Shown: positions 1-64,000 of the stretch, in pieces
How positions within the stretch are numbered: the stretch's first letter is position 1
How the letters are laid out: each line of letters starts with the position of its first letter
Origin: Morinoia aosen
Taxonomy: Eukaryota; Arthropoda; Malacostraca; Amphipoda; Talitridae
Assembly (NCBI GenBank): GCA_030386875.1
Contig: CM059559.1
Span: forward strand, 68,586,392-68,650,391
Reading direction: 5' to 3'
Length of the DNA stretch: 64,000 bases
The notes under the pieces: model-generated
The model's database searches: none
Seen by the model: only the letters and a program-made list of their open reading frames with translations
What the model was told of the DNA's origin: nothing
Made by a program: the position numbers and the translations under genes

Positions 1-1589
1 CTGACGCCAGCAGTACCTTCACTGATACTGCAGTAACACTGCGCCGATTTTTAACTGAGTGAGCTATGGATATGTACTCAATGATTGCATTCATTTTGTC
101 AAATAGTTAATTTCCATAGATTTAAGAATTGGAGGAATTATTGATTCGCTAAATTCTAAAAGGAGATTGTGCGGAAATTCCGAAAAAAGTTAATTAAGCC
201 TAATCGATTTATGTTCGGAGATTGAAAGTTATTTGGTGCAACAGGTGCTCTACAAGGTTGTATGGAAGAAACTTAATTGATAACGGAGAAGAGCAAAGAA
301 CTTCTTTTTATACTTAACTGAGAGTTCTCTAACGAGATAATGGGAACCGAATGTGTGAATGAGCGTATTGAAGAAAAGGATGTTTTAGCTCGGAAAGATC
401 GTAGAATATTCTCACAATATTAATTAAATTAATGATCACATGACCACTCGCATTCCGGAAAAAATTAAAACCTTCACTTGTCCTAGGGAGAAGCAATTTT
501 AAAGGAGATGAAGGAAAACTTCAAATATAGTCATTTTACAGCTGGCGCAAAATCAGAAACGTTCCTTGTTCATTTTAGATCGTCGTTATTTAGCATTCCC
601 AATTGCCTGCTAAGTTATTATTTTTAATTTTAAAACTGAGCTCAGAATAAATAGTATGGGTGGGCCTATTTAATTCGCACAGTAATTGATGCAGACTGAA
701 AAATATTGTCACCTCTAATTAATGTCAACGAGTTATTCTATTTCACGAGGCATGCCGTTGAAAAACGTATTTGGTTTATCTCATTGAACCAATTTTTCCA
801 GTTGCATAAACTTCATGTCATATCGTGTCATGTGAAGTTTCTAATTTCCGAAACCTGCCAGAGGAGTTGGAGAAAACTTATTGGTTTGACGTATGCGTTA
901 AGATTTTACGCACGCCTAGGAACTAACACAAATAATTTTAGATTCAATATAATAGAATTTGGTCAAAATAGCGGTAGAGGTGGAATGTCACTTTTATTGG
1001 TTTAGTATTTTGTTTTTGCTAAAAAAATTTTTTTTGAAGGATGATTTAAGAAGAGCCTAAGCTCTAATTCGAAGCGGCAAGTTCGCAGAAGACTGCTCAA
1101 AGGCCAGTAAAAACGTTGCTTCACTCAGCTGCAGCCAAACTTTCCGGGGATCTTGCGGAGTCGCGAAACTGCAATTGCTCGAAAACGCCGACCAACACCC
1201 TGTAATAGTAAAACTATTTCTGAATAAGCACCCAAGAGAAAATACCATAATTTAAATTCAATATGATCATAGCCAAGCAATCCTCACTATAATAATTTGC
1301 TCAATGTATCTATACATTTCATATCTCCTGTCGCAATACTCTCAAAATTATTCATATCTATTGAATGGTATCATAGATGCCAATCAAATGATATAAAAAA
1401 ACCTGACTTCCGCTCACTTTTATAAGCCTAAAAATATTGTAGGAATAAAAATAGAACGTATTGTTCAAGAAAATTAAGCTTAACGCGAGGAAAAGATCTG
1501 AAAATATTTCTCAAAACCTACTTGGCTAATAATCTTCTTACCTAATAATACCCTAGGTGTGTTGATTTATTTGTTTGGAGTCCGCTTCT
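1..1589. other. AT-rich sequence without a recognisable gene
   Basis: Short open frames occur at 706-1005 (+) and 1057-1248 (-), but neither resembles a known family. I see no RNA gene, terminal repeat or tandem array. Probably intergenic or intronic DNA. Confidence 0.5.
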
Positions 1590-1787
1590 TCCGTCTCTCT
1601 TTGACGCTCATAAGGATGCCTAATGACCGTATATATATCTGTGATACGAGTTTCACTAGTGCACAGGTACAAAAATATTTTTATCGCGGGTACTATTAGG
1701 ATGGATATATTTATCATCCACACGTGGAGAATTATTTCTAGGAAAATATTGAATGCCATCATTTTCGACGGCCTGTGTACACTAGTC
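1590..1787 (+). repeat. Dispersed ~200-bp repeat (family R3), copy A
   Basis: The unit runs from a TCTCTxTxxCGCTC start, through a conserved block TGTGATACGAGTTTCAC and ATCGCGGGTxCTATTAGGATG, to a GTGTACAC end. Three further copies lie at 1814-2030 (+), 43480-43676 (+) and 40136-40305 (-). Copies differ by many substitutions and small indels, so the family is old. No target duplication or terminal inverted repeat is visible, so the class (SINE or MITE) is undecided. Confidence 0.6.
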
Positions 1788-1813
1788 AATAATATTACAC
1801 AGTTGTTGCTTAC

Positions 1814-2030
1814 TTGGCTAGTTGGACCGTCTCCCTGTCATGCTCTTTAGAATCCTTAATGACCGTATCTGTGATGCAAGTTTCGCCAGTGCAAAAAGTT
1901 TTGATAATATTTTAATTGCGGGTTTCATTAGGGTGGATATTGGATATAATTGTTCGTCATCCATGTCTGGAAGATTTATTGAAGGAAAAAACCGAATCTC
2001 CATCACATTTGACAGGCAGTGTACACCCGC
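1814..2030 (+). repeat. Dispersed ~200-bp repeat (R3), copy B
   Basis: Second R3 copy, in direct orientation only about 25 bp after copy A. It has the same TAATGACCGTATCTGTGAT block and a GTGTACAC end. The close pair could be a segmental tandem duplication rather than two insertions. Confidence 0.6.
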
Positions 2031-2502
2031 AAACTATCAAACATACCCTGCAGTGGTTTCAGCAACTCCCGAAACCGCGACTGAGTCCGAACAGAACCCC
2101 CGGGGAGCGTTGTTTCAAAAAGACGCTGATATCGGCCGTCGTGCAACAACCGACAGAGGCAAAGCGACTGATCTACACAAAGCCCACACCACACGTAAAA
2201 TTTGAAGCGCATGTGAGGAATTTCCAATAAGATGAACTCCATGTCTGGCACTGGCCATTACCGGTGGAACATCACGGACTTCAGTCACTGTTCCTAGCCG
2301 TCTCAGGAACTGGGGAACTGACGCTCACTCTAAATAAATCTGGACATGTTTGCGGGGTAATTATCGCTCGTACTGGCCGCAGCAGGAGCCTCAGACCGCA
2401 GTGCAGGGCTCCCTGTCACGAGGGAGCAGAGAATAGATTAGTCCCAGCGAGCACACAGAGGCCTATTTTTGAAAATAATGAAGAATTACTCGACTCTGGC
2501 CT

Positions 2503-2919
2503 TTGTTAATAAAATTTATTGTTAGTAAATGTCTGTGCATAAATAATAACTGCAGGGCGCTACGAAAACGTCAATTTATGGACGTTGTTATGAGAATGGC
2601 AATAAGTAATTTACAAATTTCGGTACCAATAAGAATTGCTCATTATTTTCTAGAAGTCCTACTATCATTGATGTTAGCACGTTTATTTGATGCACAGCTT
2701 TGCAAATTGCTCGTGCTGAATTTGTTTAGACCTTTGTACAATCTTGGTGACATTCAGACGTATTATTTTTATTCTGATGGCCAGCGTGTGCTCAGAAAGA
2801 TTGCAAGGATCATTGTGCAGGGATTTTCTTTGAATCTTCGTACTTGTTCAAAACAATTCAATGCAGTATTTCATGATTGTTGCACCCTAATAAGAAGACA
2901 AACTACTGGGTTTGATTAA
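2503..2919 (+). CDS. Unrecognised 138-codon open frame
   Basis: This is an ATG-to-TAA frame of 138 codons in AT-rich DNA. The product would be basic and fairly hydrophobic in the middle (leucine-rich around residues 45-75), with several cysteines. I recognise no domain, signal peptide or family. No promoter or splice signals decide in its favour, and a chance open frame of this length is possible. Transcript evidence would settle it. It is listed only because it is longer than most spurious frames here and is not a repeat. Confidence 0.12.
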   Translation: MLIKFIVSKCLCINNNCRALRKRQFMDVVMRMAISNLQISVPIRIAHYFLEVLLSLMLARLFDAQLCKLLVLNLFRPLYNLGDIQTYYFYSDGQRVLRKIARIIVQGFSLNLRTCSKQFNAVFHDCCTLIRRQTTGFD

Positions 2920-4633
2920 GCTTAAATTTCTCCAGATAGGAGAATAAAATTGAAAAGTTCTAATTCGATAATTCACGGCTCGTTAGTTAGTGGTGTATAT
3001 ACGATACGCAATGCTTACTACTAAATGAAATAAAAATTTCAGGAAAACTAATAAATACTGTATATTAGGGCACTCGATTCAAGTCTGTCTAATTACTTTG
3101 AGGTTGAAGATTAATTTCACGCATATGAATTTGGAAACTATTCGCAGTTAATAATTGAAAACACAACTGCTCTGTCACTCTCTCTTCGACTTGTCTCGAG
3201 ACACTTAAAAATAAGATAATTTATTTGGTGTACAGAAATAGAATACAGTAATAAATTGTTAGTTTCTATTGAAATGAAATGATAGAAAATAGTTGAGCTT
3301 GCGACGTGGGTTTCATCGCAAGAATAATAATAATCAAATTTTTTCACGTCGAATCATTAAATTTATGGATTATGTATTGTAAATAGGGTCAAATATATGG
3401 AACAACATGTCGCGATATGAGAAAAGGGTGTGGTTTAGGACCCCCTTCCCAGACGCTTGAGGGAATTTCAACCCCCGCACAATTTTAAAGTATTATACTT
3501 TCATGCTTGCGTACACCTGCATACCAGACATGGAGAATAAAAGAATTTGAAAGATTAACATGGGTTTATTTTTAAGAAACACGTGGATGCAAAATATAAG
3601 TTTTGTCAACACATTCTGGCCCAAAAATAACACACAAATGAGAGATTCAGGCTAGAAATTCAATGAACGCCTGTGAACGATCACACAATTTAACTCGACA
3701 CAGTCTTTCTTGGCAACCGTCAAACGGTGAGTTTACGCACAAACAAAAATGAAATTAGAAACATAAAAATGAACATCCTGGCTAGCGCACACATGAAATA
3801 AATGGATATGCCAAAAAGAATAGAATCTTGACTCACAGCAAGGTGTCAAAATATAGAATGCTTCGCATTATACACAACACAGAATCCGAACATGAGCTAA
3901 TTACCCGCATCACACAAATCACATTTACTTGCACGCCACTCGGAACGCACTATTCCATGTGCTGGCTGTACTAGAACTTTCACACTCAAAAATCACTTTT
4001 CTGAGTTCCAAACCAGTAAATTGGCCTAAACCCTTTCCTGCAATTGTAGATCACGATGAATTACCACACTTCCAATACTGCTTGAGAATTCACGTAGTGC
4101 AGATCAGACCGCCCCGTGGTCCCGAAGTTCCTTCGCCCCGCGGTCCCGAAGTTCCTTCTCGCTCGTCAGCCGGCCGTAGTGCGGAAGCGCTGCACTCAGT
4201 CCCCATTTCGAGCTCTGAGTTCCGAGTCTGCTTGACCACTGCAGGACTCGTAGTGGCGGCATCATTGCAGACTCTGAAGGCTGTGCAGTTATTATTTGCT
4301 TGTAAGAGTTACTTGCGAGCTTGGTTGTTGAAGTTCAAACATTTAGAATGTTTCCAGAGGCGTAGTTACGGGGCTGTCCTTAGCGCACTTTGCCGCTCCA
4401 GTGACATGCTTCAAGCAGATTGCTCTTGCACATCAGTACTTCGACGGTTGCAGGTGTTGATGATTATCTTCTTGAAACCTCGATGTTCACTTTACTCAAA
4501 TATTTAAATTTTGCCGCTCACGTTGGATGCATTCCGGCAGCGGCCGGAATGTTACGTTGGGTGTGCCGTCAGATCACGTGCACCTCTTTCTTGTATTACT
4601 CAAGAAAAAACCCTCTCGAATGTACTTGTCCGC
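2920..4633. other. No gene recognised; moderately GC-rich 4.1-4.3 kb segment
   Basis: AT-rich until about 4.1 kb, then locally GC-rich. The 192-codon plus-strand frame at 3929-4507 covers a short GC tandem duplication and looks accidental. If the minus-strand promoter-like block at 4634-4810 is real, transcription would run leftward through this stretch. Confidence 0.35.
4110..4157. repeat. 24-bp tandem duplication, GC-rich
   Basis: Two adjacent 24-bp units, differing at one base, each containing GGTCCCGAAGTTCCTT. It lies inside the only GC-rich patch of this part of the window. Confidence 0.85.
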
Positions 4634-4810
4634 CGCTTATATATTCTCGCTTGGTTTCTTTTCCAGAACATTCGCGACTGTTCCTTCGCAAAGATCACGT
4701 GTTTCACTCACGATTGGTTGAGCCTTGCTTGTTTCGGGTGTTCTGAAATGTAATTGGTTCGCGCTCTGACACACCCACACGCGTGATGCCTTCCAGAGCG
4801 CTGATTGGCC
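4634..4810 (-). promoter_or_regulatory. Candidate minus-strand RNA polymerase II promoter (three CCAAT boxes plus TATA)
   Basis: Read on the minus strand, CCAAT pentamers occur at 4808-4804, 4757-4753 and 4717-4713, with TATATAAG at 4643-4636. The last CCAAT lies about 75 bp upstream of the TATA element. A CACGTG E-box sits at 4696-4701. Initiation would be expected near 4605-4612, reading leftward. It could be a host promoter or the U3 region of an old LTR; no matching second LTR was found. The sequence shows the motifs; promoter activity is inference. Confidence 0.45.
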
Positions 4811-5075
4811 AAAGAGATGCGGCCTTCCCTTTTTGAGAACCCTCGCCCGACGCTCAACCATTGTTCCCACGCTTCGCCTCTAGAGGCACCGGCTCAACCG
4901 TCTGACATTCCATTGTCGTAGCCCAGCAGAATGTTGTTGCAGCTTCACGTGATTTAGCCAAAAACATATATTGTGATATAAATATACATATTTCATAACA
5001 AACAGCTTACAACTTTTAGCTTATTTTTTAACCTATTGTGTTTATTGTCCACTCAGATTGAATTGACTCACATAG

Positions 5076-5490
5076 TTACCGCGAGGAGTTCGGTCGAGCT
5101 ACGTAGTGCATAGCTATTGTGACGGAAGCTTTACCTAAACTTGAAACTTGGGTTTTGGTATCATGAGCTACATCATGTCCATTAAGATTATGGATATACT
5201 TATTAAGACGAAAAACATGTTCAGTTAGACTAACAGCATGTTCACGAACATCACCTACATTAAAATCATAAGCATCAAGTTTATTCCAACGACGAGCTGC
5301 ACGAGTGACTCGATACGTGGAAGCAGAGACGCAGTGAACGTAAAGGGTGTAGATGCCACATTGTCCTGTCTGCGCAGACTCGCAGACGTCTAGACTCCTG
5401 CTCGTATAATTATTGGTGAAACTGTCAAATCCTGTTGAAAAAGGCGTTATACTGTGATGTGGGCCGAAAAAAAACAGTCGTTGTTTCTAA
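5076..5490 (-). CDS. Unrecognised open frame without ATG (possible 3' exon or fragment)
   Basis: On the minus strand a frame is open from about 5490 to a TAA at 5078-5076, roughly 135 codons, with no useful start ATG, so it is either a terminal exon or a fragment. The central ~50 codons strongly favour T-ending codons (about 35 of 50). They encode consecutive heptads of the type (A/V/I)xxL (HAVSLTE, HVFRLNK, YIHNLNG), which suggests a short coiled coil. The underlying DNA has a loose 21-bp periodicity there. A T-rich, CAG-ending stretch near 5450-5480 could be a splice acceptor, and an AATAAA-type signal follows the stop by about 40 bp. I do not recognise the family; host gene, transposon ORF or old viral insertion are all possible. 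Confidence 0.3.
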
Positions 5491-7126
5491 CTTATTCAAT
5501 TCATCTCTATGTAGTTATTTGTTTTTAAATTAAGACAGTATTTATGAATTATTGATGTACTTCTTGCTCTATCGAGCTAGTATTAGAAAGGGTAAAATAT
5601 AAATTGCACAGAGTTTACTATGAATAATAGATAAATGCTTCAAAAAACGCACACAGATTCTGCTGAAAGTTCAGACGTTTAATGTAAGGGCTTTAGACCG
5701 TTACTTTAACACAAAGTGCCTTTTGAGCTGCCCGTGCTCTTGCAAAGGTTCTTGGTGTTCATGATGAGCCCCTTCTGCTTAGGTGATGTGCAGTTCCCAT
5801 CCTTTACTTTACAACATTTTTCTGAGGTCTTACGTAGATGTTTTAACATGTGAATGTGAAATTTATTCACCGTTACATTGGAATTCAACCGGTGGCCATG
5901 ACTCGGCTTATTTGCAGGCCATGTGCATTTTTTTGTATTTACGCAGTCTGCAAGTTGATCTCAGCGCGGGAAATAGTACCTAGGCGTGATGACGCTGTCA
6001 TAACATTCAAATTATTTTTTTTGTGATAGTGCAGATGCCATTAGAGGAGCAGCGACTGCGATCTCTTCTCGTATGCAGATAGTTGAGTTTCGAGGACAGA
6101 TGGAAAGTTATCGCAGTTATCATTTTCATCAGCCGCGCCAACTCGAGAAGCCACAGGAGCTTTTCTCGATGTTTCTGTCAGGAAGCGTCGCTCCCCTGCG
6201 GCGCCTCTAGATTGTTAGTAAATATGGCAGCGCGCTGGCCAGCAGCTCGGGCTGACGGGTGCCAGTAGCGCTGCCTCTTAGAATAACATTCCGACTGCGG
6301 AAATTTCCATGCTCGCGATGATTTGAACCTCCAGTGCGTCAGGAAAGAGACGCTGAGCAGCTTAAGTAGTTCTCCTGATATCAAAACGCACTCGCAATCG
6401 TCAAAAAAAATGTAGATCAGTGATCGAAAAAGGTCTAGAATTGTATAAATATCATCGATACTCTTCGCTTTCATTAGTGAATGAAGGAGGATAGAGTTGG
6501 ATAAGAACAGCCTTATCACTTTTTATGGGGGGCGTCCGTATTATTAATTTTTTTCAATAGAAATCTCCTCGTGTCACGAGCGCAATAGGACAGTCATAAA
6601 ACCAATACGCGGGATCTTCAATTTACCGTCCGCGTGTCAATGTGAGAGCAGCGCCGCCATAGAAAGACTTAAGTGCTGAAGAAATGTTAACGCATCATCA
6701 TATTACTCCTTGCATAGATCTTGTAAGAACGCCATAGTAACGCACGGAGAACACTGTTGAGCAAGGTACCGCATATTTTTTGGCCCGTCCTGCAATAGAA
6801 CTTTTGCATCCGTATTTTTCTACACTTTCCTATCAACAAATCTTTAGCTCAAGCTTATACAAAATTTTACGTACATTTTTTAACTTGTTGCGTTTTCCAA
6901 CTGCAGCGCGCGAGTTTTGTTGTCGGTATCATGCAACATTCAATTCCAATGTCATTTCGCAACACTTTCTTTTAAGCTTAACGCGTATCTCAACCCTTAA
7001 ATAGTCAGCTGGGTGTAAAAATAAACTTCTTCAGCATTGGCAGGTCTATTATATTTTATATCGTATCGTATGACCCCAATGTATTCTCTTCAAGTTCACT
7101 GTCAAGCGACAGTTCTTTCCTTATTG
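5491..7126. other. No gene recognised
   Basis: AT-rich with short non-conserved open frames on both strands (for example 6178-6519 minus). A slightly GC-richer patch lies near 6.1-6.3 kb. No repeats or RNA genes seen. Confidence 0.45.
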
Positions 7127-7262
7127 CGATAAGATTTGTTTGAAATCTAGTCTGAAGCCTCCCTAACATCAACAAATGTGTTTTGAAGAGAGGGAAAATA
7201 AAGGCCTCGTTCGGTATGGAATTAAGGAAACCGGGAATCCATGCAGAAGATGCCTCACCACA
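7127..7262 (-). repeat. SINE-like family R1, partial copy
   Basis: Matches the 3' third of R1 in reverse orientation: the segment that elsewhere reads GCCTCCCTA, a GxAACAAATG block, AGAGAGGAA, then the TATGGA and GCAGA blocks. The 5' hairpin region is missing. Confidence 0.6.
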
Positions 7263-8689
7263 CTCTGCGCATGAACACAGTGAGGTTGAAAGAAGCTCAT
7301 GACTTAGCATAACAGTTGAGTTGCGCGAATAGTAAAATTTCAGTCTCACCTAACAACAATTCACGAGTGTTGTTAACTTACGATATGACAACGGTTACTT
7401 TGTGCGGCCAAAATTTTCTTGTTTGCGTCGAGTGAACCACTAGTTCTAGGTTGACCTGAATTATTTAAACAGTGTGGCCTGCTGAGAGCGGGGCCTGGAA
7501 GACGAGGCTTATGTTCTGACGTCACTGCATGCCCAACTGCTCTGGCCGAACCTCGAGTTGCGCGTGAACCCGCCCCGTAAAGGCTTGTGGCCTGGGAGCA
7601 CAGGATGGGGGGGACGTGAGGCGGCGGCTTGATCGGCCGACTGCAGCGTGATCAGATCACCGCAAGCGCTGAACATTTGTCATCGCTTCAAAGTTGGCGG
7701 GCATTTACACCATGTCCAGCTGCGTTGCTCCGTGCAGTCTTGGCCCTCTCTGCTGTGCCATTTGATAACACAACTAGATACCATTTTGTTACTTCCACAT
7801 ACTATATTTGCGATTTTAAAGTTGATTTTTTACAAAAGAAATCGAATTGTCACAAATAAATGATTATTGTTGTCATAGGAATCTAGTTTATCATAAGCGA
7901 AATTTGATTTGTCCCTTGCGAAATCTACATTGTTACAAATGAAATTTAAATTGTTTAAACGAGGTTTAGTTCATCATTGAAGAAATGTTACTAATTTCGA
8001 ACGAAATTTTGTCTTATCCATAAACTAAGTATGTAGTGGCACATATTAGTAACATGCAGTGCATTTAAATTTAACGTTGAGGTGCTTTTCTTTATTATCC
8101 GCTGTTATTACGGCAGCAGTTGAAAAACACATGTACATCGATATCTATCTTTATTTGAATACGTAGATGTGTATTATGTAGATGTAGGCATGTATTACGT
8201 AGATGTGTATACATTGTAAACAAACATTTGCATGCATAAATGCAAGCGTATACATGTATAGCGTACACCTAAGCGTGGTAGTACTTAATCAGCTCTATGG
8301 AGTGACCGGCACTTTATTGAACAAGCTTTAGCCAAAGATTGGGACCGCTGAAATAAACTGTAATCATATGGTCGAAAGGCTTCGGTAAATAGTGACAAGT
8401 GCTTGGACTTTTATCGGATTTTCTGAGTGTTCCTTTACAAATAAAATTGAATATTTTTTGTTTACATTGAACTTTTCACCGGCTACAAAGAAAGGTTTCA
8501 CCGGTTGACGACAATCTAGCTTAGAGTGCAGCAAATAGTAATTCTAGAGAGGCTGTAGTAATTAACGCAGTAAGATATCTCAACAGACATGCTCCATCGC
8601 ATCAAACATTTGTAGCCAAACGCAAGAGATTGTCTGAAAACGGAGCGTTTAAAGCAGAACACAACCTGAAAGAGGACGCCGTAGAAGAT
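7263..8689. other. No gene recognised; GC-rich patch 7480-7640
   Basis: The 7480-7640 patch contains a GC-box-like CCGCCCCG and a TGACGTCA element and could be regulatory, but no linked gene is visible. Around 8150-8220 there are imperfect repeats of TACGTAGATGTGTAT. The rest is AT-rich. Confidence 0.4.
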
Positions 8690-9540
8690 TGAAAAAATTC
8701 AGACAAGAAGGACGAAATATTGGAACATTTTCGAAATAATCTAACCTCAAATCCTCTTTCTTTTGTTCGTGTTTTCATGTGCGCCAAACAATGGTGTCGG
8801 AAGTGCTACACGTTAAGTGTCAACATCTATTTCACCCAGCGTGTGTAAAAAATTAAACAGTTGAAGATTTCTCTCATCGTGTTCAATTTGCGAGGTGGTT
8901 TCTACACAAGACAGTTGATCATTAATTTCCTTCAAAAGTTTTTTTTTCCCTGACGAAGCATCCTCCGTGCGAGAAGGTATAGATAACGTCCATAATCTGC
9001 ACCTGTCATCAGATGTTAATCCACATGCTACGCGAAAAAATTAACATCAGGTTAGATTTACCGTAAATGCTTGGCCGTGTAATTTTGGCGACCATCTGAT
9101 TAGGCCTTGTATCATGCCGGGAACAGTGAATAGACGGAAATATTGGATTTTTCTTAATGAAGCACTGCTCGTATGGTTTAAAATGTTCCCTATGCTTACG
9201 TCAGAGGAATATGGTTCCAACACAATGGGGCTCCTGTTCACATCGCGATTGCTATTAGGCAGTTATTGGCTCTCAATTGACAAATTGTTATAGATTGGCC
9301 GCGGCGGCCTCATCTCGGCGACCAAGGTCTCCTGATATTACGCCCCGAAATGTCTACTTTTTGGGGACATATGAAGAGTTCGGTGTACAAAAGACCGATG
9401 CATTCCTTAGAAAACCTTGGGTGTAGAATTATTGCTGATGCCTCCGCAAAGATTCGTGAAAGTTCTTGTGTCTTCGATAGCGTCCGACAATCATTCCACG
9501 TACCGCTGTTTGAATGCTTGTGATGGGCGTTATTAGATGA
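8690..9540 (+). pseudogene. Decayed mariner-type (Tc1/mariner superfamily) DDE transposase
   Basis: Translated pieces in three plus frames line up in order with the insect transposases that carry the WFQHDGAPAH and SPDLTP signatures. They are a helix-turn-helix tail and VEDFSHRVQFARWF (near 8860-8901), a DEASSVREG segment holding the first catalytic Asp (near 8953), WFQHNGAPVH with the second conserved block changed from D to N (near 9210), and SPDITP with the third catalytic Asp (near 9335). The FDSVRQSF C-terminal helix lies near 9470. At least two in-frame stops and several frameshifts separate the pieces, so it is non-functional. Terminal inverted repeats were not identified. A related remnant lies at 43860-44110. 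Confidence 0.8.
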
Positions 9541-10404
9541 TCATCATCTGTTGATACCTAGCTAATTTAAAATCTTTTTCATGTGATCAAAATAGGCAAG
9601 GCTGTTGTTCTGTTTCTTGTGTTCACAATAAGTATGCTTTCTTAACTTCTACGTTTCATTTCTCTGCCACTCTCAAAGTACAATTTGTTCTCTAGTACTT
9701 TTCAACTATTAAGTAATTGTAATTCTTTAAAGAATCATTTTCAACCGCACGCTTATTGAGTAATAAGTGTTATTTTAACGGTTTTAATTTTATTATAAAA
9801 TCAGTTCAATTAAGTATTGGTAACTCTGTATGCAAATATTTTCTACACAACCATATCAGAGCTCCAGTCTTCTTCACGAAGAGTTTAAAATACCAGCCAC
9901 ACTTCCCACCTGCTGAACTGACTTCGATTTTTCATATGTAAGGAGTAATGTGTGTGTGCATCGTTCTGATCAGCAATTACTCTGTTTTTCAGAAATTCTG
10001 ATGAGCGTTTCCATTTAATCGAGACTGATAATTCGTCCTATATCTATTTTAGAAAGGTCCTTGCCATCAAAGTTTATGCAATCAGATACAAAGCAATTTT
10101 AAGGCAATTTTCTCACTTGAAACATTTTGTTGCTAATTGTTAACTGCTTATTGTGCTTTCAAAATATTTCTCTTTAATCCCATAATGATGGAGTTAAAAA
10201 CTAATAGCAAATGCGTTTCAAAAGAAGCAATGCTTTTTTTGCCTAGAAGTGGATTTGCTTTCAAGGAAATAACGTCTCGATATTTTTTGTCAAGCTCTTT
10301 ATTTCGTATTGCTGTGATTATGGTGATAAATTTTACCTAAGACAGCAAGTAATTAAATAGTATTGTGGCGATTATTGTTCTTTGTGAAGTTCTTTATTCT
10401 TCCC
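9541..10404. other. No gene recognised
   Basis: AT-rich with several short plus-strand frames (9756-9941, 10137-10340) lacking recognisable domains. The first part may include the 3' end of the mariner element. Confidence 0.45.
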
Positions 10405-10770
10405 TACAGGCTGATTCAGTTGTTGTGTCCATGAGAATTAGCACAGAGGGGGATGTGAAGTCCTGAGTTGAAGGTTAGATAGACCTTCTTTCCTTGAAAT
10501 GGAATATTATTTTTTGTTTTGGTACGGAACATCTTCTTAAGGTTTGCTGCCGTCCAGTTTTTAAGCACTTATTAATTTTTTCTTTAATTTGTATTTTATT
10601 TCATGAACTTCTTTCTTAGTCTACTGTTCTACGTGCAGGGGATCTTGTGTGGAAGCACGCCTTCATGATTCCTAGCTCCCTAAACTCTACACTATTCGCT
10701 GCCTACCTCCTTCCTGCTTTTTGGAATGCCTCTGTTGTGGTTTGATTCTGAAGAAATTTATCTACTCTAA
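10405..10770 (+). repeat. SINE-like family R1, diverged copy
   Basis: Recognisable by the order of blocks: GTCCATGAGAATTAGC, a GAGTTGAAGGTTAG segment, ACCTTCTTT, TTTCATGAACTTCTTTCTTA and the CTGTTCTACG-type block. More diverged than the copies at 49.9-52.4 kb. Ends are unclear and no target duplication is visible. Confidence 0.6.
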
Positions 10771-12975
10771 TGTAAACCCAATCTAAGTTTTTCTTTTTTC
10801 GGTCTTTTTCTGTTCACTCACAACTTGTAACTTTACCAAACCCGTCACCTCTTTATTATTTAAAAGCATTCACGTAAAAACTATAAATTTGTTGTGTGAT
10901 CATCCATTTACATTTAAATAAAATGCTTATCAACTAATGACCGTTATGTTAAAATTTTTTAATTAGAAACACAACACTTGTAATTTTCGTGGTCCTCATA
11001 CTTGTATTTTTTTCGTGTTTCCTTGAAATAACATTCTTGAAAATCTGCCGAAAGAGGCAATTCTAATGTTTTTTCCTGACGTCAAAAAATTTAAAGCTTT
11101 ATGTCATGTACATGTGAACTGTCGAAAGTATTTTCACCCCACAATGAAAATGCATTTTCAATTCAATTGTGTTGTCTCTTATAATTACAATTACATGTTT
11201 CATCGAATGTAGATTAAGCAACATGAGGAACACATTGCCCCCAATAATTTCTTCTTCTCGACTAGTGGCATGGGTATTACAATACTCATGTGTGTGTATC
11301 ATCTAAGTGTATTTACTTTAAGATATTTTAAAAACCAATGATGTACTATCTTTTTTGTACCACATTTATTGGAAATAAACTGTTTTTCTTTTCTTTCTTG
11401 TTTCATCGTATAAACTCAAATTAAGAGAAAACCAATAGGTTATTTTATAAGCAACGAAAAACTCCCCCTTTCTAAATTATCACATTAGCGTATTAAATTG
11501 ATTAATTTAGCTTTATTTTCCACCATAGAGAAAAAATTTGCCAGTCTCTTCAAATTTTCCCCACGTACAGGAAGCAGTTTTTCTGGCAGGCAGCGGCAAT
11601 CATTTCCCATTAGCTCATCGCTTCTAATCTTGTTTAAAGCCTATTGAAAAGGATTAACCTGATCACAATCAACTTCCAATACGGAAGAATGATCCAAAAC
11701 GTTTTAGTTCGATTGAGAGTAGCTTACTTTTTTGTGTGTAAAATCGGTTGTTGGGGTGCAGAATTCCTTGCGTATCACTCTTGAATCATTTTGATGCATA
11801 CACATGAGTTGGCATTGCATTTTATAGCTGCGTGCCGTTCAAGGGATCGACCAAACATTGGTAAACATGAAGAGTAAATTGTTGGATGGGAATTCATTTT
11901 CGAATTCACATAAAAGGAGTTTTCTGACGAGTGTGTCACATTTTTATTGAATAGAAGATTGAAAAACATCAAATGCATATCCTGGGAAATAAATAATACT
12001 TATTATCTCCTATGCTTTATTTTAATTTCGGGATGAATGGAGAACTTCGGAATGAATGCAGTTGTGCTTCATATCAGATGCTTCGTAAACGTCGTCTAAA
12101 CGCCGTCATGATTTAATTGTTTTTATCCTTCATAAAGGTAAAGGAAATCATACTCAAGTTTTAGTGTCGCTAATTTTGATAATGTCGAGAAATTTTGAGC
12201 GTTTTTTTCTTTGGAAGAAAAAAGTTCGTTCTTCAGTTTTTTCGTATACCTTTTCGAAACTCTTGATTTTGAAGTCATCAAATATAGTAACAACTTTTAT
12301 GGCTCATGGATACTAAAAATAATAACATAGCACTGTGCTGTGAGACGACTCTTTTGTACTGAACGGTGAATGTTAACGGTCTTTGACATAGGTTGCTCCC
12401 ATTGTCGGGTATGAATTTATATGGAGTGTTGTTTTATAAATTTCCTCCCGGACATCGGGTCAGTTTTCAGGAAATGCTTTTGCGTACTCAAACTTGAGTT
12501 GATTCGAAAAATAACTGAGAATCTGCAATCACAAAATATAGATGTCATAGGGCGATGACTCTTTTGTGAGGTTAAGAAGAGCAATCCTAACTTCCAGAAG
12601 AGTTATAGGGAAAAACATGCAGAAAGGAATGGTAAAAGAGAGGGTGAGAGTATTAGGCACTGCAGTAGGTACATTAGGCTGCGACCGATCTGGGGAAATG
12701 AAAACATTTTAGTGTGGCAAAAATTTCTTTCAATTGGAAAAGCATTACGGGCCATCATCAATTACATTGCAGAAGAGTTCAATGAAGTAAGAACGAAGCA
12801 ATATCTTATTGAAAGATCACAGGTAAACATCCAAATGAAATGCGTGAGAACGAGTGTGCACTCATCTTTGAAGCCACAAGCTCACATATCTTGTGAAACA
12901 TAAATTAACTTCTCTTATAAGAGTGTCACCGTAAGCACAAGCCAGATGGTCAGCCGCGTGTAACTAAAATACTGT
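10771..12975. other. No gene recognised
   Basis: About 2.2 kb of AT-rich DNA. Open frames at 11099-11302, 11775-11978 (-) and 12712-12903 (+) are short and unrecognised. No clear repeats. Confidence 0.45.
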
Positions 12976-13296
12976 CAATTTCCCTATTGAAAATCGAGGA
13001 CGGTGCACCGGTGGAATATGAGTGGCAACATGGACGATTTGAGGCTGGTTTATCGTCTATTTAAGGGTCAAATGTCCAGTCTCCGCGACCATACTGCGCC
13101 CTTAATACGTCCATACTGCGACCAACTTTGGTCGGTGAATAGCTTCAAATCAACCTCAAATCACCTCTAAAACCAACTTAGGCCGATGAATGGTTTCAAA
13201 TCAACCTCAACCCAACTCTACATCCAATGAATCGCTCGCTTCGCAACCTTAATCAACTCCAAATCACGGCTGGCCACCTCTACGCAATCGCTTAAA
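12976..13296 (+). repeat. SINE-like family R2 copy
   Basis: Starts with a TATTGAAAATCGAGGACGG block followed by TGCACCGGTGG, contains TTTAAGGGTCAAATGTCCA and GGCTGGCCA, and ends at a TTAAAAAACGCTCCCAG junction. Other copies lie at 19950-20216 (-), 31446-31664 (+) and 36185-36327 (-). In the 31-kb copy the penultimate block reads GATTCGAATC, close to a pol III B box, which hints at a tRNA-derived SINE. That part is inference. Confidence 0.6.
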
Positions 13297-13380
13297 AAAC
13301 GCTCCCAGCCGCCAGTGTATGACGTCACGAGCATATATACATATGGTTGTGACGTCATACACTGGCAGCTGGGAGCGTTT
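13297..13380. repeat. Near-perfect 32-bp inverted repeat with TGACGTCA cores
   Basis: Arms 13297-13328 and 13349-13380 are complementary with a single mismatch around a 20-nt loop. Each arm carries GTATGACGTCAC, the palindromic cAMP-response-element core. It directly abuts the 3' end of the R2 copy, and the 31-kb R2 copy is followed by a different hairpin at the same place. Confidence 0.9.
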
Positions 13381-14063
13381 CTTATCCATCGTACAGAGAT
13401 CCCCTGTGATTCTGATTTTGCTAGGGTGAAGAAGCAACAATATTAACATACCATGCTAACCACACACCAATATTAAATATCATCTACCCTTATTTAGGAT
13501 ATATGAATCAATTGCGCAACCTTAACCAACACATTTACGTAGATATTTGGTAGCAACGATCAGATATTTGGTATAACCACCCCCCACCCACACACACACA
13601 CACAAATATGTACCTGAACACATTGTTGATCACCTTCGAGAACGTCCTTCAATTCAGAGGTTGCTGAAGACGGACGAGGGACATTCAGGTTTGGTTTCCA
13701 CATTTTGTTGCTTTGACATTGCCTTCACTACCAGCCCCACCACAACGATGAATCGTCATAAATATCAATAGACCGAGGTGGTGAAGCTAATAGTTGGGCC
13801 ATCTCTCGTTCCTCGTCAACAAGAAGAATCGCCATTTTCCCCAGAAGTCACGGGTCCGAACTCAAATACACGCGAAATTTTAGAAGAAAACGACTCTTTG
13901 TGCGTTCCAGCGTCATTTTCTTATGAAGCTTCCGTTAGAGTAGCCAATGCAGCATACAACCATCTTTCTTTTTAACCGTTGCACATAAATGTAAATTGCT
14001 GTCTTTTTATTTGAAATTCGGATCGAAACGTTAAAAAATGTTTATAAAATTCTGTCATAAAAT
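13381..14063. other. No gene recognised; short (CA)n run
   Basis: Contains a CA dinucleotide run near 13588-13604 and a 65-codon unrecognised frame at 13778-13975. Confidence 0.5.
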
Positions 14064-14789
14064 TATTGATGAGGCGATGTATTGGTATCGGTCATTTTAA
14101 CTGGTGTTGGTAAAATCCGGCCGATACTTTCCAATAACGCGTATTTTATCATAAAAATGAAGGTCATAAATCATGAAAGTAAAAGTATGATCAAATAAAG
14201 AGCCTATTCATACCTAGTAAATTAGTTAGCTAACTGTTGAATTACAGTGTTTAATAAGGCCCGCTAACTGAATTTACTTCTTCGACTTCCCGATGAGGCA
14301 CGTACGGTCAGTAAGTGAAAGCTATGTAACATGAATAGTGGAAAACAGAAGCGACATATAATTATTATACTTAAACGACAAAACAGGCGAACCAAAATCA
14401 AACCGATTATGTAAATAAAGTTGAAGGTGTATTATAAAGTTTTTGAAATTTAATGCAGAAAAAGCTGAAAATTCGATTTTTGTTTATCTTGTAAATCGTC
14501 AAATACTACAAAGCGAATAATTTTATTTTAATTTTAGCATATGAATCCCCGTACAGTAGGAATATAGCATTTTTCTTTAATTTACGATGTTTGAAAAATT
14601 CACGAACAATCTTATAGTTAGTTGCGCGTGTTTGGATCTTTTTGGTTTCGGGGCCTATCGAATATTAATGTTTTTTTTTCACCGAAGTATGTATTTTGGT
14701 GTGGAAAACACAAACATGCTAACTATTTTGTGGATAAATTATTGTTTTGGTCCACTTTTGGAACTACACCTTTTTCACTTCAAATTAAT

Positions 14790-14995
14790 CTAAGTCACGT
14801 TCAAATTAATCCGAGTAAAGTTCAAATTAATCCGAGTCAAGTTCAAATTAATCCAAGTCAAGTTCAAATTGATCCAAGTCAAGTTCAATTTAATCCAAGT
14901 CAAGTTCAATTTAATCCAAGTCAAGTTCAATTTAATCCAAGTCAAGTTCAAATTAATCCATGTCAAGTTCAAATTAATCCAAGTCAAGTCACCGA
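14790..14995. repeat. 21-bp minisatellite, about ten units
   Basis: Tandem units of the type AGTCAAGTTCAAATTAATCC. Because 21 is a multiple of three the array is open in several frames and gives false heptapeptide-repeat ORFs on both strands. A related 21-bp array lies at 46600-47100, also inside a fold-back element. Confidence 0.95.
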
Positions 14996-15469
14996 TACTT
15001 TTAAAATTTTATTAAAATAAAATCATTATAAGCCCAACATGAGTAATGCAATAAAATTATTAACTAATGTATCTAATAATATAACAATATTAACAATAAA
15101 GTTTTCGATTAGGAATAATAGAACTGCTCTAGCTTTGTTAACTATATTGTTGCAATAAAATAACAAAACGAAATCCTTGCAATAGATGTTTCAAACCGTA
15201 TTGCAAAGTAATGTAGACTAGTTGTAATAGCAAATGTTTTCAAAAGTAGACCGAAAAAATAATTTCTCCGCAATATGGTTATCATTTTCATGTTTTTCAC
15301 ACCAAAATACATACTTTGACGAAAAGAAAACATTAAAATTCGATAGGATCCGAAACCGGAGAGATGCGCTAACACGCAACCAACTATAAGATAGAAATTT
15401 AAAAGCGAAGAAAATGCTGATAAAACTAGTCATATTTACTCAAATTGAGAAAAAACAAAATCGAAAACG

Positions 15470-15494
15470 TTTCGGAGTCCAGCTCCATCTTCAG
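15470..15494 (-). ncRNA. Hammerhead-ribozyme-like core, left arm
   Basis: Mirror copy of the plus-strand motif at 16479-16503: CTGAAGA, a GGAG/CTCC stem, then GAAA. Hammerhead motifs are known in Penelope-like retroelements. A proper stem III and cleavage triplet cannot be recognised here, so activity is doubtful. Confidence 0.4.
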
Positions 15495-15639
15495 TTCTGT
15501 AAAATACAAATAATTCAAGAAAGTGCAAAAAGTACAAACATTACAAAGAATACAAGCAATACAAAAAGTAAAAAACAATTGTATCAACAAAAAGATAAAT
15601 AAACGTCAAACTAGCAAAAAAGTAACGAAAAAATACACA

Positions 15640-16020
15640 CTATGAATTTACTATTTGAAGGGGATAGGAACTAAGCATATTATTTAGGGAAGGTTTTTCT
15701 TTAAAAATATGAAGGGATTCTAAAATTCGTAGGTCAAACTCATTAGGAGCGCTATCAATGACTTTAAAATCTTCCTCACGAACTACTATATTGCACTGTT
15801 CAGCATGGTTGCGTACGGCTGAATGAGGAGGATGTGCAAGTAAGTTGCTGGTACGGTGGCTCCTACCGCGGTGTTCTGCTATTCTTGTGTAAATACTGCG
15901 TGACGTCATCCCGACGTACGCCGATGTGCACTGCACACAACTATTAATTAATAAGGCAAAATTAGGTTCTTCTTTTCGGCACAAGGAATCCACCCCTGGT
16001 CTAATGCGTTCTTGTGTCAT
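15640..16020 (-). pseudogene. Penelope-like element, C-terminal GIY-YIG endonuclease (left copy)
   Basis: The minus-strand frame encodes the last part of a Penelope-like polyprotein: a CVQC metal-ligand-like pair, AYVGMTSRSIYTRIAEH (the YVG block and the catalytic Arg of GIY-YIG nucleases), then HNE-type histidines in SAVRNHAEQC and a conserved RILESLHI tail. The reverse transcriptase is absent, so this is a 5'-truncated copy. Its first ~26 residues come from the spacer and do not match the partner arm, so the ATG at 16020 is not a true start. GIY-YIG domains nick the target for insertion. Confidence 0.85.
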
Positions 16021-16333
16021 TTATAAATATAGTTGTGTGCAGTGCACATCGGCGTACGTCGGGATGACGTCACGCAGTATTTACACAAGAATAGCAGAAC
16101 ACCGCGGTAGGAGCCACCGTACCAGCAACTTACTTGCACATCCTCCTCATTCAGCCGTCCGCAACCATGCTGAACAGTGCAATATAGTAGTTCGTGAGGA
16201 AGATTTTAAAGTCATTGATAGCGCTCCTAATGAGTTTGACCTACGAATTTTAGAATCCCTTCATATTTTTAAAGAAAAACCTTCCCTAAATAATATGCTT
16301 AGTTCCTATCCCCTTCAAATAGTAAATTCATAG
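15926..16333 (+). pseudogene. Penelope-like element, C-terminal GIY-YIG endonuclease (right copy)
   Basis: The last ~100 residues are the same as in the left copy (AYVGMTSRSIYTRIAEH through RILESLHIFKEKPSLNN). Upstream the frame also carries SSFRHKESTPG and CVIYKYSC, the usual lead-in to the GIY motif in Penelope-like proteins, so this arm retains about 30 codons more than its partner. No RT domain is present. The frame is open and undamaged, which points to a recent copying or gene-conversion event between the arms. Confidence 0.85.
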
Positions 16334-16478
16334 TGTGTATTTTTTCGTTACTTATTTGCTAGTTTGACGTTTGTTTATCTTTTTGTTGATACAATTGTTT
16401 TTTACTTTTTGTATTGCTTGTATTCTTTGTAGTGTTTGTACTTTTTGCACTTTCTTGAATTATTTGTATTTTACAGAA

Positions 16479-16503
16479 CTGAAGATGGAGCTGGACTCCG
16501 AAA
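16479..16503 (+). ncRNA. Hammerhead-ribozyme-like core, right arm
   Basis: CTGAAGA (16479-16485) and GAAA (16500-16503) flank GGAG/CTCC, which can form stem II with a five-base loop, as in the minimal hammerheads described from Penelope-like elements. It lies ~145 bp after the GIY-YIG stop codon. The bases after GAAA do not give an obvious short stem III followed by a UH cleavage site. Confidence 0.45.
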
Positions 16504-17163
16504 CGTTTTCGATTTTGTTTTTTCTCAATTTGAGTAAATATGACTAGTTTTATCAGCATTTTCTTCGCTTTTAAATTTCTATTAGCATTGCGATTCAAGC
16601 AAAGTGATAAGTTTTTTAGTCAACTATAAGATTGTTCGTGATTTTTTTCAAACATCTTAAAATAGAAGAAAAATGCAAGATTTGTGATGAACGGCGATTT
16701 GCATGCTAAATTGAAATAAAATAATTAGCTTTGTAATATTTTATGACCTACAAGCTCAATTAAAATAGAATTTTCAGTTATTTTTATGTTTAATTTATAA
16801 AAACTTTAAAATGCGCTTTCAACTATATATGATAGGTTTAATTTTTGTTAGCTAAAAATGTTTTAGTTGTAAAAGTATAAAATTTTATGTCCCCACTGTG
16901 TATAACTATTTATGCCACAAAGTTTTGACACAGACCGTCCGTGACATCGGGAATTCAACGTAGTAAATTCACTTAGCGGGCCTGATTAAACGATGTAATT
17001 CAACATTTGGCTAATTTACTTGGTATGAATAGGCTCTTTAGTTGATTATACATTTCTTTAAACGAATTATGACCTTATTTTCACGATAAAGTACGTATTG
17101 TTGGAAAGTATCGATGAAATATCGGCCAGATTTTGCCGCTACCGATATATCTGTACATCACTA

Positions 17164-18589
17164 GCCTACGATCACGCAACGTTTGCTAGTAGGAAGCTCC
17201 TCAATTCAAAATATAATTCAACTCTAACTCATCAATAATGCTAATGTTCATCAGGTGATTAAGGAGTTTTATTCGGTTAGTATTTACTTTAATGCGTTCA
17301 CGGAAATCACGACCTCTGTTTTAAAGAATCACTAAAAGAGCTCATATACGAACGCTTTACACGAATGACATTTTGCTCGCTGATACGTAATTTTCAAGCT
17401 ATAACATGAATTACGTTCAGGTTAATTTAGCATTATATATTCGGCTGCATCGTACCTGCATTCTTGAAATACGCCCGATATTTTGGCGGTAACCATCAGT
17501 GTCAGTAAGGCTAAGTTAAGTTATTTTAGGTTAGTTTATTCAGCTAATCTAACGTTACCTAATCTAATTTAACCTAGCATCACGTCATGCTGTATTACAT
17601 CATATTTACGTATCCGTTTCTCCACTTTTATATACTAAGTTCCTATAACTTCACAGGTTAATAACTTAAACATTATGCATCAGTGAGCAAAATATCATTC
17701 ATTTAAAACGTTCTTAAATGTGTTCCTTTGGAGATTCTTTGAAAGAGAATTCTTAATTTCCGCGAACGAATTTAAGTAAATATTGATGTTTTTTTCTTTA
17801 AACATCGTTATTCCGTAATTTTATAACGCAGCTCGTCAGATATTTATTGAAGTTTAATTTTCTTACTAATAAATTGAAAACTAGTGATGTACAGATAATA
17901 GAAAAAGGCCGATACCGAAACTATCGGTACATCCAAATTGAAAATATTGCATATTGTTTCTTGTCAAAGGTTTCTCAAGTGGAATTATACTGCAACTTAG
18001 AAGTTTAAAGCTAAATTGTGTTAACACTTACTGTAAAATAAGGAAGGAATTAATAGTGAATAAACACATCATTACTATTCATTACAATTCATTCACACTA
18101 AAAAATTATTCAGACGACAAGGTTGAAGGCACTTGTTGTCTCAATCGTCACCTTCATCGGCGCTTGACAACATGCCATACCGGCATAACGTCTTCAATGG
18201 AATAAGAAACTCACTTGAGAGCGAACACCTTATACCTTTTCAGAGCAAAAATTGTTTCAAAAATAAGATACACTCTAACGTACTACACACTTGCACTGAA
18301 ATACATTCTGACATTGCTTGAAACTTATTAAATGAGTCAGAAACCAGCACCACATCTGAGACGCTCAACTGCCACTGCACAATTCAAATGACTGCCGCCG
18401 CCCGGCAGCCGTGAAACTTCGAAAGAGCTTGCCATCTTGCCGACGCGAGCGAGCAGTGTTGCCATCTCTAACTCGAGTGCAGATAAAATTTTTGGCTAAG
18501 ATGAATAACAGGATAGTATTATTTAAATAAATGATTAAATTGCATTTAAATACCTTATTACATTATAAATATCCGCAAGTTAAAGTTTT
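17164..18589. other. No gene recognised; lone element end at 17883
   Basis: AT-rich. At 17883 a CTAGTGATGTACAGATA start resembles the terminus of the fold-back element at 14064-17163 but has no visible partner end. The ORFs at 17954-18205 and 18133-18321 are unrecognised. GC-richer patch near 18390-18470. Confidence 0.45.
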
Positions 18590-18900
18590 AGGTAAATTTA
18601 CCAATTTTTTAGCTGACAGCTTTGACTAGCAAGTATTCCTCGGCAGCTACCAACTGTAATTTTCATGGCAAATGAATTTTGCTGTCTGAGAGTGCTCAAG
18701 AATGTTGGCATGTACGATTTCCCATAAGAATGTTTTTTATCTTTCATTTGAGAGTAATTTGAACTCAATAGGTGAATCATTTCAAAAGTTACGAGTGGTA
18801 GACTGAAATCTAAAGTTGCACTCAAGAAATTCTAAAGAAATTTCTGTAGTTTCCAGAAGACCGTTCCCATACAGTCTCCGCTGCAGCCTGACAGTATTAT
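18590..18900. repeat. Diverged relative of the 37.6-38.1 kb inverted-repeat element
   Basis: Shares the TTTGAGAGTAATTTGAA, TTCAAAAGTTACGAGTGGT and AAATTTCTGTAGTTTCC blocks with the element at 37613-38123, in the order of its right half. The left terminus is eroded. Confidence 0.55.
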
Positions 18901-19394
18901 GTCCTATGAAAAGTTTAACTTTTTAAGCTATTAGTGTCTTAAAAATTTATAATTATCGGCTTATTCAATGTATTCATCGTATTTTGATTTTTATCGTAGG
19001 TATCTCTCACTATTTTGAGACGGTATCTAAATAATAAACCGATGAACAGTTATTCCCTTATTAAACTATTGCATTTCTTTTAATATTGTTATCATTGTCA
19101 CAATTTACTTCTGTTTGTAGGCTATTACGTGTAGTTTTTCATCCACGTATTCTTTAAGATTTTTGTCTATAATGGATCTGTCCAAATTGTGCGAGCATTG
19201 AATTAATTTTCGATTTATCTGCAAGCCTTTTTTAAAATGAGCCAAGAGCTTGAAACGTTCATATGAATTCGTTTTTAAAATGGATCTTCTTTATCGCCTG
19301 CTTTACGGACTGTTTTTTCTTGTATGAGATTTGCTCATATAATTGTTCTGCCAATTATACATATTTTATTAGGCTTGATTGGAATAAAACATCC

Positions 19395-19743
19395 CCTCAG
19401 GGGAATACAACTATTGTATATGTGGGAATTAGCGCTCCCAGGGGAAAAATGTGAGGGCCTGAGCTGAGAGTTAGGTAGGGCTTCTTTTTGTTGAAATAAA
19501 ATGTTTTTTATTGGGTTAAGGACCACCTTTTTTCGATTCACTACTGCACGGTTTTTCAGCAACTCGGACTTTTTTCCTCAACTTTCATCTTATGTCATGA
19601 ACTTCTTTCTCATCTTACTCTCATATTCTGCTTAGATTCCTCATTCTCTTATCTCCATACTGAATGGTGCCTTCCTCCTTCCTCTCCGATTCGCTCTATT
19701 TGTTTGGCGGTTAGGGAGGCTTTAACAAACTTATAATCTAATC
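19395..19743 (+). repeat. SINE-like family R1 copy with 15-bp target duplication
   Basis: Begins with a CCTCAGGGG hairpin block and ends in a TAATCTAATC tail. It is flanked by TGGAATAAAACATCC at 19380-19394 and again, identically, at 19744-19758. Long target duplications and a short simple-repeat tail indicate insertion by target-primed reverse transcription. Confidence 0.85.
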
Positions 19744-19949
19744 TGGAATAAAACATCCTATTCATAGAGGCCTGAATATTTTAATTTTTATCTCAGTGTG
19801 AAAGGTTTTATAATTAGTAAAGCAAAAATTTAAAATTTCAGAATAGCTTTTTATATTTATTTCATTATTATTTTGTTCATTTCATTTCAAAATGAAGAGG
19901 TTATTTAACATAGATTAATTTTAGTTGCTTGAGGGCATGAGAAACAATT

Positions 19950-20216
19950 GCCAGAAAAACACGGTATCAGCGATTCTGAGCCAGATGGCCGTCCGTGGCC
20001 AAGTCTACCTCGAATCGCTACTAGATACCGCGAGTTAAAGACGGTGTATGGACGGGAGGCCGCGGATGGCAGTGCCGATCATAACATGCTCGTAAATTGG
20101 GCGGTGTACCGTTGTTTTATCGTTCGGATGGCCGAATGACCAATAAATCGCGGATAATAAGCCCTGTCAACCATATTCCACCGGTGCACCGTCCTCGATT
20201 TTCAATAGGGTTACAG
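19950..20216 (-). repeat. SINE-like family R2 copy
   Basis: Reverse orientation. The R2 start (ATTGAAAATCGAGGACGG, TGCACCGGTGGAATATG) lies at 20216-20170 and the copy extends leftward about 260 bp through a GATTCGAGG B-box-like block near 20010. Confidence 0.6.
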
Positions 20217-21171
20217 TGCATTCTCTGCATGACGGTACCTGCGTTTTTGAACCAGACAACTCGGTGTGATGATTTTCGAGCTATACCTGTCACAAAAAAT
20301 TTATGATGCTAACAACCTTGGAGTTGGCGTAATTTTCATTCATAATAAATCCCAAAAATATAGAATGCACATGATGATCTCCAGTGTAATGCTGTAATTC
20401 TTAAACGCTTGCGAGTTTCATCGATTTTCCATTCAGCACTTTCGTGGCTCATTCCAAATAAAGTAAGTTTCAAATGCTTCTCTCGATTTACTCCTGATCA
20501 CGGTAATGAACGTGTAGACAAGCTCTACATAGCAATATAAAGGTGATACCTGCAGTCTAGATGTGGTGTAGTTCCCTCAGCTCGGTGAGAGCCCATTGCC
20601 GCGCGTTGCTCACCACTTCTGCCGCGCCTCGCCGCTGCGTTGCTATCGTGACGCCAAGCCGGCCGCGCTACATCGTTGGCTTGGGGTTTTGAAACTCTGC
20701 AATTTACCTCTCTCAAAACCACGATATGCTTTGGATGCCTACATCTATTGCCATTTTGCAAGTACGACAGCTACAAAGTTTTACACGAGCTTTTGACGAT
20801 AGTACGTTCGTGGATCACGCCTCCCTATAAAATTGCCCTGCTCTTCTCATTAATTGGAACTAGAACAAAGGAATAATGAAAAATTGTTCAAATGGTTTTT
20901 GTACTAATTTAAGCCGCGGCTCAGTCACCAAAAATTCTTCTCTCGCCTCCGGGACTGCTCCTGTCTCCATGTTTTAGTGTGAGACCCTTGCTAGGCGCCA
21001 AGGTATTTTGTAATGTCTGGTGGACATGCTTTTGGTTGTCGTTGACATTCCAGTATGACTCTTCCCCGCAATTTGCAAACGCGTATTCCGCAATAACTAA
21101 ACTGGTTGATTTACCGCATTATGATCTTGTTTTTAAAACTGCGATATCGTAATATTCGATTAAATTGAGAC
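20217..21171. other. No gene recognised; GC-rich patch 20570-20690
   Basis: The patch contains GCCGCGCGTT and GGCCGCGC segments and opposing short frames (20525-20761 minus, 20596-20796 plus) with no conserved domain. Remaining sequence AT-rich. Confidence 0.4.
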
Positions 21172-21519
21172 ACAGAGGGATGCAAAATAATACAACACGT
21201 TCATTAAATCGCCAGATTCCACGTTTCTAAACCACATACTTAGACTATATATAAACAATAGAATAAACAGATCAATAATATATCAAAAACCCACAAATAT
21301 TTGAATAAAAAATATATGTAGGAACATATATTATGATAAATACGTGAACAAAAGTTTACAACACATTTCAAGATTTACATACACTAATACTTTGTTGCAT
21401 AGCCGTTATTATTATTCGTAGCTTCGAGACGTTTCGAGTAGTTCGCTACTAGTGTTTCCTGAATCTTCAATTTCATTTCCCTCTACAAGTTTTCGATCGG
21501 ATTCATGTTCGGGGATCAA

Positions 21520-22400
21520 CTTTGCAATTATAAAATGTTCACCTTCTTCATCCTCAGCTATTCCTTGGTTTCGTTTGCAGTAGGCTTTGGATCGTTGACT
21601 TGTTGGAAGGTTCATCCAGGTTTCAATTTCCGTGGACGGCCATTTCGAGGCTTGCTCAGTGTTGTATTCTGGCATTTCTCTCAACGTATTATGGTTCCAA
21701 CCGAGACTATTGGAACACACAATTGTGCACAAATCTTCCGATATCCCAAACCTTCATTATGGAGCTCCACAATACATTCGCGAAGGTCTTGGCTAATATC
21801 CTTAGGGTAGCTGCACACCAAAAGACGGCAAGAGACAAAGCAAGCGAGAGAGAAAGATGTTTGGCGAGATCTATCACACACCAAAAGATAGCCAGTTTGC
21901 TCCTAAATGTCATGGAGAGAGGTTAATAACAAAAATAAGCGGAACTAGCATGTGTTTGTAACGTTGAGTATCATTCATACTTTGTCCCATTGCTTTGAAA
22001 CATGTTATCTGTCATTGTGCTTTGGATTTTTTGACTTCCAAAGGCACAGTACAGCATAAACTTTGGATATAAGGAGTTCAGTCTTTGCTGGAGAAATTGT
22101 GTAGCACACCTCTCCCTTCGACATCTCGCCGCGCACTGCCAGACGCAGCGCTGCCACTGCCAGACGCAGCGCTGCCACTGCCAGAGGCTTCTCACTGGAG
22201 CTTTCAAGCGTGAAACCATCTTCAAGTCGCTTTCTCGCTGCAGCCAATCTTCAATCTTTCTCACTCGCTCGCTAGCTTGCTTGTGGTGTGCGCACTCCCA
22301 TAGGAATACATGTATATCGATTCAAGCTTTCTCGCTTTCTCGCCTCAAATCTTTTGGTGTGCAGCTACCCTTATTCTGCCCGATGCTTACGACTTTCTAG
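21520..22400 (-). pseudogene. Tc1-type transposase N-terminal region, interrupted
   Basis: Minus-strand codons give KDISQDLRECIVELHNEG and GYRKICAQLCVPIVSVGTII, the paired-like helix-turn-helix of Tc1 transposases, followed by NGRPRK, the AT-hook-like linker. The frame is broken by a stop right after the HTH and others downstream. The MITE at 21805-22370 is inserted immediately upstream of the KDISQ codons; across it the frame is continuous. The DDE domain is missing, so the protein could not act. Confidence 0.8.
21805..22370. mobile_element. PIF/Harbinger-like MITE, 566 bp
   Basis: Perfect 21-bp terminal inverted repeats starting GGGTAGCTGCACACCAAAAG, flanked by exact TTA duplications at 21802-21804 and 22371-22373, the hallmark of PIF/Harbinger insertion. 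The interior is non-coding, with GCGAGAGAGAAAG-type purine stretches near both ends and a 21-bp tandem duplication near 22135-22180. Confidence 0.85.
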
Positions 22401-22732
22401 AACGAGAGCTGCTGTTCCAATGAGCGACACGTTGTTGGAGATGAATGCTGACGAAAGTTCGGTTGCCAAATGGTAGAATGTATTAGAACTTTGTGGAGTA
22501 ATCGTACAATCATTTTGACGTATAATATCGAGAAAAAAGTCGGATATTGTAAACTTGTGTTCACGTGTTTATTATACATGTTCCATATATTTTTTTATTC
22601 AATTATTGTGAGTTTTAGATATATTATTAAATTTTATGCAATTATTTATATCAGATTTTCGTTATTGTACGGGGTTTAGAAATATGGAATCCTGCCACAT
22701 AATGAACGTGTTGTATTATTTGGTACCCACTG

Positions 22733-23143
22733 TATGTACTTAGGTATATTACCACGATAGTTGAGTTCAAACCTTAGAATTTTCTTCTTTAACAAGACTG
22801 TAGAAATCTGATGCTGTTAGCGGATTCATCAAAAGGAAAAATAAATTATTCAAAGTCATACCAACCTCTTTCGTGTTCTCGCAGTGACCGGGTGAGTCGT
22901 AACATTTGCGCCTCAAACTTCCACTTTTGGTTGACGTTCATGATGGTAAAACCGGAGACTATAAATACAAAGGCAGATTTTCTTGGGCGCGTCATAGGAT
23001 CTTCTACTTTTATGGTCGCATGATCAGAAAAAGACTGGTTCTGGTGGAAATCGCCTGCCTGAATTATCGTCTTATTGAATATTAACTCCAAGCTTAGTTC
23101 GAACCGTTATTTCGCGATGTTGGTCAAGCTGCATTAATTTTCG
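22733..23143. other. No gene recognised
   Basis: Short frames on both strands (22811-23023, 22846-23091); no conserved domain seen. Confidence 0.5.
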
Positions 23144-23631
23144 GGTTAATGTGAAGGAGATGCAACTAATCGATTTTCGAAATTTTGTTGCCTGTATCAT
23201 GGTAATTATATCGAAATAAGCAACTTTTCTTTAATGCTTTTTTTGGGGCAAATGAGTATTTAACGATTTATAGCGGTATGTTAATTTTCGTCTTTGATGA
23301 ATGCGATGGAATTAACATCTACTAATCGATTTTAGAATTTTTGTTGCTTGAATCATGATAATAACATCGAAATAAACTACTTTTTTTCTATACACTTTTT
23401 GCAGTAAATGAGTATTTAACGAGGTATGGCGGTAGGTTTGGTTTCGTCTTTGATGACGAGCGCGCTGGAAGCGAGACGGCATTGCAGTGTTGCCGTCCGA
23501 CGCGCTCCTTGAATTACTTGCCGCTTCAACCACTAGAGTTGCGGTCAGTAATTTATCGCTACTAGTATACCGGTTCAACCCGAGTATCGGGTTGTCCGAA
23601 TTGCCTAAAAATAAAAAAAAAATAAAAAAAT

Positions 23632-23662
<31 letters not shown>

Positions 23663-24000
23663 AAATAAAAAACAAAAAATAAAGGAAAAAAAATAAAAAC
23701 AAATAAAATAAGAAAAAAGTAAAAAAAAATCAAGAAAAAAAACATAAATAAATAGTTTTCTGCAAATATAGGCACCAGTGGCTTCAATTTAATACCTCAC
23801 TTGACCATATAGACTCAGCCAATTTTCTAAACGGACTCGGACAAATTTTGAGTTACTGAATTAAGTATATAGATAACTCGTTAAATACTCAATTGCCCCA
23901 AAAAGTGCATTGATGAATAGTAGTTCACTTCGATGTAATTGAAATGTTTTAGGTAACAAAGTTTCAAAAATCGATTAGGTGCATCTCCTTCACATTAACT
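23144..24000. mobile_element. Fold-back element with a third internal copy of its end
   Basis: The left end (GTTAATGTGAAGGAGATGCA, 23144 on) is repeated in reverse complement at 23873-24000 over about 125 bp, including GGGGCAATTGAGTATTTAACGA-type sequence. A third copy, direct to the left end, occupies 23295-23440. The middle holds an A-rich AAAAATA microsatellite (about 23606-23750). No coding capacity. The superfamily is not determined. Confidence 0.7.
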
Positions 24001-24039
24001 AAGTTTCGCTTACCTCTTGCCCGAAGTAAATTGGGCACG

Positions 24040-24425
24040 GTATCATGTATTAGATTAGATTAGATGTTAGTTTGAGAATCACAGGTGTTCCAAAGTAAGG
24101 AGGGATGAATGCACTATACCAATAAACATGCGGTAAGGAAACGCGGAATCAATGCTCAAAGTGTGCTCCCGCACGATCGAGATCTCGTGCGCAAAGAAAC
24201 ACAAAGTTAAAAGGAAAGCAATGAAACAAGGTAGAAGTTGAATAATTAAATTACAGGTGTTGAAAAAAGGACAGCAGTGAACGGAAAAAAGATGGTCCTA
24301 AAATAAAAGAACTTTTATTCCAACAGGAAAAAGCTGACCTAGTTTTTAGCTCGAGACCACATTTTCCCCCCATGAGTGCAAATTTCCATCGATACCATAG
24401 TTGTACATCAATGAAGGGGCATAAG
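24040..24425 (-). repeat. SINE-like family R1 copy
   Basis: Reverse orientation: tail (AGATT)n at 24050-24065, then TTAGTTTGA, GCGGAATC, AACAGGACAGCAG-type and CATTTTCCCCC blocks, ending near the TACCATAGTTGTAC hairpin region. Moderately diverged. Confidence 0.7.
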
Positions 24426-24529
24426 GTAATACGTGAACACCTGGATATGGGTACAAACAATCATCTGGAAGTCGGAGAATAATTTCATATTTTTTTGAGG
24501 GTTGCAAAAGAAAAACTACCCAGTGTTGA

Positions 24530-24741
24530 CACGTTGACTGCGATATAACCCACCGGTGGGTCGAGTTAAGTTTTTCCTGCGACGAAACGACTCTTTGATG
24601 TGTCATTTAGAAAATATTGTTAAATCAGTGGTATTTAATGGACCCACCCAGTTAGTGTTTGGTGTTTACAAACTTTCTAACTTTTGAATATAAATTTAAG
24701 TTGAATGCTGATCTTCAGTTTAACCCATTGCAGTGAACGTG
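24530..24741. mobile_element. piggyBac-like MITE, 212 bp
   Basis: Ends CACGTTGACTGC and, in reverse complement on the right, CACGTTCACTGC, flanked by TTGA at 24526-24529 and TTAA at 24742-24745. That is consistent with a TTAA-targeting piggyBac-type element whose left target site has one substitution. A 14-bp palindrome, ACCCACCGGTGGGT, lies near the left end. Non-coding. Confidence 0.5.
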
Positions 24742-24745
24742 TTAA

Positions 24746-25269
24746 AGGTATTTTATGTTTCACGAAATTATGCATAAAATTCCTGCTAAACGTTTGAATT
24801 CATATCAACTCTTTGTGCCTAATTGTTTGTGCGAGCACATTTCATGAAAATTTTGCAGGTAAATTGAAAGAACTTCATTTATATTTTTTGGCATTTATGT
24901 AAGAGAAAGTACTTATGCTGATAACATTGAATTCTCACCCTCCATGATTTGTCAACTTTAAGCAATCAGAGTGTTGCACGCGCCTCTAATCGTTACAAGA
25001 AGTAAAGATCAAGTTTCACCATAATTATGGATCCACACTTTTTCACGATGGGTGCAGGAGATAATTTTTGAAGAATATTTGTCAAATGGTCTTGAGCTTG
25101 AAAACAAAACTATAATTTACCGTAAAATATCTTCGTCCCTAAATATGCTCATTGGTGCTGCCGCGGAGCCAATACTTATTAGCGGAAGGGACACAACGCG
25201 ACTGCAAATGGTTGGCGGTCGTGATGCAAACAACTAACTAGGGCTTGGCCATATCAGAAACGACACGTC
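24746..25269. other. No gene recognised
   Basis: One 61-codon frame at 25052-25237 (+) of unknown nature. Confidence 0.45.
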
Positions 25270-25978
25270 TTGAGATACGAGGTGGGTTTTCCGTTTTCTA
25301 ACAAAATAAAATGCGACTTTGCACGGATAAGAATAGTAATCCCATTAATGACAAGTAATCCCATTAATGACATTAATGATTACTATTCATCAAAGAATAG
25401 TAATCCCATTTCGAATGACATTACATTCGAAATTAGTGAGGAAATTTTGTTTATTTTTATTATGCAAAAATACGTAAGTTTACTCCTGAACTCATTGAGT
25501 GTGAAATCGAATTATGGAGGAAAGCTGCATGGTCTTACTAAACCAAAATATAGGCGTAGGAATACAGTAATCTGTGTTCCAGTTGTCTTCAATGAATTAC
25601 CTTCAAATTGAAGTATGTTCTTGCAATGTGAAGAGGGTAGAGTGTTATGGTATAGAAAGTGTTCCTCATTTAATGTCTTCTGTGTAATGAATGAAGAAAG
25701 AATATATCTTTCAAATTTAAATGATGCCCATGAAAATATAATATATTTGATGAAGCAAATTAAGTCTCGTCAAAATTGGAGATGGTCTCACACGTAAACT
25801 GGACAGCATTCACTCTACACTGCATAAAAGGCTCAGAAAACAGTTCATTGCTTGCATGCATAGCACTGATGACAATGGGGCATCATCAAACTTAGAAACA
25901 GCGCGGCTGTCGTCAATTAAAGTTGCAAGTTCAACCAATAATTTGTTTGTTATTCTTCAATGTAGGAACTTCTCTTAA
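25270..25978 (+). pseudogene. Broken, unrecognised coding-like stretch
   Basis: Frames at 25270-25611 and 25615-25797 are in the same phase and are separated by one TGA. About 25770 a shift of one base continues the protein-like reading to a TAA near 25978 (KIGDGLTRKLDSIHSTLHKR onward). Joined in order this gives roughly 235 codons with one stop and one frameshift. The region around the frameshift (NIIYLMKQIKSR, then LTRKLDSIHSTLHKRLRK) looks like an amphipathic basic helix. The first third includes short direct repeats of AGTAATCCCATTAATGAC. Family unknown; host pseudogene or transposon ORF are both possible. Confidence 0.3.
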
Positions 25979-27848
25979 AAAAGAAAAATTAAAAATTTTG
26001 AAAGTTTCATAAATAACAAAACGAAAGTTATGACAACGGTCTTGCGTTGAAATATATAGCGTGTGTAATGGCCTGATATCGTAGGAAAATGAATTATAGA
26101 ACCTTTCGTTGACGTGAAATTATAATTTATGCGCTTTAAGAATTTCTAAACATTTTTCCGCTAATTTTGTTTGAAAATTTTCTGTTAAGTATTGTTTGAA
26201 CGCGGAGTACAGTACATTCCAGCAATAGACAGCGACTTATCACAGACAACAATTAAATATTCAAACGTTCTCGATGCTTCTTTCGGACGTTGTTCATAGA
26301 TTAGAAACTGTGCCCTGCGATTCAAATCAGTGTCTAAAATTATCAAGCATTTGTTCTGGTTCGCCTTTATTTTCTGGGGCGTTCAGCCCCTTCGATACGT
26401 CAGCGGGTCGCGCGACTGCCGAGGCAACATCCAGGCCAAGACTTGATCACCTGAGGTCAGTGGGTGAGCCGGTCGGTGGAGTTCACGTCAGTAGCTGCAG
26501 GAAACCTTATTTGTTCTCACCTTGTTTACGGATGAGTATGGCCAACGATGGCCCTGCAATTTTTAGTCACACAAAATGAATCTTTTGAAAAATTATAATA
26601 AGACCAAAATTATTGTTTAAAAGTAATAAATATAGGGCAGAAGTAGTGGAAGTGTCATACTTGTATTTATAGAGCTTCAATCTGATTCAAAAGACGACGC
26701 ATTGAACAATTTTCCCGAAGGTCTAAGCATTTAGTGAGTTACAGTGAAGTAAGATTTTTCTGGTGAACAATTTGTAGAACTCCAGTAGTTACCACGTCGC
26801 CGAGTGAGTTAATTGTACTGTATTTTATTCATTAGGTTCTATAAAATTTCAAATTAGATTACAATATTTATGTCACACAATTCTTTGATAATTTTATATA
26901 TCTCTAGGCATACCAACAGTGTAAGCCAAAATGTTGAATTTCGTTATGACAGTTTGATTTTTAAATAGAATCTACCGGTCGTAATTCATTACGGAAATCA
27001 AACGATTCGATTTTTGCTAGCGTAGGGTTATGGTTTATTGGATTTTAATTTGTCAGAAAATCCTAGAATATCTAACACGGATTTAGTTTTATACTACATG
27101 TGACCTGCCCTAAAATGGCAGCAGAAAAAAGTATCTGGCACCAACTTGGAGCCCAGGCATGGGTCGTGCGGTTAACCTTGGCCCAGATTGAGTGTTCTCC
27201 CTTATTGATCTTTGGCCTCGCTGCTTCCTACCGGAATGATCCGGTCACCTTTAACTCGTTTACCCGTGCTCCGAACAGGATAAGCAGAGTTCGATGTTCT
27301 TTGGCCCAGCCTGATAACCTGAGTGTTGAGGCAAATTCTTCTAGCGTCCTGAGAAGTGACGGCAAGTTTTAAATGTGATCTCATTGGAAAGAATTTGTGG
27401 ATAGAGAAAATTAAAAATATATATGTGATTTAGCTTGTACAAATGAAGTTTTTTTTCTTTATTTCTGTTAGTCAATGGCTTCATGCTATCGCTAAATATA
27501 TGTACTTACTGCTTGCGATGTAATAAGTTACTAGCTTCTTGTGAAATTGGTGCATGCGTATTTAACTGGAGGTTAAATGAAACAGCTGAAGATTTTTCGA
27601 ACGCTCACCGTTGAATAAATTTGAGTGCCATTGAGCACAAGCGCAGGCATCACTTCATACAATATTTAGCGTGACGTGCGTTATCGGTTTATGGAGGGAC
27701 GTCTGACAGACATAAATACTTGTCATTTTAGTGTCGTTGTGACGAGATTACTTCTCTTCCGGATGACGAGTATGCAGGGCTTGCGATCTCTGCGAACTTA
27801 CGACTGCCAAAAGCTGCGTAGTTGCCTCCGTTCATCTCGAAATGAATT
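25979..27848. other. No gene recognised; GC-rich patch 26370-26510
   Basis: The GC-richer frame at 26274-26579 and the 90-codon frame at 27100-27372 show no recognised domain. The remainder is AT-rich. Confidence 0.4.
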
Positions 27849-28343
27849 GTGACGTATTTAAATAACGCAGCTTGTATCGTTGAAAAACAGTTTGTAAAAA
27901 TCTCAAATATATATGCTGAGGATGTTTTGTCGGCCGTCGATGTCTTTTTATCTTGCGGTAATGATTTCAGAACCGGTCCTGGAAGACTGGGCTTTGACTC
28001 CGATGACATTTTTATGTTCGACTCGAACTATGCGGAATTTTTTTCCGCTCGCTCCCGACTTCGCTTTTACTTTTATTCAACTTCCGTTATGACTGTCTCA
28101 CTGTTCCTTCCGTGTCTGACTTTACGTTGAAGGTAAGAAGGATATAATAAGGAACATATAGTGTTGAGGCTTACGTTGATATACTGTACATATATTAAAA
28201 ATCATTTGCTCTCAAGCAGCGTGGACTTTGTGTCTACGGAATGCAAAGCGTTATTATCTCGTAAAGAGGCCATTGAACTGAGAAGTATTACGCCCAATAT
28301 GGGACTTTGCGCACCAAAAATAATGCCGCTTGCAGAATTATAA
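27849..28343 (+). CDS. Two same-phase unrecognised open frames
   Basis: Frames 27849-28130 and 28161-28343 share a phase and are separated by two close stops. The first encodes an acidic stretch (GFDSDDIFMFDSNYAEFF) but matches nothing I know. The minus strand is also open at 27728-28009, which weakens the case. Probably not a gene. Confidence 0.1.
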
Positions 28344-31300
28344 TCCATGTATTGGAACGGGAAGTGCTGATGAGTTATATCGTTTACATTTTCCCCGTAG
28401 TCTGCTGAAATTTAAGTTATGAGAGGGAACCATTTTAGGAAAAATTATCACTCAAAAATAAATTTGAAATCACCCGAACATGGGAGATTGAACACATGTT
28501 TATGATCTGCTGGTTAATTTCAATCGTAAGACTTTACGAAACCTCGAGAAGTCCGTTGCGTGACAAAATATGTATTTCCGGTACCAAAGAAAAATGTTAC
28601 CGACAGATTTTTTATTCAACTAAGTCTGAACGTCGTTTCGTCGACTAGTAAATGAAATTTTCATAATACTTCTTTTTTGTTAAATAAAAAAATATGAAGC
28701 ATGTGCCGCGAAACGTCTGACGTGAACTATGTATAAAGTAAGTGCAAATTGTGTTGATTAGATAATAATATCATGAAACGCGGGTTTTTAGTGCCACTGA
28801 TTACCGTAAACGTGGATAATTATCGTAACATGTCTTCCTGGTAGTCAAATTATTTCAATATGCTCTGTATAGCGTGAAATTATAGCCGCTGTATACCATT
28901 TGGGCGCTACAGCTACGGCCAATTCAATGACATCAAACTATAGTAACCCCCTTAGTGTGTCATCATTTAATAACTTACGGAAGCACAGGCTGCAAGTTAT
29001 TTTGAACCGAAGTTATCATTAGGCTGTTTTTTCCATTAACCTGAATAACATTGATATTTTTGTTGTCCCGTATATTGACTACTTAGAGCGCGCTGCGCTA
29101 GCCAGGCATGGAGGGAGGATTTGGGTTACCCCCCGCGTTAAAATGACATATCATGAACAGAACTAAGGAAGTGATAGGTTATAATTTGCACGCCGACGTG
29201 CCATAAAGAAATTGTAAATGAAATGATCGGTGGCACCTGTTAAGTAAATCTGGATTCCTCCACTTTCACTCCGCAGCTATTTCATTTTCTTCACTTTTCC
29301 TCCTTGGTATTTCATCTGTGAAAATTACCCTCATATTCTAGAGTACTTACTGGTTGCATCATCCATCAGCATTTACTCGACAACATTCCATCAGAAATCA
29401 GCAACTGCGTACAAATGTGCTGTCAATTCACAGCATAATTTAGTAAGCGCTCAATGATATAAATCAAAAAGCCATCATTTCAAAATGAAAACAAGAATAA
29501 AATACAAAGAAGCTCAATGCTCACTGCTTTACATACAGAAATCCTACCTGATTAAACTAACAAGGTATGTTTATACAGCTATTAATTTGAATTAATTATA
29601 TTATTGAAGAACTACTAACAATTTATGTTTCGAGCCAACAGCATAGATGCTGTAAAACAAATTTTATTCGTTCCAAGTAAACTCACGTCGCTTCACTTCA
29701 CACAAGATCGTCGTGTGCGCCCCTAAATTTTCATTTAATTCAGTTTATACTTGCCATTAGTTCGTGTGCGCGAGGATCATAACTGCATTTTTAATTTATA
29801 AAAATCGTGACTTCCCGATATATTTAGCCCAATTCTGGCGCTTACGGCGTCGATCGCACTTGTATGATTGATGGAATAATCCCATAAGCGATATTTCATT
29901 GATTTTAATTTCAGTTTTCGTATTACAAGTGCTCCTTACGACGTTGTGTCCTGGTGACGCATACAATCTTTTGTGGCAGTACGTAAGCCTCTTCGTACAG
30001 ATCGCCTGCATTTGTTTCTTCATGCAGCTACTGCCTGCCTTCTCTTCCGAATCTGGTTCAGTCCTCAGAAGGGCCATCCATTACTCGGTGTCTTACATTT
30101 TCATTCATGTTTCGGTGCCAGTCATGAGGCTGAGGCTTTTCTCAACCCAATTCTTGTTCTGTTGCTGAGCTTGTTCTGTTGCTGGTCTGATCACCCAACT
30201 GCAAGGTATGGGGAGATAGATGTTCAATCATCCAAGTACTCCACCTACTCCTGAAATGCACCGCCAACGGACTTGGTCACTTAAACATGATCATGTGTAC
30301 CATTTTCATCTCCCTGAGTGTTCAATAAATCTTACACCGCTTTAACACACTACCGGCCGGCCACTGTTAGGTACACAATAGAAATGAATGAATGATTCTT
30401 TGGCCTTCTCATATCAACACCTTCCTACGAAGTCTACACGTTGACTGTATGAGTTGAGAGCACAAGTGTTAACCTGTTTGACAGGCAAATTTTTCCGAGC
30501 TTAATTGTTTACAATATGTCTCTAAACTTCATATTAGTGGCGAATTTTCAGAATTCTTAAAAAATATTCAATATTCTTATGATATATGGAAAATGACGTA
30601 AACTACAAATTATATTTTTCAAAGTCCAAGGCGTTGCGAGAAGCGATGATTTTTTCTAGAAGTAATTGTGCGTCCGATGCATTCCAACACACACGCTGAC
30701 GAAAACAAATGTAAAGTTGTGTTTAGATGATGAAAGTAAGAGAATGATAGTAGTTAAAGAAGGATAGTTTCTAACACAACTCTCGTTACTATCAAACTTT
30801 TTCTGGATGTTGGTAGCTTCAGATTGAAGCCCCAACGCAACTTTTCATCTCAAACTGAATAGACATTAAATAAAAAATAATTTTTTGTTCGAAAAATTTC
30901 GTGCGTTTCTTGAAAGACAATGTCGAGCTTTTCTGTCGAGCTTATTTCAAGAGCTTTTTATACGAGTTTTCTGCAGGATTATTTACGTACAAATACACCT
31001 GCTATTCCCATACTTAATTATATTTTTTCTTGCAGTTAATTCACTTTTGTTTTTCTTCATCCTTCACCACCATACGAAGGGAGAAAGTATTCGTTTATAC
31101 GTCACAAGAAAAAGATACTTCCAAAGCTTAGATTTAATTTGACCAAGTGTTCTTTTTTCAACGAAATCAGTATTTCACTTAGTATTTTTTTATCAAAATT
31201 TGCGTCATTGGAGGACAAAAGCGATTAACGACATTTTATGTGCCAGTGAAGAGTGTGGATATTGTCAGTAAGGATTAGCAAGAGATAGCGTTCGAAAGTA

Positions 31301-31445
31301 CGAGAAATACAGCATTTGAAATAAATCGTCGTTGCGAATCTCTGGAGACAAATTAATCGCTGATTTTTCCTCCTAACTTCGAAGGTTTTTGTGTCAAAAA
31401 TTTAATATCACCCCACCTTACTTTTTGGTTATGCATTGCGTTGCA
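28344..31445. other. No gene recognised
   Basis: About 3.1 kb of AT-rich DNA. The hydrophobic frames at 29899-30168 and 30885-31142 have no recognisable topology or motif and are read as chance. No tandem or inverted repeats of note. Confidence 0.45.
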
Positions 31446-31664
31446 TCCCAATTGAAAATCAAGGACGGTTCGCCGGTGAGTACGCGTCGCTTCCTAGGCG
31501 TTTTTCAGTCGTATTACGCGCGGTTTAAGGGTCAAATGTCCACTTTTTCGGACACAAAACTGCACGCGAATCGCCGTTGTTCCGCCCTACCTAACGGCCG
31601 TTTACCGCCTCAGTACCAGATTCGAATCGCGGCTGGCCGTCCATGGATTATAGGTTAAAAAATC
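31446..31664 (+). repeat. SINE-like family R2 copy
   Basis: Starts ATTGAAAATCAAGGACGG, carries TTTAAGGGTCAAATGTCCA, and near its end GATTCGAATCGCGGCTGGCC, which contains a pol III B-box-like motif, then GGTTAAAAAATCGCTCCC. A 161-bp hairpin follows directly. Confidence 0.65.
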
Positions 31665-31825
31665 GCTCCCGGTTGCACGTGCCTCGCCTCGGGGTGTACA
31701 ATATTGCACTGGAAGCTTTGGATCCTACAATACATTCACACTTACTGCAATGTGAATGTATTGACCCATTAAGCTCAGTACAATATTGTACATCCAATGA
31801 GATCGATGCACGTGCAACTGGGAGC
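31665..31825. repeat. 161-bp imperfect hairpin after R2
   Basis: Outer arms GCTCCCGGTTGCACGTGC (31665-31682) and the near-perfect complement at 31808-31825 enclose further paired blocks (GTACAATATTG with its partner, AATACATTCACA with its partner). The whole segment can fold on itself. Confidence 0.8.
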
Positions 31826-32099
31826 TCAGGTACATAAGACAATACATTAGAAAGGACATAGAATCCCGCTCTTTCTTCAACTTTTATTAGAAAAATGAAA
31901 AATTCTCAACACTATAATTTACATGAATATCTTACTTCCATTAATCACAGCCTTCTCACCAATAAAACACCAAAATAATCTAGGGATTTAAAATCAAATC
32001 ATTAAAATACTGCATGTAACAAACAAATATCAACTGTATAAACATAAGGATGGGAATGTAATTTCTGTATCTCAAAGTTCCCTTTCAACGCTTGTTTAC

Positions 32100-32735
32100 A
32101 TTATAGATTAGATTATTGGTTAGCTTAAGCCTCCCTATCCGCAACAAATGCGACCCAAAGAGAGGAAAAGGAAGGCACCATTTAGTATGGAGGCAACACG
32201 TGCACTACATTTTGGGACATATCATATGTGTACCATTAGGTACATTGCATACCGGCATAAATGAATAGCATTTCCATAATGTCACTACCTATTTTAGAAT
32301 TGATTTTAACCTACCTGGTAAAAATTATAGTACACTCATATTGTTCACACTTTTTATAAAGAACACGAATGGACTTGAGCAGTACAGTCAGTTTCTAAAT
32401 TCTGCTACTCACAACTTAACCGAACCAACCGTAGCAATCGCACAAACGTAGTCAACGTTTTAAGGGACCGCGGAATCTGTGCAGAAAGTGTATAAAAACA
32501 GTAAGTTGAGAAAAAAAGTTCATGAAACCAGATCAAAGCTGAAGAAGAAAGTAGTATGTGCTAAAAAACAGGACAGTAGTGAACCGAAAATATGTGGTCC
32601 CTAACATAACAAAAACATTTTACTTCAACAAAACGAAGGCCTACCTAACTCATAGCTCGGGCCCTCACATTTTCCTCCCTGGGAGCGCTAGCTCCCATAG
32701 ATACAATAGTTGTATCTCTCTGAGAAGTGTCTACA
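32100..32735 (-). repeat. SINE-like family R1 copy split by a ~245-bp insert
   Basis: The 3' part (tail of ATTAGATT, GCCTCCCTA, TTTAGTATGGA) lies at 32100-32215 and the 5' part (CAGGACAGTAGTGAACCGAAA through CCCTGGGAGCGCTAGCTCCC and the TACAATAGTTGTA hairpin) at about 32462-32720. The intervening sequence is unrelated and unrecognised. Confidence 0.75.
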
Positions 32736-32738
32736 TTA

Positions 32739-33694
32739 TATTGAGTGTCCCATAAAAATGTCTCGGAATTTTCAAATGATTATATCTCCGCTTTAAATTA
32801 ACATATATAGAATGTATTTTTTTGACAATGTATTAAATTTTGTTTCCGTTTCGAATAATGAATTTTTTTGAAAATCGTTTAGTAACAACTTTACACTGAT
32901 CGATTTAAAGGAAGAGGTAGAAAACTAATTGTTCAGGGGAAAGATTTTAAAAACAACGCTGGTGTTCTTCATTTCTAAATACCTACCTTTGAAAATAATT
33001 TCACAATGATATATCCTACAGACCAACAAATATTTAAACCATCTGAAAGGTTATTTACTCCCCTATTTCATCATCTGAAAGGTTATTTACTCCCCTATTT
33101 CATCATTAACGATCAAAGAATTTTCATCGCATTGGAATACGAAGCAACGAAAAACTGTGAAAAAGTTCGAAGTGCAATTAATGAAAAAATCCTGGAAGGA
33201 ACTCCTCCGATAAGAAAACTGTGTATCGTTTGAGTTAGAAAATTAGAAAGAAAATTAAATGCTCCTCTAGCTTTGTCACAGTTTTTCGTTGCTTCATATT
33301 CTAATCCGATGACAATTTTTTGATGGTTAGTGAGTTGCGTTTTAGGTGTCTTGAAATAACGAAATAAGAAAGTAAATAATCTCTCCGAGGATTTAAATAC
33401 TTCGTGATATGTAGGATACACCATTGTAAAATTATTTTTAACAGTAGGTATTGAGAAATTAAGAACACCATAATTGTTTCCTTTGAACAATTAGTTGCCT
33501 CTGAACAATTAATTTTCCATCTGTTTCAGTAAATCCATCACTGTAAAGTTGAACGATTTGAAAAATGCTTGAATTATTAGAAAAGAAAAGAAAATTTATT
33601 GCATTGCGAGAAGAATAAATTTCAAATACGTTAATTTAAAGCGGAGATATAATCAATGAAAAAGTTGGAAACATTTCTGTGGGGCACTCAGTAT
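32739..33694. mobile_element. Palindromic mariner-like MITE, copy 1
   Basis: Ends begin TTGAGTGTCCCATAAAAATG and, on the other side, the complement of ACTGAGTGCCCCACAGAAATG, beside TA dinucleotides. TATATCTCCGCTTTAAATTA is shared by both ends. Homology between the arms runs several hundred bases inward, so both arms encode the same short peptide (LEYEATKNC) on opposite strands. Related copy at 41675-42454. No transposase. Confidence 0.75.
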
Positions 33695-33746
33695 GTACAG
33701 GGTGTTGTGTAATGCGATGCATATATTTTATCCAAATACCGAAAAA

Positions 33747-34005
33747 CGTAAAATAAAACGATTTTCACGAGTGACAAAACCTCAAAACTCAGTTTTCGAG
33801 ACATAATGATCTGAAATAATTATAGATTCCCGTAGGAATAGCCCGAAGCGCGTGCCAACAGCCTGCCAAAGAAGTTAGATTTCACTCGTTGGCTGCATGG
33901 TAAGCCTATTCGTAAGGGAATCTAAAATTATTTCAGGCCACCATTTCTCGAAAACAAAGGAGTTTTGGGTTTTTTCTCACTTGAGGAAATTGTTTTATTT
34001 TGCGT
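33747..34005. repeat. ~100-bp-arm inverted repeat
   Basis: The arm at about 33747-33845 (CGTAAAATAAAACGATTTTC, TTTTCGAGA, AATTATAGATTCCC) is complementary to about 33900-34005. It is preceded at 33696 by TACAGGGTGTTGTG, a mariner-like terminal motif without a visible partner. Confidence 0.6.
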
Positions 34006-35489
34006 TTATATATATATATTATTTTTCACATATCTATACATCAAGAAATAAACCACTAGAAAATATATTTTTTCTATATATACAGATATATCAACTCATG
34101 TATACAGAATTCCCATTCAATGCTCATTTATAACATACCCGTATATATATATCATTCATGAGATCTCTCTCAAATTTTTTGACTTCATAGAAATGATTGG
34201 CCTGCAGGAACATTTTGAATATCATTAAAGAAAATAACGAATGAAATTAAAGTTACAATGTAAGTTTTCAATGCCCCTTTCTAAGCTGGGTCACCTATGA
34301 ACCAGCACCGAAATTTTTTTTTGCAAAAGAAATGCATCATTCATAAAATGCATATGTAGGCACTTAAAATCGACTGAATGTGCTTGTTAATTGGCTTGAT
34401 GCTGAACAGCATCTTTTATAACAAATTCAAACACTGAAAAATAATATTTAAAATATTTCATTAGAGAACCAAATGGAAAATAATGGCAGAAAATAGCACA
34501 AAAGAATTTCCTTGCGTTACTAATACGGTTTTAGAGAAAAAACTAGAGCACAATTAGCTAGCGCAATTATCCACCAAAAAAGTATTTGCAATAAACCATA
34601 CCCTCAAATGATAGATGAGCATATGCACTTTCGAGTGCACTGTTGCGCAGGACTCAATGCACAGGATTACAAATCTTGAAAAACAAATTAAACAAGAGAA
34701 TAGTTGAAGACAGAAAGACGAGCTGACATGGACAGTAAGAAAATGAATAGAAAATGTCCATCATGAAACGGCAAAACAATAATAACAATATAAAATGACC
34801 CAAATGCACATCTCTCGGACCCTGTAGGAGTGCTAAGTCCCAAAAGTGCAAGAGTCATACAACGTTGTGCTATTTTTTGGCCATGATACATATTTACAGC
34901 AATCGATTTTTCATTATAAACTCACAGATTTAGTTTATCAACAGCGTTTTCCTCTATTCTTGTTGGCACTGATGCAAAGCACTGTGAAAAGCATATTGGT
35001 TTAATTTATTGTTCAATGTCAGCATTTGCACTTATTAATATCGTGAAAATAATTAACTTATTGTGACATCAATACACATTTGAAAAACAGTCTTTGTAGC
35101 CACTCTGTGAAAAACTTGCAAGTGAATCAAGTGAATGTGAACTGTTCTGTAAACTTGCTCAGTAATCTATCCAGAGTACTTTGATATGAATACCACTGTT
35201 CTAGTTTCAAAACAGTTGGACGAACAACACTTCACTTAACTATGTTTAAAAAATTGAATTCAGCTTGAGCTCGAGAAGTGACGAGAAAAATCTGAGGATG
35301 AGCATAACGGTTGATCGCCACAACATCCCAGAAAACAATCAATATAATATCAATAAACATGTTTTGGGCGTCTGATGCAATACTACGTCACAATTTGCCT
35401 AACGCAATGATTGTGAAGAACACAGTCCAGTCGAAACACCAAACGCGACCTTTGCAAAGGCAGTAACCGCCAGTCCGCTCACGATGACA
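34006..35489. other. No gene recognised
   Basis: AT-rich, with a TA-rich run at 34005-34155. No convincing ORF or repeat. Confidence 0.5.
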
Positions 35490-36092
35490 CGCTGTCATTA
35501 ACTGCATGGAGCTAGGATATATGGAGGGAGCATAGCGCGCTCCGATCGGGCTCAATTTGGCTGCAAAAGTTGAAACACTCGGGCACGCTCCATGCCCGAT
35601 TCTGAGCCAACCACAGACGTTGGCTGAAGTTGCTCCACCCACCTTCCCTACAACCCTTCCTCTCAATGGCTCTCACTTTCCAAAGCAAGATTAGTACCTC
35701 ACCACAAGTCAAAGGGTGAGGTGCGCGTGCAAGTCGCTCTCTAATTTGATATATTCAAGGGCCTGTAATCTTTACAGTTCTCAACTCTTAATGTATCTTT
35801 GCTAGTAATTTTTATATTATTAAGTGTCCTCGAGTGAGGAAACACAATTTATTATCTTTCGGAGTCTTAGAATCCCAAATTACTGATTACGATAAACTCA
35901 ACAGCTGGAGGAGCAATCAGCGAGCATGTGCGCACCCTAGCGTAGTTAGTAGGTAACTGACTTCCGTGCTGACGTCACACTCGCGAGACGGCTATTGGTT
36001 ACCACAGACAGAGCAGAAATCTCAAAAACTGGTTCTCTTCACAGACGGCTATGCTCCCTCCATTTATACTCCCTCCACGATTAACTGACAGA
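35490..36092. mobile_element. Possible inverted-repeat element, ~600 bp
   Basis: ATGGAGGGAGCATAGC at about 35520-35537 is exactly complementary to GCTATGCTCCCTCCAT at about 36047-36062. Outside it, CTGTCATTAAC and GTTAATCGTGG-type sequence extends the match imperfectly to ~45 bp. The interior is GC-richer than its surroundings and non-coding. No clear target duplication. Confidence 0.5.
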
Positions 36093-36184
36093 TCTAGTCA
36101 TGCCGCTTTCAAATGTTACGGCTGTTAATCAACTGAAAATTTTGCGCCTTCGAAGCATCCATGGCCAACTACAAATTTCACGTC

Positions 36185-36327
36185 CGAGCTTGACTGCGCT
36201 TGGTTTGGGGCGCGTAGAGGCAGTGTTAAGGCAGAGCAGGCCGACTAGCCTATAAATCGTGCATAATCGACCCTCACGTCCTTAACACACCGGCGATGCG
36301 TCCTAGATTTTCAATTGGGATCAAAGA
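36185..36327 (-). repeat. SINE-like family R2, partial copy
   Basis: Reverse orientation: ATTGAAAATCTAGGACGCA, TCGCCGGTGTG and TTAAGGACGTGAG blocks at 36327-36270, fading leftward. Confidence 0.5.
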
Positions 36328-36330
36328 AGT

Positions 36331-37024
36331 CGCTATGTTCTGGGTACTTGCACCGTTAAGGCTAAACTCACGAGCAGTGAAGAATGACCCCCAGCAAAGT
36401 CTCGTAAACGTTCAATATAGCTTGTTGTCAGCAATTATTTGCGTGATGCAGTTTAAGCTTTTTTATATAAAACATTACTGCCCCTAACCATTCACAGTTT
36501 CGTTCTCATTGATCTCAGAGTTTTCATAAACATATTGCAAGTCTCAATCGACGCTGTTTTCTTGATGGCTGTGCTCCATGTACTTGGTAAGAACGAGATG
36601 CGCTCAGTGTACGAGCGTGTGTATACAAAAGTTTTGTTTAAACATTTATAGAAAATACAAAAATTAGATGCAGAATGTCAAGAATAAAAATGAAAAACTC
36701 GAGATGCGAAAAAACCCATCCATTGATTGTACCCAGGATTAATTTCTGAATGAAAATATGAACTGGCTGACCCCTCCTTACTCTGTATTTTTACCATTGT
36801 TAACCTTGACGTGTTTTTGAAAATATGATGAAACGTTGAGAAGTGCATTAAGATTTCTGAAGCTACTGTTAAAGAATTACCCAAGATATATGTACATGAA
36901 GAAAATCTCAGTATGCAGAATAAGCAATTTACTTTACACGAACTCACAACTCTCTGAAGCTGAGCATGAAACGTGTTGCTAAAGTTTGAAATATTAGCAC
37001 AACGTCCCAGTCCGAATTTTATCA
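36331..37024. other. No gene recognised
   Basis: Includes the 122-codon minus-strand frame 36678-37046, which shows no known motif. Confidence 0.45.
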
Positions 37025-37210
37025 TCGGCGTAACGGTAATTATCATAGGTTTTCATCGTTTATTGAAGTATTCCCGACGGTATATATATTACCGGTAATC
37101 AACGGTAATTTTAGATGCCAAAAATGCCCGCCGACGATGATGACCGTTATTTACCGTCGATTTCTGACTGTCATTCCTACCGTAGAAATACGCCGGTAAA
37201 ACTACGGTTG
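37025..37210. repeat. CGGTAAT-rich repeat, copy 1
   Basis: Dense in CGGTAAT, ACCGTTA and ACCGGTAAT words in both orientations. A similar segment occurs at 54310-54600. Probably the remains of one dispersed element with internal short inverted repeats. Confidence 0.5.
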
Positions 37211-37612
37211 TTTTTCAGACTATACTTCATAATATGAAATTAAGGGCAATGATAGATAGCCCATGTCTAAGTTTAATTATGGACAAGTCAGATAAAGTTA
37301 TGCTATATACTACTCATGGTCAATGAAATTACATGAATTAGTTTACGTAAGCTTCACATGATTTAATTTGTGCTTTGGTTCTTTTACTGTGAAAGTGGAA
37401 ACTTTAATTCGAAGCTTAGATATTTGAATTAGATTTTAACATATAATTTTTCGATATTTGTACATTTTAATTTTAAACATTGTAATATGAAGTTCAAATT
37501 CATTAACTAAGGCTTCAAATGTTGCGAATTTAATTTCAAATGCTTTAATTTCAACTCTTTATACTTTATATTACAAGTGAAACTGTGAAGTTAAAAAATG
37601 CAGGACTATAAT
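37211..37612. other. AT-rich spacer
   Basis: Rich in TTTAATTTCAAA-like words, some repeating loosely. No gene seen. Confidence 0.45.
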
Positions 37613-38123
37613 ACCAGCAGCACGCAGCCGAGACGGTACAAAAATGGTTTTGTGGAAACTACAGAAATTTCTTAAGTGCGCAGTCAAAAGACTTAAGTTT
37701 ATCACTCGTAACTTTTGAAAGAATGCACCTATTGACTTCAAATTACTCTCAAACGTAAGAGCAAAGCATTTTATATTAGCCCATTATAAACAAAACCCAA
37801 AAAGTTTCCTAAAAATTACAAAAATTCTTCGATAAATCTGTATGAATCGCACGCCGTCAAAAGACTAAAGCTTACCACCAGTAACTTTTGAAAGAATGCA
37901 CCTATTGACTTCAAATTACTCTCAAACGAAAGACCGAAGCATTTTCTATTAGCTCATCATTCAATCATTGTATCTATTTTTATTGAAGCCAATAGGTGCA
38001 TTCCTTCAAAGGTTACGAGTATTAAACTTATGTCTTTTGACTGCGATGCGGACAGGTCTCTCAAGAAATTTCTGTAGTTTCCACAAAACCGTTTCTGTAC
38101 CGACTCGGCTGAGGCCTGCTGGT
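37613..38123. mobile_element. Inverted-repeat element with 9-bp target duplication (Mutator-like?)
   Basis: Exact GACTATAAT duplications at 37604-37612 and 38124-38132 flank 511 bp. The terminal inverted repeat starts ACCAGCAG, then CAGCCGAG and GGTTTTGTGGAAACTACAG, and extends ~60 bp. The block AGTAACTTTTGAAAGAATGC is present twice in direct and once in inverted orientation. Nine-bp duplications and long inverted ends are typical of Mutator-like MITEs. A diverged relative lies at 18590-18900. Confidence 0.75.
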
Positions 38124-38132
38124 GACTATAAT

Positions 38133-39039
38133 TGTATATATGTAAACATAAAATATGAACATTCCTACTAAATATCTCATTCATGCACTATTATATTTGA
38201 ATCTAATAAACTAAATGTATTTCAGGCACTACTCATTTTGTAACTCAGGCTATGAAATGTTTCTCGTTTTAAAAGACTTACAATACGAGAGTAAAATTGT
38301 TTATCACGTTCGTATTTGTAACAATCATGAACGTAATTGATCTATTTTCTGGCAAAATAATTTTATGAGAAGTGATTAAAAACAAACATATAAAAAACAC
38401 AATCCTACCTTCATAAATTCACTGGTTTTATTAATGAAATATTTATTAATTAGGTAATCAACATAGAAAAATTATTGGAACCTTCGTGACTTTCAACTTG
38501 CAATTGAGAAGTGGGTATCACATTGCTCGTTGTTGTTCATTGCGGTGGTCAAAGTTTGAGCGTTCGTACAGTTTACTGTTAGGATTGCTGCAAAGTATTT
38601 AAGTCTAAACATTGAATTTTTCTCATAGCTAATAATGTGTGGACCAAGATCTAATTTCCTTAATGTTGGTGTTGCAAATTATTTTGCATAAAATAGTCAT
38701 AAATGATGAAGTTGGTAAGATCTTGTCTCAACATTTGTGGTGATATTACAAATTCTATTCTGAGTCACCTCAGCTATGTTTTCAGAGGTGAGGTATGGTG
38801 TATTTCTGAATAAAACTATAAATGGACACCAGTAATATATTTAGAGGAAAATTGAATTTAATATTTTCTCACACCCACTTCTTTGTACTGTTAGTTACTT
38901 TCTGATGAGCTTTGCTAGTTAACATCCCACTACCTATTTACAATGTCTCTGCAGAAGTTCAAATTATGTTCTTGATTGCTTGTGCAATAGAAGCATTAGA
39001 TGAATGTCATCATCATAATTAATTTAGAAGATTATGCTC
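38133..39039. other. No gene recognised
   Basis: AT-rich. The last part may belong to the left arm of the fold-back element that hosts the hAT-like insertion. Confidence 0.4.
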
Positions 39040-39182
39040 AATCTAATGATGAATTTGAATTAGTTTGTCATAATTTTCAACTTAACAAAATCATTTCAGT
39101 TCATCATGTGTTTAAGTACCTAGTAATAAAATCACTCATATCTTCTTATCAAAACCAGGGTTGCGGAGTCGGTGGAATAAAT

Positions 39183-39420
39183 TTGCGACTCCGACTCCGA
39201 CTCCGACTCCACCTTTCCAGAATTTGGCGACTCCGACTCCGACTCCGACTCCACCTTTTCAGAATTTGGCGACTCCGACTCCGACTCCGACTCCACCTTT
39301 TCAGAATTTGTCGACTCCGACTCCGACTCCGACTCCACCTTTTCAGAATTTGGCGACTCCGACTCCGACTCCATTTCTCCAGAATTTGGCGACTCCAACA
39401 CCGACTCCGCCTATTCACAA
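39183..39420. repeat. Subterminal array of ~36-bp units with GACTCC triplets, left end
   Basis: About six units, most being three GACTCC hexamers followed by an 18-bp spacer (ACCTTTTCAGAATTTGGC), the last ones eroded. The array gives spurious Leu/Arg, Thr/Pro and Ser/Glu repeat frames. Confidence 0.95.
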
Positions 39421-40135
39421 TTTTGTGGCTCCAACTTCACCTATTCATAATTTATAAGATGAATATTTTATTTCTTAACTAGTGTACACACACCGTCAAA
39501 AATGACGAGATTCAATACCTTTCTTCAACAAATTTTCGTTTGAGTGGAGTTTCCATGCTTTCAGCTTTTTCCAAAGGTAACTTAATTTTCTTATAAGAGT
39601 AAGTAATAAACACTCAGAACACAGCATTTTTGAGCCGCAAGAGAAGTAGTTATAGCCATTCGTGTCATATCCAAGATACAGAAATTCAGCATTACTGAAA
39701 GCAACTGCTAACTTGTGTATGTATATTTTAATATGCAATACAGTACATTGCAATACAGTATATTGTAATATACAATACAGCATATTGTAATATGCAATAC
39801 CCCGCCGAACTCGGTATTCACGATACAAACTTGAGTATATAAGGCTATGGATCGCTCTAATTGTGATGAAAGTGACTTATTATAGAGCTATTGCACAACG
39901 AAAATGAGCATTAATTGACCGTGAACTGGAACCAAGACCACCAGTGCAAATTTTTTCCTGTCAATTATTCTTAACAGCGTGACACAAAACGTATAAATAA
40001 ACACACGACAGTCATTCTTAGTAGTAAACGGTTGCAGGTGTTTAAACCTGTGCATATATTCATTATATTCTTTATTATCGAACGACTTTTAAATTGACTA
40101 CAGATTGTAAATAATCAAGATACTAGTGTACATGA

Positions 40136-40305
40136 TTGGTCAAAAATTACGGGATCCAATGGTATCGTTTTAAAAAAATCTCAAGATAAAATGGCAAACA
40201 AATATATCCATTGTAAAAGTACCCGCGATTAAAATACAGTATTCTCATACTTGTGACTGGTAAAACTCGTATCACAGATACGGTCATTAAGCATATTTAA
40301 AAACG
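40136..40305 (-). repeat. Dispersed repeat R3, copy in hAT-like element
   Basis: Reverse-orientation match: ACCCGCGATTAAAATA, CTCGTATCACAGATACGGTC and ATTAAGCAT are complementary to the R3 core. Confidence 0.55.
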
Positions 40306-40557
40306 TCACAAACGCACACAACAACCAAGAAAATTCTATAACATAATACCTATCTGAATTGTAATTTAAATTATTGTTCGCAAGAGGTTTTTAGAAAATT
40401 TGCCATACCTTTTAAGCATTTAAATGCCTTTGAAATTTAAATGCGATGAGCCGCATTTTCTTGACAGTTGATTCGATTTTCACGCAATGGTTTTTACTTA
40501 TAAACATAAGTGAGCAGATGCCTGGTTTTTCATATTTCGATGGTATTTATGATACTG

Positions 40558-41570
40558 AGTTTGGAGACTGGTTACAGAGTTTGGTAGAGTGTGCGAAAGG
40601 CGGAAATTGAGGGTAAATGTGAATAAAAGTAAGGTGATGAGATGTTCAAGAGGTGGAGCGTTTGGAACTTTGGATGTGAGGTTGAATGTGGAAGTTTTAG
40701 AGGAGGTAGAGCATTTTAGGTACCTCAGGTCGGATGTGACTGTTAAGGATAGTATGGAAGTAGAAGTGAAGCATCGAGTGAGTGAAGGTTGTAAGACATT
40801 GGGTGCAATGAGGAAAGTTTTTGAATGCAGGAGTTTGAGTATGAATGTTAAGAGGGGACTGTATGAAAGTTTGATTGTGCCAGTTTTGTTGTATGGAGCA
40901 GAGTCCTGGGGGTTGAGAGCAGCTGAGAGGAGGAAGTTGGATGTGTTTGAGATGAATTTTTTGAGGAGCATGTATGGAGTAACTAGAAGAGATAGGATCA
41001 GGAATGAGTTGGTTAGGGGGCAGACGGGTGTTATCAAAAAGTTGAGCAGGCGAGGGGATGAAAGAGTGCTTGGATGGTTTGGGCATGTTGAAAGAATGAA
41101 TGTTGAGCGGCTGGTGAAAAAGATATATATATATGTCGGAAGTGAGTGGTCTTCGAGCGCGAGGTAGACCACGGATGAGTTGGATGGATGGGGTGAGACG
41201 TGCTTTGTATGAGAGGGGTCTGACTGTGGACGTGGCGGGAGGGATGGCTGCGGACAGAAGTGAGTGGGGGCAGTGTATAAGGAGGTAATTTTATTTTTGA
41301 CGCGTTACTGGAAGCTTCCCGCGTGTGATGGGGTTGACCTGTCATGTGCGGAGGGAGGGGCTGCACTCAATGAAGCGGTCGGGGTAAACCAGCTGTGGCT
41401 GTCGGGCCTGACTGTGGGAGGTGGTTGTGCTGGGCTGCTGCTGATCCTGGCAGTTCAGGTGCGGCCAGTGCTGCCTCTCTCGCCTCCTAGTGACTAAGTG
41501 TGGGGATTGTGGCCTGCTGTCGGCTACCCGCCCATAGGGAGGATAAGCCCGGTATATGTATGTATGTATG
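40558..41570 (+). mobile_element. 5'-truncated non-LTR retrotransposon with 14-bp target duplication
   Basis: TATTTATGATACTG is present identically at 40544-40557 and 41571-41584. Between them lie the C-terminal end of a reverse-transcriptase ORF, a ~270-bp 3' UTR and a terminal (TATG)n run at about 41555-41570. 5' truncation, a 3' simple repeat and the duplication together show target-primed reverse transcription. The short tetranucleotide tail is common in RTE-like clades, but the clade is not settled. Confidence 0.9.
40589..41287 (+). pseudogene. LINE reverse transcriptase C-terminal region
   Basis: The 40589-41167 frame encodes the thumb and post-RT region seen in RTE/Jockey-type LINEs: LRVNVNKSKVM, a VEHFRYLRSD strand, then ESLIVPVLLYGAESW and LGWFGHVERM. 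A TA dinucleotide run at 41122-41134 shifts the frame. The true C-terminus continues in another frame as RARGRPRMSWMDGVRRALYE and ends SEWGQCIRR at the TAA near 41287. The catalytic RT motifs and endonuclease are absent because of 5' truncation. Confidence 0.85.
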
Positions 41571-41674
41571 TATTTATGATACTGTCCAAGCAAGCAGATT
41601 CCCATTGTAATGAGATGGGGGAAATTACGCACGAGAACATATACTTATCATTGACGGACACCTGGTTTTTTATT

Positions 41675-42454
41675 ATATCGGGTGTCCTGTAAAAATGTCC
41701 CCGATTTTTGATTAATTATATCTCAGCTTTAAATTAACATATTTGAATTGCCTTTGTTCACAATGTAGTAAATTTTGTTTCCTTTTCGAATAATTTATGT
41801 TATTGAAAATCGGTTGAATAACCACTTTATAATGTCCAATTTACTGAAAGGAGTAGAAAAATTAATTGTTCAAATGAAAAGTTTTTAAAACAATATTGAT
41901 ATTCTTCCTTACTTTGTAGTTTCCATAAAACTGAACACACAAAAATTTTAGGGAGTAACAAATCATTACCTTATATAACGTTTAAACAAATAAAGTAATT
42001 TTAGTATCCAACGACATACCCTCCATTTCTCTCAAGGCAAGTATTACTTCTAGCCACCATTGAGCGAAGAGTTTTACCCATTATTCCACCGTTTTCTATC
42101 GGTCCTTGAAACACTATTATTGAGAACACTTGAAACTTGAAACCTCTCAGAGGGTTTAAATACTTAGTTGTATGTACGATACATCGTTATGAAATTATTC
42201 TCAACAGTAGGTATTGAGGAATGAAGAAGAACACCAGTGTTGTTTTTAAAACTTTCCCTTTGAACAATTTTTCTACCCCTTTCAGTGAATCGATCATCTT
42301 GAAGTTTATTCAACTGATTTTAAAAAACATATATTATTTCAAAAGGAAACAAAATTGAATAAATTGTAAATAAAAGACAATTAAAATATGTTAATTTAAG
42401 CGGATATATTATCAATTAAAAAGTCCGGGACATTTTTGTGGGACACGCAGTATA
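41675..42454. mobile_element. Palindromic mariner-like MITE, copy 2
   Basis: Ends GGGTGTCCTGTAAAAATGTC and, in complement on the right, TGCGTGTCCCACAAAAATGTC-like, beside TA. Both continue into TTTAAATTAACATAT. Arms of some 270 bp are complementary, including TTTTAAAACAATATTGAT-type blocks near 41890 and 42240. Same family as 32739-33694. Inserted within the hAT-like element. Confidence 0.75.
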
Positions 42455-43479
42455 GTATTGATTGTTCTTATACAATAAATGGTCAAGTGTCTCCTTTGAA
42501 CAAATTAATAAATAGGTTTAGCTATTTCGTGAGCGTAATCTCTCCTATGTTAGTACAATGAAGTTTTAGGATTTAAAACTTAAGAGCAATTGGTCGAACA
42601 TTTATTTCAAATACAGAAGAACTTCAAGGGAACAACAGCAAGTCGTTTCCCGAGATGCGCAAAAAGAGAAACTGTACCCAAGTTAGGCGGATCTTGAGGA
42701 TTCCAACAGTACGCACAGGAGCGTCCTCTGTGAAATTTTTATTATTGAATTCCTTTAAAATAGAGACCGAAAATCTTCTTTAACGTAAGGTTAGTTTTTA
42801 AAACGATACTCGCTAAAAATAGAAGACACCCAATGGACGCAGCCGGTCATCAGCACGGTACTCCGGTAGGAAATTTTAGAGGCGTTCTGAGTAGAGAGAT
42901 ACCGAGTTTTAAGATGTCCGGTCGCCGACTAGGTGAATATCGTATCTTATTGTAAGATTACATATAGCACTAAGATTTTAACAATTAATTGACAATTAAT
43001 TACCTTGAAGAGTAAGTGCCTATTCAAGAGGCTGCAAAAGCCGGGTCGAGGAGTTCAAGTCGCAGAAAGAGACTGCTTTTTACGCAATAGAAATAAGTTA
43101 GAGGTACCAGACCCACTTTTATTAAAAGGACGACATGCTGCCCAAGCAGAGCAAGCTCAAAGATAATTTAATGAGTGAACGCCAAAGCGTCACAAGTAAT
43201 GTTAATTAAAGCTATTTAAGGTTAATGCAGTCTGCTAGAAGCGCAAACATGCTTATTTATAGAAAGTTAAATTTAAACACAAAAACCGGAAAAAAAGAAG
43301 CTGCAAAACAAAAAACAACGAACAAAATGATCTAATTTCATCAGTTTCAAATTCTTGTCTGTGAACTAAGAGAGGCCAACTGAAGAAAACTTTTTCTTCC
43401 ACAAAGCCGCCATCAGAAATACGGAAAATATACAACAGGAAATTTCATTGAACAAACAAAATTGGCTGTTCGTCTTTGT
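42455..43479. other. Interior of hAT-like element, no gene recognised
   Basis: No transposase motif found in any frame by eye. This may be original hAT-like sequence or an old unrecognised insertion. Confidence 0.4.
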
Positions 43480-43676
43480 TGGTTGATCTGTCTCCCTTTC
43501 ACGCTCTTAGAGATACTTAACTACTGTACCTGTGATGCGAGTTTCACCAGTGCACAAGTATTAGAATATTTTAATCGCGGGTGCTATTAGGATGAAAATA
43601 TTTCTTTATGGTCCACATCTGGAAGATTTCTATACAGACAATATCGAATCCCGTCATTTGACGAGTCGTGTACACA
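43480..43676 (+). repeat. Dispersed repeat R3, copy in hAT-like element
   Basis: CTGTCTCCCTTTCACGCTCT, TGTGATGCGAGTTTCACCAG, ATCGCGGGTGCTATTAGGATG blocks (listed separately) and a GTGTACAC end. A mariner end follows ~12 bp later. Confidence 0.6.
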
Positions 43677-43686
43677 ATTATGTAGA

Positions 43687-44318
43687 CTGAGTGTTTCAGA
43701 ACACGAGGTACAAAATTGCACATCAAGTAGAAAATGGCCAAATAAACACTTTTTGTCCTATGAAATTTTCACCCAAAAAAATCGGGGTTGGGAGGCATTA
43801 GGTGTTTATTGTTTTTAAGGTTTAAATTTAATGGCACAATTACTCGCGGTATTGATTCTGAATTTACTTTACAAAAACTGTTCAAAATGTGTTCCACCTA
43901 CATCTATGCACTTTTCGAATGTTAGCCTTAACGGCTGCCGAATATTAGGAAACACGTCTGGCATTAAGGTATCTCACCTGCAGCCACTGCAATTCTGGCC
44001 ACAAGATCTTCCTCAGACCCAATGGGTGTAGCATAAACAAGGCTCTTCACGTGTCCCCAAAAATTGAAATAGAGTGGAGTCATGTCAGGAGATATAGGAG
44101 GTCATGCAACTAGCACATTTCGCCCGATCAACGTAAATTCAAAATAAATAGTGCGAGTAGTTTATTCATTAAATTTCACCCTTTAAAACAATAAACTGCT
44201 AATGTCTCAATGTCTCTTTCTTCGGAAAATTTTATAGAAGAAAAAGTTTTCATTTGTACATTTTCTACTTGGTGTGCAATTTTTTGCCTCTCATTCTGAA
44301 TCTGAAACACCCTGTATA
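43687..44318 (-). mobile_element. Mariner-type element, degenerate
   Basis: The right end reads inward TACAGGGTGTTTCAGATTC and the left end ACTGAGTGTTTCAGAACAC. Both continue with AAATTGCACA and AAGTAGAAAATG, giving ~100-bp inverted repeats. A transposase C-terminal fragment lies inside on the minus strand. Confidence 0.75.
43860..44110 (-). pseudogene. Mariner-type transposase C-terminal fragment
   Basis: The minus-strand translation includes SPDMTPLYFNFWGHVKSLVY, holding the last catalytic Asp of the DDE/D domain, and then EEDLVARIAVAAGEI. The following helix is broken by stops. It belongs to the same group as the remnant at 8690-9540. The N-terminal two thirds are missing. Confidence 0.75.
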
Positions 44319-45912
44319 TTACTGACAAGTGTTTTCTGAGTAGGTAATGTAGGCATTGTCTACACTGAGAAGCATAGATATGCATCAACAGTTTTTTATT
44401 TCTAAGTATGCACTAATTCAGTGAAATTATAGTAGTTAATTCAATGACTATGCCTCAAATCCCCAAAATAATGATATACGTGTAGATAAGGTAGGTAAGA
44501 TTTGCACACTGCCTTTTCTTCTTTGTATCTACACTATGCAGGGTAACAATGCAGAAAAAGTGTCATATTATTGCTCAACACTATGTTACATTTCGGCTAT
44601 AATAAGCAAAAGTTGTTCTGCTTTCATTGCAGGGGCCTGACGTTTTCGGAAAGTTTTTTTTACGAATAAAAGTCACTTCTAGCTTCTTTGCGTGTATTAT
44701 GATACTATCTCTTATTTTCGTCTAACTTTTTACTTTGCATTGGACACTTTGTTATTTTAATAAACGCCCAGGTTCTTCTCATTTCGTGTTTTTTGGAGCA
44801 ATTTGAAACGTTTCCAGCAAGAGAATTTGTACTATCGCATAAACGCAAAAACCATTGCAGCTGAGATAGTGCATTGTTTTCAGTTACAATGTGTGTGTGA
44901 CTGTAAGTGAAGTTTTTGCTGGTGTGTGTAATTATTTTCATTGCAGCTCGTTTACATCGTATTTTTATTTTTTTCAAGTGTCTCAATGCCGATATAGATA
45001 ACCTTACAACATTTCCAAATCTTCCCTAACAAGAAGTAATTAATTACATAATGCTACAAAACAAATACTATTTCAGTTTTTTAAAATGTATCAACATAAT
45101 TATAAAATTCTGCATTTCAGCGTATACTAGCTTAGAAACTGGGGAGTGATACGAAGATAAAAATTAAACATGATGATGATATAGTGAAAAACAATATAAC
45201 TCTGAAAGAACCAAATTACATTCAAGGAATAACTTGAGAAATGAGAAGAAATTTTTATTATTAATACATGTTAACTTGACTTAAAAACACGGAAGCCATA
45301 TCAATTTTGATAACATGACTTGAAAACTAGAAGTCTTTGTGCACTAGACCATAGCTTCAGGTTTCGGCAAAGACTACTCATTGGCAATGAATCATAACCA
45401 AAAGACTAAAAATGTTTATGATCATTATCAATCAATGCATCATTTTGAGCATGCAGAGTTACCACTCTTTATGTGAGTACAATGTATTGCATCAGCTGAA
45501 ATGTTCTACAAGTAACTTGCAACACATGTAATACTATTTTCCAGTTCCTATGTATTAATTGAAGGAAAAATGAACAAAACAGAAATATACAGAATGAATT
45601 TGCGATGCTTTAAATTACTAATTCCTGCTTTTAACTACAAAATATACATTAATGCTGGGTACAAAAATTATATTTCGCACTCGTAGGTTTCACATATATA
45701 TCTGTGCAAACCCTCAACGACTAGATAAGATGACGGTATTAGGTGATAGGAATAAATACGCTGTTTCAAACTTAGAACAAAACAATCAACGAAAACATTA
45801 CGTATTTTTTAGATTTTTCAGCAGAGCATTCTAACTCTGTTTTGGTTTACTTCTAGTTTTAAAGAATTATAAATAATTTTTAGCAAAAATTAGAATCGAA
45901 GACACCAAAAAA
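44319..45912. other. Interior of hAT-like element, no gene recognised
   Basis: The 93-codon minus-strand frame 44705-44986 is basic but unrecognised and lacks hAT dimerisation motifs. Confidence 0.4.
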
Positions 45913-46146
45913 TAGCGACTCCAACCACGATTCTACCACATCCGAATGAACGACTCCGACTCCGACTCCGACTCCACCACATTCGGAAAAGCGACTCCGA
46001 CTCCGACTCCGACTCCATCACACTGCAGAGTAGCGACTCCGACTCCGACTCCGACTCCACCACACTTTAGAGAAGCGACTCCGACTCCGACTCCGACTCC
46101 ACCCTAAAACATCCGACTCCGGCGACTCCGACTCCCGACTCCGACT
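45913..46146. repeat. Subterminal array of ~36-bp units with GACTCC triplets, right end
   Basis: Units of three or four GACTCC hexamers plus an 18-bp spacer (for example ACCACACTTTAGAGAAGC). The array has the same strand orientation as the left one, although the terminal repeats are inverted. Confidence 0.95.
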
Positions 46147-46599
46147 CCGACTCCGCAACCCTGATCAAAACAATGTCAAATTTAAAAAAAAATTCTCTAA
46201 CTCTGTGGTCTATAAAAAGCAACATTCCAATGCACAAACATGTTCAGGCTAAAATTATACAGAAAATTTTTTTCAGTCATATTGATAAAATGCAAATCTA
46301 ATACCCAAAGCTAAATCAGACAAAGTATTGTTGGAAATGACAGCACAAGAAAATGACCTGAAACTTAATTTGTACCACAGCAATATTTACTACTATTATA
46401 ATATTGGATAACAGTATCAACATATTTTTAGTATTAACTAGTTTCACTTAAAAAATATCAAGTATATTTTAAAACAGATCAAAGTGAATTTAGAAAAGCT
46501 AACATTTCTATAATTGTTTACCTTTATTTTCCTATAGCTATGTACTTCACCTGTTATAAATTAAAGTTGACCTTTCTTATATCAAAATAGGGTGCTTTA

Positions 46600-47680
46600 A
46601 ATTGAAGTTGAGGTTTTTTAAATTGAACTTCAGCGTTTTTAAATAGATCTTGATGTTTTTTTAAAATTGAACTTGACATTTTTTAAATAACCTGAGCATT
46701 CTTAAATCAAACATGAGCATTTTTAAATCAAACATGAGCATTTTTAAATTGAACTTGAGCATTTTTAAATTGAACTTGAGGTTTTTCAAATTGAACTTGA
46801 GATTTTTCAAATTGAACTTCAGGTTTTTCAAATTGAACTGGAGGTTTTTCAAATTTAACTCGAGGTTTTTCAAATTTAACTCGAGGTTTTTCAAATTTAA
46901 CTCGAGGTTTTTCAAATTTAACTCGAGGTTTTTCAAATTGAACTTGAGGTTTTTTAAATTGAACTTGAGGTTTTTAAAATTGAATTTAGGATTTTCAAAT
47001 TGAACTTAGGATTTTCAAATGGAACTTAGGGTTTTCAAATTAAACTTTGGGTTTTCAAATTGAACGTTAGGTTTTTGAAATTAAATGTGACCTAGTTATA
47101 AAGCCTGAGCTTTTTTAAATGAGACCCGAACTTTTTTAAATGAGACCCGAGCTTTTCTAGATGAGACCCGAGCTTTTCTAGATGAGACCCGAGCTTTTCT
47201 AGATGAGACCCGAGCTTTTCTAGATGAGACCCGAGCTTTTCTAGATGAGTCCCGAGCTTTTCTAGATGAGTCCCGAGCTTTTCTAGATGAGTCCCGAGCT
47301 TTTCTAGATGAGTCCCGAGCTTTTCTAGATGAGACCCGAACTTTTCTAGATGAGACCCGAGCTTTTCTAGATGAGACCCGAGCTTTTCTAGATGAGACCC
47401 GAGCTTTTCTAGATGAGACTCGAGCTTTTCTAGATGAGACCCGAGCTTTTCTAGATGAGACCCGAGCTTTTCTAGATGAGACCCGAGCTTTTCTAGATGA
47501 GACCCGAGCTTTTCTAGATGAGACCCGAGCTTTTCTAGATGAGACCCGAGCTTTTCTAGATGAGACTCGACCTTTTTCTAAATGAGACCCGACCTTTTTT
47601 TGAATGAGACCCTGAGGTTTTTAAATGAGACCCCGAGCTACTTGAAATGAGACCCGAGCTTCTTGAAATGGAAATTGAGT
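46600..47680. repeat. Two adjoining 21-bp minisatellites
   Basis: 46600-47090 carries about 22 units of the type AGGTTTTTCAAATTGAACTTG. 47105-47660 carries more than 20 units of the type AGCTTTTCTAGATGAGACCCG, several of them identical. Outer units are degenerate and central ones homogeneous, as expected from unequal exchange. The arrays produce false ORFs such as 46661-46936 and 46713-47003. Confidence 0.95.
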
Positions 47681-48020
47681 TTTTAAATATGGGGTAAAAA
47701 GATGTCTCACCAGTACTTATTACTGTGGCACAAATTTTGCTTCTAATCATTTTCTAGTGTTGTCATTTTCAAAATTACCACTCTGTGTGGTATAGCTTTG
47801 GGTATTAGATTTGCATTTTATCATTGTGACTGTATTTTATATGAATTTTCAGCCTGAAGATGATGTTTGTGCATCCAAGTATTGCTGCAGAGTTAGTGAA
47901 TTTTTCAACTGGTGACAGTGGATCAATTAAAATATATAAAGTGAATTTCTTACCACTGTTCTTTCTGTGATGTTTCTGAAAGATTTGGCAATGTTGAAAA
48001 GTTGGAAAAGAAATAATTTA

Positions 48021-49936
48021 GTTTTTCACATATGCCCTGATGTACTTGGTAATGTCTGCAAACCTTGTGTTAATGATTAATCAATATCAGAATCTTACAA
48101 TAATGGAAATGAAGGGAACAGATCTTAGTTCCCTCTAATTCTTAATCACATCCTGATAAACGCTTAAACTTGTTCAGTAAATCCGTTTCATTTAACAGTC
48201 AAAATTCAATGTGACGCTCCCATTGATAACAACCCAGAGTCAATAAAACTTTAGAAAATCTGTAAGTGAAATCCATCTAGATTTGCTTGAGTCTGGAGCT
48301 AGAGACAAAAGTTCTTTTCATGCAATTCCTCCAATGAAGCCTTCGCTGATACCTCGAGTAAACTAAGACCTGTCATGATGAAATGTGAAGTATTTTATTA
48401 TTATGATTCAGTACTAATGCCTTGTGTTGATTATTGGACATTTCTTTCATTCCACAACAGGATGTCTACTAGGTAGTAAAGTAGTAAAAAGTAGAAAAAT
48501 TTGAAAAGCAGCAAAAAAAGTAGTGAAATTTGCCTTGGGGGTCTATTTTACCTGTCAGGGTTGTTGAAAATTGTGAAGTGGGATAATTCACTGAAAATGG
48601 CAAGTAAAGTAAATATGTATGTAAAGTCTGAAGATTTTTAAACATTCATTTCTCTCAGAATCAGATATTTGCTGCAGTTTATGGGAAATATTCCTGTTAG
48701 GGGATTGGACATTTCCGCAGTTTCTACTTGTTTCCAATCAGTTTATTTATTTATGCATAGGATGAGCTGTTGCTGTCATTGTTGAAAAATGTTCAAGACA
48801 GGGTCTTTGTCAAAAATTTGTTAGGGTCCATTTCAGAAGGGGTACATAAAAAATTGTGCATATTATACAATTATGCATTGGATGCTTCTTATAGTAATAA
48901 GTATTTAATTTAGTATTTTATGTATTAATCAGCTTGAATTTTTTTCATCCATGTTATTGCATTTATTACTGACTCAAACTACTCATTATAGGACGATTTC
49001 TTACATCCTGGACATTAGGACAACATTCATTATGTAAAAATTAGGAAGTCATTTTTTGCTGTTGAAGGTTGTAAAAAGTAGTAAAATTTGAAAATGAAAC
49101 ATCAGGAGACACCCTGCATAATGTTTGTTTGAATTTTTTTGATGTTTCTGTGTAAATATAAAATTTAAAATGAATTTCCTTCTAATGCGGAACATATAAC
49201 ACTGTACATTTATTACCAGAAATTACTTTCAAGGAATATTGTGTAAAATAAATTTGGAAATTCTAATTTTGTTTGTGAATAAGGATAGACATAAAAATTA
49301 AATACCGAAATGATATCAAAGATACCAGTTTCCAATTGCATTCAGTAGGCAACAAGGATAAAATCATTGAAAAATACTGTGAAAATGTAAAGTTGGTCAG
49401 TGAAAGCACACATAAAGCTTTTCATTACCAGAATGAATAATACATATTACGCTGTGATGGCTCTCTTTGCAGTACCTACCCTCAGAGGCCAGGAATTATT
49501 GCACAAAGACGGGACTGACTGGCCCATCCACCGTTTATATAGAATTTAACACTCAATGAAAACTTTCCTGCGGAGGTAAAAGAGGCATGAATCTCGATCC
49601 TACTTTGGGGACTAAATGTCCTGGTCATTCATTATTCAGTATTATTCATTCTCTTTGAAATTGGGCAGTTACCAGAATGGGGTGCGCATTTGATTTCGAT
49701 TTATTGCACACAATTACATTCTCCATTTAATTTCTAGATGACGGAGCCTCAGCGATGGGTGAGCGTCAGTCCGCACGTCACCAGCTCATCATGACGTCAT
49801 GACGGTGGTGTGGCCTTGGAAATGACCTACTCTGGGTTAGGACAAACTCATCAACGGACGGAAATCTCTTTCAAGGAGCATTCCACCTGTGAGTTGATAT
49901 AAGGTTCGTGTAAGACCACACAGTTCTTTTCGTTCA
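48021..49936. other. No gene recognised
   Basis: AT-rich. The blocks GTAGTAAAAAGTAG at 48470-48500 and GTAAAAAGTAGTAAAATTTG at 49073-49092 are direct repeats. A CAGGATGTCT start and CACCCTG end (48458, 49116) vaguely resemble hAT termini but lack a matching duplication. Confidence 0.4.
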
Positions 49937-49950
49937 TTAACTAATATCTT

Positions 49951-50299
49951 TCCCCTCTGGGGGATAAAACTATTGTATCTATGAGAATTAACACTCCCAT
50001 GGGGAAAATGTGTGAGGGCCCGAGCTGAGAATTACGAAGGCCTTTTTTTGTTGGAATAGAATGTTCTTGTTATGTTAAAGACCACCAGTTTTCGGTTCAC
50101 TACTGTCTTGTTTTTCTGCATCTACTACTGTCTTCTTCAACTTTTCTTGTTTCATGAACTTCTTTCTCAACTTACTGCTTCCAAGTCCCTTCTGCATAGA
50201 TTCCGCGTTCCTCTATCTCCTTACTAAGTGGGGCCTCCCGCCTTCCTCTCATCGAAACGCTATTTTTAGCTGCTGGGGAGTCTGAAACTAACATGTTAT
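49951..50299 (+). repeat. SINE-like family R1 copy with 14-bp target duplication
   Basis: TTAACTAATATCTT lies identically at 49937-49950 and 50300-50313. The body starts TCCCCTCTGGGGG, ATAAAACTATTGTATC and runs through GAGGGCCCGAGCTGAGAATTA to a GTTA-rich end. Non-coding. Confidence 0.85.
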
Positions 50300-50335
50300 T
50301 TAACTAATATCTTATATAGCATTCCGTTATATTAA

Positions 50336-50690
50336 TACCTCCTTCCGGGGGGATACGACTAATGAATCTTTGGAAATTAGCTCTCCCAGGGCGAAAATGT
50401 GACGGCCCAAGCTAAGAGCTAGTTAGGCCTTCTGTTTGTTGAACTATAATGCTTTTGTTATGTCAAGGACCTTTTTTTCTCTGTTCACTGCTGTCCTGTT
50501 TTTCAGCACCTACTACTTTCTTCTTGAACTTCGATCTTTCTTCATGAACGTCTTACTCAACTCATTGTTTCTATGATTCTGCTGCATAGATTCCGTGTTC
50601 CCTTAGCTCCATACTAAATGGTGCCTTCCTTCTTCCTCTCTTTGGATCGCATTTATATTTCTGTATATAGGAAGGCTTAAACTAACTAAT
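50336..50690 (+). repeat. SINE-like family R1 copy
   Basis: Begins CTTCCGGGGGGATACGAC and runs in the same orientation directly after the previous copy. It carries TTTCATGAAC-type and TAAATGGTGCCTTCC blocks and ends AACTAACTAATAAT. No clear target duplication. Confidence 0.8.
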
Positions 50691-52062
50691 AATTATCTTT
50701 CGTCATATGAATGCAAATAAAGAGATTTATTGATCCAATTTTTTTGGAACAAGTACTGGCAGATCGGTTGCAACGTTTGAAAGCGTATTAGCATTGCAGT
50801 GGGCAGAATCGATAATTTGATGCTATTTTGAATAATCTGTTTTTTCGTTCAAGAATTGTTTTTTCTTCAGTATATATGAGCATAGCATGGACGTCGGTCC
50901 TCAATGTTACGTTTTAATATCAGTTTGTTTTACCCCAGAATATCATTTGATTCAAATTCAAAAGCCAAGTGGGTTTAAAGTTTTCTATAAAAATAAATTA
51001 TCAAAAACTTAACGCCCAGTTGTCCAATATATAGGTTACCGTTATCAAGTGTTGTATTCAGGGTTAGGTTAATTCACTTATTCTCTGATTGCAGCCAAAG
51101 CCAGATGTGCCAAATGTTGCGATCACAAGTAGAGCTAGCTTGGCTTGCTCCGAACAGTCATTTGGCAAATGGTAGTTTATTTTTTTTTATTTCCGCAGTT
51201 AATATTTACTAATGTATTTCAATTTATCAGATGCTTTAGCTGCAGTCGGGTATGATGCAGATAAGAAACAAGGCGTCAGCCGTCCAAGGGGTCCTGCATC
51301 GTTGCAACGATTGGGCTGGCTCAGAGACGACGGATTGAATCAGAAAAGTGGCTGGACGAAATCAGTCTACTTTCTTCTTCATCGCTTACTTGACCGCCTC
51401 TCAGTCCCCTTATTTGCTAGCTCCGTCGACATCAGGTCATGATGCTCCTCCTTTACGCTGAGTTTAGACGGAGGGTGCTTTCCTCGGGGCAACGCGAGTC
51501 AGGATCTAGCTCCTAGCGGAAAATTTAGAGTGTTTGAAGTACGGTTTTGCTATAATTTACCTACTCTCATATTTTAGGCGCAATTATTTATAATTATAGA
51601 AAAAAGTGTCGAACTAATATATTAATTTCTAATGGTCAAGTACAGCACATGAAACGTTTTTTTCGGCGACACATCATTTCATGTCAGCGGCAGCCAGTCA
51701 TGGGTTGGTTGCGGTGAGTAGCGTGTGTTAATTAAAAAGTGTGGCGTAATTACTTATGCTTAAGCAGTACACGCAATACTTTTGATAAAGTTAAGTCTCT
51801 TCCTGAATTAAGAGGCTGGCTACTGCCTTATCATGCTGACGAAAGACATGTTGAGACTATTGTAAATGTACCATAAACTCAAAATTGTGAGCCCTAAAAA
51901 AACATGATGTGAGCCAAAAACATAAACAATTTTTCACATGTTGCCGGGAGTGTTCGTCAGTCAACCAAAAATTACAGCTTTTGATAGAGACGCAACAGAG
52001 TGCAGCAGAGGATAAATTATGTTTACGTATCGCAGAATATAGTTCCTTTGCAACTCCTGGCC
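50691..52062. other. No gene recognised
   Basis: The 76-codon frame at 51212-51442 follows a T-rich, CAG-ending acceptor-like stretch (51181-51200) but has no known domain. The remainder is AT-rich. Confidence 0.4.
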
Positions 52063-52077
52063 ATCTTTCGTGTGTGT

Positions 52078-52429
52078 CCCCCTCAGGGGATACAATTATT
52101 GTATCCATGGGAACTAGCGCTCCCAGGGGGACAATGTGAGGGCCGGAGCTGAGAGTTAGGTAGGCCTTCTATTTGTTGAAATAAAATGTTTTTGTTAAGT
52201 TAAGGGCCACCTTTTTTAGGTTCACTGCTGTCCTGTTTTTCATCATCTACTACTGTCTTCAACTTTGATCTTGTTTCATAATCTTCCTTCCCAACTTACT
52301 GTTTCTATGCCTTTCTGCGGAGATCCCGCGTTTCCTCAACTCCATACTAAATGGTGCCTTCCTCCTTTCTTTCTTTGGATCGCATTTGTTGCTGGGTAGA
52401 GAGGCTAAAACTAACGACTAATCTAACTA
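52078..52429 (+). repeat. SINE-like family R1 copy with 15-bp target duplication
   Basis: ATCTTTCGTGTGTGT is exact at 52063-52077 and 52430-52444. The first 60 bases can form three successive hairpins: CCCCTCAGGGG, GGATACAATTATTGTATCC and GGGAACTAGCGCTCCC. The element is 352 bp with a CTAACTAATCTAACTA tail. This is the best reference copy of the family. Confidence 0.9.
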
Positions 52430-52444
52430 ATCTTTCGTGTGTGT

Positions 52445-53229
52445 TGCAGTTCATTTACTGACTGTAAAACGGCACAGGGTATCAGACTTCATTTCACGAA
52501 GTCCATTGAAAGTCATGTGAATGTTCTTGCACTTTATTTTGTCAGTCGACTGTGTGCTGATATATCTCAGAAAAGTTAAACATACTAATTGCTGAAAGCA
52601 CTGATAAATCAGATAATAAGTTACTTGGTGAGACATTTTAGCAAATCATTGGGAAAAGATGTTTCGACACAACTCTGTCCGATGCCTATGCCACTCAATT
52701 CAATAGTCAGTATCTAATGCTTGAGCAAAAGCCCCGCTCAGAAATGTTGATTTTATTGTTAAAGAAACCTTTAATTGATTCCCTCAATCAGCTAAAAAGC
52801 AAGCGCCTTATTCTGCCATAACTACAATGGAGAAAAATAAAAAACATTGAAGTAGCATGAAACAAACTGAGCTTGTTCTTTAGGTAGAAGTAACTGAATC
52901 CAAAAATGCAGCAGGCAACAATTCATTCAATCACGTTTCTTCCAAGGTGATGAATTGATTAGCATTGCCACCCTCAAACGCCGATGAAGGAACACTTTTT
53001 TGTTCAATCATATTAGTCCATGTTTGCAAGTCACTTTATAAAATGTTTAACGTGCTATGCTGACTCATTATTTGTTGTAATTTACTGTCTAAACAAAATA
53101 TATCATTCAACAATTAGCTAGCGGATTTGTTAGAAATCTATCTCCTTGCTGCACTATAGAGTTGACAACACTGCGACTCATTTTGTTGTTCATTTGTTTA
53201 TGATGTGAATGTCTTGTAAATTAAAAATC
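52445..53229. other. No gene recognised
   Basis: AT-rich, no repeats or convincing frames. Confidence 0.5.
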
Positions 53230-53237
53230 CTATAGAG

Positions 53238-53427
53238 CAGTGGTTCTTAACCCCTGGGTCGCGACCCAAAGTTGGGTCGCTAAGCCATTTCATTGGGTCG
53301 TTAAGGCTTTGTGTAACCTATTTGTGTTAACCTAGAAGTAACCTGTTTCGAAAGAATAGTAATTTTATGGAAAAAAATTCTATTTGGGCAGATTTTGGGT
53401 CACAGCCAAAAAGTTTAAGAACCACTG
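53238..53427. mobile_element. hAT MITE, 190 bp
   Basis: Ends CAGTGGTTCTTAACC and, in complement, CAGTGGTTCTTAAAC, flanked by exact 8-bp CTATAGAG duplications at 53230-53237 and 53428-53435. The internal GGGTCGCGACCC palindrome and GTTGGGTCGC are typical of this widespread animal hAT MITE type. Non-coding. Confidence 0.95.
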
Positions 53428-53435
53428 CTATAGAG

Positions 53436-54309
53436 TACGAACGTCGGAGTCGCATAGAAGTGGGAGGTGGAGGGTAACTTTTTCTGAAGAGGTATAGCTG
53501 TGGAGGATAATTCCGCCCTCTGCTACTTGCGACTCGATAGCATTAGTGCGGGCCCTGTCGTCTCATCCCATTTAAAGGACTAAGATGTGTAGTGGTTGAG
53601 AGGGCTGATCATAGTAGATATTTGATGTCTAAGAATGGAAGTGTGCAAATTTAATTTAAAATTGGTAACATTTTCTTAGTAATCGGTTGCTTGACGAGTC
53701 CTTTTGTGGTGGTGGTTAATTTTAAATGAAAGTCATTACGTAGTGTTTGCAGTGGTGAATCTTACAAAAAACCTGTGATGGAATTCTTTGCGTGCCGTAG
53801 TTATTTTTTGTAAGAATTTATTTTAATCGTCAAATGACGGCTGTTGAAAATGAAATAAATATATTTGTTGAACATCGGTAATGTTTTAAAACCTATTTAT
53901 ATATCAGTGGCTAATTTGAAATGACTATATTGTACTGTGAGACTCACCGTAATTATCTCGTGTTCTACGATGAAGAAGACAATTTGAGCCCTCTTACTTT
54001 AGCATTCATCTGCATCGCAGCTATTTTTTTCTAATAATGCATTGTTACTTGTTACAATAGGCCTCACCCTGTGACACTAATCTGTTCAATTATCGCAATT
54101 TGCAAGAAACTTGCCGAAATATATAGATAGTATTAAACATATTTGTTGAATTAAAATAAGTAATCTGTGTAATTTTTGTGAAGTCTTCAAATTCACGGTA
54201 ATTGGACAGATGCATTTCACGAGGTGTGGCTTATTGTTTTTGGGAGCAATTCGCCATTTTTGGGACAAATCGTTGCACTGCTCATGAATCTCCTGGAATA
54301 TAGTGGTTA
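53436..54309. other. No gene recognised
   Basis: AT-rich spacer; minus-strand frame 54086-54319 unrecognised. Confidence 0.5.
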
Positions 54310-54600
54310 GAGTAGCCATTTATAACGTTAAATCAACGGTAATTATCGTAAGTTTTGAACGAAGACCGACTATAATATAGGTTTAACTGCCGGTAATTGA
54401 CTGGTTAATATCGTCGGTCTTCGTCCAAAATTCACGATCAAAACCGGTAATTAATCGTAAATCGGACGATAATAGGGGACATTCGCGACACTAATTCTGA
54501 CGATATATCGTCGGTTTATAGGATGAAGAAGATGATAATTACTGGTAAATTCGGACGCAAATTTTCGTCGGTCAGACGAAAAATTTCTGACTGGGGTAAA
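54310..54600. repeat. CGGTAAT-rich repeat, copy 2
   Basis: Repeats CGGTAATTA, CGTCGGT and ACCGGTAATTA words in both orientations, with GACCGACTAT and ATCGTCGGTC-like pairs. Similar to 37025-37210 and able to fold extensively. Confidence 0.5.
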
Positions 54601-55185
54601 GTGATTTCCCAATGTTTGGCGTAAACATTTTATACTGGAGGTGTCTTTTCTCACTAATGCATATCTTGCATATAATTTGATTGATTTCACAAAAAGTTAT
54701 TGACATGCTTGAATGCGGCGAGTTAGATGTTTGACTACGCATAGATGCTAGCTTATCCTTATCAGGGTTTAACTTTTTACGGGTGGCTCTTTTCGTTTCA
54801 GGTGCTTTTATTCATTTTTAAAACATTCGCCTCCAGCGACGTTACTGTACTGAATAACATACAAATATCCCAAAATCCACAACGATTAGAGATTCCTTGG
54901 AGACAGAGCTCGCCTGGAAACAGGGTGCAGCCAAATTTCAATTTTTCACTCATTCTCTGTCTCTAATGGGAGCCTCAAAATTTTTTTAGAAGTTTGTATT
55001 TTGAATGGATCTACCCGATTAGACTTCTCCATTGCAATTGCATATTGTTACGGCAATCACCTTTTCATTAGTGACTCTGAACAATAAAGTTCACATCCAA
55101 TAAAATCCTCGTCTCCAAGTAAATGGAGCTTCAAAATTACCATAGCTGTTGTTTAAAAAAGTCTGATCAAATAACTGAGCACGTG
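54601..55185. other. No gene recognised
   Basis: Host flank of the BEL/Pao element; short unrecognised frame 54745-54966. Confidence 0.5.
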
Positions 55186-55716
55186 ACACGCAGCGTCACT
55201 CGTCACTGAAACAGTTTCTTCGTCATAGTGACGTATTTACTTCAACTCGCTCTTTATCACCCTATTTTTACTCCTAAACCTTCTTTTACAGTATAACTGC
55301 ACTTCACTGTCTAAGCACCTTCCTTTGTTCCTGCAACTTCGTTCTTTTGTCCCGCAGCGCAAGCATTTTGAACCGAACGTCGAACGTTAAGCGGGTAATT
55401 AAGAGGGCAAACTAGGCAAATTAATTATTTCAATTTCTCTCTTTCTCCTCTTGCAGTAAACCTTGCACCTCTCTCCAACCTTTGCTCGGACCAGAGTCAG
55501 GACTCCAGGAAGACCTCTTTCCAACCCTTGCTGGCCGAAGGACACAAGAGCGCTAATCTTCGAATTAGCGCATCAATCTGCGCAACCTTAAAGCCTACTC
55601 TCACTGGAGAGTTGTATCGTGCCTGTGCACGATTTTCTTAGCCTTCGTTCATGTTTATTTGTTTGCCTAGCGCAATAAAATTAAAGAACTTAAACCTGCC
55701 GTGTGTGGTATTCACA
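55186..55716 (+). repeat. BEL/Pao 5' LTR
   Basis: Matches 63045-63624. The outer start is uncertain by about 40 bp. Downstream parts contain three predicted hairpins (GCGCTAAT with ATTAGCGC around a CTTCGA loop; ACTCTC/GAGAGT; TCGTGC/GCACGA) and AATAAA near 55673, consistent with an R region and poly(A) signal. It ends in TTCACA. Confidence 0.85.
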
Positions 55717-56089
55717 CACTATAATACTAAGGAATCCTTCTTTTCTCCGTCAGGTTCTGAGATGCAGCCTGCGTTGCTGTCTCCTTATTTCTGTTGACTA
55801 ATCTAAATCTCTAACAGAACGCGGGAGGTACCATTGTGCAACGCAGAGCTGTTTATAAGAGCAAAATAACTCTTGCTCTTCGCTAAGCAGAAGATGCTCG
55901 CATGGCAGGGTCCCCCACCAACGTCGGGGCGTTCGGCGAGGAGATTCGGCGCAACTCAGACCAGGTGAGAGAGCGTATGACGAGAGTATCATCAGCCAAC
56001 TCTTGGAAAGTAAAAAGGACGATGACACTCTTAACCAAGAAGTAGACGCACAGTGTACTTATACCTCTGACACTGAAATTAGGTTGAAG
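55717..56089 (+). other. BEL/Pao 5' leader
   Basis: Untranslated leader and probable start of gag, broken by stops. No primer-binding site complementary to a tRNA could be assigned by eye. Confidence 0.5.
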
Positions 56090-56580
56090 CATTTGCTCCA
56101 GCCTATTGAGGTCAAAAAACTGATGATATTCCTGCTTTTAGAGATTTGAAGCTCCCTAATCTTAAATGTACTATGTTTAGCGGTGAGGGAGAAGCTCATC
56201 TGAAATACGCAACCTTTTTGTCTCAATTCAATGACATCATTGGCCACAGAGAGTCTCTCTCAGATTCTGCTAAATTAACTTACCTGAAAAGCTACTTGAG
56301 CGGCTATGCTCTCAAGCAGGTTGAACATTTGAGCATCAATGACAGTAACTACCAAATAGCCCTTTCTTTGCTTTAAGGACTAGTTCCTAAAAGAAGATGC
56401 CATTGTTAACAGTTTGTGCAAAAAAGTTATTAGACTTAAATTGCAAATTTGACTCCTGTACTGAAACTAAAATATTCGTCTCCGAGGTGCGTAGCATTGT
56501 GGGCGATTGAACAACTTCGCTTGTGACGTCCTAGGCGAGCAAGCTGCCTCCGTTGATGTGAGTCACTTTGTTTTCTCTAA
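56090..56580 (+). pseudogene. gag: BEL/Pao gag, N-terminal part
   Basis: The frame at 56146-56376 reads LPNLKCTMFSGEGEAHLKYA, then SDSAKLTYLKSYLSGYA and NDSNYQIALSLL, the usual DUF1759 layout of BEL/Pao capsid proteins (a tryptophan-type position has changed). A TAA after the SLL ends the frame, and the following region is frameshifted. Upstream residues in another frame (LQPIEVKK) suggest a further shift near 56125. Confidence 0.8.
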
Positions 56581-56599
56581 GTTGCCTGTGCCTTTTAAG

Positions 56600-57692
56600 C
56601 AAGAATTTGCAAGAATTTAACCAAGAATTAGTTGCCTCAGATTTTCGAGCATTACGTAGAAATCATTGAGACTTTGAAAATCCGAAATGCTTACCCTGAT
56701 CAATTTCAAAGGTTTACGCCTGCTGATTCGAGCTTTAGTGCCAAACCTAAAGCTGGCTTGTTAAGTCCCCCAAGCAGGTGTTCGCTAATGTTTCTGTCGC
56801 GGCACCTGAACGTAAAACCTGTAAATTCTGCTCCAGCCTCAGTCACAGCATGTTGCATTGTCATGCTTATCTTACCTTGAAAGCTAGGACTGATCGTTGT
56901 ACCGAGCTAGGATTGCGTGCCAAATGTACGAGCTCCAAGGATAGCGCCGGTAGATGCAATGCACGCCTGGACTATGAATGTAAATTCTGTAAATTTAAAA
57001 ACCATGTCTCTGCTTTATGTAGAAAGGGGAAACATTTAGAATCCCAGTCACGCGTGGGTTTGAACTCTTCCACTAATCAGAAGTCTGTTTATGTTCTTCC
57101 TACTATCACCTTGCCAGTAGGTAAAGGGAAAAGTCAAACAAAAGTTAGGTTTCTTATTGACTCGGGTTCCCAACGTTCATACGTTGCTGGTACTGTCATT
57201 AGTCGACTTAGATGCTCAGGGTTGGCTCCAACCAGTTCCTACCTGATGAACTCCCTCCTTGAGAAGGGATTTAAATCATTTGACGAGACAAGACTTGATA
57301 TTGATTTACTTGACAATGCTAAAAACCTAGAAATTTCTGTTCTGGTTGACAACAATTTCAAAATGTCACTTAATGTTTGCCTCTCAAGCGAAGCGGTAAC
57401 TAACCTACAATCTCGCTTCGAACTTGCAGATTCCTCGTTATCTCGAGACACCGACACGATAACGTTGGGTGGAATACTCGAGGTAGATATCCTGCAGTGT
57501 TTATCTTCATTTGAGTTAATTACCTGCATGAACAGCACGGCCTTCCGTTTGGGTTCGAAAATAGTCCCAGGGGGCAATGAAGAACATTTCCTCGAGAAAA
57601 GCCAGGTGCCGTTGTTGTACAAATCCTTGAATTCTTCAGATGTAAATCTTGCGTGTGTTAACTTCGTTCTTGACCCACAGCAGTCAACCTGA
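56600..57692 (+). pseudogene. BEL/Pao gag zinc knuckles and aspartic protease
   Basis: The 304-codon frame at 56778-57692 is the longest intact piece. Two perfect CX2CX4HX4C knuckles occupy residues 15-28 and 68-81, and the protease active site LIDSGSQRSYV starts near residue 127. The C-terminal half is the A17-type protease body, ending with FVLDPQQST. Residues upstream, at 56632 in another frame, are the capsid tail. Catalytic Asp-Ser-Gly is intact, but the frame is cut off from gag and RT. Confidence 0.85.
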
Positions 57693-58224
57693 CCACATAA
57701 CCAGCGTGTTGCAGGAAAGCTGTGTCGAGGGCCACATCGACAGGATTTGCAATCTTGAATCGATTGGCATTTCGGAGGAGGAAAGCATAGCCTCTTCCGA
57801 CTTGGAAAAGGTAAACGACTTTGCCCAAAGTATAGAATTGGAATCAGGGAAGTACCATGTTGCTCTTCCTTGGAATAAAAAAAAACACCCAAGTGAGTGA
57901 TAACTTTAATGTGGCCCGAGCACTGAGCAGTGCTGGACAGAATCGTCCCCAGATTCAGAGAGCAGGACTACTTTGAGGAGTACGATGCTGTGTTTGAGCA
58001 GCAACTCCGAGACGGCATCTTGGAGACTGTGCCCTTTGAGGAGGTGAGTCGTGATGAGAGGGTATCCCTCATAGAGCTGTTGTAAAAATTTCTACATCTT
58101 ATACCACTAAAGGAGGCCGATCCTGAATTGTAGTTTGCAGGGGAATGGAAAGCCATCGCTAAATGACGCCGCTTTCCCCGGCGTAGACCTAATGGGTGAC
58201 CTGTTCGCTTTGTTAAAGAGATCA
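57693..58224 (+). pseudogene. pol: BEL/Pao pol, protease-RT connector and start of RT
   Basis: The frame at 57649-57900 gives LESIGISEEES and GKYHVALPW, the conserved connector of BEL/Pao polyproteins. After several shifts, YDAVFEQQLRDGILETVP and then SLNDAAFPGVDLMGDLFALL match the early RT fingers. The reading stops where the AT-rich insertion begins. Confidence 0.75.
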
Positions 58225-59290
58225 TCCCACTTTTTCAACTTTTTTCGTCCGATTCGTTTGAAAATTGGCCCGTACATGTATTTTGTGAAAGTGAACCTTT
58301 TTTACTACTGTCATTTTTTCGATTTAGGCCTTATTTTTTTGATGAAAAATGTGTTTTTTGGTATGTTTTCATGTAAATTTCAAGACGTCTCTCCTCATTG
58401 AGTTGTGATGCTAGAACAAAGCCAAAGGCATTTTTAGAATCCTTGGAACATTTCTAACAAACTCTCGACTCTGTTTCATATTCAAATTTCTTCTATTTTT
58501 TTCAAATTTTTTGAAATTTTAAAAATCAGCAACAATTTTTTGGGTTTAGAGCTATATATTTTTTCAAAGAATTCGAATTTGAAAAAAAACGAATGAGAGT
58601 TTGTTAGAAATGTTCCAAGGATTCTAAAACTGTCTTTGGATTTGTTTTAGCATCAAAACTCGATGAGGAGAGACATTTTGAATGCTGAAAATTATTTTTT
58701 TTTGGGTATAAGCCATTAGAAAATTTTTTGTTGAATTGTAATATAATGAACAATTGATGTAATTGAATGCAGTTTTAATTTTAATTTCGATAATTTCCAG
58801 ACATAACTTCATATTCACACTGTGAATTGTGGTTTCCAAAAAAAAAATTAAAAAAATTTTTTTTTTCAAAAAAATGAAATTTTTTATTTTCAATCTGATT
58901 TTTATGAAATTTGACCATGATATGTAACCTTTGAAAAGAAACAACACAATTGATTCCATTCATTTTTTTGATTCAGGCCTTAGATTTTGCAAAAATTTGA
59001 CATATTGATTTTTAGGTATTGATATTTCACTGATATTGATATTTAAAAATGGGACTTCTCCTTCAGTTTTGATGCTAGAACAAAAACAAAGACAGTTTTA
59101 GAATCCTTGAAACATTTCTAACTAACTCACATTGGGCTTTTTTTCCATTTCCCATTTGTTCTCTTTTTATATGGGGTCAAATTTGGGAAAAAATGAAAGA
59201 TTTTGTTCCTCTCACCCCCCGGGGGGGGGGGGGAATTACTGTCCGTAGCGCCATAAAATTTTAGGACTGAATAGTCCACCAACTAAGGGT
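58225..59290. repeat. AT-rich insertion in RT made of three ~220-bp related units
   Basis: A unit carrying TTTAGGCCTTA and GATGCTAGAACAAA, TTTTAGAATCCTTG and AACATTTCTAAC occurs direct at about 58225-58480, inverted at about 58570-58870 and direct again at about 58880-59140. The segment ends in a C6-G13 run (59214-59233). It interrupts RT between LFALL and the ADIKQAF block. GAGATCATCCCA at 58218-58229 has an exact complement at 59350-59361, possibly the element ends. Confidence 0.7.
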
Positions 59291-60020
59291 CCTTTTCCAG
59301 CAAAAACATGAGAAATGACCCCCGGACCGACAGGGGCTTGGCAGGGGCCTGGGATGATCTCCTTAATAGGGCTCAGACATGACGACTACCTGCTGATGGC
59401 AGACATAAAACAAGCCTTCTTACAAATTAAACTTCTATTGGAAAGCGATAATAACAAATTCTGTATCCTCTGGATTAAAAACGGGAAACTTGTAGTTTAC
59501 CGGTACGCAACAATCGTCTTTGGGTTTGTTGCGAGCCCCTTCATCTTGAATCACGTAATTAAACGTCATGTGTCCCAATATCCTGATGATCTGTGCAGTC
59601 GCTTCCTTCTACATAACATGTACGTGGACAATCTGTTCAAAACCGGCAATGATTCTTCTTCTTTACCGGATCTCTAGTATTCTCTACAGATCCTGCCGGG
59701 AGAGAATGTCCCAAAGAGGGTTTGACTTGCACAGCTGGGTAACAAACTGCCAGTCCGTTCACTCCAATATTGAGTCTGAAGGCGTAGCTGCAGCAGACTG
59801 CCAGCAGGTAAAAGTCCTGAGATATAACTACGACATTGATTCAGATTCCCTTTCTGTGTGTATGGATGATGTCTCTGATCCACAGAAAATCACAAAAAGA
59901 TCGGTCCTTTCGAGTCTAGCCGAAAGATTTGACCCTCTAGGCCTTGTTGGCCCCGTAACAGTACGAAGAAAGGTGTTGATGAGGCTGATGTGGAAAGCAG
60001 ATTTGAAATGGGATGATTAA
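59291..60020 (+). pseudogene. pol: BEL/Pao reverse transcriptase
   Basis: The frame at 59315-59677 carries ADIKQAFLQI with the first catalytic Asp, GFVASPFILNHVI, and YVDN, where the second of the paired Asp residues is Asn. The stop at 59675-59677 ends this frame. The frame at 59568-60020 then supplies GFDLHSWVTNC, VLRYNYD and SSLAERFDPLGLVGPV, the RT thumb and connection. Two frames overlap, so at least one frameshift lies near 59650. Confidence 0.85.
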
Positions 60021-60960
60021 TTACCAGAGACTCGATCAAATTCATGGCTTAATCTTAAAGGTCATTTAGACCAATTAAGCAAATTTAGCTTTCCACGAAA
60101 AGCTTTGACTCCGATGAAGTTGTGAACTTGATCATATTTTCTGATGCATCGAAGACATGCTATGGATTTAATATCTACGCAGTCGGAACAGGCGATAACG
60201 TAGAATCAACTTACTTTATAGTAAGAATAAAATAGCCCCTTTGAAGTCCAAGAGTCTCCCTACCATGGAACTCTTAGCAGTGTATATTGCATTTAAATGT
60301 TTCTTGAATCTCTTGAAATCCTTAAAATCAGCCTGAGTGAAGTCTATCGTCTTTGCCATAGACGCACAAACAGTTCTTGCCTGGTTAGTCAACGGATTCG
60401 CAAAAATAAAAAAATGTTTTTACCAATAACAGAGTCAAGGACATCCTGCAATTCCGTGAAACTTTGAGAACCGAGCACGCTCTCGAATGTGAATCCAAGT
60501 ACGTGCCCTCTGAAGTGACCCTGCTGACTTGCTGACCAGAAGATTAACTGTTGCCGAATTTCAGAGAAAGTCGGATTTTTGGCGTTGTGGCCCTGCTTCC
60601 CTGACCAACGACGCATCTCAAGGCTGGCCCCACAGCCAGTTGGGATGCTTGTCTGCTTCACAGCAGGTCTTCACGTGCGCCGCTCATCTGGTTTCTCCAT
60701 AGCAAACCGTCGATCCCGTTCTCGACATTAACGATTTTTCTTCTGTTGACAGATTGCTTGGAGTGACCGCCCAGCTATTCAAACTATCGGACGTGGCGAA
60801 AAAATGACCTGTGGACGTCGTAGACAACAACGCCAAGGCTCGTTTATACTGTGTAAAATTAGACCAGTCGCAACAGTATCCGAATGAACAAGCTTTCTTG
60901 CATTCTCAGAATGTGCTAATCCCCCTTCCTTTGTGAAGGATTTGAATCTCTTTCTCGACA
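60021..60960 (+). pseudogene. pol: BEL/Pao RNase H region
   Basis: Near 60125-60175 the reading LIIFSDASKTCYGFNIY contains the first RNase H Asp. Further on, VNGFAKI-like and VKDILQFRE-type segments and a TEHALECESKYVPSEV segment (near 60470) follow the family order. Stops and shifts are frequent, and the region is the most decayed of the element. Confidence 0.65.
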
Positions 60961-62080
60961 ACAACGGCGTAATCAGATCGAGGGGCCGTCTCAGCCGGTG
61001 CCGACATCTCTCCTACGACGTCGCATATCTACGCTAATTTCAAAGTACGGCCGCCTATCAAAATTCCTTGCTGCTTCTTGTCATGAGAAATGCATGCACT
61101 TGGGGGTTGCCTCCACGCTTAATTGCTTGCGAAATTTGGGTAACTGGATTCCCAAACCTAGGACTTTGATTAGGTCAATCATAAAAGACTGTACATTGTG
61201 CACTAAACTAAACGCTCGAGCGTACGCGCACCCTACACCAACTGACTTTCCTTCCCATTAGGTTAATTTTGTTGAAACTTTTCAGAACGTTGGAGTAGAC
61301 TTCACGGGTCATTTCAACGTGAAATTTGGGCAAACCCTTGTTAAAATGTATCTAGTAATCTTTACTTGTTTGAATATCAGAGCCATTCATCTGAAACTGA
61401 TACCTGAAATGTTTACCAATTCTTTCCTTTCAGCTTTCATAAGGTTCTCAAATAGATACCGCCTTCCGACAACCATGTTTAGTGATAACGCTCCAAGTTT
61501 CATCCAAGTAGCTGAATTGCTAAACTGTTCCTTTTCAGGCCCGTTATCAAGATTCTTGACTCGTAAAAATATTAAGCATGTGTGTATCCCACTTTATTCA
61601 GCATGGTTTGGTAGTTCTTGTTAAAGGTTGATTAGAGTCGTCACGAGCTGCTTATACAAATCTATTGGGAGGAACAAAATTGAGTACTTCCCGTTTCTAA
61701 CCATGTTGTCAGATGTACAGAACTCCGTGAATTCTAGACCATTAAACTACGTTGATGCAAATGATTTATCAAGAGAATGGGTTTCCCCGAATTCCTTGCT
61801 CAAAATTTATCGTAACAATTCTACCTTGACCTTTGGAAGTATTGCAGGGCAGCAGCTGGTCCATCCAACACGTTCCGACTTAATCGATTCTCTCGAAATC
61901 AGAGAGGAGGCGTCGAGAAATTCAGTATTTACTTTCTCTTCGGCAAACCGACCGGAACATGTACGAACCTCAGTGGGAAAACAGAATAAAGGTTGGGGAT
62001 ATTGTCCTAATTGCTTCTCCCGTGAAACCCAGGCCTTTGTGGTCAATGGGACGGGTTACCAAATTGTTCACAGGTGCTGA
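60961..62080 (+). pseudogene. pol: BEL/Pao integrase
   Basis: 60998-61261 encodes the HHCC-like zinc domain (HEKCMHLG, then CTLC). 61319-61624 is the catalytic core: VDFTG just upstream (near 61290) holds the first acidic residue and FSDNAPSF the second. The position of the catalytic Glu falls on an in-frame TAA at 61622-61624. 61628-62080 continues with SCLYKSIGRNKIEYFPFLT and VNSRPLNYV, the family's post-core block. A stop at 61259-61261 separates zinc and core domains. Confidence 0.85.
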
Positions 62081-62348
62081 CGGGAACACGAGATCGGTCG
62101 AACTGTTGAGGCCTGATTCCACTGGCGAGTACGCCATTTCTCTCTTTTACCCGTTGGAGCTGAGCCTGGACAGAGTGGAACCTCTGTCAGAAACGAACCC
62201 TGCCCCCACTGAGCCTGTACCGCCACCACGACCGCAGCGACTTGCGGCTAAGAAATGTAGGGAAATTTTAAAAACCAATTACATTGTTTTTTTCTCCCCT
62301 CGCCCGGGAGTGTATAAGAAATACAGTGCGCTCACCTCCGTAACATAG
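61959..62348 (+). pseudogene. pol: BEL/Pao integrase C-terminal (DUF5641-like) domain
   Basis: The third frame supplies YEPQWENRIKVGDIVLI, PRPLWSMGRVTKLF and GNTRSVELL, the SH3-like tail of BEL/Pao integrases, and ends with a TAG at 62346-62348. It overlaps the previous frame by 122 bases, so one frameshift lies near 61960. Confidence 0.8.
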
Positions 62349-63044
62349 CAGTCTAGACCTCGTTTCACCACACACTTGAGGTTTGGAGCACGAACGGAGG
62401 TGAGATCGTGAACTGGTCCCTAATTTTATTACCATTACGTCTATTAGCATTATTACGATTATTATTGCTAGCGTTACTGCCATTATCAACTTCATCATCG
62501 CTTCTGAAAGTGACCCAGTGCTACGTGTGCCTGCGGAAATAACTATCTGTGCAAACGGACGAGTGTTGAGAAGTTCCGTCGGGGCTGCCACCAAGGCTCG
62601 CGGTTGAGCAAGAGGACGAACAGTTCTGTTCCTCTTGTGCTGTCCTCTCCTTTCTCCTATACTTGCACTTATATCTTCCGTGTTACTTTTTCCACTTGGG
62701 TGTCCTTAATTATTAATGCCTAAAACTAGCAATTATTAGTTTACCATTGTCGTCCTCCTTGAGAGGCGACCCTTAACTTACCTTTATCGTCGTCCTCCTT
62801 GAGAGGTGACCCTTAACTTACCTTCGTCGTCGTCCTCCTTGAGAGGCGACCCTTAACTTACCTTCGTCGTCGTAGAGGGGTGACCCTTTGAGAGGCGACC
62901 CTTAACTTCGGTAGTATTAATTACTTTAAGGTATTATTAACGCCTTCTTTATTATCTTCTGTGTTTTGCTGCTCCACTTGAGCATTGCACATAACTTGCC
63001 ACCAAAAGAGGAGAAACCTCACTGAGGATAGATTCCTTAGGCGA
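62349..63044 (+). other. BEL/Pao 3' untranslated region with 40-bp tandem repeat
   Basis: Between 62751 and about 62910 a 40-bp unit containing CGTCCTCCTTGAGAGGCGAC is repeated three and a half times. A purine tract lies at 63004-63016. Confidence 0.8.
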
Positions 63045-63624
63045 GTTTCAACGAATCTCTGAACTGAAATAGTTTCCGCATCATAGTGACGTAAGTACTT
63101 CAACTCACTCTTATCACCCTATTTTTACTTCTAAACCTTCTTTTACAGTATAACTGCACTTCACTGCCAAAGCACCTTCCTTTGTTCCTGCAACTTCGTT
63201 CTTTTGTCACGTAGCGCAAGCGTTTTGCACCGAACGTCGAACGTTAAGAGGGTAAGAAGGCTTGTGTCAGATTTTTGTGATTATTTTCATTGAATGAGCT
63301 ATTCATTTCCATCCAATTAACTAGGCAAATTAATTATTTCAATTTCTCTCTTTCCTCTTGCAGTAAACCTTGCACCTCTCTCCTACCTTTGCTCGAGACC
63401 AGAGTCAGGACTCCAGGAAGACCTCTTTCCAACCTTTGCTCACCGAAGGACACAAGAGCGCTTATCTTCGAATTAGCGCATCAATCTGCGCAACCTTAAA
63501 GCCTACTCTGACTGGAGAGTTGTATCGTGCCTGTGCACGATTTTCTTAGCCTTCGCTCATGTTTATTTGTTTGCCTAGCGCAATAAAATTAAAGAACTTG
63601 AACCAGCAGTGTGTGTTATTCACA
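63045..63624 (+). repeat. BEL/Pao 3' LTR
   Basis: Direct repeat of 55186-55716 with scattered substitutions and about 50 bp more sequence in the region between GGTAAG (63251) and CTCTTGCAG (63355-63363). AATAAA near 63582; ends TTCACA at 63624. Confidence 0.85.
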
Positions 63625-64000
63625 AAGGCTCATAGGACACATTTAGCACTGCGCGTGAGCATCCAATGGACATCTCCTCTTATTAGATGTATGCCTTGAA
63701 CATCGATCTGTTGACGTAAAGTTCTTGGCTTCGGTTTGCGTCACATCTAGAGGAGCAAAATTTCGATAAAAGTTAACCAAATCAATACAGATGTACTTGA
63801 ATAGCGCTCTCAGCAGCTGTACATTGTTCTGACTCTGTGTGAACTTCAGGAAATCTTAAGCATATTCTTTATGCAATAAGGTGAGTCAAATAAGCTATAT
63901 ATATGATAGATGCGGGTTGAAGCGATGTGTCTCATTTAATACAAATATTTAATTTTAGAGCAAATGAAAACATTGCCCGTATGCTATGATCACTATATCT
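63625..64000. other. Right flank, no gene recognised
   Basis: AT-rich host DNA. No matching target duplication of the BEL/Pao element could be assigned because the 5' LTR boundary is uncertain. Confidence 0.5.

Follow-up and report, generated by a model that had tools for sequence, protein, structure and literature searches.

A probable non-autonomous hAT family of large, high-copy elements with passenger DNA in Morinoia aosen

The closest described systems are the Ac group elements of maize and the housefly element Hermes. In maize, the Ac transposase binds subterminal AAACGG hexamers, and the non-autonomous Ds2 elements combine Ac ends with unrelated filler, some copies being lengthened by retrotransposon insertions (PMC3260210). 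The same paper gives 39 Ds2 elements with a mean length of about 1.4 kb in B73 maize, and 903 Ds-related elements overall. Hermes is about 3 kb long, encodes a transposase, and has imperfect 17-bp inverted repeats, subterminal repeats with the BED-site motif AAG(T/C), and left and right ends that are unlike one another. BED domains bind the subterminal repeats, the asymmetry of the ends matters for Hermes activity, and insertion favors nTnnnnAn targets (PMC10368747). MITEs of the hAT superfamily, mar in Drosophila being one, have hAT ends and no coding capacity (PMC3517528).

The window is the whole 64,000-nucleotide stretch analysed here, and it comes from a 1.99-Gb assembly of 29 contigs. 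It contains an element of 7008 bp (39156-46163) whose 17-bp inverted ends are perfect and whose flanking 8-bp duplication is exact (Table 1), so the 7-kb hAT-like element that the first-pass annotation placed at 39148-46171 is confirmed, duplication included. When up to 3 mismatches were allowed, CAGGGTTGCGGAGTCGG matched the window nowhere but at the two terminal inverted repeats (TIRs), against a mean of 0.01 in shuffles. The GACTCC arrays were sought with GACTCCGACTCC, which at up to 1 mismatch occurred 29 times versus 0.04 expected. Short terminal inverted repeats beginning CA are typical of hAT elements, and both ends of the window copy have them.

Table 1. Features of the window copy and its flanks (window coordinates).
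Feature	Position	Strand	Basis or remark
Left 8-bp target-site duplication copy ATCAAAAC	39148..39155	.	flank comparison
Left terminal inverted repeat CAGGGTTGCGGAGTCGG	39156..39172	+	pattern search of window
Left subterminal GACTCC array, 42-bp period	39187..39408	+	opposite orientation to GGAGTC in left TIR
Internal inverted-repeat arm, old internal piece	40120..40332	+	partner 43475-43686; other type A copies have it too
15-bp direct repeat GTATTTATGATACTG flanking LINE-like insert	40543-40557 and 41570-41584		
LINE-like insert, ATGT repeats at its end	40558..41569	+	between 15-bp direct repeats
Decayed palindrome, 787 bp, MITE-like	41671..42457	.	type A founder component
Arm pairing with 40120-40332	43475..43686	-	copy comparison
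Decayed palindrome, 606 bp	43695..44300	.	in type A copies; type B copy L033 lacks it
Right subterminal GACTCC array	45917..46154	+	same strand as left array
Right terminal inverted repeat CAGGGTTGCGGAGTCGG	46147..46163	-	pattern search of window
Right 8-bp target-site duplication copy ATCAAAAC	46164..46171	.	

The 17-bp end was searched genome-wide at up to 1 mismatch, which generated 4944 matches (2468 forward and 2476 reverse), while the reversed pattern used as a control gave 0 forward and 1 reverse. Pairing was examined on 100 ends among the matches listed, all without mismatch and located on contig C1 between 0.4 and 49.6 Mb. 84/100 ends formed 42 facing pairs less than 20 kb apart, with about 1 expected by chance. 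The window copy is one member of a large family, and the genome would hold about 2000 paired elements if C1 is typical. These 42 listed pairs with perfect ends spanned 4.8-15.1 kb on C1: 1 of 4.8 kb, 18 of 5.7-6.1 kb, 2 of 6.6-6.7 kb, 12 of 6.9-7.03 kb and 9 of 7.2-15.1 kb. MITEs are typically shorter than about 1 kb, whereas 0/42 listed pairs here were below 4.8 kb. Cut-and-paste elements would normally give rise to derivatives with internal deletions, and the absence of short ones among the listed pairs counts against the reading favored below.

Twenty facing pairs were fetched. An exact 8-bp duplication, as is characteristic of hAT insertion, flanked 19/20; the exception, L032, had perfect inverted repeats and flanks agreeing at 4/8 bases. 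The first-pass annotation had proposed a genome-wide search for paired ends. The ends do occur together as parts of one element, and the GACTCC arrays proved to be the ends of a single ~6-kb element rather than independent shorter ones. The type A alignment comprised the window copy and nineteen of the fetched copies; L033 was set aside as a distinct type B.

Target preference was assessed using 19 independent duplications, the window copy plus 18 others (L032 and L047 were dropped). T occupied position 2 in 15/19 sites (binomial P 3e-5) and A occupied position 7 in 13/19 (P 7e-4), the two together in 10/19 (P 3e-6), all calculated from the window base composition. Since one or both bases were missing at 9/19 sites, this nTnnnnAn pattern, which is of the Ac/Hermes type, is a preference. 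The Buster group of hAT elements prefers nnnTAnnn; TA was found at positions 4-5 in 1/19 sites.

All 21 copies (20 fetched plus the window copy) carried GACTCC in the outer 300 bp, 7-23 times on the left and 14-23 times on the right, compared with 0-2 hexamers on either strand in the interior. The array hexamers were all on one strand, the sole GGAGTC in the outer 300 bp being at the left TIR. The left array is flipped with respect to the TIRs; the right array is not. Spacings between blocks were mostly multiples of 6 (30, 36, 42, 48), with 13, 41 and 47 recurring on the right. The family is like Hermes in its 17-bp inverted repeats, subterminal repeats, nTnnnnAn preference and unlike left and right ends. 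It is unlike Hermes in its size, in having no recognised transposase, and in its motif: the counterpart here would be GACTCC, repeated on one strand in a large array at each end.

Divergence from copy L037 was measured in 250-bp windows across eight copies, and was 1.5-4.6% in the outer windows versus 4.8-15.7% in the interior. Four mid-age copies had 3.4% and 1.5% in the two outer windows and 4.8-8.9% in the interior; four older copies had 4.6% and 3.2% in the outer windows and 7.1-15.7% in the interior. The ends thus change more slowly than the interior, a difference that may be partly due to alignment of the tandem repeats (12-28% gaps) and to the choice of copies with perfect 17-bp ends.

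Pairwise identity among type A copies ranged from 74.7% to 99.9%. Three copies at separate sites, L043, L046 and L049, differed from one another at 15-21 of about 5975 positions (0.25-0.35%), which points to recent spread, and such recent copies suggest that the cognate enzyme was active recently. L032 and L042, which are also at separate sites and both contain the LINE-like insert, differed at 45/7005 positions.

Judged from the aligned copies, the type A founder is about 6.0 kb long, internal palindromes included. Counterparts of both palindromes and of the pairing arms, whole or partial, were present in the 19 fetched type A copies among the matches listed, so these pieces belong to the founder. 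The 606-bp palindrome resembles a Tc1/mariner-type remnant, a label for which no database match was obtained. Since L033 lacks it, its entry predates the spread of type A. Deriving the founder was one half of a check proposed in the first-pass annotation, which had also suggested that much of the length consists of later insertions and that the founder was non-autonomous with GACTCC arrays. The former was not borne out, as only the LINE-like piece of about 1.0 kb postdates the 6-kb founder. Nothing in these general comparisons pointed to the R3 element that the annotation had also named. The latter is supported, with arrays confined to the ends and no transposase found.

The LINE-like insert occupied the identical base, with its 15-bp duplication, in the window copy, L032, L040 and L042, and the site was empty in 16/20 aligned type A copies (including L047, a duplicate of L046). 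Its LINE label comes from the first-pass annotation, and the insert had no Pfam or PDB match. In a tree from which L047 was dropped and in which the terminal arrays and the insert were masked, the four carriers formed one clade with support of 1.0. Because they share both the site and a clade, the window copy arrived already carrying the insert; because their 8-bp flanks differ from each other, the insert-bearing form itself transposed. Genome-wide, the junction was filled at 379 places versus 1084 empty ones at up to 3 mismatches, and controls gave 0. Among the matches listed on C1 there were 14 filled junctions, 12 inside a listed pair and 2 no more than 7 kb from an unpaired listed end. With L040 counted in, 13/42 listed pairs contain the insert.

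Ten open reading frames (ORFs) of the window copy were compared with Pfam, and no family scored above the cut-off and no hAT domain was detected. L037, a 6.0-kb copy, has 74 ORFs of 40 or more codons; 59 were scanned, the other 15 being those that overlap the end arrays or flanks. The 59 ORFs likewise yielded no transposase and no family above the cut-off; the sole match at E ≤0.01 was one ORF (E 0.007) to an unrelated family. Rfam gave no match at E ≤1. The first-pass annotation had seen no hAT transposase, and that observation holds for both ORF sets, in neither of which was a hAT dimerisation domain found. With no internal match to a hAT transposase, the element is at most a non-autonomous member of the superfamily.

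The 8-bp duplications, the nTnnnnAn preference, the confinement of GACTCC arrays to the ends and the lack of a recognisable transposase together argue for a non-autonomous hAT family, probably of the Ac group, with a passenger interior and mobilised in trans. We assign this reading a probability of roughly 0.85. The outer ~300 bp of each end, with the 17-bp TIR and GACTCC blocks about 42 bp apart, would form the recognition region for a hAT transposase made elsewhere, which probably binds through zinc-finger BED domains. Acting on these ends, the enzyme would cut out the entire 6-7 kb and reinsert it at 8-bp sites that tend toward nTnnnnAn. The interior would be passenger DNA: old remnants of transposons that had become fixed in the ~6-kb founder, to which one lineage added the LINE-like insert now present in hundreds of copies. 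By analogy, the family probably works like Ds2, as Ds elements of the Ac/Ds system are likewise non-autonomous and have short inverted ends, subterminal hexamers and filler inside. Subterminal hexamers and filler are both present here, and the filler is presumed to be unrelated to the partner. The family is unlike Ds2 in the length of its common form (18/42 listed pairs of 5.7-6.1 kb), in the LINE-like insert of 13/42 listed pairs, and in its 4944 ends.

The size, the copy number, the same-strand arrays and the lack of any listed pair below 4.8 kb are unusual. A tentative proposal, which we consider unlikely, is that amplification produced no internal deletion derivatives, or that the transposase needs widely spaced ends, either of which might have favored a ~6-kb non-coding form and allowed cargo to be carried freely. 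The same-strand arrays, inverted with respect to the left TIR and in line with the right TIR, might then provide BED domains with a signal of end asymmetry.

The element could instead be a decayed autonomous copy, a once-coding hAT whose transposase gene was destroyed or replaced by insertions. In favor of this explanation, an autonomous element would be of this size, and remnants of other elements lie in the interior. Coding traces were sought by a codon-position test on 11 interior L037 ORFs (69-91 codons) across eight other copies. Each frame was stop-free in 6-17/20 copies, and 3/11 ORFs (77-91 codons) had an excess of changes at third over second codon positions that random frames reach 2-5% of the time. 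This weak coding-like pattern would not survive correction for 11 tests in any of the three, and the mean excess over the 11 ORFs was 0.066 compared with 0.000 (SD 0.114) for single random frames. The result is no good evidence of coding, while leaving room for small or fossil coding pieces. No hAT domain was found in either ORF set, and a ~6.0-kb interior without a recognisable transposase is common to copies at separate sites that differ by 0.25-0.35%, which shows that spread occurred in the coding-less form. For that form, decay from an autonomous copy is largely refuted, and overall we consider it very improbable.

The non-autonomous reading calls for a partner, and hAT-domain hits were examined for GACTCC ends. 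Of 2753 candidates from the PF05699 profile search 150 were scored; the PF14372 search gave 4 hits, and one hAT subclass gave 36 hits of 140. The 42 hits used, 35 from PF05699 and 7 from the subclass search, included many with stop codons and were read over 0.7-1.8 kb from the domain start, on the downstream side only. Within that stretch 0/42 had two GACTCC within 200 bp (shuffles gave 0.3 of 42), which counts against the main reading, though these hits are a small part of the candidates. Other hexamer clusters were found downstream of 15/42 hits, GTATCG in 4, ATTCGC in 7 and AACCGC in 4, versus 0-0.1 of 42 in single-base shuffles, the hexamers having been chosen after viewing the sequences. 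The end architecture of the family therefore has parallels beside other hAT-domain hits in the same genome. The genome shows several hAT families with differing hexamer clusters, so that co-evolution of BED domains and end hexamers as matched pairs could be tested.

Variant ends were also inspected. Ends in which the 17-bp repeat is followed by C or G are rare, occurring at 62 places, and the eight stretches read held no partner. By eye, no hAT transposase was recognised in the longest ORFs at a variant end of type C (C17:245179) or at nine related older ends. One of these variant or older ends holds a Tc1-like ORF. Two facing pairs were otherwise unexplained; the middle of one matched type A for 593 of 1101 bases, and that of the second was type B. 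In the unaligned middle of L033, inspection by eye showed no ORF resembling a hAT gene; the longest one there looks like a Penelope-type endonuclease. Of the check proposed by the first-pass annotation, the size and make-up of the founder were worked out, and the autonomous partner was sought among these candidates and not found.

The 0/42 result is compatible with membership of another superfamily with 8-bp duplications, such as P elements, and neither such duplications nor ends beginning CA are unique to hAT. The nTnnnnAn preference and the likeness of the end hexamers to clusters beside hAT-domain hits nevertheless favor a hAT assignment. A weaker indication in the same direction is the 9-bp string GCAACCCTG, found 464 bases into the hAT flank L051, which would read as an end beginning CAGGGTTGC and is a candidate end only. 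A non-hAT origin seems to us less probable still than decay from an autonomous copy.

A search of the literature for the end sequence or the array sequence found no paper. No equally large, high-copy, non-coding hAT family was found among the titles and openings of abstracts listed, and Repbase or Dfam may catalogue this one. What makes it notable as a non-autonomous hAT family is how large and numerous its copies are, how recently they spread, and that some carry the LINE-like insert. Here a large DNA transposon lacking any recognisable gene reached an estimated ~2000 copies and was recently mobile with another element inside, which makes it a clean example. It is relevant to two questions, why non-autonomous transposons tend to become shorter and which features the ends of a hAT element must have.

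The least credible explanation is that segmental duplication of a few insertions, and not transposition, produced most of the copies. The copies examined include 19 independent sites with exact 8-bp duplications, and shared long flanks were not seen for most of them, although at least 2 of the 42 listed pairs are such duplicates (L047 of L046, and C1:7020922 of L033). The second of these had raised the possibility that the type B form is mobile together with its insert, as the two copies are 99.8% identical; this was rejected when the flanks proved to be a segmental duplication. Among the other fetched copies, L039 has an internal deletion and L050 has an internal inversion.

Clusters of other hexamers (GTATCG, ATTCGC and AACCGC) were found downstream of hAT-domain matches elsewhere in the genome, in 15 of the 42 stretches tested (for example L065, L066 and L084). 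The hexamer in the downstream cluster varies between hAT families of the same genome. By approximate count, 70 of the 150 scored matches to the hAT dimerisation domain lie on contig C21 (121 Mb) of the M. aosen assembly, and many of them are clustered at ∼4–6 Mb and 62–83 Mb.

GACTCC-bearing ends also occur in variant and related forms. In the type C variant end (L057:30-347) the orientation of the array is reversed, and among the matches listed one other, at C4:70880078, has >90% identity to it. Several related end fragments recur at 52–57 Mb on contig C5. Also on this contig, two neighbouring long open frames (L096:491-1552), which we take to resemble a Tc1-like transposase, lie beside a GACTCC-related end.

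Some of the family copies on contig C1 have identical flanks at places ∼1 and 6 Mb apart, namely L046 with L047, and the type B copy L033 with L112/L113. Both sets are segmental or assembly duplications. Within the interior of the 6.0-kb copy, L037, three short ORFs have a weak coding-like codon-position pattern, and they are perhaps fossil coding pieces from older elements within the founder.

Two further kinds of feature lie to the right of the element in the window. The open frame among them presumably resembles a BEL/Pao retrotransposon polyprotein.

Features of the window to the right of the element
Feature	Window position	Remarks
Two 21-bp minisatellite arrays	46599-47661	23 and 26 copies; begin ∼430 bp right of the element
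Open frame, 313 codons	56751-57692	Cysteine-rich stretch and protease-like motif
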